Assembly (NCBI RefSeq): GCF_029893085.1
Contig: NZ_JARXWI010000003.1
Span: 62,001 to 126,000, forward strand
Direction: 5' to 3'
DNA: 64,000 nucleotides
Origin: Parabacteroides sp. PFB2-10
GTDB taxonomy: Bacteria > Bacteroidota > Bacteroidia > Bacteroidales > Tannerellaceae
Position numbers and translations under genes: made by a program. Of this stretch, positions 1-64,000 are shown piece after piece. Under the pieces are notes generated by a model. The model saw only the letters and a list, made by a program, of their open reading frames with translations, was not told the origin of the DNA and searched no databases. The first letter of the stretch is position 1. Every line of letters begins with the position of its first letter.

Positions 1-29
1 AAGACCGGTTTCTTTACGGAACCGGTCTT
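1..29. terminator. Bidirectional hairpin terminator near tRNA-Asn
   Basis: A 10-bp perfect inverted repeat (AAGACCGGTT at 1-10, AACCGGTCTT at 20-29) with a 9-base loop lies just 3' of the minus-strand tRNA-Asn. It is followed by a T-run on the plus strand. The part beyond its left side is outside the window, so a T-run for the minus-strand transcript cannot be checked. Confidence 0.6.
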
Positions 30-33
30 TTTG

Positions 34-107
34 CTCTTCCTCTTGGACTTGAACCAAGGACCCTCTGATTAACAGTCAGATGCTCTAACCAACTGAGCTA
101 AGGAAGA
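34..107 (-). tRNA. tRNA-Asn (anticodon GTT)
   Basis: On the minus strand the sequence folds as a complete cloverleaf. The acceptor stem is TCTTCCT paired with AGGAAGA, the D-arm has stems GCTC/GAGC, the anticodon loop carries GTT (complement AAC at 71-73), and the T-arm is CTTGG-TTCAAGT-CCAAG. The discriminator base is G. CCA is not encoded. It reads away from the PfkB kinase gene. Confidence 0.95.
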
Positions 108-189
108 ATTTGTTCGCTTTTCGAACCTTTCACTAAAGGCCTTTCTGAAAATGCTCTGCAAAAGTACAAGCTATTTTCGAATTATGCAA

Positions 190-197
190 TATCTTTG
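190..197 (+). promoter_or_regulatory. Bacteroidota -7 box for the PfkB kinase gene
   Basis: TATCTTTG matches the Bacteroidota primary-sigma -7 consensus TAnnTTTG and sits 15 bases before the ATG at 213. A clear TTTG -33 element is not visible about 19-21 bases upstream, so only half of the promoter is supported. The transcript would have a very short leader. Confidence 0.55.
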
Positions 198-212
198 TAG
201 AAAAAATATTTC

Positions 213-1190
213 ATGAGTATAATTGGATTAGGCAACGCCTTGGTAGACGTATTATTACGCATTGACTCCGACGAAGTGCTTCCACAGGTAGGCATTGAAA
301 AAGGGGCTATGGACATGATCAGCGAAGAGCAGATGATTACTATTCGCAAAACCCAGGAGCGTTTTGAGAAAACCCAGACACCGGGCGGATCGGCCTGTAA
401 CAGCATGCGTGCCCTTGCTAACCTGGGCGCTCGCGCAGGGTTTATTGGAAAAATCGGTTCCGACGATACCGGAGCGTATTATGAACAGGCTGTAAACAAG
501 GCGGGGGTATCGTCTTATTTTGTTCATACAGAGGGAATATCGGGAAGCTGCACCGTACTGATCTCGCCCGACGGCGAACGCACAATGGGTACCTTTCTGG
601 GACCGGGCGCCACCATCCATCCGGATGAAATAACAGACGAGATACTTGCTGGTTATGATTACCTTTATATAGAGGGTTACCTGATCGTGAACGAACCGCT
701 GATGCGCTCTATCATGAAACGTGCCCGGCAGTTGGGGCTGAAAGTGGCCTTGGATTTGTCGAATTTCAATATTGTCAATGCCTTCAAAGGTATGTTGGAG
801 GAGTTGATTCCGGCCTATGTGAATATTCTTTTCTCCAACGAAAGCGAAGCAGAGGCTTTCACCGGGCTGCCGCCCGAAGAGGCTATACGGATATTGGCGA
901 AACAGGTTGACATCGCCATCGTAACATTGGGAAAAGAAGGAGCTTTGATTGCCCAAAAAGAGCAGGTAGTCCATGTGGCTGCCGAAGGAGGAAAGCCCCT
1001 CGATACGACAGGCGCAGGCGATCATTTCGCTGCCGGAGTCCTGTACGGGCAGACCCGACAGGCCACCCTGGAGCAGTCGGCGCGCATCGGTTCCCTGCTT
1101 TCGGGGTATGTGATCGATGTGATCGGTCCTGAAATACCGACCATGCATTGGGATGAAATAAAGTTAAAAGTAAAAGAGATATTGGGTTAA
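213..1190 (+). CDS. PfkB-family carbohydrate/adenosine kinase
   Basis: This 325-residue cytosolic kinase of the PfkB/ribokinase family is of the type usually annotated as adenosine kinase in Bacteroidales. The N-terminal GLGNALVD strand, the TPGGSACN substrate-binding segment at about residues 56-63 and the DTTGAGDHFAAG signature (about residues 264-275, with the catalytic Asp and anion hole) are all intact. It would transfer the ATP gamma-phosphate to a nucleoside or sugar hydroxyl. The adenosine specificity is inferred from family resemblance rather than a diagnostic residue. Start ATG at 213 follows a -7 box. The S41 protease gene follows after 50 bases and may be co-transcribed. Confidence 0.85.
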   Translation: MSIIGLGNALVDVLLRIDSDEVLPQVGIEKGAMDMISEEQMITIRKTQERFEKTQTPGGSACNSMRALANLGARAGFIGKIGSDDTGAYYEQAVNKAGVSSYFVHTEGISGSCTVLISPDGERTMGTFLGPGATIHPDEITDEILAGYDYLYIEGYLIVNEPLMRSIMKRARQLGLKVALDLSNFNIVNAFKGMLEELIPAYVNILFSNESEAEAFTGLPPEEAIRILAKQVDIAIVTLGKEGALIAQKEQVVHVAAEGGKPLDTTGAGDHFAAGVLYGQTRQATLEQSARIGSLLSGYVIDVIGPEIPTMHWDEIKLKVKEILG

Positions 1191-1240
1191 AGCGCCCGGA
1201 TTCCTTACTTTTACATCTTCGTAAAACGAATTAGAACCGA

Positions 1241-2923
1241 ATGAATATGTTGAAGCAATCAAAAGCACTCGTGGGTGTGCTTGTTCTGTTTATCCTGGGT
1301 GGGATTTATACACCCGTAAGTGCGCAAAAAGACAATCGTTTTGAGATAAGTAAGAACCTGGAAATATTCAACGCGTTAGTCAAAGAGACGGAGATGTTCT
1401 ATGTAGACTCTGTCGACATAGAAAAGACCCTTCGCCGCGGCATAAACGCTATGCTGGGTGGATTAGACCCCTATACGGAGTATATTCCCGAAGAGAATAT
1501 GGACAATCTGCAACTGATGGCCACCGGAGAATATGGCGGTATGGGTTCGTTGATCCGTCAACGCCCTGAGGGCGAAGGGGTCATTGTGGCGGAACCTTAT
1601 GAAGGTATGCCGGCTGCCCTGGCAGGATTGCAGGCGGGTGACCGTTTCCTGTTCATTGATTCGGTCGATGTTACCAACGCAAACAATGATGAGGTGAGCA
1701 AACTCCTGAAAGGGGTTCCCAATACGAAAATGACTGTGACCATACAGCGTCCCGGTGAAAAGAAACCCCGCAAGATAGATATTGTCCGGAAACAGATCGT
1801 TATCAACCAGGTGACCTACTATGGTGTGCAGGCGGGCGACGTGGGGTATATCTACCTGAGCGGATTCACCGACAAAAGCGGACAGGAGGTAAAGGCAGCA
1901 TTCGAAGACCTGAAGAATAATCACCATATCAAATCCCTCATCCTGGATCTGCGGGACAATGGCGGCGGCGTATTGGAAGCAGCCGTGCAGATTGTCGGCT
2001 TATTCGTGCCCAAAGGAAGCGAAGTGATCTCTACGAAAGGCAAGATCAAACAGTGGGATCGCGTTTATCGCACGTCGGTTGAACCGGTCGATACGGTTAT
2101 ACCGTTGACAGTATTGATCAATGAGAACTCGGCCTCTTCGTCGGAAATTGTGGCGGGTGCCATGCAGGATCTGGATCGTGCCGTATTGGTCGGACAGCGT
2201 TCGTTTGGAAAAGGATTGGTGCAGTCCACGCGCGATCTTCCGTATGACGGCAAACTGAAAGTAACGATCAGCCGTTATTATATCCCCAGTGGCCGTTGCA
2301 TCCAGCAATTAGATTACAGCCACCGCCGGGCAGACGGAAGCGTAGCAGCCATTCCTGATAGCCTGACAACCGTGTTCTATACGGCGAACGGACGTGAGGT
2401 ACGCGACGGAGGTGGCATACGCCCCGACTTTGAAGTAGAAGCGGAGGACGTGCCTACGATGATGTATTACCTGATGAGTGATTATGTCTTGTTTGATTTT
2501 GTAACCGACTGGGTGCAGAAGCAGAAGAAAATGGTTCCTATAGAAGAGTTCGAAGTGACCGACGAAGACTTTGAAGCCCTAAAAGCTTATGCCAAAGAAA
2601 AGGAATTCAGCTACGACAAACAAAGCACAAAAGCCCTGAAGCAACTGAAAGAAATTGCAGAATTCGAAGGATACCTGAAAGACGACTCCACACTGTTTGA
2701 TACCCTGGAAGAGAAATTAACACCGGATCTGGAACGCGACTTCGACCGCAACAAAGAAGCGATCAAGAAGCTATTGGCATCGGAAATCGTTGTCCGGTAT
2801 TATTACCAACGGGGTCGGGTGATGGAAAGTCTGAAAACAGACAAGGTATTAGACAAAGCGATCGAAGTGCTCCACAATCAGGAGCTTTACCAATCGACGC
2901 TTCATACGACACCTAATCCTTGA
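1241..2923 (+). CDS. S41-family C-terminal processing peptidase
   Basis: This 560-residue exported serine protease is of the CtpA/Prc type. It opens with a hydrophobic signal peptide ending near VSAQ, followed by a short helical lead, a PDZ domain (about residues 90-175) and the S41 catalytic core. The catalytic Ser lies in NSASSSE (about residues 293-299) and the Lys in SFGKG (about 322-326). The C-terminal ~150 residues form a charged, helical extension common in Bacteroidota members. The family trims or degrades periplasmic proteins, recognising C-terminal tails via PDZ. A strong hairpin terminator follows at 2961-3000. An alternative start at codon 3 is possible. Confidence 0.9.
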   Translation: MNMLKQSKALVGVLVLFILGGIYTPVSAQKDNRFEISKNLEIFNALVKETEMFYVDSVDIEKTLRRGINAMLGGLDPYTEYIPEENMDNLQLMATGEYGGMGSLIRQRPEGEGVIVAEPYEGMPAALAGLQAGDRFLFIDSVDVTNANNDEVSKLLKGVPNTKMTVTIQRPGEKKPRKIDIVRKQIVINQVTYYGVQAGDVGYIYLSGFTDKSGQEVKAAFEDLKNNHHIKSLILDLRDNGGGVLEAAVQIVGLFVPKGSEVISTKGKIKQWDRVYRTSVEPVDTVIPLTVLINENSASSSEIVAGAMQDLDRAVLVGQRSFGKGLVQSTRDLPYDGKLKVTISRYYIPSGRCIQQLDYSHRRADGSVAAIPDSLTTVFYTANGREVRDGGGIRPDFEVEAEDVPTMMYYLMSDYVLFDFVTDWVQKQKKMVPIEEFEVTDEDFEALKAYAKEKEFSYDKQSTKALKQLKEIAEFEGYLKDDSTLFDTLEEKLTPDLERDFDRNKEAIKKLLASEIVVRYYYQRGRVMESLKTDKVLDKAIEVLHNQELYQSTLHTTPNP

Positions 2924-2960
2924 GCGATAATATAAACTGTCTTGTTTATTTGCTTGTTGA

Positions 2961-3000
2961 CCCAGCCCATGGGGTTTCCTTTGTCCGCCCATGGGCTGGG
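2961..3000 (+). terminator. Hairpin downstream of the S41 peptidase
   Basis: A 13-bp perfect stem (CCCAGCCCATGGG at 2961-2973 with CCCATGGGCTGGG at 2988-3000) and a 14-base loop lie 38 bases after the protease stop codon. No good T-run follows, so it may act as an mRNA 3'-end stabiliser or a less typical terminator. Confidence 0.55.
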
Positions 3001-3124
3001 TTGAATCAGGCTTGCAGCCCCCCTTCTATCTTTAGATCATACCCAATTAGATAAAATCCATTCATTCGGACACTTTTGGCATATCATTTGTTATATTTAT
3101 AACAGAACATCAAAAAAGAGGGAT

Positions 3125-5305
3125 ATGACATTACAAGAAATAAACAAGGCGTATGACCGGATTATCGGCTCGCTGGATAATAAAGAACTGAAAAATGCCT
3201 TCGTATTTCTGCATGGGATGATTTCCGGTTTGCAGGAATTTAGCTTTCTGGATAAGCTGAACGAACTGCAGGAGACCTATTCGTATATGTTGCGTTATCG
3301 CATGGAAGGGTTCAAAGATCCGATGCAGGAACATATCTATCATGGTCTGTTGGCTTCTACTTATAAATTGGCAGACCGGGTGAGACATAAAGGACTGGCT
3401 ATCGAGTCACCGCTTACGTTCTACAGCCGACAACGCTCATTCCGTTTGGCTCCTCCGGTGTCTTATAGGGAACTTTATGAGATGTTGAAAGGCAGCAGTG
3501 AAGTGGTGGGGCAGGAAACGATTTACGAGGCTGCATTGGCACGGTTATACCAGAAAATATGGCTGTCGGACTTCCTGAAAACGGAAGAAAAGGCTGATAT
3601 CCGTGCTATTTTGTCGGATTTGTCACTTCCTTCCTCTGTGGGTTGTCAGGTGGTGTCTGCTCTTTTTCTGGGATTGCAGATGTCGTTCGATCCGGAAAAA
3701 ATGGATCTGTTGTTTGACGCCAGCGAATCGGCCGATGAAGAGGTGCGGGTGAGAGGGCTGATTACGCTATTGCTTACATTATATACCTACCGCAAACGGA
3801 TCGAGATTTATCCCGAAGTGGGCAACCGTCTGGCAGCGCTGGCGGAAGGTAATCCCGGCTTCACTTCGGCTATCCGTACGATCACCCTGCGTTTTATCCT
3901 GGCGCGTGAGACCGAAAAAATCACCCGCAAATTGCAGGAGGAGATCATTCCCGAGATGATCAAACTGAGCTCGAAGGTGGGAAACAAAATCAACCTGAAA
4001 GATTTTACGTCCGAACCGATGAACGAGGAGATGAATCCCGAATGGGAAGAACTGATGAACGATGGCGAACTGGGAGAGAAGATGCGCGAATTTGGCGAAT
4101 TGCAACAGGAAGGAGCCGATGTGATGCATTCGACCTTTGTTCATTTAAAGAATTTTCCTTTCTTTCGCGAACTAAATAACTGGTTCCTGCCTTTTATGCC
4201 GGAGCATTCTTCATTGCAAAGTTTTATCGGCAACGAGCAAAAAGGGCACGCCATGCTGGATACCCTGGCGATGGCCTCGTTTATGTGTAATTCAGATAAG
4301 TATTCGCTCTATTTCAGTATGATGCAGCTTCCCGACCCGCAGCGGCAAATGATGTTCGAACAGTTTGGCGGGCAGGCCTCCGAAATGATCCAGCAGGACA
4401 AAGAAGAGATCATCACCAACCGAGGGAAAATAGAGATTGTCACCGGGCAATACATTCAGGATCTCTACCGCTTCTACAAACTATATCCGGGACGAAGGGA
4501 CTTTGATGATATATTCACCTGGACGCTCGATTTTCATAACCTACCGATCTTACAACCTTATATATCCGATGGAGAGAGTCTGACTGCCATTGCGGAGTAT
4601 TACCTGCGCAAAGGCTACTACGCCGACGCGTTGGTGATCTATAAACGTCTGACGGAAAGAGATCCTGAAAGCAGTATTTTGTTCCAGAAAACAGGTTATT
4701 GTCTGCAAATGATGGGGCAACTCTCGGAAGCGCTTGAGGCCTATTTGCGCGCCGACCTGTTGCATACCGGCAGCAAATGGCTGATCCGCCGTATCGCGGG
4801 ATGCTATCGTTCGTTGAAGCAGCCCGAAAAGGCGCTCTCCTATTTCCAACGCTGTGAAGCCTTAACGCCCGATGACCTCTCCGTTCAGATGAGTATCGGT
4901 CATTGCTACCTGGAGATGCGTCAATACGATGAGGCCTTGAAGTATTATTTCAAAGTGGACTACTTAGATACGAAGGGGCATAAGGCATGGCGGCCAATTG
5001 CCTGGTGTTCATTCCTGACCGGACGCTATGATCAGGCACTCAATTACTATAAAAAGATCATGGATGCCCAGCCGATCATGCAGGATTGGCTGAATGCCGG
5101 TCATACGGAGTGGGCATTGCAGCATGTCAAGAACGCGTTGGTCTATTATAAAAACGCGATCGGCATGGAGGGAGGCGATTACCATAAATTCCATGAGCAA
5201 TTTCAGCAGGATATACCCGATTTGCTTATTGCCGGCATCGAGGAGAAAGAAATCCCTTTGATGCTCGATCAACTGAGGTATATGCTGGAAGAAAGCGGCA
5301 GTTGA
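3125..5305 (+). CDS. Large tetratricopeptide-repeat protein
   Basis: This 726-residue protein has no signal peptide or membrane segment, so it is probably cytosolic. The N-terminal ~450 residues are helical and acidic and match no enzyme family I recognise. From about residue 480 onward there are consecutive TPR-like helical pairs (for example YYADALVIYKRL, QLSEALEAYLRAD, QPEKALSYFQRCE, QYDEALKYYFKVD, RYDQALNYYKKIM). TPR arrays act as protein-binding scaffolds; the partner is unknown. It is flanked by a terminator upstream and a promoter-containing gap downstream, so it is probably monocistronic. Start ATG at 3125 follows a GAGGGAT purine stretch. Confidence 0.8.
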   Translation: MTLQEINKAYDRIIGSLDNKELKNAFVFLHGMISGLQEFSFLDKLNELQETYSYMLRYRMEGFKDPMQEHIYHGLLASTYKLADRVRHKGLAIESPLTFYSRQRSFRLAPPVSYRELYEMLKGSSEVVGQETIYEAALARLYQKIWLSDFLKTEEKADIRAILSDLSLPSSVGCQVVSALFLGLQMSFDPEKMDLLFDASESADEEVRVRGLITLLLTLYTYRKRIEIYPEVGNRLAALAEGNPGFTSAIRTITLRFILARETEKITRKLQEEIIPEMIKLSSKVGNKINLKDFTSEPMNEEMNPEWEELMNDGELGEKMREFGELQQEGADVMHSTFVHLKNFPFFRELNNWFLPFMPEHSSLQSFIGNEQKGHAMLDTLAMASFMCNSDKYSLYFSMMQLPDPQRQMMFEQFGGQASEMIQQDKEEIITNRGKIEIVTGQYIQDLYRFYKLYPGRRDFDDIFTWTLDFHNLPILQPYISDGESLTAIAEYYLRKGYYADALVIYKRLTERDPESSILFQKTGYCLQMMGQLSEALEAYLRADLLHTGSKWLIRRIAGCYRSLKQPEKALSYFQRCEALTPDDLSVQMSIGHCYLEMRQYDEALKYYFKVDYLDTKGHKAWRPIAWCSFLTGRYDQALNYYKKIMDAQPIMQDWLNAGHTEWALQHVKNALVYYKNAIGMEGGDYHKFHEQFQQDIPDLLIAGIEEKEIPLMLDQLRYMLEESGS

Positions 5306-5379
5306 TGCCAAATAAGGTTGGTTTTTCATAAAATATCATGAATTTCAACCGAAAGGATGTGTATGTTTCGTTTTTTCTT

Positions 5380-5387
5380 TATATTTG
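5380..5387 (+). promoter_or_regulatory. -7 box upstream of the Gfo/Idh/MocA operon
   Basis: TATATTTG fits TAnnTTTG and lies 41 bases before the first oxidoreductase ATG. The -33 region (about 5355-5361) has only TG-rich sequence and no clean TTTG, so support is moderate. Confidence 0.45.
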
Positions 5388-5428
5388 AAAGCTAATGAAT
5401 TTATTCTAAGGTTAAATATAAAATTATC

Positions 5429-6793
5429 ATGAAAAGACGAGACTTTCTAGCAGGCACCGCTTTGCTTGGTGCAGGTATTCCACTTGGCGTTGCGCCTTTA
5501 GCATTAACTTCTTGTGATGGAAAAACTACTTCCGGTTCAAACGTAAAAGCAAAGACTCCGGAAGAATTAGGCATCTATTCTTTTGTTGACATTGCCCCCG
5601 ACGGTAAGCCTTTGAAGGCTGCCTTGGTTGGTTGTGGAGACCGTGGAACGGGTGCCGCTACTCAATTCCTGAAATCAGGTCCCAACGTTTCTATTATTGC
5701 GTTGGCAGATGTGTTCCCCGACAGAATGGCAGGTTGCCGTAGGGTATTAAAAGAAAGATTCAACAACGAAGTAGCTGATGCTAATTGCTTTTTAGGCTTT
5801 GATGCTTATAAGAAGGTATTGGCTATGAGCGAAATCGATGTGGTATTGCTTTGCACGCCGACCCATTTCCGCCCTGTGCAATTCAAGGCTGCCGTAGAAG
5901 CCGGTAAGCATATCTTTATGGAAAAACCTTGTGCGGTAGACCCAACGGGTATTCGCACCGTGATTGCTGCTGCTAAAGTAGCCACCTCTAAAGGCCTTAC
6001 CGTTGTAACAGGTAATCAACGCCGCCATCGTCGCGACTATTGGGAAGCTTATGTACAGGTGCAGAATGGCATTATCGGTGATCTGGTATCAGCTTCTGCT
6101 CATTGGGATCAGGGTGCCTGGTGGAACAAACGCAAACGCCCCGAATGGAGCGATATGGAATATTGCATTCGCAACTGGTTCAATATTAAATGGCTGAGTG
6201 GTGACCACCTGCTTGACCAAGCGATCCATAATATCGACATCGTTACCTGGTTTATGGGTGAACGTCCTGAAAAAGCAGTTGGCTTTGGTGGACGCGCTCA
6301 ACGCCTGACGGGTGATATTTTCGACTTCTTCAGTGTCGACTATTACTATGCCAACAACAAACGGATGCTTGCTACTGCCCGTCAGATAGACGGTTGTGAA
6401 GGAAATGTTTGCGAACGGGTATATGGTACGAAAGGGGTTGCTCTGTTGAACGACCGCAATAATATTAAAATTGTCGACTACAGCGGAAATATTTTATGGG
6501 AATATGATTATGAAGCCAAACCGGTTAAAAACCCGTATGATCAAGAACATGTACATTTGGTAGAATCTATACGTCTGAACAAGAAAATCAATCAGGCGGA
6601 AGACTTGGCCTACTCTACGCAAGTAGCTATTCAGGGTCGCGAAGCAGCTTATACCGGTAAAGGAATTACCTGGGATGAGATTATGGCATCCAATCTTTAT
6701 TATGGACCGGAAACCTATGAAATGGGTGCCCTTCCATTCTATAAAGAGGGCGAAGCGCCTGTTCCGGGGAAAGCGCCTAACGCACCTATGTAG
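5429..6793 (+). CDS. Tat-exported Gfo/Idh/MocA-family oxidoreductase
   Basis: This 454-residue NAD(P)-dependent sugar dehydrogenase-like protein starts with a twin-arginine signal (KRRDFLAG) and then LTSCDG, a possible lipobox, so it may be a Tat-exported lipoprotein. The Rossmann part has a GCGDRG turn (about residues 68-73) and the family EKPCAVDP motif (Lys in EKP). The C-terminal half is the alpha/beta substrate domain with an HNIDIVTW segment. The family oxidises or reduces sugar hydroxyls using a tightly bound nicotinamide cofactor. It is first in a three-gene operon with a paralogue 38 bases downstream and a ThuA protein, a combination seen in exported sugar-oxidation loci. The exact substrate is not deducible. 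Confidence 0.9.
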   Translation: MKRRDFLAGTALLGAGIPLGVAPLALTSCDGKTTSGSNVKAKTPEELGIYSFVDIAPDGKPLKAALVGCGDRGTGAATQFLKSGPNVSIIALADVFPDRMAGCRRVLKERFNNEVADANCFLGFDAYKKVLAMSEIDVVLLCTPTHFRPVQFKAAVEAGKHIFMEKPCAVDPTGIRTVIAAAKVATSKGLTVVTGNQRRHRRDYWEAYVQVQNGIIGDLVSASAHWDQGAWWNKRKRPEWSDMEYCIRNWFNIKWLSGDHLLDQAIHNIDIVTWFMGERPEKAVGFGGRAQRLTGDIFDFFSVDYYYANNKRMLATARQIDGCEGNVCERVYGTKGVALLNDRNNIKIVDYSGNILWEYDYEAKPVKNPYDQEHVHLVESIRLNKKINQAEDLAYSTQVAIQGREAAYTGKGITWDEIMASNLYYGPETYEMGALPFYKEGEAPVPGKAPNAPM

Positions 6794-6831
6794 TTGTTTT
6801 TGTAACATTCATCTAAATAAATATTTTACTC

Positions 6832-8178
6832 ATGAAAAACCAATCAAAAAAAGTTTCCAGAAGAGACTTCTTAGGCATGTCGGCGTTAGGCTTGGCAGGT
6901 CTGACTATTTTGCCCAGCTGGACAATTAATGGTGTCCGGATGGCTCCAAGCGATCGCGTAGTCTTAGGGTTTATTGGCCTTGGACGGCAAAGCATTTCTG
7001 ACTTCAATAGCTTCAAAAATTGTCCGGGAATACAGGTGGTTGCCGGATGTGATGTAGATTCAATCAAGAGAGATCGCTTCAAGAAAGTAGTGGGCGAATG
7101 GCAGAAATCAATCAATATGCCGGAACGTTGCGACCAATATGAATTCTACGAAGAATTGCTCGAACGCAAAGATATCGATGCTATATCCATTGCTACGCCT
7201 GACCATTGGCACGCATTGAATGTGATTCATTCCTGTCAGTCAGGAAAAGATGTGTATTGCCAGAAGCCGCTTTCGTATACCATTACGGAAAGTATGGCGA
7301 TGGTGAAAGCCGTACGCGACAACAACTGCATCCTGCAAGTAGGAAGCCAGCAGCGTTCAAGCAAGGAATTCCAACAAGCCATCGCTTTAGTACGCAGTGG
7401 AGCTATCGGAGCGATCAGCAAGATCTATGTGCGTATCGGCGAACCGCCTGCTCCTTTCAATCTGAAAGAAGAGCCGGTTCCTCCTCACATGAACTTCAAC
7501 CAGTGGCTCGGCCCGTTGAATAGTCCGGTGGTACATTTCAATAGTACGATGTGTCCGCAGATCTCCTATCCGGATTTGAGAGAGAAAGGCGAATGGGCTA
7601 CTTGGCGTTATTACCGTGAAACAGGTAATGGCTTTACCGGCGACTGGGGTGCGCACCACTTCGATATCGCTCAGGCTGCCATAGGCATGGACGGCTTAGG
7701 CCCGGAAGAGTTTATCCCCGCAGGATACAACGGCACGAAATACGCAACATTGAAATATGGTAACGGCATTGTGATGACCGAACAGCCTTTCCGTGAAGAC
7801 AGTGAACATGCTAAAGGCATACAGTTTATTGGCAGTAAGGGTTGGATCAAGGTGGCCAGAGGTTATATCGAATGTTCGGATTCCTCTTTGTTGAAGAAGT
7901 CGGAACAGAAAATCGGCGAAGGTGTATTCGAAATGAGTTCTCCTCACATGCAGGACTTCATCGACAGCGTACGCTCACGGAGAGATCCAATTGCTCCGGT
8001 AGAGGTAGGCAGCTCGACAAATATCCTTTGTTGTTTGCTCAATATTGCGTATGAACTGGGACGTCCGGTGAAATGGAATCCGGCTACGCAGCGCTTTATT
8101 GACGATAAAGAGGCGGAAGCTCACCGTTTGTATTGGTACGAATACCGGAAACCGTATACGTTACCTTATTGGAAATAA
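6832..8178 (+). CDS. Second Tat-exported Gfo/Idh/MocA oxidoreductase
   Basis: This 448-residue paralogue of the preceding gene has a Tat signal (VSRRDFLGMSALGLAG). The Rossmann turn is GFIGLGRQS, and the EKP motif reads CQKPLSYT: the usual Glu is Gln but the catalytic-region Lys-Pro is retained. The C-terminal domain has GDWGAHHFD, a motif common in Bacteroidota members of the family. No lipobox is seen, so it is probably a soluble periplasmic protein. The ThuA gene follows 18 bases later. The pair may act on different substrates or successive oxidation steps; that is inference. Confidence 0.9.
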   Translation: MKNQSKKVSRRDFLGMSALGLAGLTILPSWTINGVRMAPSDRVVLGFIGLGRQSISDFNSFKNCPGIQVVAGCDVDSIKRDRFKKVVGEWQKSINMPERCDQYEFYEELLERKDIDAISIATPDHWHALNVIHSCQSGKDVYCQKPLSYTITESMAMVKAVRDNNCILQVGSQQRSSKEFQQAIALVRSGAIGAISKIYVRIGEPPAPFNLKEEPVPPHMNFNQWLGPLNSPVVHFNSTMCPQISYPDLREKGEWATWRYYRETGNGFTGDWGAHHFDIAQAAIGMDGLGPEEFIPAGYNGTKYATLKYGNGIVMTEQPFREDSEHAKGIQFIGSKGWIKVARGYIECSDSSLLKKSEQKIGEGVFEMSSPHMQDFIDSVRSRRDPIAPVEVGSSTNILCCLLNIAYELGRPVKWNPATQRFIDDKEAEAHRLYWYEYRKPYTLPYWK

Positions 8179-8196
8179 TCATTAATTGCAATCATT

Positions 8197-9027
8197 ATGA
8201 AGGTAAATAATAATTTTTCATACCTCTTTTTAGGAATAATGACACTCTTACTAAGCTGTTCGGGAGCGACTAAAGCAGTTGCCGAGGGCAATGATAAACC
8301 GTTAGAGGTGATGGAAATATCGGCCGATGCCCTGAAAGGCAAAAAGGTACTTTATGTGCATGGTGGTTGGGATGGACACGAACCCATTCAATGCCGCGAC
8401 ATCTTTATCCCCTGGTTGAAAGCGGAAGGCGCCGAAGTATTTGAGTTTGATAACCTCGAATGTTATGAAGACGCTGAGTTGATGGGTAAGGTAGATCTGA
8501 TTATTCAGCACTGGACCCAGGGTACTATCTCCCGTGGACAGGAAAGAGCGCTGCTCAAAGCTGTGAAAAGTGGAATAGGCCTGGCTGGATGGCATGGCGG
8601 AACCGGAGACTCTTTCCGAAATAATATTGAGTATCAGTATATGGTCGGCGGACAATGGGTCGCTCATCCGGGAAATGTGATCCCTTATCGGGTGAACATT
8701 ATCGACAAGAACGATCCGGTAACCCGTGGATTAAAGGATTTCGATATGAAGTCGGAGCAATACTTTATGCATGTTGACCCCAATGTAAAGGTGATGGTTA
8801 CCACTACCTTTAGCGGTGATCATAACGAGTGGATCGACGGAGCAGTCATGCCGGTGGTTTGGAAAAAACAATACGGTCAGGGACGTGTATTCTATTCTTC
8901 TCTGGGACATGTGGCAAAAGATTTTGATGTGCCCGAAGCTTTGGAGATTATGAAACGCGGTATCCGCTGGGCTGCGGAAAGCAAAGAGAAAGGTCCGGAG
9001 CAATGGCTCTCACCTATCTATAAATAA
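8197..9027 (+). CDS. ThuA-domain lipoprotein
   Basis: This 276-residue protein has a signal peptide ending in a lipobox (LLSCSG, Cys about residue 21), so it is predicted to be lipid-anchored. The mature part is a ThuA-like domain with a glutamine-amidotransferase-like fold: YVHGGWDGHEP near the start, a GWHGGTGDSF segment in the middle and the C-terminal VPEALEIMKRGIRWA. ThuA proteins are found beside Gfo/Idh/MocA oxidoreductases in sugar-utilisation loci; their activity is poorly defined. It is the last gene of the 5.4-9.0 kb operon, closed by the hairpin at 9057-9094. Confidence 0.85.
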   Translation: MKVNNNFSYLFLGIMTLLLSCSGATKAVAEGNDKPLEVMEISADALKGKKVLYVHGGWDGHEPIQCRDIFIPWLKAEGAEVFEFDNLECYEDAELMGKVDLIIQHWTQGTISRGQERALLKAVKSGIGLAGWHGGTGDSFRNNIEYQYMVGGQWVAHPGNVIPYRVNIIDKNDPVTRGLKDFDMKSEQYFMHVDPNVKVMVTTTFSGDHNEWIDGAVMPVVWKKQYGQGRVFYSSLGHVAKDFDVPEALEIMKRGIRWAAESKEKGPEQWLSPIYK

Positions 9028-9056
9028 GGAATAGAGATTCTCCTACGATAAACGCG

Positions 9057-9094
9057 AAGACGCGGAAAACACCAGGTTGTGTTTTCCGCGTCTT
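9057..9094. terminator. Bidirectional terminator between thuA-type gene and manA
   Basis: A 16-bp perfect inverted repeat (AAGACGCGGAAAACAC at 9057-9072, complement at 9079-9094) with a 6-base loop sits between two convergent genes. A T-rich stretch follows the stem on the plus strand. On the minus strand only a short A/T mix follows. Confidence 0.8.
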
Positions 9095-9126
9095 TCTTTG
9101 TTATTTATTGCCTTATCGCTTACCGA

Positions 9127-10101
9127 TCAGGGAATATAGGTCTCCATCAATTTGGCATGAGGCGAAGGAATAATTGTGACCGACTCCGTTTCTGCCGGGA
9201 TCAAAGCGGTTTGTCCCTGATGAAGAGTTAACGCATTGCCGTTATTATCTTTCAAAACCACCGTCCCCTCCATACAGATATAGATAAAGAAGGAATCATT
9301 GGCGGCCACTTCGCGTTGCATTTGCGTGTCCAAATCCAATAGGTTTGTTACGAAATAGGGGCACTCAGCCAACGGCACTGTTTCGTTGGTCGTGGCTTTG
9401 TAGTGCGTCTTTGTGTCCGGATACCAGGTGTAATCGATCGCATCCTTTGCCAAAGCGGTATGCAGTTCGCGTTCATTCCCTGCCACATCTTTCCGGTTAT
9501 AGTCGTAGATACGGTAGGTGATATTACTGGTCTGTTGGATTTCAGCGATGAAACAACCGGCTCCAATGGCATGTACACGCCCGGCAGGAAGAAAGAACAC
9601 ATCACCGGGAGCTACTGCGTAAGCCTGTAATACATCCATAAGTGTATTGTCTTCCACTCTTTTTACATACTCATCCCGGTCGATTGGTTGCGAGAAACCG
9701 GACAAAAGCTTTGCCTCCGGCGCCGCTTTTATGACATACCACATCTCCGTTTTGCCGAATGATTGGTGACGTTCCATTGCCAACGCGTCGTCGGGGTGTA
9801 CCTGGATCGACAGATCATCACGCGCATCAATAAACTTAATCAATAAGGGAAAAGTATCTCCAAACCGGTCGATCACCTTTTGTCCGCTCAGGCGGGCGCC
9901 ATACGTGTGAATCAGCTCATCCAAAGACTGGCCTTCCAGCTCACCGTTTGCCACAACGGAGTAATTGTCCTCCACATGGGATATCTCCCAACTTTCGCCT
10001 ATTCCCTCCTGAACAGGAGTGATCCCCTTAAAACGGCAAATAATAGAGCCGCCCCATATCACAGGTTTCAATATGGGTTTAAAAATAAACGGATAAAGCA
10101 T
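9127..10101 (-). CDS. manA: Type I mannose-6-phosphate isomerase
   Basis: This 324-residue zinc-dependent cupin enzyme interconverts mannose-6-phosphate and fructose-6-phosphate in the cytosol. The metal-binding QVHPDD and KTEMWYV segments (about residues 100-120) and the later AGRVHAIG with its conserved His and GC-FIAEIQQTS segment match type I phosphomannose isomerase. Its length suits the short Bacteroidota/Bacillus-type enzyme. It lies 11 bases downstream of glgB on the same strand and is probably co-transcribed, linking glycogen and hexose-phosphate metabolism. Confidence 0.92.
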   Translation of the reverse strand: MLYPFIFKPILKPVIWGGSIICRFKGITPVQEGIGESWEISHVEDNYSVVANGELEGQSLDELIHTYGARLSGQKVIDRFGDTFPLLIKFIDARDDLSIQVHPDDALAMERHQSFGKTEMWYVIKAAPEAKLLSGFSQPIDRDEYVKRVEDNTLMDVLQAYAVAPGDVFFLPAGRVHAIGAGCFIAEIQQTSNITYRIYDYNRKDVAGNERELHTALAKDAIDYTWYPDTKTHYKATTNETVPLAECPYFVTNLLDLDTQMQREVAANDSFFIYICMEGTVVLKDNNGNALTLHQGQTALIPAETESVTIIPSPHAKLMETYIP

Positions 10102-10112
10102 ATATTGTTATA

Positions 10113-12125
10113 TCATGAATTAATCTTTCTCAATACCATGCCCGAACGTGCCGGAAGATACAGTTTCAGCCACTCTTTCTTCTCTTTGCGGTAGAGCGGG
10201 TCGAAGTTTGTCAGGTGATGAATCGTGTCGTCTGTCAGGCCAAAGCCGCCAAAGCGGGGATCATCCGTGTTGAGGATCACCTCGTATTCGCCCTGCGGAC
10301 AAAGGAATCCGTAACCGGTAAACGATTTGTCCGGGCTGAAATTGAAGACAAACAACAGGTCTTTGCGCATATACGCCAAAGTCTGGTCGCCATCGCTGTC
10401 CCATATTTTCTGAATAGGGGTTTCCTGAAAGTCCTTCACACTTCGGATCACCCGGAGCATCTCCTTGTCGAAATCACCCAGGAAGTGGTATTTCAGATTT
10501 TGGTCATCGACCAATTCCCACTGGCGGCGTGCATACTTATGCGACCATCCGTTTCCTTCACGCGGGAAATCAATCCATTCCGGATGCCCGAATTCATTAC
10601 CCATAAAGTTCAGATAACCACCGTTCATTGTGGAGGCGGTGACCAGACGGATCATCTTATGCAGAGCCATGCCGCGGTCGACTGTGAAATTGCTGTCGCC
10701 CACCATCATATGCCAGTACATCTCCGAATCGATCAACCGGAAGATGATGGTTTTATCTCCCACCAAAGCCTGGTCGTGGCTCTCCGCGTAGCTGATCGTT
10801 TTCTCATCGGCGCGACGATTGGTCGTTTCCCACCAGATCGACGACGGATGCCAGTCTTCATCTTTCTTCTCTTTGATCGTTTTGATCCAGTAATCGGGAA
10901 TATTCATCGCCATGCGGTAATCAAAACCGTAGCCTCCATCTTCCAGTTTGGCCGCCAGTCCCGGCATACCGCTCACCTCTTCGGCAATCGTAATGGCCTG
11001 TGGGTTGACTTCGTGTATCACTTTGTTGGCTAACGTCAGATAGGCAATGGCATCGCCATCCTGATGTCCGTTGTAGTAATCGCCGTAATTCATAAAGGCT
11101 TCGCCCAATCCATGACTGTAATAAAGCATAGATGTGACACCGTCGAAGCGGAACCCGTCAAACTTGTATTCCTCCAGCCAGAACTTGCAGTTCGACAATA
11201 GGAAATGAAGTACCTCGTTTTTGCCATAATCAAAGACCAGCGAGTCCCATGCCGGATGTTCCCGGCGTGCTCCCGCGTGGAAGTATTGTGTGTAGGAGCC
11301 ATCGAAACGCCCCAGTCCTTCGACCTCATTCTTCACCGCGTGGCTATGCACGATATCCATAATCACGGCTATCCCCATCTCGTGAGCCTCGTCGATCAGT
11401 TGTTTTAATTCTTCCGGTGTGCCGAAACGCGAAGAGGCAGCGAAAAAGCTGCTCACATGATAGCCAAACGATCCGTAGTAGGGATGCTCCTGAATGGCCA
11501 TGATCTGGATCGCATTGTAGCCATCTTCCTGTATGCGTGGCAACACCTTCCGGCGAAACTCATCGTATGAGCCCACCTTCTCTTCCGAGGTGCCCATGCC
11601 AATATGGCATTCGTAGATCAGAAGCGGGGAGGTATCGGGTTTGAATGTTTTTTTCTTAAACTGATAGGGATTTTCCGGCGCCCATACCTGCGCGCTGAAT
11701 ATCTTCGTCTGTTCGTCTTGCACTACGCGGCGAATCCAGGCCGGAATACGTTCGCCCTGACCGCCTTCCCATTCCACCAATAATTTGAACAGGTCGCCAT
11801 GGTGCAATCGATCGGCATCCAGCCATATCTCCCACGTACCCCCTTCCTGCGGAGTCATTCGGTAGGTCTCTTCTTTTTTCCATCCGTTGAAATCGCCAAC
11901 GAGGTAGATAGCCGTCGCATTTGGTGCCCATTCACGGAACACCCAGCCGTCAGCCGTTTTATGCAATCCGAAATAAAGATAACCGGAAGCGAATTCCGAA
12001 AGAGTTTGTTTACCGTTGTTAGTCAAGGATTTTTCTTTTGCCCCTACATATTTATATCGTCCCTCTATGGCACTTTTATAAGGACTCAGCCAGGGATCGT
12101 TTTTGACCAGATTCAATGTATCCAT
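10113..12125 (-). CDS. glgB: 1,4-alpha-glucan branching enzyme
   Basis: This 670-residue GH13 enzyme introduces alpha-1,6 branches into glycogen. It has an N-terminal CBM48-like domain (about residues 50-140), a TIM barrel with the nucleophile in GFRFDGVTSM (about residue 325) and the acid/base Glu in AEEVSGMP (about 380), the ESHDQAL region and a C-terminal beta domain. I chose the ATG at 12125 (MDTLNLVKND) because the in-frame extension to 12164 adds an unlikely 13-residue leader and reaches into the divergent upstream region. A perfect 10-bp inverted repeat lies in the divergent upstream region. Confidence 0.93.
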   Translation of the reverse strand: MDTLNLVKNDPWLSPYKSAIEGRYKYVGAKEKSLTNNGKQTLSEFASGYLYFGLHKTADGWVFREWAPNATAIYLVGDFNGWKKEETYRMTPQEGGTWEIWLDADRLHHGDLFKLLVEWEGGQGERIPAWIRRVVQDEQTKIFSAQVWAPENPYQFKKKTFKPDTSPLLIYECHIGMGTSEEKVGSYDEFRRKVLPRIQEDGYNAIQIMAIQEHPYYGSFGYHVSSFFAASSRFGTPEELKQLIDEAHEMGIAVIMDIVHSHAVKNEVEGLGRFDGSYTQYFHAGARREHPAWDSLVFDYGKNEVLHFLLSNCKFWLEEYKFDGFRFDGVTSMLYYSHGLGEAFMNYGDYYNGHQDGDAIAYLTLANKVIHEVNPQAITIAEEVSGMPGLAAKLEDGGYGFDYRMAMNIPDYWIKTIKEKKDEDWHPSSIWWETTNRRADEKTISYAESHDQALVGDKTIIFRLIDSEMYWHMMVGDSNFTVDRGMALHKMIRLVTASTMNGGYLNFMGNEFGHPEWIDFPREGNGWSHKYARRQWELVDDQNLKYHFLGDFDKEMLRVIRSVKDFQETPIQKIWDSDGDQTLAYMRKDLLFVFNFSPDKSFTGYGFLCPQGEYEVILNTDDPRFGGFGLTDDTIHHLTNFDPLYRKEKKEWLKLYLPARSGMVLRKINS

Positions 12126-12200
12126 CTTTTCTGTTTCTTGGTTATCCTGCAAATATAACACCAACCGGATGATTTTCTTTCATTCCCGTTCAATAAAAAG

Positions 12201-12224
12201 TTGTTTCTTTGTTGAAAGAAACAA
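12201..12224. promoter_or_regulatory. Perfect inverted repeat between glgB and a lipoprotein gene
   Basis: TTGTTTCTTT (12201-12210) and AAAGAAACAA (12215-12224) form a perfect 10-bp dyad with a 4-base centre in the 115-base gap between divergent genes. TTTCTTTG inside it resembles a degenerate -7 box. It could be an operator; no T-run suggests a terminator. Confidence 0.45.
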
Positions 12225-12240
12225 TTATACTGCCAATAAC

Positions 12241-13266
12241 ATGAAAGAGAGATTCATAAAACGTATAGTCCTGTTTGTATTCCCTTTGACACTATTTCTG
12301 TATGGTGTCCTGTTTACATCATGTACTACTTCCGATATCCATTTTCCTTTGGAGGAGACGCTCACGCCTGAGTTGATGCCCCTGCAAGGGGTAACATCTC
12401 CCTTCCGGGTAGAGGTGAAGCCACCTTTTTTAATTATTCAGAATGACTTAAAGCAGCGGGATAGCCTGTTTCATGTGTATGATCTTACGAGTTATGAGCT
12501 GAAATATGCTTTCGGCCGGATAGGGGAAGGCCCTGATGAGTTTGTGGGGCCATGGATGTTCTATTCACCCCTTCCGGACCTTCTTATTGAGGATTACGGA
12601 AAAGAGCAGGTTTTTCGGTATAGTCTCGACGAGGCAGGCATACCCCAATTAAAGGGTAGTAGGCACCCCCTCTTTGTGTATGGCACCTCGAATGCCGCTT
12701 TTATCAACGATTCTTTGTATGTGATGGATGCTATGTTTGCCGCTCCAAGCCTGTATCTGTTGGGTTTCGACGATGCCTCACCAAAGAAATCATGGTCCTA
12801 TCGGGATCCCAACCTATTGGATTATTTCTCCGATCCCAACGCCGGCAATGTGTATGCCAACGAAAATCGTATCATACTTTGCTATGAATTTAAGAAACAG
12901 ATAGACTTTTTTGATACAGAGCTCAACCTGTTGCATAGCGTGGTGTTCGACTACGAACCTCCGGCTGATACGACAAACGATGGTACTCCCAAAAAAAGCT
13001 ATGCCTACGGCTATATAGGTAAACGCTATTTCTATGCCCTCTTTTTTGGCGTTTCCTGGAATGATCACCAGAATGTCTATAACACCTGTGGAACAATCCT
13101 TGAGGTGTTTGATATGGATGCCAATCCGGTTGCTCGTTACCACCTCGATGGACGCCGCCCGTCCGGCTTTGCTGTCGATGAAGAAACTTTTACGCTCTAT
13201 GGTGCGGGAGCCGATGGTGACCCGGAGGACTATCTGTTAATGTATAAACTAAAAGGGCTTCTTTAA
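12241..13266 (+). CDS. TolB-like six-bladed propeller lipoprotein
   Basis: This 341-residue lipoprotein starts at ATG 12241 (MKERFIKR). An upstream in-frame extension has no signal-peptide logic and was discarded. The hydrophobic leader ends at LFTSCTT, a lipobox. The mature part has YAFGRIGEGPDEF and regularly spaced beta-rich segments typical of the Bacteroidales TolB-like propeller family (domain-family assignment by recognition). Function is unknown; related proteins are often strain-variable surface lipoproteins. The end is followed by intergenic repeat copy 1. Confidence 0.75.
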   Translation: MKERFIKRIVLFVFPLTLFLYGVLFTSCTTSDIHFPLEETLTPELMPLQGVTSPFRVEVKPPFLIIQNDLKQRDSLFHVYDLTSYELKYAFGRIGEGPDEFVGPWMFYSPLPDLLIEDYGKEQVFRYSLDEAGIPQLKGSRHPLFVYGTSNAAFINDSLYVMDAMFAAPSLYLLGFDDASPKKSWSYRDPNLLDYFSDPNAGNVYANENRIILCYEFKKQIDFFDTELNLLHSVVFDYEPPADTTNDGTPKKSYAYGYIGKRYFYALFFGVSWNDHQNVYNTCGTILEVFDMDANPVARYHLDGRRPSGFAVDEETFTLYGAGADGDPEDYLLMYKLKGLL

Positions 13267-13331
13267 TAAATCCGTTACCGAATCTTTTACAAAGGCGAAA
13301 AACGGTTTTGACATTTCATGGATATGTGAAT

Positions 13332-13506
13332 AAATGTTAAACCACCTATTTTCGACGAAACCCCGAATTTACGATTTGTAATTTCGGCAGGACTTTGCGC
13401 GCAAAAAAGCGGGACTTCGGAGACAAACTCCCGGGAGAAACATTTTTTAACGTATGGATTTGTAAGCAAAACGGTCGTTTTACTTACAATCGATATTTTA
13501 ACATTT
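13332..13506 (+). repeat. Structured intergenic repeat, copy 1 (MITE-like)
   Basis: This 175-bp element is bounded by 10-bp terminal inverted repeats (AAATGTTAAA at 13332-13341, TTTAACATTT at 13497-13506). It aligns over its full length with copy 2 at 27166-27340 on the opposite strand. Internal features are a 45-bp core (13411-13455) shared at 44 of 45 positions with the third copy, the palindrome CTCCCGGGAG, and a 14-bp hairpin (13460-13489) with one mismatch. No target-site duplication is obvious and it has no coding capacity. Confidence 0.85.
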
Positions 13507-13644
13507 CAGTATGAATTGTTCTTAGGGAGCGGTTTTTTTATGTTATTTCTGAAAGTTCGCATATCCTGTTATGGAATGCTTAGAGAATATACTCTTCTAA
13601 TTATTCCCTGTTTTTCTTGTATCTCTTGTGGTAACTGGAAAGGT

Positions 13645-14310
13645 TATACAGCCGCTATCTCTTTTAGAGCAACCGAAGCATTGCTGAACTATATGGAAGC
13701 ACAGTATCTGTTGAGCAAAAATGTCTCTTCCGGGAAAATTCTGGAGTATTGGAGAGCTATCCGTGAAGCTGCTGGTTTTGCAGGAAATGCTGTCGATCCT
13801 TTGGTCACTATTGCCGCTACAGATATGACAAAAGAAACATTAGACTGGGGTGCGTATAGTGGAGGGCAACTTCTTAGCGATCCTGCCTTATTTAATATTC
13901 GTCGCGAACGTCGTTGCGAATTGATGGGTGAAGGTCGTAGATGGATGGATTTAACACGTTGGCGTTCGCTTGATCAATTAAAAACAAGCCCTTACCATGT
14001 GGAAGGCATTCACCTGTGGGGTACTCCTTTTGAAGAGCACTATCAATTTACGGCGAATCAATATAATGGAAGCAACTCTGCTGTTGTTTCAAGTCCTCAG
14101 TTGAGTGAATACATTCGCCCTCACGAAGTAAATATGACTTCAGGAAATCTTGTGAGAGACGGATATACCTGGACGATGGCTCATTATTTGCAGCCGCTTC
14201 CTATCAAACAATTCTTATTGACTTCGTCTGATCATGAATCAGTAGAATTGTCACCGCTATATCAAAATCCTTATTGGCCTACGGAAGCCAATTTGCCAGC
14301 AGAGAAATAA
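13645..14310 (+). pseudogene. 5'-truncated RagB/SusD outer-membrane lipoprotein
   Basis: The open frame from about 13645 encodes the C-terminal part of a SusD-family glycan-binding lipoprotein. The recognisable signatures are SFRATEALLNYMEAQ, a YWRAIREAAGF segment, FNIRRERRCELMGEGRR and WMDLTRWRSLDQL, ending with QNPYWP. Full-length SusD proteins are about 500-650 residues and start with a lipobox; here the first ~300 or more residues are absent. The upstream in-frame sequence (13516-13644) is not SusD-like and opens only with a TTG. No susC precedes it. The truncation point lies about 140 bases after repeat copy 1. It is most likely a decayed polysaccharide-utilisation remnant. Confidence 0.85.
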
Positions 14311-14333
14311 GCAACTCTAAAATCACCTTTCTT

Positions 14334-14369
14334 AAAAGGCCGTTCCCGCTTGTTGGGGAATGGCCTTTT
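14334..14369 (+). terminator. Terminator after the susD remnant
   Basis: A 14-bp stem with one G-T pair (14334-14347 with 14356-14369) and an 8-base loop is followed by a T-run. It would end the susD-remnant transcript and insulate the downstream thiamine operon. Confidence 0.8.
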
Positions 14370-14545
14370 TTTGCGTATTATATATCCATTTTTCGAAAAC
14401 CCCTAACTTTGAAACTTTGGCGGGAGAATTTCACCGAAATGCAAAGCCCTCTCCCCTTGCCCTATCTCCTTCAAACATTACATTACCTAATCTCCCCAAA
14501 TAGGCATTTACCGAATGAACTATAAAAAAGAAGTAATAATATCTG

Positions 14546-14576
14546 TTGGATTTATCACCTATTTTCTTTTCCTTTG
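14546..14576 (+). promoter_or_regulatory. Promoter of the thiamine operon
   Basis: TTGG (14546-14549), 19 bases, then TTCCTTTG (14569-14576) resembles the Bacteroidota -33/-7 pair, although the second -7 base is T rather than A. The predicted start lies within about ten bases of the riboswitch 5' edge, which supports the assignment. The rest of 14370-14545 shows no gene. Confidence 0.5.
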
Positions 14577-14587
14577 CAGCCGAATAG

Positions 14588-14665
14588 ACAGGGGTGCTTG
14601 TGAAAAATTCACAGGCTGAGATTATACCCATAGAACCTGAAGCGGGTAATGCCGTCGTAGGGAAA
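14588..14665 (+). ncRNA. TPP riboswitch (THI element)
   Basis: The conserved THI-box blocks are in order: ACAGGGGTGCTT (14588-14599), CTGAGATTATACCC (about 14616-14629), GAACCTGAAGCGGGTAATGCC (about 14633-14653) and CGTAGGGAA near 14656-14664. The helix-forming segments for pyrimidine and pyrophosphate recognition are intact. It lies 97 bases before the TonB receptor ATG and controls a thiamine uptake/activation operon. A hairpin at 14669-14691 (ATGAAG with CTTCAT) follows and could be part of the expression platform. No U-run is present there, so translational control is more likely than termination. Confidence 0.95.
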
Positions 14666-14762
14666 AGAATGAAGTGCCGGCCGGGCTTCATGGTATATCC
14701 TTCCAAAAACAACACTCCTCTTATTCATTTGATTCGTTTCACTTAAAAAAGAGCAGAAAAAA

Positions 14763-16991
14763 ATGAAAAGAGTTTTATCTATGATCGCCGTGGTTGTGCT
14801 GGCGAGTTGTATGTCCGGATACGCTATAGATCCGGTTGATTCCTTGAAAATTGCTAAAGATATCTCGCTGGACGAGGTGATGGTCACGGCTACCCGCGCG
14901 ACCAAAGAGACACCCGTTGCCTATAGCGAACTATCGCAGCAGGAGCTGTCGCGTCGCAACGACGGACAGGGCATTCCTTACCTGATCGCTACCTCACCCT
15001 CCGTGATTATGACTTCCGATGCCGGCACAGGCATTGGCTATTCCGGATTCCGTATCCGTGGTACGGATGCAAACCGTATCAATATTACGGTCAACGGGGT
15101 GCCGCTGAACGATGCCGAATCGCACGGCGTGTTCTGGGTAAATATGCCCGACTTTGCCTCGTCGGTCGATAATATCCAGATCCAGCGCGGAGCAGGCACC
15201 TCGACCAACGGAGCAGCGGCTTTTGGTGCTACGGTGGCCATGCAGACGCAAAAGGCCTCGTTGAAGCCCTACGCCGAGTACTCGCTGTCGGCAGGTTCGT
15301 TTGGCACACTCAAGCATACCGTGGAAGGGGGAACGGGGCTATTATATGATCGCTTTGTGATCGACGCCCGCTACTCCGATATCCGCAGCGACGGGTTTAT
15401 CGACCGGGCCGAGGCCAAGATGAGTTCCTATTTCCTTTCGGTCTCCTACTATGCCGACAACTCCCTGATCCGGTTCCAGACCTTCGGCAGTAGCGAGACG
15501 ACCTACCAGGCATGGAACGGGGTGCCCTCCGGGATGCTTACTACCGACAGAACATACAATCCTTGCGGAGAATATGAAGAGGATGGGCAAACGAAGTATT
15601 ACGACAACCAGACGGATAACTACTGGCAGCAGCATTATCACCTGATTGCCAACCACCGGATGGGTGATTATTGGAATATGAATGTCACACTCCACTATAC
15701 ACCGGGCGAGGGCTATTATGAAGACTATAAGGCCGGGGCGAAATTCAGTAGCTACAAACTGCCGACTTTCACCGATTCCGAAGGGAAAGAGGTAAAGAAG
15801 AGCGACCTGGTGCGCCGTAAATGGCTGGAAAGTGATTTCTACGGTGGGATATTCGGGATTAATTACCTGAATACCAACCTGCATGCCACCCTGGGTGGCG
15901 GGATCAACCGCTTCGTATGCGACCACTTCGGGCGGGTGATATGGATGAAAACCGCTCAGAACCTGCCTCAGCCCGATTATGAATACTACCGCAACCGGGG
16001 TGATAAGGTCGACTATAATGTGTATGTGAAAGCGAATTACCGGTTAAATCAGACATTGCACGGCTATCTCGACCTGCAATACCGCGGCATTGATTACGCG
16101 ATCGACGGGAGCGATGACGTAGCAGGCGACAATGTGCATATCGACAAACACTGGGATTTCTTTAACCCGAAGGTGGGGTTGAACTACCAAAAGGGCGGAC
16201 ATAATGCCTTTGCCTCGTTTGCCATTGCCAACCGGGAGCCCAACCGCGATAACTTCACCGAAGCGGGACCGAACGAACATCCTACGCACGAAACGTTGTA
16301 TGACTACGAACTGGGTTATAGCTATGCGCATCCACGCTTCAACGTGGGAGTGAACCTCTACTATATGGATTACAACAATCAGTTGATCCTGACCGGAAAG
16401 ATCAGCGAGATCGGGGAAGCCCTGACCTCAAATATCAAAGACAGCTACCGGGCAGGGATCGAACTCACAGTCGGCGCCAAAATAACCGATTGGCTGAGTT
16501 GGAACGGAAATATGACATGGAGCCGGAATAAAATCTATAACTTTACGGAGGTGATGGAAAACTTTAATACAGTGGGTTACGACTGGGTGCCGGTACCGGG
16601 ACAGGAGGTGATCGAGAATAACCTGGGAACAACGGATATCGCCTTTTCGCCTGCTACGATTGCCAATAGCATATTCGATTTCAATTGGAAGAAATTCTCC
16701 GCCAGCTTTACCTCTCAATATGTGGGACGGCAATACCTGGATAACACCTCCGCCAAGAGCCGGTCGGTCGATCCCTATTTTGTGAATAGCCTGCGGGTGG
16801 GTTACACCTTTACTCCTTCATTTATGAAAGAGATTGCATTGGACCTGACGATCAATAACCTGTTCAACGAGAAGTATGAAACCAATGGTTGGGTCTATTC
16901 GGCTATGGTCGATGGCGAACGCTATACGGAAGACGGATTATTTACTCAGGCGGGAACCCATGCGATGGCGCGTGTAACGTTTAAATTCTAA
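14763..16991 (+). CDS. TonB-dependent thiamine receptor (outer membrane)
   Basis: This 742-residue protein has a signal peptide and then a SLDEVMVTATR TonB-box/plug boundary. The plug domain (to about residue 165) includes GTDANRINITVNGVPLND and VDNIQIQRGAGTSTNGAAAF. A beta-barrel follows, ending in an aromatic C-terminal residue (VTFKF). The TPP riboswitch in its leader and the downstream pnuT and TPK genes indicate thiamine or thiamine-phosphate import, as described for the equivalent locus in Bacteroides thetaiotaomicron. Energy would come from a TonB-ExbB-ExbD complex such as that at 45.6-47.5 kb. The pnuT gene begins 2 bases after the stop. Confidence 0.93.
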   Translation: MKRVLSMIAVVVLASCMSGYAIDPVDSLKIAKDISLDEVMVTATRATKETPVAYSELSQQELSRRNDGQGIPYLIATSPSVIMTSDAGTGIGYSGFRIRGTDANRINITVNGVPLNDAESHGVFWVNMPDFASSVDNIQIQRGAGTSTNGAAAFGATVAMQTQKASLKPYAEYSLSAGSFGTLKHTVEGGTGLLYDRFVIDARYSDIRSDGFIDRAEAKMSSYFLSVSYYADNSLIRFQTFGSSETTYQAWNGVPSGMLTTDRTYNPCGEYEEDGQTKYYDNQTDNYWQQHYHLIANHRMGDYWNMNVTLHYTPGEGYYEDYKAGAKFSSYKLPTFTDSEGKEVKKSDLVRRKWLESDFYGGIFGINYLNTNLHATLGGGINRFVCDHFGRVIWMKTAQNLPQPDYEYYRNRGDKVDYNVYVKANYRLNQTLHGYLDLQYRGIDYAIDGSDDVAGDNVHIDKHWDFFNPKVGLNYQKGGHNAFASFAIANREPNRDNFTEAGPNEHPTHETLYDYELGYSYAHPRFNVGVNLYYMDYNNQLILTGKISEIGEALTSNIKDSYRAGIELTVGAKITDWLSWNGNMTWSRNKIYNFTEVMENFNTVGYDWVPVPGQEVIENNLGTTDIAFSPATIANSIFDFNWKKFSASFTSQYVGRQYLDNTSAKSRSVDPYFVNSLRVGYTFTPSFMKEIALDLTINNLFNEKYETNGWVYSAMVDGERYTEDGLFTQAGTHAMARVTFKF

Positions 16992-16993
16992 TA

Positions 16994-17581
16994 ATGGAAC
17001 AAATCCTTGAATACTTTGGGGTCATAACCGGATTGCTTTATCTCCTACTGGAGATAAAGCAGCACCGGGCTATGTGGGTGGTCGGTTTCCTGACCTCGCT
17101 CACCTACGTGTTTGTCTTTTTCTTCGCGAAGGTATATGCCGATATGGGGCTGAATATCTATTATGTAGTGATCAGCATCTATGGTTTTATGCAGTGGAGC
17201 CGGCAAAAGAATGCCGTGCAGACAGAAGAGAAAAAAGACGAATCGATTGTCTACAAACATATAACGCCCTGGATGTTTATCGGCGTATTGGCGGCTATCG
17301 GTATTCTTTTCTTCCTGATATGGTATGTCCTGGCACATTATACCGACTCCCCCATTCCGATAGGCGATGCCTTTACGACGGCAGCCAGCATCGTAGCGAC
17401 CTGGATGCTGGCGAAATGCATTATCGAACATTGGGGCTTTTGGATCGTGATCAATCTGGTATCCGTTTATTTATACTACCTACGCGACCTCTATCCCACG
17501 ATGTTTCTTTATCTTTGCTACGCTTTATTGCCCATTATCGGATGGTACACATGGAAAAAGAAAGGAATAAAGGCTGGATGA
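16994..17581 (+). CDS. pnuT: PnuC-family thiamine transporter (PnuT)
   Basis: This 195-residue inner-membrane protein has about seven hydrophobic segments. The N-terminal MEQILEYFGVITGLLYLLLEI, the WxxGFLTS stretch and a late WFWIVINLVSVYLYYL-like segment fit the PnuC superfamily of facilitative vitamin carriers. Its place between a riboswitch-controlled receptor and thiamine pyrophosphokinase assigns it to thiamine (PnuT) rather than nicotinamide riboside. Trapping is by pyrophosphorylation through the next gene, with which it overlaps by four bases (ATGA at 17578-17581). Confidence 0.92.
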   Translation: MEQILEYFGVITGLLYLLLEIKQHRAMWVVGFLTSLTYVFVFFFAKVYADMGLNIYYVVISIYGFMQWSRQKNAVQTEEKKDESIVYKHITPWMFIGVLAAIGILFFLIWYVLAHYTDSPIPIGDAFTTAASIVATWMLAKCIIEHWGFWIVINLVSVYLYYLRDLYPTMFLYLCYALLPIIGWYTWKKKGIKAG

Positions 17582-18234
17582 TCGAGTATTCCCCCTGCAT
17601 TGTGGTGGCCGATGGGTTGTTTCCCTCCCTGGCGTTTCTTCCGGATCTATTGCGCGAAGCAAAGCGGGTGATCGCCTGTGACGGCGCTGTGGTGACGCTG
17701 CTGGCACATGGGGTGACGCCGGATGCGATTGTGGGCGATATGGATAGCATTCCGGAAGAGCTGAAAGAGCGCTTTGCCGATCGCATACACACCTATTCGG
17801 AACAGGAGACCAACGACCTGACCAAAGCGGTTCACTTTGCCGAGCAGGCAGGAGAGAAAGAGGTGTTAATCGTGGGAGCAACAGGCCTGCGCGAGGATCA
17901 TACCCTGGGCAATATCTCTCTGTTGGCAGATTACGGTCCCTTATTCGACCGGGTAGAGATATTGACTGATTGGGGATTGTTTACGCCTATCGACCGCACA
18001 GCGACATTCGACAGCTATCCCGGACAGCAAGTATCGATCTTCTCCCTTACTCCCGACACGAAGATTACCACAGAAGGCTTGTGCTGGCCTATCCAAGAAA
18101 AGGGATTGAGTAGCTGGTGGCAGGGCACATTAAACGAAGCCCTGGCAGATCAGTTTACTATCCGCCTCTCCTCCCCTGGCCGATTCATCGTATACAGATT
18201 GTTCCAGTCGTCACAAAATAAAATAAAAACATGA
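17578..18234 (+). CDS. Thiamine pyrophosphokinase
   Basis: This 218-residue cytosolic enzyme converts thiamine plus ATP to TPP and AMP. The N-terminal domain has VIACDGAV and IVGDMDSIPEE (metal/ATP-binding Asp cluster, about residues 35-62), then QETNDLTKAV and GATGLREDHTLGN (about 98-115). The C-terminal beta domain binds thiamine. I use the ATG at 17578 because it overlaps the pnuT stop as ATGA; an ATG at 17551 would add nine residues. Its product TPP is the ligand of the operon's riboswitch, closing the feedback loop. Confidence 0.93.
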   Translation: MIEYSPCIVVADGLFPSLAFLPDLLREAKRVIACDGAVVTLLAHGVTPDAIVGDMDSIPEELKERFADRIHTYSEQETNDLTKAVHFAEQAGEKEVLIVGATGLREDHTLGNISLLADYGPLFDRVEILTDWGLFTPIDRTATFDSYPGQQVSIFSLTPDTKITTEGLCWPIQEKGLSSWWQGTLNEALADQFTIRLSSPGRFIVYRLFQSSQNKIKT

Positions 18235-18317
18235 AATACGGATTATTTTGTTTATTACTATTTATAGCTTTTTCCTGTACTTCCCATGGGGATACTATTG
18301 CGCTGGTTAATCTGTAA
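18231..18317 (+). CDS. Possible 28-residue lipoprotein, fourth gene of thiamine operon
   Basis: A tiny frame starts at an ATG overlapping the TPK stop (ATGA at 18231-18234). It encodes MKYGLF followed by a hydrophobic run and AFSCTSHGD, a good lipobox with Cys at residue 16, and stops after 12 more residues (TAA at 18315). The coupling and the signal peptide suggest a translated lipopeptide or a truncated lipoprotein gene. Nothing in the mature part is recognisable. It could also be a remnant without function. Confidence 0.45.
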   Translation: MKYGLFCLLLFIAFSCTSHGDTIALVNL

Positions 18318-18372
18318 GTGATCGATAGTTTCTATTTTTTTCTGCTTGTTGTCTACTTTTTATTTCCAAATA

Positions 18373-18403
18373 TTTGGCAGCAATAAAAAAAGGCCTATCT
18401 TTG
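18373..18403 (+). promoter_or_regulatory. Promoter of the tRNA-Val pair
   Basis: TTTG (18373-18376 region, TATTTGG context), 19 bases, then TATCTTTG (18396-18403) is a near-perfect Bacteroidota promoter. It lies about 50 bases upstream of the first tRNA-Val, as expected for a tRNA transcription unit. Confidence 0.8.
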
Positions 18404-18454
18404 CACCGTCTTAAGCGAAAGGCGATTATTCATTTTGATGAAATCAAAAATTCC

Positions 18455-18532
18455 GGGCGTTTAGCTCAGCTGGTTCAGAGCATCTGCCTTACAAGCAGAG
18501 GGTCGGCGGTTCGAATCCGTCAACGCCCACCA
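18455..18532 (+). tRNA. tRNA-Val (anticodon TAC), copy 1
   Basis: The cloverleaf has acceptor GGGCGTT/AACGCCC, D-stem GCTC/GAGC, anticodon stem TCTGC/GCAGA with loop CTTACAA (anticodon TAC at 18490-18492), T-loop TTCGAAT, discriminator A and an encoded CCA. A second, identical copy follows after 36 bases. Confidence 0.96.
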
Positions 18533-18568
18533 ACGGAACCCTTTCGAATTCATCATCATACACATCAA

Positions 18569-18646
18569 GGGCGTTTAGCTCAGCTGGTTCAGAGCATCTG
18601 CCTTACAAGCAGAGGGTCGGCGGTTCGAATCCGTCAACGCCCACCA
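18569..18646 (+). tRNA. tRNA-Val (anticodon TAC), copy 2
   Basis: All 78 bases are identical to the upstream copy, including the encoded CCA. The 36-base spacer is unrelated to the flanks of the first copy. Both copies probably come from one transcript starting at the promoter near 18400 and ending at the hairpin 18694-18721. Confidence 0.96.
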
Positions 18647-18693
18647 CAGCGGTAAAATCCTAATAAGACAGGAGAAGCCAACAAAAGACACAA

Positions 18694-18721
18694 AGTCTGT
18701 TAGTCAGTAGATTAACAGGCT
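18694..18721 (+). terminator. Terminator of the tRNA-Val unit
   Basis: AGTCTGTTA (18694-18702) pairs with TAACAGGCT (18713-18721) with one G-U pair and a 10-base loop. It is followed directly by a run of T residues, a canonical intrinsic terminator. Confidence 0.85.
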
Positions 18722-18785
18722 TTTTTTTATTTTCCACAAAGGACACGGATTCAATAGGAAGATTTAGATGCTGTTTTTTGCCAAT

Positions 18786-18841
18786 CCGACTAAATTGGTA
18801 AAAAATAGTCGGACGAGAAAATAAAAGTAACTGTAACTTTG
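18786..18841 (+). promoter_or_regulatory. Candidate operator and -7 box for the AraC-type gene
   Basis: CCGACTA (18786-18792) and TAGTCGG (18806-18812) form a 7-bp inverted repeat. TAACTTTG (18834-18841), a TAnnTTTG-type -7 box, lies 17 bases before the regulator ATG. The dyad overlaps the expected -33 to -50 region, so autoregulation is plausible. Confidence 0.5.
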
Positions 18842-18858
18842 TCGCAAAATAAAGAAGT

Positions 18859-19719
18859 ATGTTAGAAGAATTAAATCGAGTGATTGATTATATAGAAGAG
18901 CATCTGACCGATGAAATATCACTTGAATCGGTTGCTGACTATGCAAGAGTTTCTGATTTTCATTTCCGAAAAGTGTTTTTTTATCTATCAGGAATGACGC
19001 TTAGTGAATACATTAAAAACAGAAGATTGTCGGAAGCCAACAAAGATTTACTGGCAGGGGAACGAGTTATTGATGTGGCTTTCAAGTACGGTTATGAGTC
19101 AACAGACGGATTTACCCGCGCATTTAAGAAATGGAGTGGACTTTTACCATCAGATGTAATCAAGAAAAAGACAAGCAAAATCTTCCCTAAATTTTCATTT
19201 AAAATAGTTATTACAGGAGGAATCAGTATGGAATTTAGAATCGAAAGCAAACCTGCATTCAACTTCTTTGGAGTGAGTAAACGTATACCAATGCAATTTG
19301 AAGGAGTTAATAATGAAATTGTAAAACTTATACAAATTATTACAGAAGAGCAGAGGAATGAAATGCGTGAGATTCAAAACATTGCACCATTTGAAATACT
19401 CAATATTTCTTATGATGCTGATGCTAAGTTTATGAAAGAAGAAGGTGATTTAACCCATATGATTGGCGTGATGTCTACTGAGGAAGCGAGTAAGCAATTA
19501 GAAAAATTATCCGTAGAAGCAGGTTTGTGGGCAGTATTCCCAAACGAGGGTATATTTCCTTCAACTCTGCAACAGACTTGGGCAAGAATTTACTCAGAAT
19601 GGCTTCTATCATCCAATTACGAACTGATTGACAACCCCTCGTTCTCTTTTACAAAAATGGATGAGTTGAAAAAAGACTATGCATATAGTGAAATATGGAT
19701 TCCTATAAAAAGAAAATGA
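18859..19719 (+). CDS. AraC-family regulator with GyrI-like effector domain
   Basis: This 286-residue protein has two helix-turn-helix motifs at the N-terminus (about residues 1-105; ISLESVADYARVSDFHFRKVF and the VAFKYGYESTDGFTRAFKKW signature). A GyrI/Rob-type small-molecule binding domain follows, from about residue 125 to the end (EFRIESKPAFNFFGVSKRIP, EIWIPIKRK). Such proteins respond to cationic drugs or other ligands and often activate nearby transporter genes, but none is adjacent here. The gene is visibly more AT-rich than its neighbours and lies directly beyond tandem tRNA genes, which suggests acquisition by transfer. Confidence 0.88.
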   Translation: MLEELNRVIDYIEEHLTDEISLESVADYARVSDFHFRKVFFYLSGMTLSEYIKNRRLSEANKDLLAGERVIDVAFKYGYESTDGFTRAFKKWSGLLPSDVIKKKTSKIFPKFSFKIVITGGISMEFRIESKPAFNFFGVSKRIPMQFEGVNNEIVKLIQIITEEQRNEMREIQNIAPFEILNISYDADAKFMKEEGDLTHMIGVMSTEEASKQLEKLSVEAGLWAVFPNEGIFPSTLQQTWARIYSEWLLSSNYELIDNPSFSFTKMDELKKDYAYSEIWIPIKRK

Positions 19720-19872
19720 ATACGGAGTGATCCGGATTATAAAAGGAAAAGAATTGCGAAAATCAAAAAAAAGGTTTTACTTTACCACTGATACGTTGAA
19801 AAAACTGGCTTAGAGAAATCCTATTCTATTATTAGACAGTCAGTCGATTATGAGTAAATTAACCTTAAATGA

Positions 19873-21105
<1,233 letters not shown>

Positions 21106-21125
21106 TATCTACACTTAATAAATAA

Positions 21126-22337
<1,212 letters not shown>

Positions 22338-22347
22338 AAGAAAAACC

Positions 22348-23553
22348 ATGAAACATTATCGCAGAGAAACCGGAATGAAAAGGATGTTCATTGTCCTATC
22401 GCTATTGATTGTTTGCCATACGTTTCTTTTTGCCCAACAGGATCGTGTAAACATCGATTGGGATCCGCAGCGCAACAAAGAAAATCTGGTTCCGCTATCG
22501 GCTAAGGTTATTTCACCGGAAGTGCTGGAAGATAAATCGGTTATTTTTCGCCTGCACGGACCGGACGTAAAAGAGGTGTTTGTATCAGGATCCATGTTTG
22601 TTGGCGACGAAGCCAGGAAACGGGTTCCGATGACCAAAGGAGAAGACGGTATCTGGAGTGCCCGGATCGAGCCTTTGGATCCGAATATTTATCTATACTA
22701 TTTTCAGGTCGATGGCGTGAATATGAACGACCCGAACAATACCTTTACGGGGCATGCCAATATGCCTGCTTTCAGCATGTTGTGGGTGCATGGCGACGGA
22801 CCGGCTTTCTACGATGCCCGGCACGTCCCGCATGGCGCTATCACGCAACATTTCTACTACTCTCCGGTTACGGAAGGCGAACGCTACCTATTGGTTTATA
22901 CCCCTCCCGGATATGATCCGGCGAAAAAGTATCCAGTATTATACCTCATGGGCGGTTCGGGCGATCTTCCCGAAACCTGGACCATGCACGGACAGGTCAA
23001 CTTCATTATGGACAACCTGTTGGCTGAAGGGAAAGCCATTCCTATGATTATCGTCATTCCCAACAATCAGGTGGTTCACCGGATGCATCCGCAACACACC
23101 GAATTGTCCTTCCCTATCATGGAACGGGAGTACAAAGAGGCAATCATTCCTTTTGTCGAAAAACATTACAGTGTAATCTCCGACCGGCATGCACGAGCTA
23201 TTTCCGGCCTTTCGATGGGCGGACGGCATACCCAATACGTTGGCTTGCGCAACCTCGATCTTTTTGGCAGCTTTGGTATTCTCAGCGCGGCTATTGCAAT
23301 CGATGAAACGCCCGTTTTACGTGAACCGGATGTCAATTCCAAGATCGACTACCTGTTCCTGGGTGCAGGAACACACGAAACCAATCCGAGAGCAAGACAC
23401 CAGGTATTGCATGAAGAGCTGGAAAAACTCGGTGTCAAACACGAATATTATGTCGGAAGCAAGGGTGCCCACGACCTGATCGCCTGGAGACATTTGCTTT
23501 ACTATCGTTTCCTCCCCAACTTGTGGAGAAATCCCGAAATAAAAATAAAATAA
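22348..23553 (+). CDS. CE1-like esterase (paralogue 3)
   Basis: This 401-residue exported hydrolase starts at ATG 22348, just after the stop of paralogue 2; an ATG at 22375 (MKRMFIV) is also possible. The signal peptide ends near LFAQQ. The E-set domain is followed by the hydrolase with YTPPGYD, YLMGGSGD, GLSMGG and a divergent C-terminal KGAHDLIAWRH in place of the TAHEW form. It is the most diverged of the four. It has a strong terminator 20 bases downstream. Confidence 0.85.
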   Translation: MKHYRRETGMKRMFIVLSLLIVCHTFLFAQQDRVNIDWDPQRNKENLVPLSAKVISPEVLEDKSVIFRLHGPDVKEVFVSGSMFVGDEARKRVPMTKGEDGIWSARIEPLDPNIYLYYFQVDGVNMNDPNNTFTGHANMPAFSMLWVHGDGPAFYDARHVPHGAITQHFYYSPVTEGERYLLVYTPPGYDPAKKYPVLYLMGGSGDLPETWTMHGQVNFIMDNLLAEGKAIPMIIVIPNNQVVHRMHPQHTELSFPIMEREYKEAIIPFVEKHYSVISDRHARAISGLSMGGRHTQYVGLRNLDLFGSFGILSAAIAIDETPVLREPDVNSKIDYLFLGAGTHETNPRARHQVLHEELEKLGVKHEYYVGSKGAHDLIAWRHLLYYRFLPNLWRNPEIKIK

Positions 23554-23572
23554 GGCGTTGCCCTTAACGCGC

Positions 23573-23611
23573 AAAAAAGTCTCCTAAACGATTTGTTTAG
23601 GAGACTTTTTT
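23573..23611. terminator. Strong bidirectional terminator
   Basis: A perfect 17-bp stem (23573-23589 with 23595-23611) with a 5-base loop has A-runs and T-runs on both sides. It serves the esterase operon on the plus strand and the PhnA-family gene on the minus strand. Confidence 0.92.
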
Positions 23612-23670
23612 GTCTAAAGGGAGTTTCGGATCACCCCGGAAAGAGATCCGGAGCTTCCGGTATCCCGGTA

Positions 23671-24000
23671 TTATTTCTTCAGGAAACAGGTTTTAAGAAC
23701 AATTGAGCTTCCGTCTATCTTGCAGTCGACCTCCTCCGGCACCTCTGTCAGGCGGATACTCTTTACTTTAGTACCACGTTTGATCACCATTGAGGAACCT
23801 TTCACTTTCAGGTCTTTGATCACAGTCACACTATCGCCATCCATCAGTTCGGCTCCATTGCTGTCGCGGGGAATATTATCTCCCGCTTCCTGCTGCTCCT
23901 CTCCCATAAACTCACAACCACAATCAGGGCATATATACATGGTCCCGTCAAAATAGGTATTTTCCGATGCGCAAACCGGACACTTTGGAATACTACTCAT
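23671..24000 (-). CDS. yjdM: PhnA/YjdM-family zinc-ribbon protein
   Basis: This small 109-residue cytosolic protein has an N-terminal four-cysteine zinc ribbon (CPVCAS and CPDCGC) followed by the PhnA beta-barrel domain: DGDSVTVIKDLKVKGSS, then KRGTKVKSIRL and the ending KTCFLKK. Despite the historical PhnA name it is not a phosphonoacetate hydrolase. Its physiological role is unclear. Flanked by terminators, it appears monocistronic. Confidence 0.9.
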   Translation of the reverse strand: MSSIPKCPVCASENTYFDGTMYICPDCGCEFMGEEQQEAGDNIPRDSNGAELMDGDSVTVIKDLKVKGSSMVIKRGTKVKSIRLTEVPEEVDCKIDGSSIVLKTCFLKK

Positions 24001-24088
24001 ATTGTTTGTCTTAATTATTTAAGAGTGCAAAGGTAGTCTTAATTCGGGGGAAATGCAATTCGGATAGAGAGAGCGTGGTTCTAACCCT

Positions 24089-25243
24089 TTATTTAAAAAG
24101 CTTCGAAGCCATACTATGCAGTGACTTGCGCCATACTTGCCATTCGTGGTCACCGGGGAATGTCTCGAAGGTGACGTTCAAGCCCTGTTCTTTGAATATC
24201 CCTATCTGTTTACGGGTGGCATTGATACGCATATCCTGTTCGCCTACCGATATGTAGAGTAATTGCAGTTGCTCGTTGAATTTCTTCGAATTGGTCAATA
24301 AACCGGGAATCTCTTTTTCGGCATCGAATGCAGGAGCCCCTTGTGTTGAAATACCCCCGAAGATGCCTGAGCTGAAAATACCCACCGAACCAAACAGGGC
24401 GGTGTTCTGCAATCCGGTATAGAATGCCTGCCCGCCACCCATCGACAATCCGGCGATGGCACGGTTCTTTTGGTCAGTCAATGCCCGGTAGTTGGCTTCT
24501 ACGAAAGGAATGATATTCTTTGTCATCTCATCGATAAAAGGCTCCATCCCTTTTCTGTTGTATCCACCTCCACCCCGGCTGACATTGCCGTTGGCGATCA
24601 CCACAATCATCTTTTCAGCTATCCCTTCGGCAATCAGGTTGTCGAGTATGATGGCTGTTTTTCCCTGAATGGCCCATCCCCGATGGTCTTCGCCTCCACC
24701 ATGCTGAATGTAGAGAACCGGATATTTCTTGTTCAGGTCTTTGTCGTACCCCGGCGGGGTGTATATATTGATCGGGCGCCAGCTTTCTGTTTGCTTCGAA
24801 TAGTAATTCGTGGAGCGTATGACACCGTGGGGTACATCCCGTAAGGCGTAGAAGTCGCATCCCGCTTCGGGAATATCGATCGCGCTACTCATCCTCCCGC
24901 ATCCGTAGAACGATTCGCTGGCCGGATCAGACACGCTGACTCCATCGACAATCAGGAAATAATAATGAAATCCCGGATCCTGCGGATCGGTCGTGCATGT
25001 CCAAAACCCATCGGCATCCTTTTGCATATCATATTTCTTCCCCAGATCAAGCTGCACCCGTTGTGCATCGGGCGCTTTCACCCCGAATATCACCCGCAAA
25101 TCGGGCAGGATTCTCGGATAGGAATTGGCGTTGATATTGGTTTCTGCCGCTATGCCCGGCAACGGATTCTGACTGAAGGCAGCATTGGATAGGGCTACTA
25201 AGAGAAACAAAATAAACAACCCGCTTTTTGCGTTGTGTTTCAT
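24089..25243 (-). CDS. CE1-like esterase (paralogue 4)
   Basis: This 384-residue exported protein has a signal peptide ending near AAFSQ. The E-set domain is followed by the hydrolase: YTPPGYD, YIQHGGGEDH, GLSMGGGQA (about residue 265) and FPGDHEWQVWRKSLH. It is closest in layout to paralogues 1 and 2 but on the opposite strand. It diverges from the GH51 gene with a 294-base gap in which I see no gene and no clear promoter match. It probably de-esterifies the same glycan class. Confidence 0.88.
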   Translation of the reverse strand: MKHNAKSGLFILFLLVALSNAAFSQNPLPGIAAETNINANSYPRILPDLRVIFGVKAPDAQRVQLDLGKKYDMQKDADGFWTCTTDPQDPGFHYYFLIVDGVSVSDPASESFYGCGRMSSAIDIPEAGCDFYALRDVPHGVIRSTNYYSKQTESWRPINIYTPPGYDKDLNKKYPVLYIQHGGGEDHRGWAIQGKTAIILDNLIAEGIAEKMIVVIANGNVSRGGGGYNRKGMEPFIDEMTKNIIPFVEANYRALTDQKNRAIAGLSMGGGQAFYTGLQNTALFGSVGIFSSGIFGGISTQGAPAFDAEKEIPGLLTNSKKFNEQLQLLYISVGEQDMRINATRKQIGIFKEQGLNVTFETFPGDHEWQVWRKSLHSMASKLFK

Positions 25244-25537
25244 GATGTTATTCGTTTGATTGTGTTGTAAATATTATAAGAAACAATTTCTCGTTTACAA
25301 ACTTACATTGTATTTCCGAGTTCAAGGATTGTTTTTCTTTCTAATTGGCGGACTTTTCCATTTTGCTTTGGCTCACGGGGAGATTTCACGGCGCTGCCAC
25401 ATTCGTCCACCAATAAAATCAAATAGTCCTCTATCCCCTTGTGTTCTTTCTCTACATTAGCTTGCGATTTCGTGTGTAGAGGCGAAGTGTCTATTTTGAA
25501 GTGCCTACAATTCTTTATTCTTATAAAATAATATGTT

Positions 25538-27106
25538 ATGAAAAAGGTAGTATTTGTTGTTTTGACTTTTATGATGTCAGTCGGTTTGCTCTCTGCGCAG
25601 CAAGCCAGAATTAAAATTGATGTGGATCGTACGATCGGTGAAATCGATCCAAACCTCTACGGCAATTTTGTCGAACACTTAGGCCGCTGTGTCTATGGCG
25701 GTATCTACGAACCGGGGTCTTCTCTTTCGGACGAAAATGGTTTCCGGAAAGATGTGATGCAGGCGGTAAAGGATCTGAAAGTGCCCCTAACACGTTATCC
25801 GGGTGGTAACTTTGTATCCAACTATCATTGGTTAGACGCGGTGGGACCCGAACGAGTACCCCGTATGGATTATGCCTGGCAACGCTTGGAAACCAATAAA
25901 TTTGGTACGAATGAGTTTGTAACCTGGGCAAAAAAGGTGGGTACGGAACCCTATTTCGCCGTTAACCTCGGCACCGGAACGATCGAAGAGGCTCAGTGGT
26001 GGGTGGAATACTGTAATGCCGATGGCGGTTCGTACTATTCGGAACTGCGTAAAAAGCATGGCTATCCGGAACCACACAACATTAAATACTGGGGACTTGG
26101 AAACGAAATGGACGGCCCATGGCAGATGGGACATCTGAATGCGGAAGACTATGTGAAGAAAGCCCGCGAAGCTGCGAAGCTTATGAAGATGGTCTCTCCG
26201 GATATCAAACTGATCGCTGCCGGCTCATCGCATTATTCGCGCGAAGCCAATCCCGATTATTGGAACCGCACCATCCTGGAAGGACTTGGCGAACAGATCG
26301 ATTACATCGCCTTGCATATGTATGTAGGCAATCTCAACGATAACTATTACAACTTTATCTCGACCCCAATGGTGATGGACAGCCGCACGCAGGTGGTTCG
26401 TGGCATGATTTACGAGCAGGTACAACGAATGAGTCGTCCGAAACCCATCTACATTGCCTGGGACGAATACAATGTATGGTACAGAGCGCGCACCGGCAAA
26501 GACGCGGTAGGCGAACGCGCGTTGGAAGAGCATTACAACCTGGAAGATGCCCTCGTAGTAGCCGGTTTCCTGAATGTGTTTGTGCGCAATGCCGATATCG
26601 TTAAGATGGCCAATATGGCGCAATTGGTGAATGTGATTGCGCCGATTTTCACCAGCGAACAAGGCATGTTCCTGCAAACGATCTATTATCCGTTGCAGCT
26701 CTTTGCTAATCACATGAAAGGCACCTCACTGGATGTATTGGTAGACTGCGAAACCTACAACACCCAACAATTCGACAATGGCATGAACGAACGCTCGTCG
26801 CAACAATCCAATGTTCCTTACCTCGATGTGTCGGCCGCGGTCGATGGCGATGAGATAACGATCTGTGTCGTGAACCGTCATAAAGACAAAGCCATTTCAA
26901 CGGATGTGCTTTGCCAGGAAGGCAGCTTCAATGGCTCTTTTGAAGTGTATGAAGTGAACGGCCCTGATATCAAATCGATGAACGACTTCGGAAAAACGCT
27001 TGTTGAAACGAAGAAGAAAAGCGATATCAAAGCGAAAGCCGATAAGTTTACCTATTCTTTCGCCCCGCACTCCTTTACCATGATCAAAGGGAAGGTGAAA
27101 AAATAG
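25538..27106 (+). CDS. GH51 alpha-L-arabinofuranosidase
   Basis: This 522-residue enzyme has a signal peptide (cleavage after LSAQ), then a (beta/alpha)8 domain opening with IDPNLYGNFVEHLGRCVYGG. The acid/base Glu lies in GLGNEMDGPWQ (about residue 189), the nucleophile Glu in WDEYNVWY (about 309), and there is a C-terminal beta-sandwich. GH51 releases terminal arabinofuranose from arabinoxylan, arabinan or arabino-oligosaccharides. With four esterases nearby, the locus suggests processing of esterified arabinose-containing plant glycans. No SusC/SusD or hybrid regulator accompanies it in the window. Confidence 0.93.
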   Translation: MKKVVFVVLTFMMSVGLLSAQQARIKIDVDRTIGEIDPNLYGNFVEHLGRCVYGGIYEPGSSLSDENGFRKDVMQAVKDLKVPLTRYPGGNFVSNYHWLDAVGPERVPRMDYAWQRLETNKFGTNEFVTWAKKVGTEPYFAVNLGTGTIEEAQWWVEYCNADGGSYYSELRKKHGYPEPHNIKYWGLGNEMDGPWQMGHLNAEDYVKKAREAAKLMKMVSPDIKLIAAGSSHYSREANPDYWNRTILEGLGEQIDYIALHMYVGNLNDNYYNFISTPMVMDSRTQVVRGMIYEQVQRMSRPKPIYIAWDEYNVWYRARTGKDAVGERALEEHYNLEDALVVAGFLNVFVRNADIVKMANMAQLVNVIAPIFTSEQGMFLQTIYYPLQLFANHMKGTSLDVLVDCETYNTQQFDNGMNERSSQQSNVPYLDVSAAVDGDEITICVVNRHKDKAISTDVLCQEGSFNGSFEVYEVNGPDIKSMNDFGKTLVETKKKSDIKAKADKFTYSFAPHSFTMIKGKVKK

Positions 27107-27165
27107 ATCAATCCAACACATGCATATTTGGAAGGTAGGTAATGTAAACGCACCATATCTCCTCA

Positions 27166-27340
27166 AAATGTTAAAATATCAATTGTAAGCAAAACGGTCG
27201 TTTTGCTTACAATTCCATACGTTAAAAAGTGTTTCTCCCGGGAGTTTGTCTCCAAAGTCCCGCTTTTTTGCGCGCAAACTCCCGCTAAAATATCAAATTG
27301 ATAGTTGGGACTATCAAAAGAAATAGGAGTTTTAACATCT
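27166..27340 (-). repeat. Structured intergenic repeat, copy 2 (MITE-like)
   Basis: This is the full-length homologue of copy 1 in reverse orientation and of equal length. Terminal inverted repeats are ATGTTAAAA and TTTTAACAT (27168-27176, 27330-27338). A perfect 16-bp hairpin, AATTGTAAGCAAAACG with its complement (27181-27196, 27199-27214) and a two-base centre, is better preserved than in copy 1. The 45-bp core and the CTCCCGGGAG and TTTGCGCGCAAA palindromes are present. It lies 60 bases after the GH51 stop. Confidence 0.87.
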
Positions 27341-27542
27341 GTTAGCATTTAAAATAACACCCATTCCCCCTCTCTTCCGCCCCCTTCGGAGTCATCAAAG
27401 CAGTTTTTCCGGATTTCAGACAAATTTTTCCAGATTCAAGACATCATTCACAAACGCTTTTATCACTTTTGCTCCTGTCGGTGCATTCCCTCTCCGCAGG
27501 GCGGGTCACTCAGACACACATAACCACCTAAAACAAAATAAT
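27341..27542. other. Non-coding leader region before the LRR gene
   Basis: The 202 bases upstream of the LRR-protein ATG are pyrimidine-rich. They contain an imperfect tandem pair of about 20 bases near 27403-27444 (two units beginning TTTTTCC and ending in AGACA). No convincing TAnnTTTG promoter or coding frame was found. Confidence 0.5.
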
Positions 27543-29171
27543 ATGAAACAGATTTTTACATGGACCCTGACGGGCCTTTTATTTCTGATCGCCACCACAC
27601 TGAAGGCGCAGGAAGTGACCACCCTGAGATGGAAGAATCCTAAAGGGTATTTAATTATTTTCGCCACCCCGGGCACGGAGAATGTTACCATTGATTGGGG
27701 CAATGAGGAAACGACGAAAGATAGTGGAGACTGGCCAAGAGGTCATGGCATACCCGTTCCCGACAGCTACGAGCAGGACACAGAGTACACCGTCACCATT
27801 ACCACCGCCCCGGGGACCTCCCTCCTTCACCTGGAATGTTTTAATAAAGGATTATTGGCATTGGATGTTTCCCAAAACAGCAACCTGGAAAGTCTACATT
27901 GTTACGATAATCCGGAATTATCCGAATTAGATCTATCGAAGAATACGCTATTGAAGATACTGATATGCTATCGTACAAATATCTCCGAATTGGATCTGTC
28001 GGAGAATACACTATTGGAAGGGCTACAGTGCGATTACACAAATATCTCCGAATTGAATCTCTCGAAGCATTCGCTACTGAAAAGCCTGTATTGCGACAAC
28101 ACACACCTGCCTTTTGCCCAGTTACTCCCTATACTGGATTATGATCTATCAGGAACCTTCTCTTACGCCCCCCAATCGATCACCTTAGAGGTTGAACCGG
28201 GCGATGAGTTGGATATGGAGGCATTGGGATTGTATATCGACGATGTGCAGACCCTTTACCTGATTGATGAAGAAACCGGTGCCGGAACGGCCTTGGGAGA
28301 GACATTCACGGTGCCGGCCGACTGGGAAAGAGGAAGTTCCCATACCCTTTCGATGTGGCTGGCGGGAGGTGTACTGCCGAAGTTTGAAGAGAATCCCCTG
28401 ATATTAACGCTGGAGGTGAAGGCGGTTCACGACATTACACTGACAAAACAAACGGGAATGAAATATATCAACCTGTCACCGGAAGATAAAAAGGTAGTCG
28501 ATGGAGACAACTTCACCTTCGAACTCGAACTGGCGCCTCATTACGCACAAAGCAAACCGGTGGTAATGGTGAAACGGGGCAATAAAAAGCCGGAGGCGCT
28601 TGATCCGGATGCACCCGGCAGCTACCGCTACACGGTCGAAGAGGTCACAAGCGATGTGGTGATATGGGTCGACGGAATGCACCTGAACCGCTACAATGTG
28701 GTGTTAACACCTGCCAAAGGGGTGATCTACAATATGCCGCCCAGGGTGTGGGTGAGCCATTGGGATGATTATTCGTTCCGCATCGACCTGGAAGAGGGCT
28801 ACGATAATAGCTACGCAGTGGTGATGATCCAACAGGGAAACAACGAACCGGAGCCACTCAAGCCCTATACACCCGGCACCAATCGCTATGTGATTGCCGA
28901 TATCACCGATCATATCACCATCACTGTCGAAGGGGTATCGCCTGTAAATAATGCCCAATTGAACGGAGAGACGATCCGCCTATGGGTCGACGGAGGCACA
29001 CTGACGGTAGAAAACAACGGCCCGGCTTCCCATTTGCAGGTATATACCCTTACCGGATCGCTCTACCAGCAAAAGAACCTGTCGGCAGGCACCACCACCG
29101 TCCACCTCGCACCGGGCGTTTACTTAGTGCGCATCAACGGGAAAACAACCAAGGTGGTGGCAAGAAACTAA
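27543..29171 (+). CDS. Exported leucine-rich-repeat protein with possible T9SS tail
   Basis: This 542-residue protein has a signal peptide (cleavage after LKAQ). Leucine-rich repeats run from about residues 95 to 185 (recurring LSELDLSKNTLL-type units). After a linker come two similar ~85-residue beta domains (about 295-390 and 390-470; each ends with a TPG-Y or APGSYRY motif and an ITITVEG/VVIWVDG strand). The last ~70 residues resemble a type IX secretion sorting domain (LTVENNGPASHLQVYTLTG and GVYLVRINGKTTKVVAR). Surface display is inferred; the ligand is unknown. A strong terminator follows. Confidence 0.75.
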   Translation: MKQIFTWTLTGLLFLIATTLKAQEVTTLRWKNPKGYLIIFATPGTENVTIDWGNEETTKDSGDWPRGHGIPVPDSYEQDTEYTVTITTAPGTSLLHLECFNKGLLALDVSQNSNLESLHCYDNPELSELDLSKNTLLKILICYRTNISELDLSENTLLEGLQCDYTNISELNLSKHSLLKSLYCDNTHLPFAQLLPILDYDLSGTFSYAPQSITLEVEPGDELDMEALGLYIDDVQTLYLIDEETGAGTALGETFTVPADWERGSSHTLSMWLAGGVLPKFEENPLILTLEVKAVHDITLTKQTGMKYINLSPEDKKVVDGDNFTFELELAPHYAQSKPVVMVKRGNKKPEALDPDAPGSYRYTVEEVTSDVVIWVDGMHLNRYNVVLTPAKGVIYNMPPRVWVSHWDDYSFRIDLEEGYDNSYAVVMIQQGNNEPEPLKPYTPGTNRYVIADITDHITITVEGVSPVNNAQLNGETIRLWVDGGTLTVENNGPASHLQVYTLTGSLYQQKNLSAGTTTVHLAPGVYLVRINGKTTKVVARN

Positions 29172-29206
29172 ACAAAAGCGGGGATCTTCTCCCTATCTTA
29201 TAAACA

Positions 29207-29242
29207 AAAAGCCCGCAGATCGGTTAAGACCTGCGGGCTTTT
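29207..29242. terminator. Terminator between LRR gene and rho
   Basis: AAAAGCCCGCAG (29207-29218) and CTGCGGGCTTTT (29231-29242) form a perfect 12-bp stem with a 12-base loop between convergent genes, with A/T runs at both ends. Confidence 0.88.
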
Positions 29243-29272
29243 CGGGTATATAAAGCATTCCTGCCGGAGAAG

Positions 29273-31381
29273 TTATCCGTTCATGGAGGCAAGGAATTCC
29301 ATATTGTCGGAGGTGTTCTCCATGTGCTTCTTCACGAATTCCATTGCTTCAAGGGAGTTCATATCCGAGAGATACTTACGAAGGATCCACATACGGTTGA
29401 CGGTCGCATCGTCTTGCAGCAGGTCGTCGCGACGCGTGCTGGAGGCAATGATATCGACTGCCGGGTAGATACGCTTGTTGGATAGCTTGCGGTCGAGCTG
29501 AAGTTCCATATTACCGGTTCCTTTAAACTCTTCGAAGATCACATCGTCCATCTTCGAACCGGTCTCGGTCAATGCTGTTGCCAGGATAGTAAGGCTACCG
29601 CCGTTCTCGATATTACGGGCAGCTCCGAAGAAACGTTTGGGTTTCTGCAAGGCATTGGCGTCGACACCTCCGGAGAGCACCTTACCGGATGCCGGCTGCA
29701 CGGTGTTATAGGCGCGTGCCAAACGGGTAATGGAGTCGAGCAGAATCACTACGTCGTGTCCACATTCCACCATACGCTTTGCTTTGTTCAATACGATATC
29801 AGCGATCTTTACATGACGATCGGCCGGTTCGTCGAAGGTTGAAGCGATCACTTCCGCATCAACGCTGCGTGCCATATCGGTCACTTCCTCCGGACGTTCG
29901 TCGATCAACAGGATGATCATATAGACTTCCGGATGGTTGGCGGCAATGGCATTGGCAATATCTTTGAGCAACATCGTCTTCCCGGTCTTCGGCTGGGCAA
30001 CGATCAATCCACGCTGTCCCTTACCGATCGGCGAGAAGAGATCAACCACACGTACGGCCGTCTTATCGTATACCTTCGGTGCACGGCGGGCGGTAAGCAT
30101 AAACTTTTCGTCCGGGAAGAGCGGGGTCAAGTGGTCGAAAGGCACACGGTCGCGCACCTCTTCGGGCGTACGTCCGTTGATCCGGTCAACCTTTACCAGC
30201 GGGAAGTATTTCTCGCCCTCTTTGGGAGGACGGATAGGACCTTCCACCACATCACCGGTGCGCAAGCCAAACAGTTTGATCTGCGATTGTGACACATAGA
30301 TATCGTCGGGTGAAGTGAGGTAGTTATAGTCAGACGAACGCAGGAAACCATAGCCGTCAGGCATCATTTCCAACACACCTGTACCGGTCAGGATGCCATC
30401 GAATTCGTAGGCTTTCTCCTGAGGTTGCTGCTGAGCGTTATTCTTTTGTTGATTGTTATTCTGCCGTGGATTGGGCTTATTGGCACTGTTTTGTTGTTGA
30501 ACAGGCTGCTTAGCATCCTGTTTCTCTTCTTGTTGCTTCTTAGGCTCTGCTTTGGGTGTCGTGGAAGAGAAGGGAAATATCTGGTCGAGCAGGGATTTTG
30601 CATCCGGATGACGGAACACCACCCGCTTATTGTCGTCTTTTTCTTCCGGCTTTTTCGCCTCTTCTGCTACGGGGAGTGCCTCTTTCTTCTCTTCGGGGGG
30701 AATAGGCAATTCGCCTTCCGTTTCGGCTACTACAGGGGGTAAAACCTTCTTTACTTCCGGCTGACGCGCTTCCGCTTTGGAAGGGATCACAGTCTTTTGC
30801 GCTGCTTCCGGCTCTTTTTCTACGGAAGGCTTCGCTTTAGCCGGCGGTGTATCGTTCTTGAACAGAACCGGTTCCGCATCCGGTTTGCCCGGAATAATAG
30901 CGGCGGCTACTTTCTCTTTCTTTTCGATTCGTACCCGTTTCTTCTTTTCCGGTTGGGAAACTTTCTCTTCGGTGGCCGTTGCATCGGCTGTTGGTTGTTC
31001 AACAACAGGTTTCGCTACGGCTTTCGGCTGCTCAGCGACTGCTTTCACATCTGCTGGTTCTGCAGCCGTAGTCGCTTTCTTTGGTGCTTTGTTTTTCTTT
31101 TCCGGCTGGGAAGTATCTTCTTTCTTCTCCGGCTTAGCCGTTTTGGCTACAGTCTTTTTCTGTGTTTTCTTTTTCGCCAGGCTTTCCGCCTTTTTAGCCT
31201 CTTTTTCTTTCTCCTTTTCTACCTGGATGCCGGCCAAAGAGATAGCCTGCTCGTCTAAGATACGATAAATCAGTTCCTCTTTCTTCAAGCTGCTGACTTT
31301 CTTGATACCTAACTCTGTAGCAATAGTCTGAAGCTCGGGTAAAAGCTTCTCATTTAGTTCTAAAATGTTATATTTCTGCAT
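29273..31381 (-). CDS. rho: Transcription termination factor Rho with long N-terminal insertion
   Basis: This 702-residue hexameric RNA helicase acts in factor-dependent termination. The N-terminal Rho-N helices ([18 protein letters not shown] region) are followed by an unusually long, low-complexity Lys/Glu/Ala/Pro/Gln-rich insertion (about residues 55-320). Then come the RNA-binding cold-shock domain ([18 protein letters not shown]) and the RecA-like ATPase with Walker A PKTGKT (about residue 465), a Walker B-type VILLDSIT and the C-terminal [11 protein letters not shown]. The start at 31381 (MQKYNIL) is chosen over the upstream 31414. Long insertions are typical of Bacteroidota Rho. Confidence 0.95.
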
Positions 31382-31509
31382 AATTTGGGAAGTGAATAAC
31401 TTTTGGCGTAACATGTGTTTCTATTCCAATGGGAACTACACACGGCGCATGTTTATCTCATTAATTTTATAAATGCGTTGAATAATTATATCTTTCATGA
31501 ATGTGAAGT

Positions 31510-31566
31510 TTACTAACGTAACGACTTGTTAGTAATACATCAGCGTGGTAAGATGCTGCAAATGTA
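31510..31566 (-). promoter_or_regulatory. Rho leader: -7 box and inverted repeat
   Basis: On the minus strand TACATTTG (complement of 31559-31566) fits TAnnTTTG and would start a leader of about 170 bases before rho. TTACTAAC (31510-31517) and GTTAGTAA (31528-31535) form a perfect 8-bp inverted repeat within that leader. Rho commonly autoregulates through its leader; whether this dyad takes part is unknown. Confidence 0.45.
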
Positions 31567-31594
31567 TAAACTTTCTTTTGAATACCACGCTACT

Positions 31595-32914
31595 TCATGT
31601 AGTTTTTTTTACGATAAGTGCCTGTTTTGTGGACGGTTCTATCCGAAAACGATTATCCGTTCTCTCTCCGACTATCCAAAGGATATTGTCGCCTGAGCAT
31701 AAGAGCCAGGCATTTTCTTTTTCAAACCGGCTATACTTATGATTGATAAAATAATCGCTCAGTTTCTGTTTGCCCTGCATACCGAAAGGAATAAACCAAT
31801 CGCCCTTCTGCCATCGTCGCAGTTCCAATGGAAAGCGAATCTTATCGGCATCGAACCAGGCGCAGTTTTTGTCTTTGCCGATCACACTCTCTGATGAATA
31901 AACAATCTGACGAAAAGAAAGTTCGATCGGCAGATGTGCCACATCATTTTCAGAGTGGATCAGAAAACTTTCCGGGCTTTTTTCTTCTTCCAGCGGCGTC
32001 AACAACAGCGTCATTCTGTCTTTCAATAAACGATGGGTGGAAGAGAAAAATAGTTTTCCCGATTCTTTCTGTAAAGAAGAGAATATATCGCACACCTGCA
32101 GGCGATTAAAATGATAGGGTGATAAGAGCTCAAAGAGCATTGTCTCCGGCTCTTCACAGTGCATTAATGAAGGAATTGACAAAAGACCTGGTTCCAGCAA
32201 CACCTTCTTCTTTGCCTCCTCGATTGCTTTCCGATAGAGCGTTTCCGCCGAAGAAAGATGATCGGCTGTCCGTGCAATCGCCTCCCGCACAGAAGGATTT
32301 ATTTGTTCCATCAAAGGAAGAATGCGCAGACGGATAAAGTTGCGTGTATAGATATCGGAGGCATTCGTATGGTCGGTCATGTAGGGCTGCTGCTCGCTAT
32401 CGAGCCAGGAAACGATCTCTTCACGGCTGACACATAAAAGAGGCCTTATCACATAGCCATTCTTAGGACGTATCCCTCCCATACCGCGTATACCGGTTCC
32501 CCGCATGAGATTCATCAACAGGGTCTCTACGCTATCGTCGCGATGATGGGCCACAGCAATACAGTCGGCTTCCCATTCCAGGCGTTTCTCCTCGAACCAG
32601 CGATAGCGCAACTCACGCGCTGCCATCTCAATCGAGAGAGCGTGTTCTGCCGCATAGTGCGTTGTATCAAAATCAATAGAAGAAAAAGGAATCTGCAGCG
32701 TCTCCGCCAAACGGCGCGAAAACGCCTCGTCGCGATCGGACTCTTCGCCACGTAGATGAAAATTGCAATGAACAGCGAAGCAACGATACCCCAGGCACAC
32801 CAAAATTTTGAGCAGAGCCACCGAGTCGGCTCCGCCGCTAAGTCCAACCACCACCCGGCCTCCTTCAGGCAGAAGCCGGTTGGATTGGATATAGGTGTGA
32901 ACCGTTTGTAACAA
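31595..32914 (-). CDS. tilS: tRNA(Ile)-lysidine synthetase
   Basis: This 439-residue enzyme makes lysidine at position 34 of tRNA-Ile (CAU), allowing AUA decoding. The N-terminal PP-loop is GLSGGADSV (about residues 25-33), followed by the HHRDDSVETLLMNLMRGTG segment. The C-terminal TilS domain (LRRWQKGDWFIPFGM and SDYF) is complete. The start codon is a TTG at 32914: an in-frame stop lies a few codons upstream and there is no ATG before the conserved region, so TTG initiation is likely. It lies 10 bases after the zinc-ribbon gene stop. Confidence 0.92.
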   Translation of the reverse strand: MLQTVHTYIQSNRLLPEGGRVVVGLSGGADSVALLKILVCLGYRCFAVHCNFHLRGEESDRDEAFSRRLAETLQIPFSSIDFDTTHYAAEHALSIEMAARELRYRWFEEKRLEWEADCIAVAHHRDDSVETLLMNLMRGTGIRGMGGIRPKNGYVIRPLLCVSREEIVSWLDSEQQPYMTDHTNASDIYTRNFIRLRILPLMEQINPSVREAIARTADHLSSAETLYRKAIEEAKKKVLLEPGLLSIPSLMHCEEPETMLFELLSPYHFNRLQVCDIFSSLQKESGKLFFSSTHRLLKDRMTLLLTPLEEEKSPESFLIHSENDVAHLPIELSFRQIVYSSESVIGKDKNCAWFDADKIRFPLELRRWQKGDWFIPFGMQGKQKLSDYFINHKYSRFEKENAWLLCSGDNILWIVGERTDNRFRIEPSTKQALIVKKTT

Positions 32915-32924
32915 AAAAAATGAT

Positions 32925-33686
32925 TTATTCTACGCCTGCCAGTTCCGGGTCGATCATAATACGACCGCAGTATTCGCAAACGATAATTTTCTTACGTAGT
33001 TTGATATCCATCTGCTTCTGGGGCGGGATCTTATTAAAGCAACCACCACAGGCGTCACGTTGGATATAAACAACAGCCAAGCCGTTGCGCGCACCCTTAC
33101 GGATACGTTTGAAAGCAGTCAGCAAGCGAGGCTCTACCATGGCTTCCAGCTTCTTGGCTTTCTCGCGCAGTTTTTCTTCTTCCTGCTTGGTCTCAGAGAT
33201 AATCTCTTCCAACTCGCCCCGTTTCTGAACCAAATCGGCACGACGACCATCCAGATTATCCGCCAACTGAGCAATCTCTTCCTGTTTCTGTTTAGCTGAT
33301 TCACCGTATTCGCGGATCTTCTTTTCGGCAAACTCGATCTCCAATCCCTGGAATTCGATCTCTTTGGTCAGATTATCAAATTCACGGTTGTTACGGACAT
33401 TGTCCAATTGGGTCTTATATTTTTCAATCAAGGCGGTCGATTCAGCTATTTTATTCTTTTGGTCTACCACCGACTGGTCAAACTCCTTAATATCCGTCTG
33501 GTAATTACTTAAACGCGTTTCCAATCCGGCAATTTCATCTTCCAGGTCCTGCACTTCCAACGGCAACTCACCACGAAGTGTTTTAATCTTATCAATTTCA
33601 GTCACCATCGTCTGAAGTTGATACAGCGTAGAAAGCTTCTCTTCAACTGTATATTCCTTTTCAGCTGATTGTTTCTCTTTAGCCAT
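32925..33686 (-). CDS. Coiled-coil zinc-ribbon protein
   Basis: This 253-residue protein is almost entirely predicted coiled coil from residues 10 to 200 (heptad-rich LEDEIAGLETRLSNYQ and repeated KQEEEK). It ends in a C4 zinc ribbon (CGGCFNKIPP, then VCEYCGRIMID). The architecture matches the widespread CT398/zf-RING_7 type family, with suspected nucleic-acid or secretion-related roles and no firm function. It lies just 1 base downstream of the Nif3-like gene stop and is co-oriented with it, as is usual in Bacteroidales. Confidence 0.88.
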   Translation of the reverse strand: MAKEKQSAEKEYTVEEKLSTLYQLQTMVTEIDKIKTLRGELPLEVQDLEDEIAGLETRLSNYQTDIKEFDQSVVDQKNKIAESTALIEKYKTQLDNVRNNREFDNLTKEIEFQGLEIEFAEKKIREYGESAKQKQEEIAQLADNLDGRRADLVQKRGELEEIISETKQEEEKLREKAKKLEAMVEPRLLTAFKRIRKGARNGLAVVYIQRDACGGCFNKIPPQKQMDIKLRKKIIVCEYCGRIMIDPELAGVE

Positions 33687-33687
33687 G

Positions 33688-34785
33688 CTATAAATATTTT
33701 ACTGGGTTTGAATTAACATTCGACAAATGAAGTGCAAAGGTAGGGAATTTTTTGGATATCAAATCAAAAAAGATCTCTTTTGTACAGACCTCCGACTCAT
33801 AATGTCCGATCACCGCCAGTAAGATTCGATCTTCCACATCGTAAAAGTCGTTGTATTTGGCTTCACCGGTAATGAATATATCAGCTCCGTAAGCAATTGC
33901 ATCCTTGAGCAGAAAGGCTCCGCTCCCGCCACAGATAGCGACCTCCCGGATCGGCTTATGTATGAGCGATGAATGTTTAACACAGGCTACGTTAAAAATA
34001 TCCTTTATGCGCCGCAAAAAGAAATATTCATCTTCCTCTTCAGGCAGCTCTCCTACCACACCCGATCCGGCCTGTTGCCAGGTGTTATCCAACGGATAGA
34101 AATCGAACACAGGCTCTTCGTAGGGATGTACCGAACGCAAGGCACGCATCACAGCAATCTTTTTGTAAGCCGGCAAAACGGTTTCAATACGTGTTTCATT
34201 CTCATAATGCACCTTCCCGATCTCCCCCGCAAAGGGATTAGCCCCTTCCAAAGCGCGATAAGTACCGTCGCCATAGAGATTGAAGCTGGTAGAATCATAG
34301 TTACCCACATGACCTGCACCCGCCTGAAACAACGTGTTGCGCACCATATCAGCGTAGGGCGTCGGTACAAAAGTGACCAGCTTCAAGAGGTTTCCTTTCT
34401 GCGGACTCAGGATGCGGATATTCTCCAGACCGATCATTTCCGCCAACCGGTAGTTGACCCCACCCTGGGCATTATCCAGGTTGGTATGGGCGGCGTATAT
34501 CACCAGATCGTGTTTGCAGGCCTTCATCATACAGCGTTCAATATAGGTAGCGCCGCGTAATGACTTAAAAGGTTTAAAGGCAAGCGGATGATGGGAGATA
34601 ATCAGGTTACACTCCCGTTCGATCGCTTCATCAAGGATCTCCTCCGTGACATCCAAGCAGAGCAAGGCTCCGGTAGCCGCTTGATTCACATCGCCTACCT
34701 GCACACCGGCATTATCGAAGTCCTCCTGCAGAGGCAGCGGTGCAAACAGCTCGATTTCACGAAGAATATCCTTAATCTTTATCAT
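33688..34785 (-). CDS. Nif3-like dinuclear metal-binding protein
   Basis: This 365-residue member of the YbgI/YqfO/Nif3 family is of the long form with a central PII/CutA-like inserted domain (about residues 125-235, including HPYEEPVFDFYPL). Metal-ligand motifs are ISHHPLAFKPFKSL (about 63-76), AAHTNLD (about 98-104) and the C-terminal GHYESE. Family members form toroidal hexamers; the suspected activity is GTP cyclohydrolase-like, not established. The operon order nif3-zinc ribbon-tilS points to a conserved housekeeping unit. Confidence 0.9.
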   Translation of the reverse strand: MIKIKDILREIELFAPLPLQEDFDNAGVQVGDVNQAATGALLCLDVTEEILDEAIERECNLIISHHPLAFKPFKSLRGATYIERCMMKACKHDLVIYAAHTNLDNAQGGVNYRLAEMIGLENIRILSPQKGNLLKLVTFVPTPYADMVRNTLFQAGAGHVGNYDSTSFNLYGDGTYRALEGANPFAGEIGKVHYENETRIETVLPAYKKIAVMRALRSVHPYEEPVFDFYPLDNTWQQAGSGVVGELPEEEDEYFFLRRIKDIFNVACVKHSSLIHKPIREVAICGGSGAFLLKDAIAYGADIFITGEAKYNDFYDVEDRILLAVIGHYESEVCTKEIFFDLISKKFPTFALHLSNVNSNPVKYL

Positions 34786-34787
34786 TT

Positions 34788-35162
34788 TTATTTACCTTTC
34801 TGTATAATCTTGACAGCCGACACCTTGGCAAAGCAAACACCTTTGACAAGACCCGTGCGGACTTCGCTTCCGGTATTCGCGTCGACCTCGATAGTCACAT
34901 TATGAATATGGCTCGGCAAAGACGACTTGGTAGAAGCACTTATATTATTGACACGAAGCCAACCTCCTTCCGTGTACGCATGATCCAATATATTGGCATC
35001 AAACTTAATCGAAATAGATCCGCCTTCCGCACCGATTGTATATTCCGTCTGTTCCGGCACAATATACGCATCTATCACACTCTCATCATCACACGCAAAT
35101 AATCCCGTCGTTAAGGCAAGGATCACAAAATAAGCAAATACTCTCTTATACATAAGTTTCAT
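34788..35162 (-). CDS. Small BACON-like lipoprotein
   Basis: This 124-residue protein has a signal peptide with lipobox GLFACDD. The mature part has the beta-sandwich pattern of BACON-type domains: YTIGAEGGSISIKFDANI and an ending SAVKIIQKGK. BACON domains are carbohydrate- or mucin-binding candidates in Bacteroidota. It lies directly upstream of the Nif3-like gene (2 bases apart), although it looks functionally unrelated. Two ATGs (35162 and three codons in) are possible starts. Confidence 0.75.
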   Translation of the reverse strand: MKLMYKRVFAYFVILALTTGLFACDDESVIDAYIVPEQTEYTIGAEGGSISIKFDANILDHAYTEGGWLRVNNISASTKSSLPSHIHNVTIEVDANTGSEVRTGLVKGVCFAKVSAVKIIQKGK

Positions 35163-35270
35163 TTTTAAAATATAAAATAGGTTTTCAGGTTAATCAACAA
35201 ACAAAGGCTATAAATAGTTCGCCTTTGCCTGTCCTAATCGTATCACCTTTTTCTTTTTGTTCTTTATCTT

Positions 35271-37031
35271 TTATTCTTCCGGCAGTTCCACTTTCAAAAA
35301 CAATTCGTCGAGCTGAGCCTGGTCGATCGGCGTAGGTGCGTCGAGCATCACGTCGCGTCCGGAATTGTTTTTCGGGAAAGCGATACAGTCACGGATAGAA
35401 TCCAAACCGGCGAACAACGACACCCAGCGGTCTAACCCGTAAGCCAATCCGCCATGCGGAGGCGCCCCGAACTTAAAGGCATTCATCAGGAAGCCAAATT
35501 GTTCTTCGGCCTTCTCGCGGGTAAAGCCCAAAAGCTGGAACATCTTGTTCTGCAACTCGCTATCGTAGATACGGATAGACCCCCCTCCTACTTCCACGCC
35601 ATTGATGACCATATCGTAAGCATTGGCACGTACGGCAGCAGGATCACTGTCCAACAAAGGAATATCCTCTTTCTTCGGCGAGGTAAACGGATGGTGCATC
35701 GCATATAGGCGCTGATCTTCCTCGCTCCATTCAAACAACGGGAAGTCGACGATCCAGAGGCATACAAATTTATTCTTATCGCGCAAGCCTAACTGACCGG
35801 CCACTTCGAGGCGAAGCTCACACAATTGTTTGCGTGTCTTCATCACGTCATCGCCCGAAAGGATCAATATCAGGTCGCCCGGCTGAGCGTTGAAGGCTTT
35901 TTTCATCTCCTGCAACACCTCCTGCGTATAGAATTTATCCACACTCGACTTCACGCTTCCGTCGGCCTCCACGCGGGCATACACCATGCCCTTGGCACCG
36001 ATCTGCGGACGCTTCACAAAGTCGGTCAATGCGTCGAGCTGCTTGCGTGTATAGGTTGCAGCACCCGTAGCACAGATACCTCCCACGTATGCGGCATCGT
36101 CAAACACCGGGAAACCGTGTCCTTTCAGGATATCCATCAATTCCACAAACTGCATATCAAAGCGCAGGTCAGGCTTATCGCTGCCATACAATCTCATCGC
36201 GTCATGCCACGACATACGTTGGAACGGCTCGTTTATCTCCACACCCCGGATCGCCTTGAACAGATGTTTCGACATCCCTTCAAAAAGGGTTAAAACGTCT
36301 TCCTGTTCGACAAAGCTCATCTCGCAGTCGATCTGCGTAAATTCAGGTTGACGATCAGCCCGCAGGTCTTCGTCGCGGAAACATTTTACGATCTGGAAAT
36401 AACGGTCGAACCCGGATACCATCAACAACTGTTTCAGCGTTTGCGGCGATTGCGGCAGGGCATAAAACTGTCCGGGATTCATACGGGAAGGCACGACAAA
36501 GTCGCGCGCTCCTTCCGGAGTCGAGTTCACCAATACAGGCGTTTCCACCTCTAAGAAGCCTTGTTCGTCAAGATAACGGCGCACTTCGAAAGCCATCTTG
36601 TGACGCAGTTCCAGGTTGGCGCGCACCGTATTGCGGCGCAAATCTAAGTAGCGGTATTTCATGCGGATATCATCCCCCCCATCGGTCTCGTCTTCAATCG
36701 TAAAAGGAGGAGTGGCCGCCCGGTTCAACACTGTCAAGGCCGATGCGATCACCTCGATCTCACCGGTCGGTATATGGGCATTCTTGCTCGAGCGCTCGCG
36801 CACGGTTCCGGTAGCCTGGATCACATATTCGCGTCCCAGTTTATTGGATTGCTCGCAAAGCGCGGCATCATTCTCCTGATTAAAGACCAACTGGGTTATA
36901 CCATAGCGGTCACGAATATCGACAAAAGTCATCCCACCCATTTTACGGGTTCGTTGCACCCAACCGGCCAATGTCACTTCCTGTCCTTCATCCGACAGAC
37001 GAAGCTCTCCACATGTTTTCGTTCTATACAT
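35271..37031 (-). CDS. aspS: Aspartyl-tRNA synthetase
   Basis: This 586-residue class II synthetase has an N-terminal OB-fold anticodon-binding domain ([18 protein letters not shown]), motif 2 [16 protein letters not shown], the bacterial GAD insertion (about residues 290-420) and motif 3 [11 protein letters not shown]. It charges tRNA-Asp; whether it is discriminating cannot be read from sequence by eye. It has its own promoter region with a CAAAGATA (minus-strand TATCTTTG) at 37109-37116. Confidence 0.95.
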
Positions 37032-37108
37032 AATAATTTATAGCGTATTGTGTTTCTTATCTTTTGTAAATCCGCCTCCTATAAGGCGCTCTTTCTCTGT
37101 ATCACCTG

Positions 37109-37116
37109 CAAAGATA
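37109..37116 (-). promoter_or_regulatory. -7 box for aspS
   Basis: The minus strand reads TATCTTTG, an exact TAnnTTTG match, 78 bases before the aspS ATG. A matching -33 TTTG was not seen at the expected distance. Confidence 0.5.
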
Positions 37117-37183
37117 ATGCCTACCCGCCAATTATTCTTATTCTTACTCTAAGAAAATACGCCGAATGAAAGTTTTTTACTAC

Positions 37184-37191
37184 TATCTTTG
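37184..37191 (+). promoter_or_regulatory. -7 box for the TPR/ATL operon
   Basis: TATCTTTG lies 42 bases before the TPR gene ATG and is divergent from the aspS box. The -33 region is not recognisable. Confidence 0.5.
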
Positions 37192-37232
37192 TTTTTCTTA
37201 AGTAAACAAAGTTTATTTTATCGGAAAAGATA

Positions 37233-38240
37233 ATGAAAAGATTTCTCACACTTTTTACAATACTTTTTATAGCTTCCGCCGCCACCCTTTCAGGACAAGA
37301 GTCGGTGGTCGACAGCCTGGTGGCATTGGGCATCGAATATCATGACGCCGGGCAATACCGAAAAGCGATTCGATTGTATGAAGAGGCGCTGCAGGTCGAT
37401 CCCGAATCGGAAATTGTTCATTACGAAATTGCCATCTCTTTGGTGGAAGCGAAAGACTATTATACCGCCATCGCCCATTGCGATAAACTGATCGAGCGCG
37501 ATGATAAATTTGCTCTCCTGGCTTATAACACAAAAGGCTCCTGCCTGAATTACCTGGGGAAAACAGATGAAGCGATCGATAATTACCTGGAAGGTATCGA
37601 GAAGTCCGATGAGTTCTATCTTTTATATTACAACCTCGGACTGGCTTATCACACCAAAGGTGATTTTTCTTTGGCAGAAGAGGCTTTTATCCGGACGATC
37701 GAGCTCAACCCACAGTACGGGAAAGCCCATCTAAACCTGGCGCGTACGATGACGCAACAAAACCGGCGCGTGGAAAGCCTGCTTTCGCTCTATTATTATC
37801 TGCTTATCGAGCCTTTCTCTGAAGATACGGAATGGGCCTATAATAACCTTATTCTTCTGTTGAATCTGAACCGGTTCCCCGGCGGCGTGGAAACGGTAGT
37901 CGACGAATCCCTGACGGAACTGGAGGTGGTGGATGCGATCCTTTCCCGCCTGGCTATCCTGAATAAAGAGGAGGAGACTGACGGAAAGACGAAGGTCGAC
38001 AAATTGATCCGCTCAACCAATGCTTTCTTTGATTCGTTAGGCGATATAAAGAAAAAGAATAATCCGAAAGGTTTCTGGTGGGATTTCTATGTACCTTTTT
38101 ATGCACATATCTCTTCATGGGATTATGTAAAGGTGTATTGCCATTACATAAGTCGCTATTTTTATGCTGATTCGGCAGACTGGTTGAATCAGAATGGTGC
38201 GAAGGTGAATTCTTTCAGTGATTGGTTACGACGCTTATGA
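37233..38240 (+). CDS. Exported TPR protein
   Basis: This 335-residue protein has a signal peptide (cleavage after LSGQ) followed by about five TPR units between residues 30 and 190 (AGQYRKAIRLYEEALQVDP, KDYYTAIAHCDKLI, GKTDEAIDNYLEGIE, GDFSLAEEAFIRTIELNP). The C-terminal ~140 residues lack repeats and end in a hydrophobic aromatic-rich region (WWDFYVPFYAHISSW). It is presumably a periplasmic scaffold. Its stop overlaps the next gene as ATGA, so the two are translationally coupled. Confidence 0.8.
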   Translation: MKRFLTLFTILFIASAATLSGQESVVDSLVALGIEYHDAGQYRKAIRLYEEALQVDPESEIVHYEIAISLVEAKDYYTAIAHCDKLIERDDKFALLAYNTKGSCLNYLGKTDEAIDNYLEGIEKSDEFYLLYYNLGLAYHTKGDFSLAEEAFIRTIELNPQYGKAHLNLARTMTQQNRRVESLLSLYYYLLIEPFSEDTEWAYNNLILLLNLNRFPGGVETVVDESLTELEVVDAILSRLAILNKEEETDGKTKVDKLIRSTNAFFDSLGDIKKKNNPKGFWWDFYVPFYAHISSWDYVKVYCHYISRYFYADSADWLNQNGAKVNSFSDWLRRL

Positions 38241-38581
38241 TACAGGATAAAGAGGCAATCCGTCAGGCAGTTTATGAGATTGTTCGCACCATTCCTTACG
38301 GACGTGCAACGAGCTACGGAGCCATTGCCCGAGCCATCGGTTACCCGAACATGTCGCGTCTGGTGGGGAAGATCATGGCCTCCTGCGAGTCGAACACAAA
38401 CGATATTCCCGCCCACCGGGTAGTCAACAGCCAGGGTATCCTCTCCGGCAAAGAGGCCTTCGGCTCCGCCGGTGAGATGCAGCAGCTTCTGGAAGCGGAA
38501 GGAATCGCCGTTGCGAACAAGAACAGAATACAGGCTTGGAAAACCGTGTTCTGGAACCCAATAGAAGAGATAACGCTTTAA
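38237..38581 (+). CDS. MGMT-family alkyltransferase-like (ATL) protein
   Basis: This 114-residue protein has the C-terminal fold of O6-alkylguanine-DNA alkyltransferase, including YGRATSYGAIARAIG and the RLVGKIM recognition-helix region. The active-site PCHRV motif reads PAHRV (residues 58-62), so the methyl-accepting Cys is Ala. This is the hallmark of ATL proteins, which bind alkylated guanine and recruit nucleotide excision repair instead of repairing directly. I use the ATG at 38237 (ATGA overlap with the TPR gene) over the frame-extended 38222. The stop overlaps the convergent patatin stop. Confidence 0.88.
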   Translation: MIQDKEAIRQAVYEIVRTIPYGRATSYGAIARAIGYPNMSRLVGKIMASCESNTNDIPAHRVVNSQGILSGKEAFGSAGEMQQLLEAEGIAVANKNRIQAWKTVFWNPIEEITL

Positions 38582-39429
38582 GGCCTGCCCAATAACCGGC
38601 GTGTGTGGCTTTTCCATTTAGGCGGAAACGGTTTCCGGATATCAGCATCCCATTTCTTTTGGTTTTTTTCGAGGTGGGCAACAGCCATTTGATAGCCTTT
38701 GTCGTAGATTGCCTGGGCATGCTTCAGGTCGAAGAGCGAATAATGGGATACCTCATCGGAGGCAATCAGGTAATCACATAATTTTATCTCCTCCACCGTA
38801 TTGGCACCCACCATATAGTTCATCGTCTGTTCGATAATGTATTTCAGCGATTTGTCGTATTTCATCGTGGTCACCGGACTGATATCTATGCCGATCACCC
38901 GCCAGCACTCTTTGCGGATCACCGATACCGGGAAGTTGACAAATACCCCTCCGTCGATATAATGTTTGCCTTCGATCTCCATGGGCGTAAAGACAATCGG
39001 AACCGAACAGGAGGCAACGACAGCCGGAATAAGCTCTCCGGAATCAAATATGCGGGGTTTCCCTTTTTCGATGTCGGAAGCAACCACGCGCAGGGGTATT
39101 TTCAGATCCTCAAATGTCTTAGCCCGTAGTTTCTTTTTCAAGATGGCCTGTATGCCGGTTGTCTTGAAAAGTCCCTCCTGCGGGAGAGTTGTTGCTATGA
39201 TATCGGTAAACTTGACCGCCTTGAAAATGGCAAAAGTCTCCTCCGGCGTGTACCCGTCGGCCAGAAACGCACCGGCCAACGACCCAGCACTGGTTCCCGA
39301 AAAGATTTCCGGTCGTATTCCCTTTTCGTACAAAGCCTGAAGGGCGCCCAGATGGGCAAACCCACGCGCTCCACCCCCACTCAGGGCAATACCCCATTTG
39401 TATTGTTTTTGTTCCCGTTTTGCTGCCAT
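38578..39429 (-). CDS. Patatin-like phospholipase
   Basis: This 283-residue protein has the glycine-rich oxyanion motif SGGGARGFAHLG near the N-terminus, the nucleophile Ser in GTSAG (about residue 45) and the dyad Asp in DGGVFVNFPV (about 170). There is no signal peptide, so it is probably a cytosolic or inner-face lipid acyl hydrolase. I start it at ATG 39429 (MAAKREQ), discarding a 16-residue upstream extension. Its stop overlaps that of the ATL gene by four bases on the opposite strand. Confidence 0.9.
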   Translation of the reverse strand: MAAKREQKQYKWGIALSGGGARGFAHLGALQALYEKGIRPEIFSGTSAGSLAGAFLADGYTPEETFAIFKAVKFTDIIATTLPQEGLFKTTGIQAILKKKLRAKTFEDLKIPLRVVASDIEKGKPRIFDSGELIPAVVASCSVPIVFTPMEIEGKHYIDGGVFVNFPVSVIRKECWRVIGIDISPVTTMKYDKSLKYIIEQTMNYMVGANTVEEIKLCDYLIASDEVSHYSLFDLKHAQAIYDKGYQMAVAHLEKNQKKWDADIRKPFPPKWKSHTRRLLGRP

Positions 39430-39512
39430 ATTCTTATGCGTTGAAATACGTACTGCTAAGTTAAGACAATTTATCATTCTTTATTCCCCGGGGGTTAAAA
39501 AAACGCACGTAA

Positions 39513-39618
39513 GACAATTTGTTGGCCGACCATGCTCAGCCAGTTGGTCGACCATGCTCAGCCAACTGGTCGACCATGCTCGACCAGTTGGTTCACCATG
39601 GTCGACCAACAAATTGTC
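39513..39618. repeat. 22-bp tandem palindromic repeat array in an inverted repeat
   Basis: CATG recurs at exactly 22-base steps (39531, 39553, 39575, 39597) within units resembling CCATGCTCAGCCAGTTGGTCGA, and the units themselves are partly palindromic. The array is bounded by a 22-bp inverted repeat (39513-39534 and 39597-39618) with one mismatch that starts GACAATTTGTTGG. The whole can form long alternative hairpins. It lies between the patatin gene and the efflux operon and encodes nothing evident. Confidence 0.85.
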
Positions 39619-39669
39619 CCGACAAACAATGCCGACAGAAAGAAAAGAAGGGCGAGTAGTTAGCGGTTT

Positions 39670-39707
39670 TGTCTAATTCTTTTACAAGAATGTCCAATTA
39701 TTGGACA
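39670..39707 (+). promoter_or_regulatory. Candidate enhancer (activator) site for the sigma-54 promoter
   Basis: TGTCCAATTATTGGACA (39691-39707) is a perfect dyad with 8-bp arms. A further half-site-like TGTCTAAT lies at 39670-39677. The distance to the -24 element, about 60 bases, suits an NtrC-family bacterial enhancer-binding protein. The protein that binds is not in the window. Confidence 0.6.
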
Positions 39708-39763
39708 ACCCGCCCAAAGAGGACTATTTCATAAGACTCTATAAACCAAACCATTTCATTGTT

Positions 39764-39778
39764 TGGCATGCTCTTTGC
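39764..39778 (+). promoter_or_regulatory. Sigma-54 (-24/-12) promoter of the efflux operon
   Basis: TTTGGCATGCTCTTTGCC carries GG at 39765-39766 and GC at 39777-39778, separated by exactly ten bases, within a TGGCA-N5-TTTGC layout that matches the sigma-54 consensus. The tolC-type ATG lies 30 bases downstream of the -12 element. Confidence 0.8.
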
Positions 39779-39807
39779 CTATTAGTTATCAGAAAAATAA
39801 TTGAACG

Positions 39808-41142
39808 ATGAAAAAGATCTTATTTACATTTATTTTAGCAGTGTTTCTTTCTTCCCTACTGAAAGCGCAAGAGCGACAGTGGACCATGGAAGCCTGTATG
39901 CAATATGCCGTAGAATATAGTCCGGCGGTCAAACAAAAAGAGTACCAAGAGGATACCTACAAAGCGGAATATGCCTCCGCGATAGGCAATTTCTTTCCTT
40001 CATTAGAAGGATCGGTTGGGGCAGAGTATAATTTTGGTCGTGGGATTGACCCGGAGACCAATATGTACACCAATACGACCTCTTTCTATAATTCGTACCG
40101 CCTCAATGCGAATATGCCTCTGTTTAGTGGGGGACAGTTGGTGAATACCTGGCGACTCTCGAAGGTGAACCGTCAGATGGGGATGAATGATATTCAGAAA
40201 GCGAAAGATGATCTGGCCTTGAAGGTGATGGTGGCTTTTGTTGATGTGGTCTATTACCAGGGAACCAAGCGATATGCGGGGGAGAAACTGGAAGAGAGCA
40301 AAGCGACCCTTTACAAATCTGAACGCATGAACGAACTGGGCTTGAAAAGCAAGGCAGATCTCGCTCTGGTGGAAGCACAGGTGGCGGAAGATGATTATAA
40401 CCTCACCCGTCAGGAGAATTTATATAATCAGGCGGTGGCCAACCTGAAGGATCTGATGAACTACCCGCAGCAGGATGTATTGGCAGTAGACACGACGGTG
40501 GCAACTATCGACTATCTGCTTCCCGCCGAATCGGTTGCCGATATATACACACAAGCCAGCGAAGCGAATCCGACGGCTCTGCAGGCGGAATACCAGGTGC
40601 AGGCGGCCAAAATGAATCACCTGATACAGAAAGGGCGTTTCTTTCCGACTATCTCTTTATATGCGGGGGTGAACACCACCTATTTTGAGCAGTTGAACAG
40701 CGATCGGGAGACGACACCGTTTAAAGATCAGTTTAAGAACAACCGGGGAGAATGGGTCGGCGTAAGCCTTTCTATTCCGCTGTTCAGCCGTTTGAACCGC
40801 CTGACGGATGCCCGTCGTGCAAAGAATAACCTGCGCATTGCCGCCGAACAGCAGACCGAGGTGTTGCGCCAATTGCAGACCGCTATCGAAAAAGCGGTAT
40901 TGGATCGGGAGGGATATGCCAAAGAGACCTTTCAAATGGAGAAGAAGCAGGCGGCCGATGCCATCGCCTATCAACAAACCCTGCGCAAATACGAAGAGGG
41001 TCTGATGAGCCCCATTGACTTACAAACCAGCGCGAACGTACTCCTGATGTCGCGGGCTAATCTATTACAGCGCAAACTGTTATATCTCCTGAAGTGCAAA
41101 GAGGTTGATTACTATAAAGGAGTTCCACTAATTGATAATTGA
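39808..41142 (+). CDS. TolC-family outer-membrane efflux protein
   Basis: This 444-residue protein has a signal peptide (after LLKAQ) and the paired helical-hairpin outer-membrane efflux repeats (AEYASAIGNFFPSLEGSVGAEYN with NFGRGIDP, and later a FFPTISLYAGVNTTYF copy). It would form the outer-membrane exit duct for the adaptor and permease encoded next. The last codons and stop (41140-41142) lie inside the AT-rich inverted repeat at 41133-41213. Confidence 0.92.
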   Translation: MKKILFTFILAVFLSSLLKAQERQWTMEACMQYAVEYSPAVKQKEYQEDTYKAEYASAIGNFFPSLEGSVGAEYNFGRGIDPETNMYTNTTSFYNSYRLNANMPLFSGGQLVNTWRLSKVNRQMGMNDIQKAKDDLALKVMVAFVDVVYYQGTKRYAGEKLEESKATLYKSERMNELGLKSKADLALVEAQVAEDDYNLTRQENLYNQAVANLKDLMNYPQQDVLAVDTTVATIDYLLPAESVADIYTQASEANPTALQAEYQVQAAKMNHLIQKGRFFPTISLYAGVNTTYFEQLNSDRETTPFKDQFKNNRGEWVGVSLSIPLFSRLNRLTDARRAKNNLRIAAEQQTEVLRQLQTAIEKAVLDREGYAKETFQMEKKQAADAIAYQQTLRKYEEGLMSPIDLQTSANVLLMSRANLLQRKLLYLLKCKEVDYYKGVPLIDN

Positions 41143-41213
41143 TAGTTGATAATGGATAATATTTCCTATCAATTCTCAATTATCAACTATCAATTATCAA
41201 CTATCAATTATCA
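41133..41213. repeat. AT-rich hairpin-forming repeat across the tolC stop codon
   Basis: A 21-base segment (41133-41153) has perfect reverse complements at 41179-41199 and again at 41193-41213. The right part is a 14-bp tandem of ATTATCAACTATCA type. The surrounding 41130-41240 is built from the same simple units. It lies between the tolC-type gene and the HlyD gene and could act as a transcript-structure or expression-modulating element. Confidence 0.8.
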
Positions 41214-41250
41214 ATTATAAATTATAAATTGTCAATTAAATATAAAAACC

Positions 41251-42501
41251 ATGGATATAAAATTAGAAAAGAGAAAAGGAATACAGAAGAAGCACATCCC
41301 TTATATTGCGGGAGGCGTTGTTTTTCTTCTTTTACTTGGCTGGATTATTTTTGGAGATCATTCTTCGACTTTGCGTGTCGATGCAAGAGGGGTTAGCGTA
41401 GGGAATGTGACCCGCGATATGTTCAATGACTTCGTACGTGTAGACGGGCAGGTACAGCCTATCACGGTGGTGCAGCTTAGTCCGCAGGAGGGCGGAATCG
41501 TAGAAGAGAAAGTGGTGGAAGAGGGAAGCCAGGTGCGGAAAGGGGATGTGATCGTCCGCTTGTCGAACTCCAGCCTGGAACTGTCGATCCTTACTTCGGA
41601 AGCCAATCTGACGGAACAGATGAATATCCTGCGTAATACGCAGATCACCATGCAACAACAAAAACTGGACAACGAAAATACCAAGTTGCAGACCGACTTG
41701 GAGATGGCTCGTTCCAAACGTACTTTCCAACAATATGAGAATCTGTATGCCGAGGAATTGATCTCGCGCGAAGAATACCTGAAGGCAAAAGAGGATTTTG
41801 AATTTTCAGAACGGAAGAACAAACTGATTACCGAACGTATCCTGCAGGATTCGATCTACCGTTCGTTGCAACTCGATCAGATGGAGGAGAATGTCGAAAG
41901 TATGCAGGAGAATATGCGCCTGATTCGCCAGCGGAGGGAGAACCTGAATGTGCGTTCGCAAATCGATGGCGAACTGGGATTATTGAATGTGGTGCTCGGA
42001 CAGAACATCTCTGCCGGACAGATGATCGGACAGATCAACGATTTGTCGGATTATAAAGTAGAAGCCATGATCGATGAACATTATATCGACCGGGTACGTG
42101 CCGAACTGAATGCGACGTTTGAGCGACAAGGGAAAACCTTCGGCCTGACAATCCGCCGTGTATTTCCGGAGGTACGTGAAGGGAAGTTCCGTACAGAGTT
42201 TCTGTTTGTCGGCGAACGTCCGGACAATATCCGCAGCGGGCAGACCTATTATATCAACCTGGAGCTGGGACAGCCTACCGAAAGCGTGATCATTCCGAAA
42301 GGCACCTTCTTCCAACATACGGGAGGTAGTTGGATATTTGTATTGGATAAAGAGGGCAAAAAGGCACATCGCCGCCAGATACGTATCGGCCGTCAGAATC
42401 CGCAGTATTACGAAGTATTGGAAGGATTGGAACCGGGTGAGCGTGTGATCGTTTCCAGCTATGAGAGCTATAAGAACAATGAGGTGTTGATCCTGGAATA
42501 A
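41251..42501 (+). CDS. HlyD/MFP-family periplasmic adaptor
   Basis: This 416-residue inner-membrane-anchored adaptor has one TM segment (about residues 18-38). A lipoyl/beta-barrel domain begins near VRVDGQVQPI, a long coiled-coil hairpin occupies about residues 100-235 (alternating Gln/Glu-rich helices), and a C-terminal barrel and membrane-proximal domain includes PTESVIIPKG. It would bridge the permease and the TolC-type duct. It follows a repeat-rich 108-base gap after tolC. Confidence 0.92.
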   Translation: MDIKLEKRKGIQKKHIPYIAGGVVFLLLLGWIIFGDHSSTLRVDARGVSVGNVTRDMFNDFVRVDGQVQPITVVQLSPQEGGIVEEKVVEEGSQVRKGDVIVRLSNSSLELSILTSEANLTEQMNILRNTQITMQQQKLDNENTKLQTDLEMARSKRTFQQYENLYAEELISREEYLKAKEDFEFSERKNKLITERILQDSIYRSLQLDQMEENVESMQENMRLIRQRRENLNVRSQIDGELGLLNVVLGQNISAGQMIGQINDLSDYKVEAMIDEHYIDRVRAELNATFERQGKTFGLTIRRVFPEVREGKFRTEFLFVGERPDNIRSGQTYYINLELGQPTESVIIPKGTFFQHTGGSWIFVLDKEGKKAHRRQIRIGRQNPQYYEVLEGLEPGERVIVSSYESYKNNEVLILE

Positions 42502-42517
42502 ACAAAAAACAAGAAAC

Positions 42518-44890
42518 ATGGAAAATCTACTAATCATATTCCGCTCTCTTTTCAAAAAGGGACGTAACAACCTGATAAAGATCTTGTCTCTGGGTGTAGG
42601 GTTGGCCGTTGGGCTGGTGTTGATCGCCAAAGTCTATTTCGATCAGTCTTTTGATGATTTCTTCCCTGACAAAGAGCAGATCTATCAGGTGCAGATGAAT
42701 TTCAAAATAGGCGATGCCGATCCGGATGAATCGAGCCACACAAGTGGTGGGATAGCCATCGGCTTTCGGGAAGACATATTGGAAACGATGTATGCATCGC
42801 GCTTTACCGTCTTAAATAGTGGAGAACATTTCTATACCACTGATGGTGAAAAGTATCGTTCCGATATCATCATGGCCGACTCTTGCTGGTTTGATATATT
42901 TCCTCGCAAGATGTTGGTTGGCAATCCCCGGGAGGTGCTCGCGCGTCCGATGTATGTGTTGATATCCGATGAGATAGCCGAACGGCTCGGTGGGGCTGCC
43001 GTGGCGGTGGGGCAAACGATCTGGATCGATGGGAATAAAGGAAAGAACCTGACTATCGGTGGGGTGTTTGAGCGCTTGCCTTATAATACACACCTGAGCT
43101 ATGATATGATTATCTCTATGGAATCTATCTCTAAGTTTATGTGGGACGGCACGGAGAACTGGTTGGGTAATGAGCGCTATACGACGTATGTGAAGCTTCG
43201 TCCCGGTACTTCGATGGAGCGTGTCGAAGAAGAGATCAATGAGATGAAGAATAAACGTCTGCCGATGGAAGAAATCAAAAAGATGGGCTTGGAATTGAAC
43301 TACCTGTTAGTGCCCTTGCATGATATCTATTCCGGTAGTAAAGAGGTGAAGCAAATGTCCTGGTTGCTTGGTTTGTTGGCTTTCGCTCTTTTGGCAACGG
43401 CGATATTGAACTATGTGTTGATTGTAATCTCCTCTTTGGTGAGCCGGTCGAAAGAGATGGCGGTTCATAAATGCTATGGCGCGTCTGAACCCAATATCCT
43501 TAATCGCATGCTGGTGGAGACATGTGTGGATCTGTTTGCCTCTCTCTTGTTGGCCGCTGTGTTGATCTTTGTTTTCCAGGGAAACATAAAGTCATTGTTG
43601 AACCAGGAAATCAGCGTGTTGTTTAACGCGCAGAGTCTATGGGTGTTGGCGGGTGTTTGCGTCGTGGTATTCCTTGTCTCCGGACTCTTGCCGGGCTATC
43701 TGTTCTCACGCATACCGGTGGCCGCCGCTTTCCGCAATTATAATGAGAACCGTCGTTTCTGGAAGCTGGGACTGTTGTTTGTGGAGTTTATCGCTGCCGG
43801 ATTCTTTGCGGTGTTGTTGTTGGTGATCGTTCGTCAATATAACTTTATGGTGAATGATGATACGGGATACAGTGCCGATCAGATTGCCTATTGCGAGCTG
43901 GCGGGGGTGAATCGTGAATTACGTCAGAAAGCGCTCGATGAGGTTGGCCGTTTGGCCGAAGTGGTCGAAGTGACTTCCGCTTCCTCTTTATTGTTCTATG
44001 GGGCGTCGGGTAATAATATCGCTTTGCCGAACAGTGATAACGAGGTGTTCAATGTGGCAGACCTCTATTCGGTAGGGAATAACTATTTTGACATGATGCG
44101 GATCCCTATTATCGAAGGACGTCTGTTTCGTGAACACGGAGCCTCCAATGAGGTGATGGTGAGCCGTAGCTTTGCCAATAAGATACTGGCATACGTTGAT
44201 TGGACCGATGGTGTCATAGGGAAAGAAATCCTGATTAGCGAACATAGCGAAGAGGGTGGAACCTTTACCATTTGCGGCGTATATGAAAACATTCGCATTG
44301 GCGCGATCGGCATGGAAGACACACGACCGAGTATTATGTTTAGCGCAACCACCCCAGCCAATTATATGCAGATCAAATTTCATCAGCTGACGGCCGAGAG
44401 TATGAAGGCGGTGGAAGATCTGTTGGTTCGTTTGTTGCCCGATAAAGATATTCAGCTCTATTCTTACGAAGCGGAACTGTTGAATCGTTATAGCGACTCC
44501 AAGCGTTTTCGCGATCAGGTGTTGATCGGTGGATTGATAACGCTGATTATCTGTCTGATCGGTCTCTTGGGTTACACCAGTGATGAGATGAACCGTCGTC
44601 GCAAAGAAACAGCGATCCGCAAGGTAAACGGAGCCACTATCATGGATATCCTTCGCCTGTTTGTTACAGACATATCGCGCATAGCCTTGCCAGCCCTGAT
44701 CATAGGGGGGATGGGAGCTGCTTTAGTCGCAAGCCGCTGGATGCAACAATTCCCGCAAAAGGCAGATGTGTCTATCCTTACCTATCTTTGCTGTGGCGTG
44801 GTCGTGTTCCTGATTATTCTTTGCGCGGTTGCCATAAAGAGCTTCAAAGCCGCTGTCGATAATCCGGCAGAAAGCGTGAAGAGCGAATAG
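42518..44890 (+). CDS. FtsX/MacB-like ABC transporter permease
   Basis: This 790-residue permease has the MacB-PCD/FtsX layout: an N-terminal TM (about residues 20-40) followed by a large periplasmic domain, a first FtsX block near residues 275-400, a second periplasmic domain, and a C-terminal FtsX block (about 665-785). No ATP-binding domain is present in the protein and no ABC ATPase gene is next to it. Such two-half permeases in Bacteroidota usually act with a separate LolD/MacB-type ATPase. It is the last gene of the sigma-54 operon. Confidence 0.9.
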   Translation: MENLLIIFRSLFKKGRNNLIKILSLGVGLAVGLVLIAKVYFDQSFDDFFPDKEQIYQVQMNFKIGDADPDESSHTSGGIAIGFREDILETMYASRFTVLNSGEHFYTTDGEKYRSDIIMADSCWFDIFPRKMLVGNPREVLARPMYVLISDEIAERLGGAAVAVGQTIWIDGNKGKNLTIGGVFERLPYNTHLSYDMIISMESISKFMWDGTENWLGNERYTTYVKLRPGTSMERVEEEINEMKNKRLPMEEIKKMGLELNYLLVPLHDIYSGSKEVKQMSWLLGLLAFALLATAILNYVLIVISSLVSRSKEMAVHKCYGASEPNILNRMLVETCVDLFASLLLAAVLIFVFQGNIKSLLNQEISVLFNAQSLWVLAGVCVVVFLVSGLLPGYLFSRIPVAAAFRNYNENRRFWKLGLLFVEFIAAGFFAVLLLVIVRQYNFMVNDDTGYSADQIAYCELAGVNRELRQKALDEVGRLAEVVEVTSASSLLFYGASGNNIALPNSDNEVFNVADLYSVGNNYFDMMRIPIIEGRLFREHGASNEVMVSRSFANKILAYVDWTDGVIGKEILISEHSEEGGTFTICGVYENIRIGAIGMEDTRPSIMFSATTPANYMQIKFHQLTAESMKAVEDLLVRLLPDKDIQLYSYEAELLNRYSDSKRFRDQVLIGGLITLIICLIGLLGYTSDEMNRRRKETAIRKVNGATIMDILRLFVTDISRIALPALIIGGMGAALVASRWMQQFPQKADVSILTYLCCGVVVFLIILCAVAIKSFKAAVDNPAESVKSE

Positions 44891-44910
44891 AAGATAGTTG
44901 AGCGTTCATA

Positions 44911-44955
44911 AAAAGAGTAGCCCCGAAAGAATCTCTCTCTCGGGGCTACTCTTTT
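44911..44955. terminator. Bidirectional terminator, efflux operon / DJ-1 gene
   Basis: A perfect 16-bp stem (AAAAGAGTAGCCCCGA at 44911-44926 with its complement at 44940-44955) and 13-base loop sit between convergent genes with T-runs at the outer edges. Confidence 0.9.
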
Positions 44956-44973
44956 GTGTGATGGCGATCTCTT

Positions 44974-45522
44974 TTAGGCTAATAGTAATCCGGCCGCAAC
45001 CTCTTCAGCAACGGCTTTGCCGCGAAGTGCTTCGACAAGGGCTAAACCGAAGTTGAAAACCAATCCGGGACCACGTCCTGTGATCACATGTCCATCTACT
45101 TCAACAGCAGCGTCGCTGACAACGGCTCCGGTCAAGGCCGATTCAAAGCTGGGATAACAGGTGGCGCGACGGCCTTTCAACAGACCTAATCCTCCCAACA
45201 CAAGGGGAGCGGCGCAAATGGCGGCTACGATTTTCCCTTTTTGATCCTGTGCGACAAGCTGCTCTTTCAATGGTTTGAAGGCATTCAGATTATTGCTTCC
45301 GGGCATTCCTCCGGGCAATACCAAGGCATCAGCGGCCGAGAGGTCCGCGTCTTCATATAAGAGATCGGCGACAACACCTAATCCGTGTGCGCCCTCTACC
45401 ATGATTTCTCCTGTGATCGACACAACAGTTGTTTCAATACCACCGCGTCGTAAGACGTCGATTGTTCCAACGGCTTCCGTCTCTTCGAAGCCGGTTGCTA
45501 AGAATACAAAGGCTGTTTTCAT
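44974..45522 (-). CDS. DJ-1/PfpI-family protein
   Basis: This 182-residue cytosolic protein has the DJ-1 fold: FATGFEETEAVG near the N-terminus, VLPGGMPG, and the nucleophile-elbow AAICAAPLVLGG with the conserved Cys at about residue 104. The acid Glu is in FEETEA. This layout matches DJ-1/ThiJ rather than the PfpI protease. Possible roles are oxidative-stress defence or aldehyde detoxification; specificity is uncertain. It is the distal gene of the pdxJ-exbB-exbD-tonB run, with 34 bases between it and the TonB gene. Confidence 0.88.
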   Translation of the reverse strand: MKTAFVFLATGFEETEAVGTIDVLRRGGIETTVVSITGEIMVEGAHGLGVVADLLYEDADLSAADALVLPGGMPGSNNLNAFKPLKEQLVAQDQKGKIVAAICAAPLVLGGLGLLKGRRATCYPSFESALTGAVVSDAAVEVDGHVITGRGPGLVFNFGLALVEALRGKAVAEEVAAGLLLA

Positions 45523-45556
45523 AAGTCATGTTGTTTTTATGATGATTCGTTGCGCT

Positions 45557-46390
45557 TTATCTTAATTGGTAGTTGTAGGTAATCGTTCCGCTTTGGTTGT
45601 CTAATCCCTGAATAGCATTGAACTTGGTGCGGCGCGCTGCCTCTATCGCACTCTGGCGTATGGAGGCATTTTCAATCGTTGTGCCTTTGCCAGTACGGGC
45701 ATCGATCACATTTCCTCGCGAGTCTACCACAATATCAATGACTATCTTCCCTTCCACATTGGCGTTATAGGAAGGTCGTTGCAGACCACCTGCTCCGATG
45801 GAACGTCCTTTCAGGTCGAAACTTCCCCAGCCGCCAACGCCTTCGTTGGCTCCCTGGTCGGCATTCCCAAACGGATTTCCCTGGTTGCCTGTTCCCTCTG
45901 CAGCATTTCCCTGACTGGTACCTTCCGTACTACCCATGCCGAAAGCACCGGATACACGGTTACTGATTTCCTCTTCCTTTTTGCGTTTCTCTTCAGCCAG
46001 GCGTTGGCGTTCGGCCTCTTCCCGACGCTGACGTTCCCGCTCTTCTGCCTCCCGACGCTTGCGCTCCTCTTCCCGTTTGCGCTCTTCTTCCCGTTGGGCA
46101 TTCAGCGCAATGCTCTCTTCCAGATCCTGCGTGATCAGTTCTTCTTGCTGATTCTGGCTGGGCGTAACGGGGGTTGGAGGAGGAATCACCGGTTCTGTCG
46201 GGGTTTCGCCGATATAACGGGGCTCAAAGGTGCCTACAGCGGCATTCAGGTTTCCGAAGTTGACCAAAATGCCTTCGTCTTCTTCCGGAATAACTGTTTT
46301 GAGTACCGTAAACCAAAGAATAAGAAACACAATCAGGTGAAACACCAATGTTCCGATCAGGCTATATGTGTCCTCTTTTGTTAGTTTCAT
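45557..46390 (-). CDS. TonB-like energy transducer
   Basis: This 277-residue inner-membrane-anchored protein has an N-terminal TM (about residues 12-30). A proline-rich stretch near residue 68 (PVIPPPTPV) is followed by a highly charged Glu/Arg/Lys coiled-coil-like segment (about 85-145) and a Gly/Asn-rich spacer. The TonB/TolA-type C-terminal domain begins about residue 205 and includes VVDSRGNVIDARTGKG, ending NYQLR. With the adjacent ExbD and ExbB it would transmit proton-motive force to outer-membrane receptors such as the thiamine receptor. Confidence 0.88.
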   Translation of the reverse strand: MKLTKEDTYSLIGTLVFHLIVFLILWFTVLKTVIPEEDEGILVNFGNLNAAVGTFEPRYIGETPTEPVIPPPTPVTPSQNQQEELITQDLEESIALNAQREEERKREEERKRREAEERERQRREEAERQRLAEEKRKKEEEISNRVSGAFGMGSTEGTSQGNAAEGTGNQGNPFGNADQGANEGVGGWGSFDLKGRSIGAGGLQRPSYNANVEGKIVIDIVVDSRGNVIDARTGKGTTIENASIRQSAIEAARRTKFNAIQGLDNQSGTITYNYQLR

Positions 46391-46396
46391 ATCCTT

Positions 46397-46807
46397 CTAT
46401 CGTTGCGGACGAGTGGCCAGCACCATTTTGAAGTTATTTTCATTCGCAATATTCAATATCTTCACGATCTCCCGGTAAGGGACTGTTTCATCGGCATAGA
46501 GGGCGACAAACATATCCGGCTCCATCGTCTGGCTCTCCTGCAAAAAGGGTGTTATTTCTTCAAAAGACACTTGCCGTTCGCGTTGCTTACCGGCAGCTAC
46601 ATAGTAATTCAAGTTTGCATCAATGGTTACTCGTGTCAAAGGCTTGGCAGCCGTTTGCTTTTGAGATTGAGGTAGAGTGACTTTGATTGCATTGGGAATA
46701 ACTACAGTGGAAGTGACCATGAAGAAGATCAACAGCAGGAAGATAACATCTGTCATAGATGCCATACTGAAGTTCGCTTCTGTTTTAGTTCTTCTTTTTA
46801 ATGCCAT
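46397..46807 (-). CDS. exbD: ExbD/TolR-type biopolymer transport protein
   Basis: This 136-residue protein has one N-terminal TM helix (about residues 18-40, with MTDVIFLLLIFFMVTS containing the conserved proton-pathway Asp) and a periplasmic C-terminal domain with the YREIVKILNIA motif. It is the stator partner of ExbB. Stop and start spacing to neighbours is 6 bases on each side, so translation is probably coupled. Confidence 0.93.
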   Translation of the reverse strand: MALKRRTKTEANFSMASMTDVIFLLLIFFMVTSTVVIPNAIKVTLPQSQKQTAAKPLTRVTIDANLNYYVAAGKQRERQVSFEEITPFLQESQTMEPDMFVALYADETVPYREIVKILNIANENNFKMVLATRPQR

Positions 46808-46813
46808 AACGCG

Positions 46814-47524
46814 TTAGTTTGCAGGTTCATTCAATAAATCCAGGAATTCCATGGTGCTGGCTTCCATTTTGTTTACCACGTTATCGACTTGCGATACTAA
46901 GTAATTGTAGGCAAACAGAGCAATAATACCTACCACCAGACCACCAACGGTGGTCACCAATGCTTCGTAGATCCCTCCCGAGAGGAGCGTCACGTCGACA
47001 TTTGTCCCTGCATTGGCCATATCGAAGAAGGCGCGAACCATACCTGTTACCGTACCCAGGAAGCCTAACATCGGAGCACCGGCTGCGGTTGTCGCAATGA
47101 GAGGGAACCCTTTTTCGAGCTTAGCCACCTCCAGGTTGCCCACATTCTCGATCGCCACCATCACATCGTTCATCGGGCGTCCCAAGCGGGTGATGCCTTT
47201 CTCGATCATGCGTGCCGACGGAGTATCTGTGGTGCGGCAGAGGTTCAACGCGGAGTCTATTTTTCCGTCATGGATATAGTCTTTGATACGGTTCATAAAG
47301 CTTTCGTCTACTTTCCCGGCTTTACGGATTACAAGCAGACGTTGAATAAATATATAGATCGCCAATAGGGAGAGTGCTAACAGGACAATCATAATCCAAC
47401 CTCCCTTAAAGGCCAGGTCTATCACATTTATTTCCGCTTCAGTCGGAACGGCTACGTCCGTAAACTCCGGCAGCTGTTCTGCCGCCTGCTGCCCTAAGGC
47501 TTGTAGTGCAAATAACATACTCAT
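46814..47524 (-). CDS. exbB: MotA/TolQ/ExbB proton channel protein
   Basis: This 236-residue inner-membrane protein has three TM helices (about residues 35-55, 140-160, 175-200). The ATTAAGAPMLGFLGTVTGM and GGLVVGIIALFAYNYLV segments are typical of ExbB/TolQ. The N-terminal ~30 residues include a leader-like helix. It forms the channel of the energy-transducing complex with the following exbD and tonB genes. Confidence 0.93.
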   Translation of the reverse strand: MSMLFALQALGQQAAEQLPEFTDVAVPTEAEINVIDLAFKGGWIMIVLLALSLLAIYIFIQRLLVIRKAGKVDESFMNRIKDYIHDGKIDSALNLCRTTDTPSARMIEKGITRLGRPMNDVMVAIENVGNLEVAKLEKGFPLIATTAAGAPMLGFLGTVTGMVRAFFDMANAGTNVDVTLLSGGIYEALVTTVGGLVVGIIALFAYNYLVSQVDNVVNKMEASTMEFLDLLNEPAN

Positions 47525-47561
47525 TGTTCTGCTTCTTATTTTGATTGTTTTATAATTGCGA

Positions 47562-48287
47562 TTATTTTATGTCGCCCGCTAATTGCTTTCTGTATAGCGT
47601 GATCGTCTCTTTTAGTCCGAAGTATAAAGCGTCGCATATCAGGGCATGTCCGATAGACACCTCTTCCAGCCAGGGTATCTGCTGATGGAAGTAGGCCAGA
47701 TTCTCCAGGTTCAGGTCATGACCGGCATTCAGTCCCATACCTAACTCCCGGACTAATTTAGCGGCATCCACGAATGGCGCCACAGCTTTCTCTCGGTCTT
47801 TCGCATATTGCGCGGCATACGGTTCCGTATAAAGCTCTACCCTATCGGTTCCTGTCTTAGCTGCCCATTCCATGTTTTGCAGATCCGTGCCAATAAAGAT
47901 AGAGGTGCGAATCCCTTTTTCTGTAAACTGATCGACCAGATCGCTCAACAGATCGAAGTTCGTCTTCGCGTCCCAGCCGGCATTCGACGTAATGGCATCC
48001 GGAGCGTCCGGCACAAGTGTTACCTGTGTCGGCTTTACTTTTAATACAAGATCGATAAACTCTTTCGTTGGATAGCCTTCAATATTGAATTCGGTTTTAA
48101 CAACAGGCTTTAAGGCATAGACATCGCTGTAACGGATATGTCGTTCATCAGGACGAGGATGAACCGTGATTCCCTGGGCGCCGAACGCTTCACAGTCGAT
48201 GGCAACTTTTACAATGTCCGGCATATTCCCGCCACGAGCATTTCTGATCGTAGCCACTTTGTTAATGTTTACACTTAAATTTGTCAT
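47562..48287 (-). CDS. pdxJ: Pyridoxine 5'-phosphate synthase
   Basis: This 241-residue TIM-barrel enzyme condenses 1-deoxyxylulose-5-phosphate with 3-amino-2-oxopropyl phosphate to make pyridoxine 5'-phosphate, part of DXP-dependent vitamin B6 synthesis. The N-terminal [16 protein letters not shown], the [10 protein letters not shown] stretch with catalytic His, and [12 protein letters not shown] are conserved. I use the ATG at 48287; the open frame extends 18 codons upstream to 48341 without a conserved sequence. It heads the pdxJ-exbB-exbD-tonB-DJ-1 cluster and diverges from the CBS gene. Confidence 0.95.
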
Positions 48288-48316
48288 TTTTTCAAGTAAA
48301 ATCCTGTTTCTTTCAT

Positions 48317-48324
48317 TACATTTG
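48317..48324 (+). promoter_or_regulatory. -7 box for the CBS-nadK unit
   Basis: TACATTTG fits TAnnTTTG and overlaps the palindrome TTTGTACAAA. It lies 63 bases before the CBS gene ATG in the divergent gap with pdxJ. A -33 element is not evident. Confidence 0.4.
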
Positions 48325-48386
48325 TACAAAACATGAAGCACAAACGTAGTGACAAAAGTAGTAGTATTTGCTAAATAAACAGAATA

Positions 48387-49046
48387 ATGTTGTTGAAAGA
48401 TTTCATAACAAAAGATATTCCCGTGTTAAAAAAGTCTGATAGCGCAGCCTATGCCCTTGCCTTGATGGACGACTGGAAAGTCAGGCAATTGCCGTTACTC
48501 GAAGGAAATATCTACCAAACGTTGATTTCTGAAAAGGATCTGTTGACTATATCTGATAGTAAAGAGGAGATAGGAGACCCTGTTTTGTTTGCTCCGGCCA
48601 TAGAAGAGAACGGGAATATATATACCGCTTTGGCGCTAATGGGGCGCTATGGTTTGTGTGTGTTGCCGGTCGTAAGCAACGAAGGCGTTTACCTGGGGGT
48701 GATTACCCGCGATAAATTAGTAGACGCCATGGCCGAATTAAGCGGCGCCCACGTATCGGGCAGTGTGATCACACTGGAATTACTCCCACAGGATTATGTA
48801 CTTTCGGACATGGCGCGCATCGTGGAGTCCAACAACGCGCATATCATCAACCTCTTATCGACAACCGACCCCAATACCGGCCGTATGCTGATCACGATCA
48901 AGATCGACCTGGACGATGCCTCCCCTGTTATCCGCAGTTTCGAACGCTTCAATTATACCATTCTCTATCACTTTATGGAACAAGGTATGGTGGATGATAT
49001 ATTGCAGAAGCGGATGAACGAATTGCTTTACTATATGAATATGTAA
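48387..49046 (+). CDS. CBS-domain protein
   Basis: This 219-residue cytosolic protein has two CBS modules at about residues 1-60 and 70-125 ([16 protein letters not shown], and a [16 protein letters not shown] stretch) and an ACT-like C-terminal domain (about 135-215; [18 protein letters not shown]). CBS pairs bind adenosyl ligands and regulate. Genomic pairing with nadK is common in Bacteroidales. The nadK gene starts 24 bases downstream. Confidence 0.85.
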
Positions 49047-49069
49047 AACCCCTCAAACTCCGAAATACC

Positions 49070-49951
49070 ATGATGAAAGTAGGGATCTTTGGTAGTCATT
49101 ATCTACATGAAAAGCAAAGCCTCATAAAGCGTCTGTTTGAGAAGTTGCGCCAATTGGAAGCAAAAGTCTATGTCGACGAGAGCTTTTTTCTGTTTCTTAC
49201 CGGAGAAATACGCTTCACCCCTTCCATTGCCGGGCTTTTACCCGAGGAGGGATCGCTGGATCTGGACGTGGCTCTTAGCATCGGTGGCGACGGAACCTTC
49301 CTGCATACGGCGGCGCGCATCCATTCACAAAACATCCCTATCCTGGGAATCAACACAGGTCGCCTCGGCTTTCTGGCCGACATCGCGGGAAACGATGTAG
49401 AAGATACCCTGGATGAGCTGTTCAAGAATTACTACCGCATTGAAGAACGTACGCTTCTTCAGCTGGTGACCGAGGAAGAGCTTGCTGCCGGCTTCCATTT
49501 CGCCCTGAATGAAGTGGCTATCTTAAAGCGCGACACCTCTTCCATGATTACCATTCATGCCACCCTGAATGACGACTTTCTTGCTTCTTACCAGGCGGAT
49601 GGATTGGTGGTGGCCACCCCGACCGGCTCGACAGCCTACTCCATGAGTGTGAACGGCCCAATTATTGTGCCGCAAAGCAATAGCTTTGTGCTTAGCCCCG
49701 TGGCTCCTCATTCCCTGAATATGCGCCCGTTGGTTATACCGGACTCTACGGTGATCGGCCTGACGGTCGAAAGCCGCAGCGACAGTTTTCTCGTCGCCTT
49801 AGACGGACGTTCGGAAGTGTTTCCTGCCGGTGCCTCGTTTCGGATTGTCAAAGCGGATTATACCACCAAGATTGTTAAGCGCTACAACCACACTTTCTAC
49901 CAGACTTTGCGCGAAAAGCTTATGTGGGGAGCCGACTCACGGAACAAATAG
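49070..49951 (+). CDS. nadK: NAD kinase
   Basis: This 293-residue enzyme phosphorylates NAD to NADP. The GGDGT motif (SIGGDGTFLHTAA, about residue 72), LGINTGRLGFLAD, TPTGSTAYSMS and the C-terminal DGRSEVFPAG are intact. Two adjacent ATGs (49070 and 49073) can start it. A short part of its 3' end (49814-49850) reappears in diverged form beyond the GH2 gene (51895-51931). The GH2 gene begins 20 bases after its stop. Confidence 0.95.
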   Translation: MMKVGIFGSHYLHEKQSLIKRLFEKLRQLEAKVYVDESFFLFLTGEIRFTPSIAGLLPEEGSLDLDVALSIGGDGTFLHTAARIHSQNIPILGINTGRLGFLADIAGNDVEDTLDELFKNYYRIEERTLLQLVTEEELAAGFHFALNEVAILKRDTSSMITIHATLNDDFLASYQADGLVVATPTGSTAYSMSVNGPIIVPQSNSFVLSPVAPHSLNMRPLVIPDSTVIGLTVESRSDSFLVALDGRSEVFPAGASFRIVKADYTTKIVKRYNHTFYQTLREKLMWGADSRNK

Positions 49952-49971
49952 TTTTTCTTAAATTAAATAAC

Positions 49972-51783
49972 ATGAAACGAAGAGTATTGATTTGTACCGC
50001 ACTGGTTCTTTCGATGGCTGTGCAGGCTCAATGGAAACCCGTTGGTGATAAGATAAAAACCGATTGGGCTGAAAAGGTAGATCCGCAGAACGTATTGCCT
50101 GAGTATCCACGTCCTTTGATAGAGCGCGCGGAGTGGCAAAACCTGAATGGATTATGGGAATATGCCATTCAGACGAAAGGAAAAACAGAACCCGCCTCTT
50201 TCGACGGGGAGATATTAGTGCCCTTTGCGGTAGAATCGTCGCTGTCGGGTGTGCAGAAAGAGGTAGGCGAGAAGAATGAACTTTGGTATAAACGTGAATT
50301 TACGGTTCCTTCCGGTTGGAAGAATAAAAATATCCTCTTGCATTTCGGCGCTGTCGACTGGATGGCGGATGTCTTTGTAAACGACATCCTGATCGGTTCG
50401 CATCAGGGAGGCTTTACGCCGTTTTCATTCGATATCACTCCCTATTTAGGTGGTAAAACAAAACATAAACTGGTGGTTCGCGTATGGGATCCCAGCGATA
50501 AAGGCTATCAACCCCGCGGCAAACAGGTGGCAAACCCCAATGGTATCTGGTATACGCCGGTGACGGGTATCTGGCAAACTGTTTGGTTGGAACCGGTAGC
50601 GGCCGATCATATCACCTTCATCAAAGCCATCCCCGATATCGACACCAACACCTTGTCGGTTACGGTCGATGCCTCTTCTTGTAATCCGGCTCAGATTATC
50701 GAAGTGCAGTTGTTGGAAAAAGGCCGGGTGCTTGCTTCCGCTCGGGGACTTGCCGGAAAAGAATTGCGCCTGGGGGTTGAGAACCCAACCTTGTGGGATA
50801 CCGAAAACCCTTACCTCTATGACATGAAGGTGTCGCTGATAAAAAATGGAAAAGTGGCGGATCAGGTGAAGTCCTATACCGCTTTCCGTAAGATATCCGT
50901 CAAGCCCGACGCGAACGGTATTATGCGTATGCAGTTGAACAATAAGAACCTCTTCCACTATGGTCCGCTCGATCAGGGATGGTGGCCTGATGGCCTTTAC
51001 ACGGCGCCAACCGAGGAAGCCTTACTTTTCGATATCGTGAAAACCAAAGAATGGGGCTTTAATATGATCCGTAAGCATGTGAAGGTGGAACCGGCTCGCT
51101 GGTATTATCATTGTGACCGTCTGGGTATGTTGGTTTGGCAGGATATGCCCAGTGGCGATATGGGCAATCAGTGGCAGGCACATGTCTATAACGGCGGAAC
51201 AGACAAAAAACGTTCGGCTGCATCCGTTGCCAACTTCTACCAGGAATGGAAAGAGATCATGGATCTTTGCATCTCGAACCCCTCTGTCGTGATCTGGGTG
51301 CCGTTCAATGAAGCCTGGGGGCAGTTCGATACCGAGAAGGTGGCCGAATGGACAGCCGCTTATGATCCTTCCCGCCTGGTGAATCCGGCAAGCGGTGGTA
51401 ACCACCGTGCTTGTGGGGATATCCTCGACCTGCATAACTACCCCGGCCCGCGTATGTTCCTTTCCGACCCGATGCGTGTGAATGTGTTGGGCGAATACGG
51501 CGGAATCGGTTTGCCTTTGGAGGGACATCTATGGCAGCCCGACCGCAACTGGGGGTATATCCAGTTTAAGAACAGCAGTGAGGTAACGGCGGAATATGTC
51601 AAATATGCCCGCGAACTGAAAGAAATGATCCAAAGAGGTTTCTCCGCAGCCGTATATACGCAGACCACCGATGTAGAGATAGAGGTGAATGGCCTGATGA
51701 CCTACGACCGCAAAGTGATGAAGATCGACGAGGCGCAGGTAAAACGCATCAACCAGGAGGTGATAAAGGCTTTGCCACAATAA
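49972..51783 (+). CDS. Exported GH2 family glycoside hydrolase
   Basis: This 603-residue protein has a signal peptide (after MAVQAQ), GH2 sugar-binding and Ig-like domains (about residues 35-300) and a TIM barrel with the acid/base Glu in PFNEAWGQFDTEK (about residue 446) and nucleophile Glu in LGEYGGIG (about 507). GH2 members include beta-galactosidases, beta-glucuronidases and beta-mannosidases; specificity cannot be told here. The start ATG at 49972 is preferred over an in-frame 49924 site inside nadK. The gene is followed by a strong terminator. Confidence 0.92.
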   Translation: MKRRVLICTALVLSMAVQAQWKPVGDKIKTDWAEKVDPQNVLPEYPRPLIERAEWQNLNGLWEYAIQTKGKTEPASFDGEILVPFAVESSLSGVQKEVGEKNELWYKREFTVPSGWKNKNILLHFGAVDWMADVFVNDILIGSHQGGFTPFSFDITPYLGGKTKHKLVVRVWDPSDKGYQPRGKQVANPNGIWYTPVTGIWQTVWLEPVAADHITFIKAIPDIDTNTLSVTVDASSCNPAQIIEVQLLEKGRVLASARGLAGKELRLGVENPTLWDTENPYLYDMKVSLIKNGKVADQVKSYTAFRKISVKPDANGIMRMQLNNKNLFHYGPLDQGWWPDGLYTAPTEEALLFDIVKTKEWGFNMIRKHVKVEPARWYYHCDRLGMLVWQDMPSGDMGNQWQAHVYNGGTDKKRSAASVANFYQEWKEIMDLCISNPSVVIWVPFNEAWGQFDTEKVAEWTAAYDPSRLVNPASGGNHRACGDILDLHNYPGPRMFLSDPMRVNVLGEYGGIGLPLEGHLWQPDRNWGYIQFKNSSEVTAEYVKYARELKEMIQRGFSAAVYTQTTDVEIEVNGLMTYDRKVMKIDEAQVKRINQEVIKALPQ

Positions 51784-51810
51784 CGCTTTTTATTGATCAT
51801 TCTATAATAT

Positions 51811-51845
51811 AAGCCCCGGAAATGCAAACGCTATTTCCGGGGCTT
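51811..51845. terminator. Terminator after GH2
   Basis: AAGCCCCGGAAAT (51811-51823) pairs perfectly with ATTTCCGGGGCTT (51833-51845), a 13-bp stem with a 9-base loop, followed by a T-run on the plus strand. Confidence 0.9.
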
Positions 51846-51894
51846 GTTTTTTCTTGATTTGTTTCCATACCCTATCCCCCTGTATGCAAAAACC

Positions 51895-51954
51895 GAAGTG
51901 TTTCCCGCCGGCACTTCGTTCCGGATTGTCATACTGAAGGAAAGACATATATAA
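51895..51954 (+). pseudogene. Short relic of a nadK 3' coding end
   Basis: Bases 51895-51931 match nadK 49814-49850 at 32 of 37 positions. All five differences are transitions and four of them leave the residue unchanged. The frame reads EVFPAGTSFRIV versus EVFPAGASFRIV in nadK, then diverges (ILKERHI) to a TAA at 51952. Neither flank continues the match. It may be a recombination or insertion footprint from a related nadK. Confidence 0.6.
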
Positions 51955-51984
51955 ATCTTTGGTTTCTTTATTTTGTGTTTCAAT

Positions 51985-52130
51985 CTCCAATTTGCATTTT
52001 GTCAAAATCGCGGGAGATTTTTTCCAAAATCCCGGGACTTTGGAGACAAACTCCCGGGAGAAACATTTTTTAACGTATCATTTTGTAAAGTAAAATGGCC
52101 TTTTTGCTTACACTTTGCTTTTTCGCATCA
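51985..52130 (+). repeat. Structured intergenic repeat, copy 3 (diverged)
   Basis: The 45-bp core (52034-52078) matches copies 1 and 2 at 44 of 45 positions, including CTCCCGGGAG. The hairpin downstream (TTGTAAAGTAAAATGG, then TTTTTGCTTACA) is degenerate, and the terminal inverted repeats are not recognisable. It lies between the nadK relic and the hypD promoter. Confidence 0.75.
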
Positions 52131-52172
52131 ACGGGTTAAATTATATACTAAACATAAAAAACAATAAAAACG

Positions 52173-52203
52173 CTTGTCTATTCCGTGAAAGTGTTTATGT
52201 TTG
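52173..52203 (+). promoter_or_regulatory. Promoter of the hypD operon
   Basis: CTTG (52173-52176), 19 bases, then TATGTTTG (52196-52203) gives a near-consensus Bacteroidota promoter. Transcription would begin near 52210, leaving a leader of about 150 bases. Confidence 0.7.
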
Positions 52204-52262
52204 CAAAGACTAACAATATGCATCTTTATGCTGATAAAAGGATATAGAAAACTTTTTAACTG

Positions 52263-52320
52263 CCTGATGTTTTATCTCTAATCAGGTTTCCTCTCCTTTG
52301 CCCCATTTTAACTGCGGGGC
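52263..52320 (+). promoter_or_regulatory. Structured 5' leader of hypD
   Basis: Two hairpins lie in the leader: CCTGAT/ATCAGG (52263-52268 and 52281-52286) and GCCCC/GGGGC (52300-52304 and 52316-52320). The second is followed by a TTATATCATTTTC stretch, a weak terminator-like pattern. A regulatory role is inference. Confidence 0.4.
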
Positions 52321-52362
52321 TTATATCATTTTCTATTATTCATTCTTTTATTTTAAGTTACC

Positions 52363-54747
52363 ATGCATACGTCTGAAATGGCCGGTATGAATGAACGTAT
52401 CAGCCGATTACGCAAACAAACATTCGAAACACAACCGTCTCTTTCGATTGAAAGAGCTCTTATAGAAACACGTTTTTACAAAGAAAACGAGGGCAAATAC
52501 CCCATCCCTGTCTTACGCGCGCTAAACTTTCTCGAAATCTGTAAACAAAAAACGATCTACATTGGTGACGACGAACTGATTGTTGGAGAGCGGGGACCGG
52601 CTCCTAAAGCGGTACCTACTTTCCCGGAGCTCACCTGTCACAGTGTGGAAGATCTGCAAATCCTCAACAGCCGTGAACTGCAACGGTACACCATCAGTCA
52701 GGAGGATATCGACACCTATGCCCGTGAAGTGATTCCTTACTGGAAAGGACGTACCCAACGGGAACGCATCTTCAACCATGTGCCGGAAGAATGGCGCAAG
52801 GCTTACGAGAACGGTATGTTCACGGAGTTTATGGAACAACGGGCACCGGGACACACTTCATTGGATAAGAAGGTGTACCAATATGGCCTGCTCGACCTGA
52901 AGGAACGCATTGCTGGCGAACTGAAAAGACTTGATTTCCAAAATGATCCGGAGGCTACCGACCGTCAGGAGGAGTTGACCGCTATGTCAATCTCCTGTGA
53001 TGCGGCAATTATCTTTGCCGAGCGGCATGCCGACCTGGCTGAACAGATGGCTACTGAGGAGAAGAATCCTCAGCGGGCTGCCGAATTACGGAAAATAGCG
53101 GAAGTATGTCGCTGGGTTCCGGCTCATGCGCCCCGCACCTATTGGGAAGCTATCCAGATGTATTGGTTTGTACACCTGGGCACCATTACGGAACTGAACG
53201 GATGGGATGCCATGAACCCGGGGCATTTCGATCAGCACCTGGCGCCTTTCTACGAAAAAGAGGTGGCCGAAGGTTCCCTGACCCGCGATGAAGCCAAAGA
53301 ACTGATGTCGTGCTTCTTTGTCAAGGTGAATAACCATACGGCTCCGCCCAAGGTAGGTATCACCGCCAAAGAAAGTGGCACATACAACGACTTCACCAAC
53401 CTCAACATCGGAGGCATCCGTGCCGACGGCCGCGATGGGGTCAGCGAGGTTTCCTATATTATGCTCGAAGTGGTGGAAGAACTGCATATCCTGCAACCGG
53501 GTAGCTCTATCCACATCAGCGCGCGTACGCCCGATCGGTTCCTGAAGGCCGGTTGCAACGTGATACGGAAAGGACATGGTTACCCTTCGGTGTTCAATCC
53601 CGATGTCTATGTACAGGAGCTCGTACGACAGGGGAAAACCCTGGAAGATGCCCGTGAGGGAGGATGCAGCGGATGTATCGAGGTAGGCGCCTTCGGAAAA
53701 GAGGCATACGTATTGACCGGCTACCTGAATGTACCCAAAATATTAGAGGTAACGCTTCATAACGGCGTAGATCCCGTCTCCGGCGAAAAGCTGGGTATAG
53801 AGACCGGCGATCCGACCTCATTCCGTAGTTATGACGAACTATACGCGGCATTCCTATTGCAGCTCAACTATTTTGTGGACATGAAAGTCCGTGTTAGCAA
53901 TTATATCGACCGGATGTTTGCCAAATATGCCCCGGCTCCTTTCCTCTCGCTTTTCATCGACGATTGCATTGCCAAAGGGAAAGACTACTACAATGCCGGA
54001 GCACGCTACAATACGACCTATATCCAATGCACCGGACTAGGCACGATTACCGACAGCCTGAGCAGCATCAAGAAGCATATTTTCGAAGACAAGCGATTCT
54101 CCATGCAAGAGATGTTGTATGCGATCGATAGCAATTTTGAAGATATGGAACCGATGCGTCAGACGATCCTCAACCGCACGCCGTTCTTTGGCAACAACGA
54201 TCCGTATGCCGATGAGATTGCGGTGCAGGTGTATAACGACCTCTATGACGCGATCGAAGGACGCCCCAACACCAAAGGGGAATGTTTCCATTTGAATATG
54301 CTTTCGACCACTTGCCATGTCTATTTCGGCAAGGTGATGAATGCTACGCCAAACGGACGCATGGCCCACAGAGCCATCTCCGACGGCACATCGCCTTCGC
54401 ACGGAGCAGACCGCAATGGGCCTTCGGCGGTGATTCAGTCGCTGGGCAAGCTCGATCAGGCAAAAAGCGGTGGAACGCTACTCAATCAACGCTTCCTGCC
54501 CAGCCTGTTGAAGAAAGAGGAAGATATCAATAAATTAGCCTCTCTCATCCGAAGCTACTTCGCATTGGGAGGACATCATATCCAATTCAATATTGTTGAC
54601 ACCAAAACGCTGCTCGACGCGCAGAAACGTCCGGAAGAGTATCGCGATCTATTGGTACGCGTGGCCGGTTACAGCGACTACTTCAACGATATGAATGCAG
54701 ACCTGCAGGCAGATGTGATCATGCGGACCGAACAGGAAGAGCTTTGA
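52363..54747 (+). CDS. hypD: HypD-type trans-4-hydroxy-L-proline dehydratase (glycyl radical enzyme)
   Basis: This 794-residue glycyl radical enzyme would convert trans-4-hydroxy-L-proline to pyrroline-5-carboxylate. Catalytic Cys438 and Glu440 lie in GGCSGCIEVGAFG. The radical Gly769 is in RVAGYSDYF near the C-terminus. WDAMNPGHFDQHL, TYNDFTNLN and RAPGHTSLD resemble substrate-binding segments of HypD. The following KEAYVLTGYLNVPKILE also favours HypD over PFL, choline or glycerol enzymes. Its activase follows with a one-base overlap. I see no proC (P5C reductase) in the window. Strictly, substrate assignment is by resemblance to HypD. Confidence 0.85.
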   Translation: MHTSEMAGMNERISRLRKQTFETQPSLSIERALIETRFYKENEGKYPIPVLRALNFLEICKQKTIYIGDDELIVGERGPAPKAVPTFPELTCHSVEDLQILNSRELQRYTISQEDIDTYAREVIPYWKGRTQRERIFNHVPEEWRKAYENGMFTEFMEQRAPGHTSLDKKVYQYGLLDLKERIAGELKRLDFQNDPEATDRQEELTAMSISCDAAIIFAERHADLAEQMATEEKNPQRAAELRKIAEVCRWVPAHAPRTYWEAIQMYWFVHLGTITELNGWDAMNPGHFDQHLAPFYEKEVAEGSLTRDEAKELMSCFFVKVNNHTAPPKVGITAKESGTYNDFTNLNIGGIRADGRDGVSEVSYIMLEVVEELHILQPGSSIHISARTPDRFLKAGCNVIRKGHGYPSVFNPDVYVQELVRQGKTLEDAREGGCSGCIEVGAFGKEAYVLTGYLNVPKILEVTLHNGVDPVSGEKLGIETGDPTSFRSYDELYAAFLLQLNYFVDMKVRVSNYIDRMFAKYAPAPFLSLFIDDCIAKGKDYYNAGARYNTTYIQCTGLGTITDSLSSIKKHIFEDKRFSMQEMLYAIDSNFEDMEPMRQTILNRTPFFGNNDPYADEIAVQVYNDLYDAIEGRPNTKGECFHLNMLSTTCHVYFGKVMNATPNGRMAHRAISDGTSPSHGADRNGPSAVIQSLGKLDQAKSGGTLLNQRFLPSLLKKEEDINKLASLIRSYFALGGHHIQFNIVDTKTLLDAQKRPEEYRDLLVRVAGYSDYFNDMNADLQADVIMRTEQEEL

Positions 54748-55658
54748 TGACAGCTACTATTTTCGATATTAAGCGCTACGCTATAAATGACGGGCCGGGC
54801 ATCCGAATTACACTCTTTTTCAAAGGATGCCCGCTCTCCTGTCTTTGGTGTCATAACCCGGAGGGGATCTCCCCCCGAAAAGAGAAACTGTACACCCGGA
54901 AGAAGTGTCTGGGTTGCCAACTCTGTGTGGAAAAATGCCCGGAGAACGCCTTGACCTTTACCTCTGAAGGCATACTGACCGATCCGGCCAAATGCACCGT
55001 TTGCGGTATCTGTGCCGACCACTGTCCCTCGCTGGCGATGCAGCTGTCCGGAGAAGAGTACACCATCGACCGGTTGATGCAGGAGATTGAGAAAGAGACA
55101 TTGGTGATGGATCGATCGGAAGGAGGTGTTACCTTCAGCGGAGGCGAACCCTTTATGCAACCGAAAGCGCTATTGGAGTTACTAAGAAGATGCGGAAAAC
55201 GGGGGATTCACCGCACAATCGACACGACACTCTTCGTAAAACCCGATATACTGCAAGAGGCCATTCCGGAGACCGACCTGTTTTTGGTCGACCTGAAACA
55301 AATGGATTCCTCCAAGCATCAGTATTTCTGCGGAACGTCCAACGAACGGATCCTGCAGAATATCCGTCTATTGGCCTCTTCGAAAGCCAAATACATCATA
55401 CGCATTCCGCTGATAGAAGGAGTGAATGCCGACAAGGAAAACATAGAAGAGACAGCCGCTTTTCTGGCCACCCTCAATCGAAAGCCGCAATATGTCGACC
55501 TCCTACCCTACCACGACATCGGCCGCAGCAAGCACGACAAACGCGGAAGCACCTACAATCCAACGAATATCAATATGCAAGCTCCTTCGGAAGAGAAGCT
55601 GGCACGCTGCCGGGAGCTATTCGAAAAACACGGGATCGCGGTTCATATTGGGGGATAA
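54747..55658 (+). CDS. Glycyl radical enzyme activase (HypD-activating protein)
   Basis: This 303-residue radical-SAM protein has the CX3CX2C cluster at Cys28, Cys32 and Cys35 (GCPLSCLWC). It also has an inserted ferredoxin-like region with two CxxC-type motifs (KCLGCQLCVEKCPE and KCTVCGICADHCPS), as usual for this activase type, and GGVTFSGGEP for SAM binding. It abstracts hydrogen from the glycine of HypD under anaerobic conditions. The start is the ATG at 54747, overlapping the hypD TGA by one base (TGATG). The TTG three bases upstream would add one residue. Confidence 0.92.
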   Translation: MTATIFDIKRYAINDGPGIRITLFFKGCPLSCLWCHNPEGISPRKEKLYTRKKCLGCQLCVEKCPENALTFTSEGILTDPAKCTVCGICADHCPSLAMQLSGEEYTIDRLMQEIEKETLVMDRSEGGVTFSGGEPFMQPKALLELLRRCGKRGIHRTIDTTLFVKPDILQEAIPETDLFLVDLKQMDSSKHQYFCGTSNERILQNIRLLASSKAKYIIRIPLIEGVNADKENIEETAAFLATLNRKPQYVDLLPYHDIGRSKHDKRGSTYNPTNINMQAPSEEKLARCRELFEKHGIAVHIGG

Positions 55659-55671
55659 CCAAATAAGTTTT

Positions 55672-55679
55672 TACCTTTG
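55672..55679 (+). promoter_or_regulatory. -7 box for the PQQ-type propeller gene
   Basis: TACCTTTG fits TAnnTTTG and ATTG lies 21 bases upstream (55647-55650), giving a plausible promoter pair. The ATG at 55706 follows 26 bases later. Confidence 0.55.
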
Positions 55680-55705
55680 AGACCCGAATCAAAGTCTGTT
55701 GGGTA

Positions 55706-57247
55706 ATGAAAAGAATATGTGTCGCATGGTGTTTTTTAGTGGTGTGCTGCCTGTTGTATGGGCAGGAAAACAAATCAACCGAACTACGTTATCCCGCGTT
55801 AACGAAACATTTGGTGATCGCTTCACCTGATAACCAGGGATTTCCGGTGACGATGTCCGGAGCCGTTCCTGTGGTTGTCAATACCTACCACACTTCCTCT
55901 CCGACCAAAGAGGTAAGCTATAGCTGCCTCGTCGACGGCAAACGGCTGGTCAACAACAAAAAGTTAACGCAAAAAAGCGACTGGAGTTGGAGCGATATAT
56001 TATACCTGACCAACCGTCCGTATGGCAAAACCATCACCATCCGGGTGAAAGCCACCTATAAAAACGGTGAAAAGATAGAAAAAGAGATGCGGTTCACCTA
56101 CAGCAACCGAAAACCACTCGTCCGCTTAGATAATGAATGGACAAACCTGCGAGGCGATGCCGGTCACGCGGGAATAAACGAAACCAACCTCACCCCGCCC
56201 CTGAAGATGGCTTGGACAAGCCATATCGGAGCTAATATATTTATGGTTTCACCTATTGTTTATCAACATAAAGTATTTATAGCCTCTACAGATAAAGAGC
56301 TGAAAGGAAAAGGATATATATACGCCTTAGACAGCCAGACAGGCAATTTACAATGGAAATACCAGGTTGAAAATGCGATCAGGAATACCATTGTAGCTGA
56401 GAGTGGGAATATCTATGCACAAACCACCCAGGGAAGCATTATAGCTATCAAAGCAAGCGACGGCAGCCTGAGTTGGGGAAGGCAGCTGCATGTGAACGGT
56501 TCAACTGCTTTGGTCGAAGGATTGGTTGCCGCGAATGGGATTGTCTATGCCGGCAGTGGTAAAGGGCTTTGCGCCTTAGATGCCCGGTCGGGAGATGTCA
56601 TCTGGGAAAACAATGCCTGGGAGCAGGGCGAAGGCTCCTACTCTACCCTTACGCTCGGGAAAGGAATATTGGTCAGTTCCTCCCAATCACAGGGGCTTTA
56701 TGGCAATGATGCAGAAACCGGTGAGTTGAGATGGCGCATCGACCGGCAGGAAGTGGCCGATCGAGGCTCTACGCCGGCGTTACACAAAGAATTGTTATAT
56801 CTCCTTTCCGGCCATTCTTTATTTATTATCCAACCGGAGACGGGTAATGTCATTGTACGCAAGGAATATCCTTTCAACCTAAACACCCTCTCTGCCCCAC
56901 TGATGACCGACAAATTGATTGTGTTTGGCTCAGCCACCGAAGGACTGATCGCGATCGACCGGGAAACGCTTGAAGTAGCGTGGAAAGTAATAACCGACCC
57001 GGCCCTTATACATACCTCCCATGTAGGCGATCCTTCATCCACCGTAGAGAGCAGTCCTGTTCTCTCCGGACATACGATCTACTTCGGCGCCTCCGACGGT
57101 TGCCTGTACGGAGTGAATGAAGAAAATGGCGAGGTAGTATGGAAGCATACTGCGGGAGCGCCACTCTTTGGTTCCGTAGCCGTTTCCGGCAATGCGCTTT
57201 TTGCCGTCGATTTCGGAGGGAATGTGTATGCTTTTATTGCGGAATAA
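55706..57247 (+). CDS. Exported PQQ-like beta-propeller repeat protein
   Basis: This 513-residue protein has a signal peptide (cleavage near LLYGQ) followed by an Ig-like domain (about residues 30-140). From about residue 165 come repeated PQQ-type propeller blades, each with a G-YALD--TG---W pattern (GYIYALDSQTGNLQWKY, GLCALDARSGDVIWE, GLYGNDAETGELRWR, CLYGVNEENGEVVWKH). No active-site motif is evident, so a binding or scaffold role is as likely as an enzymatic one. It stands alone between the hyp operon and the helicase gene. Confidence 0.8.
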   Translation: MKRICVAWCFLVVCCLLYGQENKSTELRYPALTKHLVIASPDNQGFPVTMSGAVPVVVNTYHTSSPTKEVSYSCLVDGKRLVNNKKLTQKSDWSWSDILYLTNRPYGKTITIRVKATYKNGEKIEKEMRFTYSNRKPLVRLDNEWTNLRGDAGHAGINETNLTPPLKMAWTSHIGANIFMVSPIVYQHKVFIASTDKELKGKGYIYALDSQTGNLQWKYQVENAIRNTIVAESGNIYAQTTQGSIIAIKASDGSLSWGRQLHVNGSTALVEGLVAANGIVYAGSGKGLCALDARSGDVIWENNAWEQGEGSYSTLTLGKGILVSSSQSQGLYGNDAETGELRWRIDRQEVADRGSTPALHKELLYLLSGHSLFIIQPETGNVIVRKEYPFNLNTLSAPLMTDKLIVFGSATEGLIAIDRETLEVAWKVITDPALIHTSHVGDPSSTVESSPVLSGHTIYFGASDGCLYGVNEENGEVVWKHTAGAPLFGSVAVSGNALFAVDFGGNVYAFIAE

Positions 57248-57402
57248 AAACCATCTCTATTGTTTCTCGGCAAGCAAATCTCTACACTTCGCCTCCTGAA
57301 GGCGTAAAACAATTTGCATAAACCGAAAGAGGAGGAAACTCTCCTAAAGATGGAATTTACATTTTTGTTCGCTTAAATGACATAAAATCGTTTCTTTGAC
57401 AC

Positions 57403-57410
57403 TATCTTTG
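57403..57410 (+). promoter_or_regulatory. -7 box for the DEAD-box helicase gene
   Basis: TATCTTTG matches TAnnTTTG exactly and lies 23 bases before the ATG at 57434. The -33 element is not distinct. Confidence 0.5.
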
Positions 57411-57433
57411 TAGGAAATTAGGCTATATACCGT

Positions 57434-58705
57434 ATGAGATTTGACGAATTGATGCTGGAGGACGAGATCCTGGATGGTCTCGACGCAATGAATTTTGCAG
57501 AAACAACTCCGGTCCAGGAATTAACAATACCACTTATTTTAGAAGGGAAAGATTTGATTGCCTGCGCCCAAACGGGAACAGGAAAAACGGCAGCGTATGT
57601 ATTGCCGGTGATCAATGAACTCAGCAAAGGCGGATACCCCGACCATGCGGTGAACGCGGTCATTATGGCGCCTACCCGCGAGCTGGCGCAACAGATCGAC
57701 CAACAGATCGCAGGCTTTTCCTATTTCATTCCTGTCTCTGCGGTAGCGGTCTATGGTGGCACCGATGGCATTGCATGGGAGCAACAAAAACGGGGCATGG
57801 AAATGGGAGCGGATATTGTCATCGCGACGCCGGGACGCCTACTTTCGCATCTAAAACTGGGCACGGTCGACCTCTCGCAAACCTCTTTTTTCATCTTGGA
57901 CGAAGCCGACCGGATGCTGGATATGGGATTCTACGACGATATCATGCACATCTATAAGCAGTTGCCTCCTTCCTGCCAGGTGATTATGTTTTCAGCCACC
58001 ATGCCTCCCAAGATCAGGACATTGGCCAAAACGATCCTGAAAGACCCGGAAGAGGTAAAGATTGCGATCTCCCGTCCTCCTGAATCTATTATGCAAACAG
58101 CCTATATTTGCTACGAACCGCAGAAAATCAAGATCGTTGAGAAGCTATTTTCGGAAAGCCGACCGCAACGTGTTATCATTTTCTCTTCCTCGAAAATAAA
58201 GGTAAAGGAGTTGGCTGCTATTCTGAAACGCATGAAATTCAATATCGCCGCCATGCATTCCGACCTGGAACAGTCGCAGCGCGAAGAGGTTATGCGGGAA
58301 TTTAAGAACGGACGTATCGATATCCTGGTAGCCACCGACGTGGTTTCGCGCGGGATCGACATAAACGATATCACACTGGTTATCAACTATGATATCCCAC
58401 ACGACCCGGAAGATTATGTACATCGCATCGGGCGTACGGCACGCGGTACCGACGGAAAAGGGCTGGCCATCACCTTTGTGGCCATAGAAGAGCAGGCAGC
58501 CTTCAAACGTATCGAAAAGTTTCTGGAGAAAGACATCTACAAAATACCGGTTGACCCCTCTTTGGGCGAAGCGCCTTTGTATGAACCGGAAAAATATATT
58601 CAACGCCGCGGCAAGCGCCCCTCGTCAGGCAAAGGAACAGGAGGCGGCGGACGAAAAGGATTTAGCCGCCCGAAAAACGCCCGTAGAGATCAACCAAAAG
58701 CTTAA
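57434..58705 (+). CDS. DEAD-box RNA helicase (RhlE/SrmB-like)
   Basis: This 423-residue helicase core has all motifs: AQTGTGKT (I), PTRELA (Ia), LDEADRMLDMG (II), FSATMP (III), a RVIIFSSS segment (IV), DVVSRGIDI (V) and HRIGRTARG (VI). A basic Gly/Arg/Lys-rich tail (about residues 395-423) is typical of RhlE-like proteins. Likely roles are RNA remodelling or ribosome assembly. Its TAA overlaps the stop of the convergent gene by four bases. Confidence 0.93.
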   Translation: MRFDELMLEDEILDGLDAMNFAETTPVQELTIPLILEGKDLIACAQTGTGKTAAYVLPVINELSKGGYPDHAVNAVIMAPTRELAQQIDQQIAGFSYFIPVSAVAVYGGTDGIAWEQQKRGMEMGADIVIATPGRLLSHLKLGTVDLSQTSFFILDEADRMLDMGFYDDIMHIYKQLPPSCQVIMFSATMPPKIRTLAKTILKDPEEVKIAISRPPESIMQTAYICYEPQKIKIVEKLFSESRPQRVIIFSSSKIKVKELAAILKRMKFNIAAMHSDLEQSQREEVMREFKNGRIDILVATDVVSRGIDINDITLVINYDIPHDPEDYVHRIGRTARGTDGKGLAITFVAIEEQAAFKRIEKFLEKDIYKIPVDPSLGEAPLYEPEKYIQRRGKRPSSGKGTGGGGRKGFSRPKNARRDQPKA

Positions 58706-59775
58706 GCCTCTTTCATTTGTACGATAAAAACAACCGTGTTCCCGGCAGGCGTTCCTTCCGGGAATAGTTTTTTTACCGCCTCGCCCGATTGCGAGAAATA
58801 GAATGAATGGTGGGAAACGTCCATAGGCTCCAGATGAACACGCCCTGTACCATAGAAATTATCCTGAAGTCCTCCCTCCACCGTTGTGTATTCACTCCGC
58901 GCAAGATCATAACAGAAGGAATAACCGGCCTGGTCTTCTTCGTCGCAGACATCGTAGAGTGAAGAGAGCCAGAAGCGTCCCGCCCGGCGGACAGGCACAA
59001 CCGGCACAGTTCCACCAGCCGAAGCCACCATCAACTCCGTACGCCAGTTGCGTTCCAGATAGGTCGTGTCAGCCGGCAAATAACCGGGATCCATCGACGG
59101 ACTATAGACCACCAACCGGCCGGTGTCGGGATCGACACACAATTGCGGCTCGATCAGATCTAATAAATAACTCGGACGCCCCAGATCCAAAGCACAAAGC
59201 GTTCTTGCATCTACCCTTTGCAGATTGCGATCGTAGGTGACCACCTCTTTTTGCACATACACTTCGCCGGTATCGGGGTTGGTATAGCTGTTTTCTTCGA
59301 TCGACAACAAATGGTTCTGATACCAATTCACCGAAAGGATCCGGCGATAGGGCTGTTCGTTGTCACCTAAATTCTGTTTATCTAATAACTGTCCGTTGTA
59401 GTCATAGTAGTGAACCTCATCGTAGTTGCCAAAGACAATCAATTCCTCACGCAGCGGATCGACCACATACATGCGGGGATCCATCTGGCCAGGATCGGTA
59501 ATCGCACAGACAAACTCACCCTGATTGGTGTAGCGATAAAGCACCTGCTCGCTGATAAAGAATAGATTTCCTCTATCCTGCCGCACCTGCCGGGCAGAGT
59601 CGATCGCCTTTCCATGAGCATGTTGCAGGGGGATCGGCTTCACTTCGCTGACTATATCCGACAAAAAACCACTCATAGCAGGCTCTACCTCCCAGGTCGA
59701 ACGCCAGGTGTTATAGCCTTCACGGGCATAAAGCAAAACAGTAAGCAATAAAAGCAGGGTAAAAGCTCGTCTCAT
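58702..59775 (-). CDS. Membrane-anchored propeller-like protein
   Basis: This 357-residue protein has a short basic N-terminus and a hydrophobic leader (about residues 3-16) without an obvious lipobox, so it is a signal peptide or a membrane anchor. The mature part has regularly spaced beta-strand motifs and repeats such as GEFVCAITDPGQMDPRMYVVD and VHYYDYNGQLLDKQ that recall six-bladed propeller proteins of Bacteroidales. I do not recognise a named function. It is isolated on the minus strand, between the helicase and the YbaN-like gene. Confidence 0.65.
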   Translation of the reverse strand: MRRAFTLLLLLTVLLYAREGYNTWRSTWEVEPAMSGFLSDIVSEVKPIPLQHAHGKAIDSARQVRQDRGNLFFISEQVLYRYTNQGEFVCAITDPGQMDPRMYVVDPLREELIVFGNYDEVHYYDYNGQLLDKQNLGDNEQPYRRILSVNWYQNHLLSIEENSYTNPDTGEVYVQKEVVTYDRNLQRVDARTLCALDLGRPSYLLDLIEPQLCVDPDTGRLVVYSPSMDPGYLPADTTYLERNWRTELMVASAGGTVPVVPVRRAGRFWLSSLYDVCDEEDQAGYSFCYDLARSEYTTVEGGLQDNFYGTGRVHLEPMDVSHHSFYFSQSGEAVKKLFPEGTPAGNTVVFIVQMKEA

Positions 59776-59835
59776 GTATATCCTATTTTAAACCGATACA
59801 AATAAAACGATAAAAACGTTCATTTATTGAAATTC

Positions 59836-60213
59836 CTACTCTCTTTTTCGGGTTGGGAAGGAAAGTATGTGGATGGTGACTCCAATGGCAATGAGGATTA
59901 ACAGGATGCGCACCCAGAGAAGAGGGACAAAGAAATAGGCCGTGCAAATCATCGATACCCACATCACTGTAAGAGAAACCACCTTTCCCCGCAAAGGAAT
60001 AGATTTGTCCTCCATATAGGCCTTGACATACGTGCCAAAATAACGGTTTGCCATCACCCGGCGGTAGAGTTTTTCGGAACTGCGGATATAGAACCAGCAG
60101 GTAAGCAGCCAGAAAGGCGTGGTAGGAAGTACCGGAAGGAAAATACCCAGGGTGCCCAATCCGAGGAAGAGGGTGCCTAAAGCAATATATACAGAGCGCC
60201 TGACCGGATTCAT
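59836..60213 (-). CDS. YbaN-like DUF454 inner-membrane protein
   Basis: This 125-residue hydrophobic protein has about three TM segments and the YbaN hallmark PVLPTTPFWLLTCWFYIRSSEKLYR (split here: the PVLPTTPF motif at about residues 27-34 and the RSSEKLYR motif about 44-51). Its function is not known. It is the last gene of an operon, overlapping the fmt stop (TGATG). Confidence 0.88.
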   Translation of the reverse strand: MNPVRRSVYIALGTLFLGLGTLGIFLPVLPTTPFWLLTCWFYIRSSEKLYRRVMANRYFGTYVKAYMEDKSIPLRGKVVSLTVMWVSMICTAYFFVPLLWVRILLILIAIGVTIHILSFPTRKRE

Positions 60214-61190
60214 CAGATCAGTCTACAATTATTGATTTGCTTGAAACCATTCAGGAAATCGCGGGCATTCATACGTTTTTTCCCGGCCAGTTGCAAGGAT
60301 AACAGCCTGAGATAGCCACCGGAAACGGCCACATCGATATAACTCTTCCCATCGGAAAGGATGGTTCCCAGCTCGTCGGCATGCTCTTTCACGATCTTTT
60401 CCGTTTCGTATATCTTCAGTACCTGTGGCTTTCCTTCCGCCGGAATCAATTCGGTCCAGGCCGCCGGATAGGGAGAAAGGCCGCGGATAAAATCATATAT
60501 TCGTTTGAGTGGTTGGTTCCAATCGATGCGGCACACCTCTTTATCCAGTTTGGGAGCCGAACGAAGCGTGGCGGGATCAGTATAAAATGCCTCCTGCGGA
60601 ATGGCGTCGATGGCGTCATTCAATAACAAATCAACGGTTTCAACGACCAATTCGGCGCCTAATACCATCAGTTTGTCATGGATATCACCCACATTATCGC
60701 TGTCCTGAATAGGGGTTTTCGCCTGTTTAATAATCTTTCCCGTATCAATCTCATGCATAAGAAAGAAGGTCGTCACACCCGTTTCCGTCTCTCCGTTGAT
60801 AATCGCCCAGTTGATCGGCGCGGCGCCCCGGTATTGAGGCAACAGCGAGCCATGCAGGTTGAACGTGCCAAAGCGCGGCATATTCCACACTACTTCGGGA
60901 AGCATCCGGAAAGCAACTACGATCTGCAGGTCGGCTTGCAAGGCGCGTAGATCGGAAAGGAAGGCTTCATCCTTCAATTTCTCCGGCTGAAGTACCGGCA
61001 GGCCTACCGTTTCCGCATATTGTTTGACCGCACTCGACTGCAAAACGCTACCATGACGTCCGATAGGCTTGTCAGGCATGGTCACAACGCCCACAACGTT
61101 ATAGCCTCCTTCCACCAAGGCACGCAGACTTTCCACGGCAAACTCCGGCGTACCCATATACACAATACGTAAATTATCTTTCTTCATCAT
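60213..61190 (-). CDS. fmt: Methionyl-tRNA formyltransferase
   Basis: This 325-residue enzyme transfers a formyl group from 10-formyl-THF to initiator Met-tRNA. The N-terminal MGTPEFAVESL, the HGSLLPQYRGAAPINWAI catalytic segment (about residues 107-125, with conserved His and the 10-formyl-THF loop) and the C-terminal OB-fold are present. I use the ATG at 61190, coupled to the clcA stop (TGATG); a TTG at 61193 would add one residue. Terminal stop overlaps the YbaN-like start. Confidence 0.95.
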   Translation of the reverse strand: MMKKDNLRIVYMGTPEFAVESLRALVEGGYNVVGVVTMPDKPIGRHGSVLQSSAVKQYAETVGLPVLQPEKLKDEAFLSDLRALQADLQIVVAFRMLPEVVWNMPRFGTFNLHGSLLPQYRGAAPINWAIINGETETGVTTFFLMHEIDTGKIIKQAKTPIQDSDNVGDIHDKLMVLGAELVVETVDLLLNDAIDAIPQEAFYTDPATLRSAPKLDKEVCRIDWNQPLKRIYDFIRGLSPYPAAWTELIPAEGKPQVLKIYETEKIVKEHADELGTILSDGKSYIDVAVSGGYLRLLSLQLAGKKRMNARDFLNGFKQINNCRLI

Positions 61191-62974
61191 CAATCTTCTG
61201 AAAAGTTATCCACTAAGACCTCCCGGTAGGAGTTAAATATCTTCGATTTAGACATAAAGCCTACATAATGCCCTTTTTCATCTACCACCGGCAGGTTCCA
61301 TGCCTTGGTGTCGTCGAATATCTTCATGATCTGCTCCATCGGCATATTGATCACGATCTTGGCCGGTGGAGAAACCATAAATTTCTCCACATGGAAGCGG
61401 CTGTAGAGTTCCGGGCGGAACATGATGTTGCGTATATTATCTAACAGCACCATGCCTAAGAATACCCCTTTATGATCGATCACCGGGAAGACATTACGGC
61501 TACTTTTGGCAATCACCTTCACCACTTCGCCCAACGACATCTCCGGATGTACCGGCTGAAAATCCTTCTCGATCACCTCATCGCGGTTCAAAAGCGTAAG
61601 CACCGCCTTGTCCTTATGGTGGGTAAGCAATTCTCCTTTCTGCGCCAGACGCATGGAATAGATACTATGCGGTTCGAACATTAGGATGGTCAGGTAGGAA
61701 CCGATAGAGACAATCATTAGCGGAAGGAAGAGATCGTATCCTCCGGTCAATTCGGCAATCAGGAAGACACCGGTCAACGGCGCATGCATCACGGCAGACA
61801 TCACGCCCGCCATACCCAACAAAGCAAAATTCTTCTCTGAGAGATAGGTCGTGAAATCAAAATAATTTGACGTATGCGCAAATACAAAACCGGCAATACA
61901 ACCAAGGAAAAGACTGGGCGCGAATATCCCTCCACAACCGCCTCCCGCGTTTGTCGCGCTCGAAGCAAACACTTTCGTCAGTAGGATAAAGGCAAGAAAG
62001 ACCAGAATGCCCCAATAATTCCCGTCCCACCGATAGAACAGGCTTCGCTCCATGATATTCGAGAACTGTCCGTTCAACAGGGAGCCTATCGTATCATAGC
62101 CTTCACCGTATAATGGCGGAAGCAGATAGATCAAGACACTCAGCATAACTCCCGCAATAATAAACTTCTTCCAGTAGTTGCCAAGACGGCGATAGAACCC
62201 TTCAATCTTATTCATCACCCGGGTGAAATAGAGGGATACCAATCCGCAGAATACACCCAACAAAAGCACATACGGGATACGCGCCATCTCGAACACCTCC
62301 GTCTGAGAGAACTTAAACATAGCCTCTGTTCCCGTAAAGATATAAGAAACAGTCGCTGCCGTAACCGAGGTGATCAGTAGCGGCATGATAGAGGTCATCG
62401 TCAGATCGAGCAATAATACCTCGATCACGAATACCAATCCGGCAATCGGCGCTTTAAAGATCCCGGCAATGGCACCTGCCGCGCCGCATCCCACCAACAG
62501 CATCAGCGTCTTTTGCTCCATTTTGAAAAGACGTCCCAGGTTGGAACCGATCGCCGCGCCGGTCAACACAATAGGCGCCTCCGCCCCTACCGATCCTCCG
62601 AAACCGATAGTCACCGAACTGGCCACCAGCGACGACCAGACGTTATGCGGTTTGATCCGGCTTTTGCGTTGCGAAATGGCATACAATATCTTGGTTACCC
62701 CGTGACTGATGTCGTCACGAACAACATACTTCACAAACAAACCCGCCAACAGAATACCAACCACCGGATAAAGCAGATACAATAAGCTACCCCCATCCAG
62801 GTCGAAGTTTCCTAATAAAAGATGCTGTATCCAATGAATCAGGTTCTTGAGGGTGATAGCTGCGGCGGCAGTCAGTAACCCCACAATAAAACTCAGGATA
62901 AGGATAAAATGCTTCTCCTTTATATGATTCTCCCGCCATAATATAAACCTACTAAACCATCCTTTTTGTTCCAT
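61190..62974 (-). CDS. ClC-type chloride channel/antiporter with CBS domains
   Basis: This 594-residue inner-membrane protein has about ten or more TM helices. The GSVGAEAPIVLTGAAIG segment retains the gating Glu in the position of the usual GREGP, and GGCGGIFAPSLFLG is the second anion-binding region. Two C-terminal CBS domains (about residues 460-590) follow. It is probably an H+/Cl- antiporter or channel. The ATG at 62974 is preferred; the frame extends to a TTG at 62980. It sits 2 bases after the sugar transferase stop. Confidence 0.9.
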   Translation of the reverse strand: MEQKGWFSRFILWRENHIKEKHFILILSFIVGLLTAAAAITLKNLIHWIQHLLLGNFDLDGGSLLYLLYPVVGILLAGLFVKYVVRDDISHGVTKILYAISQRKSRIKPHNVWSSLVASSVTIGFGGSVGAEAPIVLTGAAIGSNLGRLFKMEQKTLMLLVGCGAAGAIAGIFKAPIAGLVFVIEVLLLDLTMTSIMPLLITSVTAATVSYIFTGTEAMFKFSQTEVFEMARIPYVLLLGVFCGLVSLYFTRVMNKIEGFYRRLGNYWKKFIIAGVMLSVLIYLLPPLYGEGYDTIGSLLNGQFSNIMERSLFYRWDGNYWGILVFLAFILLTKVFASSATNAGGGCGGIFAPSLFLGCIAGFVFAHTSNYFDFTTYLSEKNFALLGMAGVMSAVMHAPLTGVFLIAELTGGYDLFLPLMIVSIGSYLTILMFEPHSIYSMRLAQKGELLTHHKDKAVLTLLNRDEVIEKDFQPVHPEMSLGEVVKVIAKSSRNVFPVIDHKGVFLGMVLLDNIRNIMFRPELYSRFHVEKFMVSPPAKIVINMPMEQIMKIFDDTKAWNLPVVDEKGHYVGFMSKSKIFNSYREVLVDNFSED

Positions 62975-62976
62975 TG

Positions 62977-64000
62977 TCAAATACCTTTGCCTGTAATAAC
63001 TGTTTTAACCGTATAAATCAAGATTGTCATATCTAATACCAACGACATATTTTCGTAATAGAGTATATCATATTGCAAACGCTCGATCATCTGATCCACA
63101 TCAACGGCATACCCATATTTCACCATGCCCAGCGAAGTGATGCCCGGACGCACATTATGCAATAGATAATAATAGGGTGCCCGCTTCACGATCTGATCAA
63201 TATAATAGCGTCGCTCCGGACGCGGCCCTACCAGCGACATATCTCCTTTCAATACATTCCAGAACTGGGGCAATTCATCTAAGCGATACTTACGCATCGT
63301 TTGCCCGAACGGCGTAATGCGCGGGTCGTTCTCTGCCGAAAGCAGCGGGCCGTTCTCCTCCGCCCCCACAAACATCGTCCGGAACTTATAGATCATAAAC
63401 GGCTTCCCCATATACCCGATCCGCTCCTGTCGGAAGAAAACCGGTCCTTTGGAATCTCTCTTTACCCGGTAAGCGATATAAAGAAGAGCCGGAGAAAGCA
63501 AAACGATCGCCAGGAGCGAGATCACCTTATCCATAAAAAGCTTGATATTCTTTTCCGCTTCCGAGAAGTTATTATCGGTCAGATCCACCAACGGAATGCC
63601 ATGAATGGTCTTGATGTTCACCTTGGCAAGCATATTGCTATTGTCTGCCAATATCTTTATCGGACGTTTATATTTATATAAGGAATAGATAATCGGCAAC
63701 TGCGCCTCGACATCTTCCGTTTCCAACGCAACGACCAACTCGTCTGCCCTGTTATTCGCCAATATGTCGGACAATTGATCCAAACCACCCAGGAGAGCTC
63801 CGGACGTTACAACAGAAGACTCTTTTTCGTTCTCCGTCACATAGCCGGTAATGGTATAGCCCAACCGAAAGAGCGCCTCTCCTGTTCGCTGTGCTTTTTT
63901 ACCGGAGCCAATAATCAAGACATATAAACTACCTTCTCTTCGTTTCACCCTGTTCAACGCCTGTTGCGTGATACATAAACGAGGAATATAGGTTAATACA
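62977..64000 (-). CDS. Bacterial sugar transferase (partial, 5' end beyond window)
   Basis: The frame is open to the window edge and reads through the TTG at 63957, so the gene starts outside. The visible part has a Rossmann-like segment (VLIIGSGKKAQRTGEALF), then a TM helix and the PF02397 sugar-transferase domain with FFRQERIGYMGKPFMIYKFRTM, LRKYRLDELPQFWNVLKGDMS and the SLVGPRPERRYY signature. The domain is found in undecaprenyl-phosphate sugar-1-phosphate transferases that start exopolysaccharide or O-antigen synthesis. N-terminal TM helices are expected beyond the edge. Confidence 0.92.
   Translation of the reverse strand, partial: VLTYIPRLCITQQALNRVKRREGSLYVLIIGSGKKAQRTGEALFRLGYTITGYVTENEKESSVVTSGALLGGLDQLSDILANNRADELVVALETEDVEAQLPIIYSLYKYKRPIKILADNSNMLAKVNIKTIHGIPLVDLTDNNFSEAEKNIKLFMDKVISLLAIVLLSPALLYIAYRVKRDSKGPVFFRQERIGYMGKPFMIYKFRTMFVGAEENGPLLSAENDPRITPFGQTMRKYRLDELPQFWNVLKGDMSLVGPRPERRYYIDQIVKRAPYYYLLHNVRPGITSLGMVKYGYAVDVDQMIERLQYDILYYENMSLVLDMTILIYTVKTVITGKGI

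Follow-up and report, generated by a model that had tools for sequence, protein, structure and literature searches.

What is the 175-bp non-coding segment that occurs twice, in opposite orientations, in the window (i.e., the whole stretch of 64,000 nucleotides from Parabacteroides sp. PFB2-10 that was analysed), and does it move? A preliminary description had proposed a pair of elements of equal size, MITE-like or corresponding to a mobile structured RNA or terminator, with matching terminal inverted repeats (TIRs), a hairpin of 14-16 bp and no coding capacity. The pair is real: copies 1 and 2 have 175 bp each and align over their whole length without gap, 146/175 positions being identical. 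They are however members of a genome-wide family, and a third copy is also found in the window. The features are the following:

13324-13506, + strand: copy 1, subfamily A, i.e., TGTRAAC-type lead (13324-13331) plus the 175-bp element (13332-13506); nhmmer 202.4 bits, G000:C3:75324-75506
13332-13341, + strand: copy 1, 5' TIR AAATGTTAAA, subfamily A only
13388-13409, 13410-13431 and 13432-13453, + strand: copy 1, three tandem 22-nt units, from the 22-nt periodicity, the last continuing into the TTTTTTAACGT tail
13460-13489, + strand: copy 1, 3' hairpin TTGTAAG...CTTACAA, one mismatch
13497-13506, + strand: copy 1, 3' TIR TTTAACATTT
13588-14310, + strand: SusD/RagB gene remnant, 5' part missing, 81 bp past copy 1; a neighbour, outside the element
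27166-27340, - strand: copy 2, subfamily A; nhmmer 174.5 bits
27181-27214, - strand: copy 2, 3' hairpin, 15 pairs as folded
27219-27284, - strand: copy 2, three 22-nt units, from sequence and periodicity
51981-52124, + strand: copy 3, diverged subfamily B, whole element; nhmmer 92.5 bits
52011-52032, 52033-52054 and 52055-52076, + strand: copy 3, 22-nt units

Copy 1 starts with AAATGTTAAA and finishes with TTTAACATTT; copy 2 starts with AGATGTTAAA and finishes with TTTAACATTT. Matching TIRs are a property of subfamily A, whereas the other subfamilies have different ends. The 3' hairpin has 15 pairs in copy 2, and in copy 1 it folds as 7+5 pairs flanking one mismatch. The ends must also be displaced: the conserved sequence starts ~8 nt further upstream (TGTRAAC type), and a degenerate extension of ~35 nt past the 3' end is, by eye, common to many copies. 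No ORF >600 nt spans any of the 123 copies tested (4 of the 127 copies, with low scores, were omitted). Near copy 1, the SusD-like frame matches only the final 240 of the 681 residues of a 70%-identical gene of the sister species (G004), which may be a paralogue. Gene-truncation scars were rejected as a general feature of the copies (3/92 vs. 8/102 controls). A TPP riboswitch (57.1 bits) is localized at 14580-14680 of the window, upstream of ORF 14763-16991, which resembles a TonB-dependent receptor.

The preliminary description had left it to a genome-wide search to separate a dispersed family from one segmental duplication. A 24-nt core of copy 1, allowing up to 3 mismatches, has 130 matches (69 forward, 61 reverse) in the 3,687,546 bp (36 contigs) of the genome, and its reversed control pattern has 0; the family thus lies far beyond chance. 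With an nhmmer model built from 90 copies, 47 copies are found at E<1e-8 in contigs C2 and C3 (695,432 bp), which hold 25 of the 130 core matches. Scaling leads to an estimate of ~244-250 copies per genome, diverged subfamilies included (~249 by length, ~244 by the core-match ratio). The flanks of the copies are unlike each other, save for other shared repeats, thus one segmental duplication fails to explain the copies.

Seven copies (L006, L023, L046, L049, L050, L131 and L132) have a further common repeat of the GATCTTCAA...TTGAAGAT type downstream of the element, so that several distinct repeats follow one another in some intergenic regions. Solitary 3' halves occur at C2:179293-179345 and C3:311443-311492, each head to head with a full copy in opposite orientation. 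A 29-bp AT-rich stretch at L010:2714-2742, which is matched many times in congener G001 (most of the 54 matches obtained there with the L010 query), is perhaps another dispersed repeat.

The shared anatomy consists of three tandem 22-nt units and a tail of the TTTTTAACGTAT type (AACGTAT), to which a 3' hairpin is added in the two close species. The core tail after the third unit is close to TTTTTTAACGTATC. Subfamily A is characterized by a TIR of ~10 nt, the TGTRAAC-type lead, a variable 5' part and a conserved core, and 70 of its 94 copies with both ends found have exactly 175 bp. Subfamilies B and C and the copies of the sister species keep the core and differ from subfamily A by their ends (by eye). 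Divergence among 90 subfamily-A copies is 28% over the first 55 columns and 9.7% over the last 130, and it must be noticed that these copies were picked via the 24-nt core match, the conservation of the core being partly built in. The 22-nt period is obtained with z 20.6 in this genome (22 copies), 14.0 in the sister species (20 copies) and 18.4 in other genomes (14 copies, i.e., eight from genus g14 and six from named Parabacteroides records), z scores that were taken against base shuffles and are inflated by the relatedness of the sequences. It is the sole period above z 3 in the last group and the strongest among several in the other two. In the core we thus read three units in tandem, with the tail behind them.

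By blastn, copy 1 is present in 2 of 60 genomes, i.e., this genome and the sister species, whose DNA identity is about 89-90% (89% in alignable blocks) and which holds 38 copies in 1.58 Mb, forming their own subfamily. When a sequence model is run over 123 genomes of the taxonomic family, these two are the only ones with strong matches, and six more are matched weakly (25-31 bits). By eye, the architecture is recognized in four of these six, which belong to another genus of the family (g14), and G011 is without it. In the four g14 genomes the tail pattern, one mismatch allowed, has 41, 16, 7 and 7 matches (0, 0, 0 and 1 for the reversed controls). Among the matches listed in named records, six of ten loci (P. 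goldsteinii, P. faecis and a Parabacteroides MAG) have the architecture and the remaining four look like unrelated short-pattern matches. Among 393 genomes drawn from the order, this genome alone was matched, with strict filters that miss weak matches. No match to the element was found in three congeners searched, nor to copy 1 in plasmid and phage collections; viral contigs contain 2 exact tail-pattern matches. The titles and abstract openings of the open-licence literature searched disclosed no such repeat in Parabacteroides, and Bacteroides, Parabacteroides, Porphyromonas and Bacteroidetes are all unnamed in PMC2267715. In the collections and literature searched, the repeat family thus has no name.

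Are the copies related to changes of gene order? Fifteen of 127 unique copies have both 1.4-kb flanks in the 1.58-Mb sample of the sister species, a usable match being missing on one or both sides for the other 112. Twelve of the fifteen lie at breakpoints and three are colinear (four in a looser listing of testable sites); the three are one shared copy (flanks 97-99% identical), one clean empty site (G000:C3:147068) and one site with a 2.5-kb gap. Under the same criteria, 34 of 203 element-free control sites are colinear and 2 are broken (Fisher p=2.2e-7 vs. elements), these controls being intergenic sites of C2 and C3 only, with 27 of the 34 colinear ones at gaps of 60-150 bp. Length-matched controls make the result weaker: at 150 bp or more, 7 are colinear and 2 broken (p=0.010 vs. 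3 and 12 for the elements), and at 300 bp or more, 4 and 0 (p=0.009). An earlier and stricter test in C2 and C3 compared 3 element sites (1 colinear, 2 broken) with controls (54 and 5; p=0.03). At two junctions checked, the flanks are non-adjacent in congener G001 too, thus these joins are probably particular to the present genome, whether they arose by rearrangement or by misjoining. A copy of the sister species lies within 1.2 kb at 16 of 67 matched flank ends (5.8% expected), and 6 of the 12 broken sites have such a nearby copy at a flank end. Nevertheless, element orientation relative to the flank agrees at only 1 of 8 non-shared ends with a nearby element in the sister species (read by hand); this counts against simple recombination between resident copies, which should preserve orientation. 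In these data, the evidence that the family is tied to chromosome rearrangement is suggestive to strong.

The association with breakpoints might be an artefact of draft assembly at short repeats. The genome is in 36 contigs, and a copy is found at 500 bp or less from at least 8 of their 72 ends (C4, C11, C13, C20, C31 at both ends, C6 and C12), which hints at difficulties in assembling these places; PMC5771137 provides a precedent of repeats causing misassembly in Porphyromonas gingivalis. However, it would be unusual for a repeat so short, and so variable between copies (28% in the 5' part), to be misjoined in most cases, and the elements of the sister species are enriched at the same flank ends; such an artefact is unlikely. 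It is very unlikely that the family consists of structured RNAs or transcription terminators, spread through their usefulness at gene ends. Folded singly, copies are indeed more stable than their mononucleotide shuffles (z -2.6, -5.2 and -3.4), the 3' hairpin is present, and in tandem gene pairs subfamily A alone is antisense in 29 cases vs. 14 sense (p=0.03, uncorrected). On the contrary, RNAalifold gives 5 pairs and -0.46 kcal/mol for 42 diverse copies, i.e., essentially no common structure in an alignment that omits the variable 5' part of subfamily A, and the scan of covarying column pairs reveals subfamily effects and no stacked helix. Rfam yields nothing at the gathering score and, once the threshold is relaxed, only an miRNA hit of chance level (E 0.9); neither terminator nor promoter patterns are found in the region of copy 1, the only one searched. 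The 118 copies placed between two ORFs comprise 45 divergent, 16 convergent, 22 tandem sense and 35 tandem antisense, the last two not differing clearly (p=0.11). For the 43 of 47 copies of C2 and C3 that could be assigned, observed and length-based expected numbers are 6 vs. 5.2 (convergent), 23 vs. 24.0 (tandem) and 14 vs. 13.8 (divergent); placement is proportional to intergenic length rather than tracking gene ends, and length thus explains the excess of divergent sites in these contigs. The RNA or terminator half of the preliminary description was not sustained.

The MITE-like half fares better, in part. The family is short, non-coding, multicopy and intergenic, with species-specific subfamilies and the empty site cited above; but TIRs are present in subfamily A and absent or different elsewhere (by eye), and no target-site duplication (TSD) was found in 94 subfamily-A copies (offsets -16..+3 and -4..+45, words of 2-8 nt; in the top-scoring rows, words of 4 nt or more match in at most 4/94). 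None is seen at the empty site either, which could instead reflect a deletion in the sister species. In 2.37 Mb of two genomes, neither an autonomous partner with the same ends nor a gene between element halves was found. Most of the listed solitary 3' halves are due to the hairpin of a full copy matching itself on the reverse strand, and the sole row with a distant 5' half, considered as an autonomous candidate, was rejected for the same reason. A derivative of HUH (Y1) transposons, i.e., an IS200/IS605-type MITE or a REPIN moved by a RAYT, would agree with the absence of TSD and with a hairpin near the 3' end. A target motif could be represented by the TGTRAAC that is conserved immediately 5' of subfamily A, two of the three Y1_Tnp genes of the genome have a diverged copy at a distance of about 1 kb or less, and several B-type copies adjoin REP-like palindromes. 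Yet the palindromes that flank the three Y1 genes are, by eye, other than those of the element. Strand bias from lagging-strand transposition is typical of IS200/IS605; here no bias vs. GC skew was found (Fisher p=1.0 and 0.29), the value of the half-genome strand test of G084 was reached by 126 of 300 shuffles, and this counts against an IS200/IS605 derivative. Moreover, IS200/IS605 and REPIN ends are not known to feature three 22-nt direct repeats. An HUH origin is unlikely. The REP-like palindromes (GCTTTACGC...CTAAGCGA type; e.g., at the flanks of G000:C3:147068 and L129) are also found away from copies and were rejected as a fixed part of the unit. Finally, the 3 x 22-nt array might be a selected, chromosome-wide site for a DNA-organising or recombination protein, and no parasite. 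Other Parabacteroides retain the period and the tail with altered unit sequences, the last 130 columns diverge less than the first 55 in the core-selected set, and placement is intergenic and by length. Against this, the copy number varies widely between relatives, three congeners gave no match, and only one position is shared among the 15 that could be compared with the sister species; this reading has a very low probability.

With what known system can the family be compared? The closest in style is BrickBuilt of P. gingivalis, a species of the same order as this genome. According to PMC4596501, BrickBuilt is a MITE of strain ATCC 33277 with 19 elements, a variable repeat number, IS-like TIRs, and TSDs at three of the four copies having both TIRs. 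Both are intergenic and non-coding, with internal tandem repeats between a distinct leader and tail and assembly gaps at their sites. The BrickBuilt repeats have 23 nt vs. 22 nt here, and the unit sequence is unlike the quoted consensus (by eye); membership was rejected on these two grounds. Furthermore, the present family is far more numerous, with three units wherever copies were read, a TIR in one subfamily, and no TSD found. The transposases MuA and TnsB of Tn7 bind arrays of 22-bp sites in series. The putative units described here would resemble such arrays, with the differences that no TSD, no gene between element halves and no linked transposase were found. REP/REPIN elements are not known to have TSDs, and none was found here. 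They are also of high copy number, intergenic and palindromic, and are associated with RAYT transposases (PMC3733652; see also PMC2817692 and PMC3116915). REPs are palindromes of 20-40 bp with GTAG/CGTC tags, whereas the present element has about 175 bp, is built on three 22-nt units in direct orientation and could not be linked to any of the three Y1 genes; membership was rejected from the element length and from the other palindromes beside these genes. Prokaryotic MITEs are described in a review (PMC10969869) as short, intergenic, multicopy and hotspots of homologous recombination; here there is no TSD, no general TIR and no partner found.

The conclusions are that: (i) it is well supported that the family has spread, in view of the dispersed copies, their differing flanks, the species-specific subfamilies, one empty site, the constant anatomy and the length-proportional placement; (ii) it is not best read as a canonical MITE, REPIN or IS200/IS605 derivative, one defining test of the MITE type and one of the REP type having each failed; (iii) its members are probably non-autonomous elements of MITE/REP-like type, non-coding, intergenic and present in high copy number, which spread and are linked to rearrangement. 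As a mechanism, a sequence-specific protein acting in trans would bind the array of 22-nt units and the end motifs and would move the element, target duplication being absent; the resident copies would then serve as recombination substrates by which the chromosome is rearranged. The precise version, in which the genus-wide 3 x 22-nt array is the recognition site of this candidate protein, spreading the element without target duplication and driving rearrangement, is an unlikely proposal. Were it true, most copies in one species would mark junctions formed since the split from the sister species, and the family would represent a new kind of recombination-linked interspersed repeat. If the link with rearrangement holds, a high-copy repeat with a constant three-unit anatomy would be a concrete agent, open to testing, by which sister species of Parabacteroides-like bacteria come to differ in gene order; in practice, the family also calls for caution when genomes of this group are assembled or compared for gene order.
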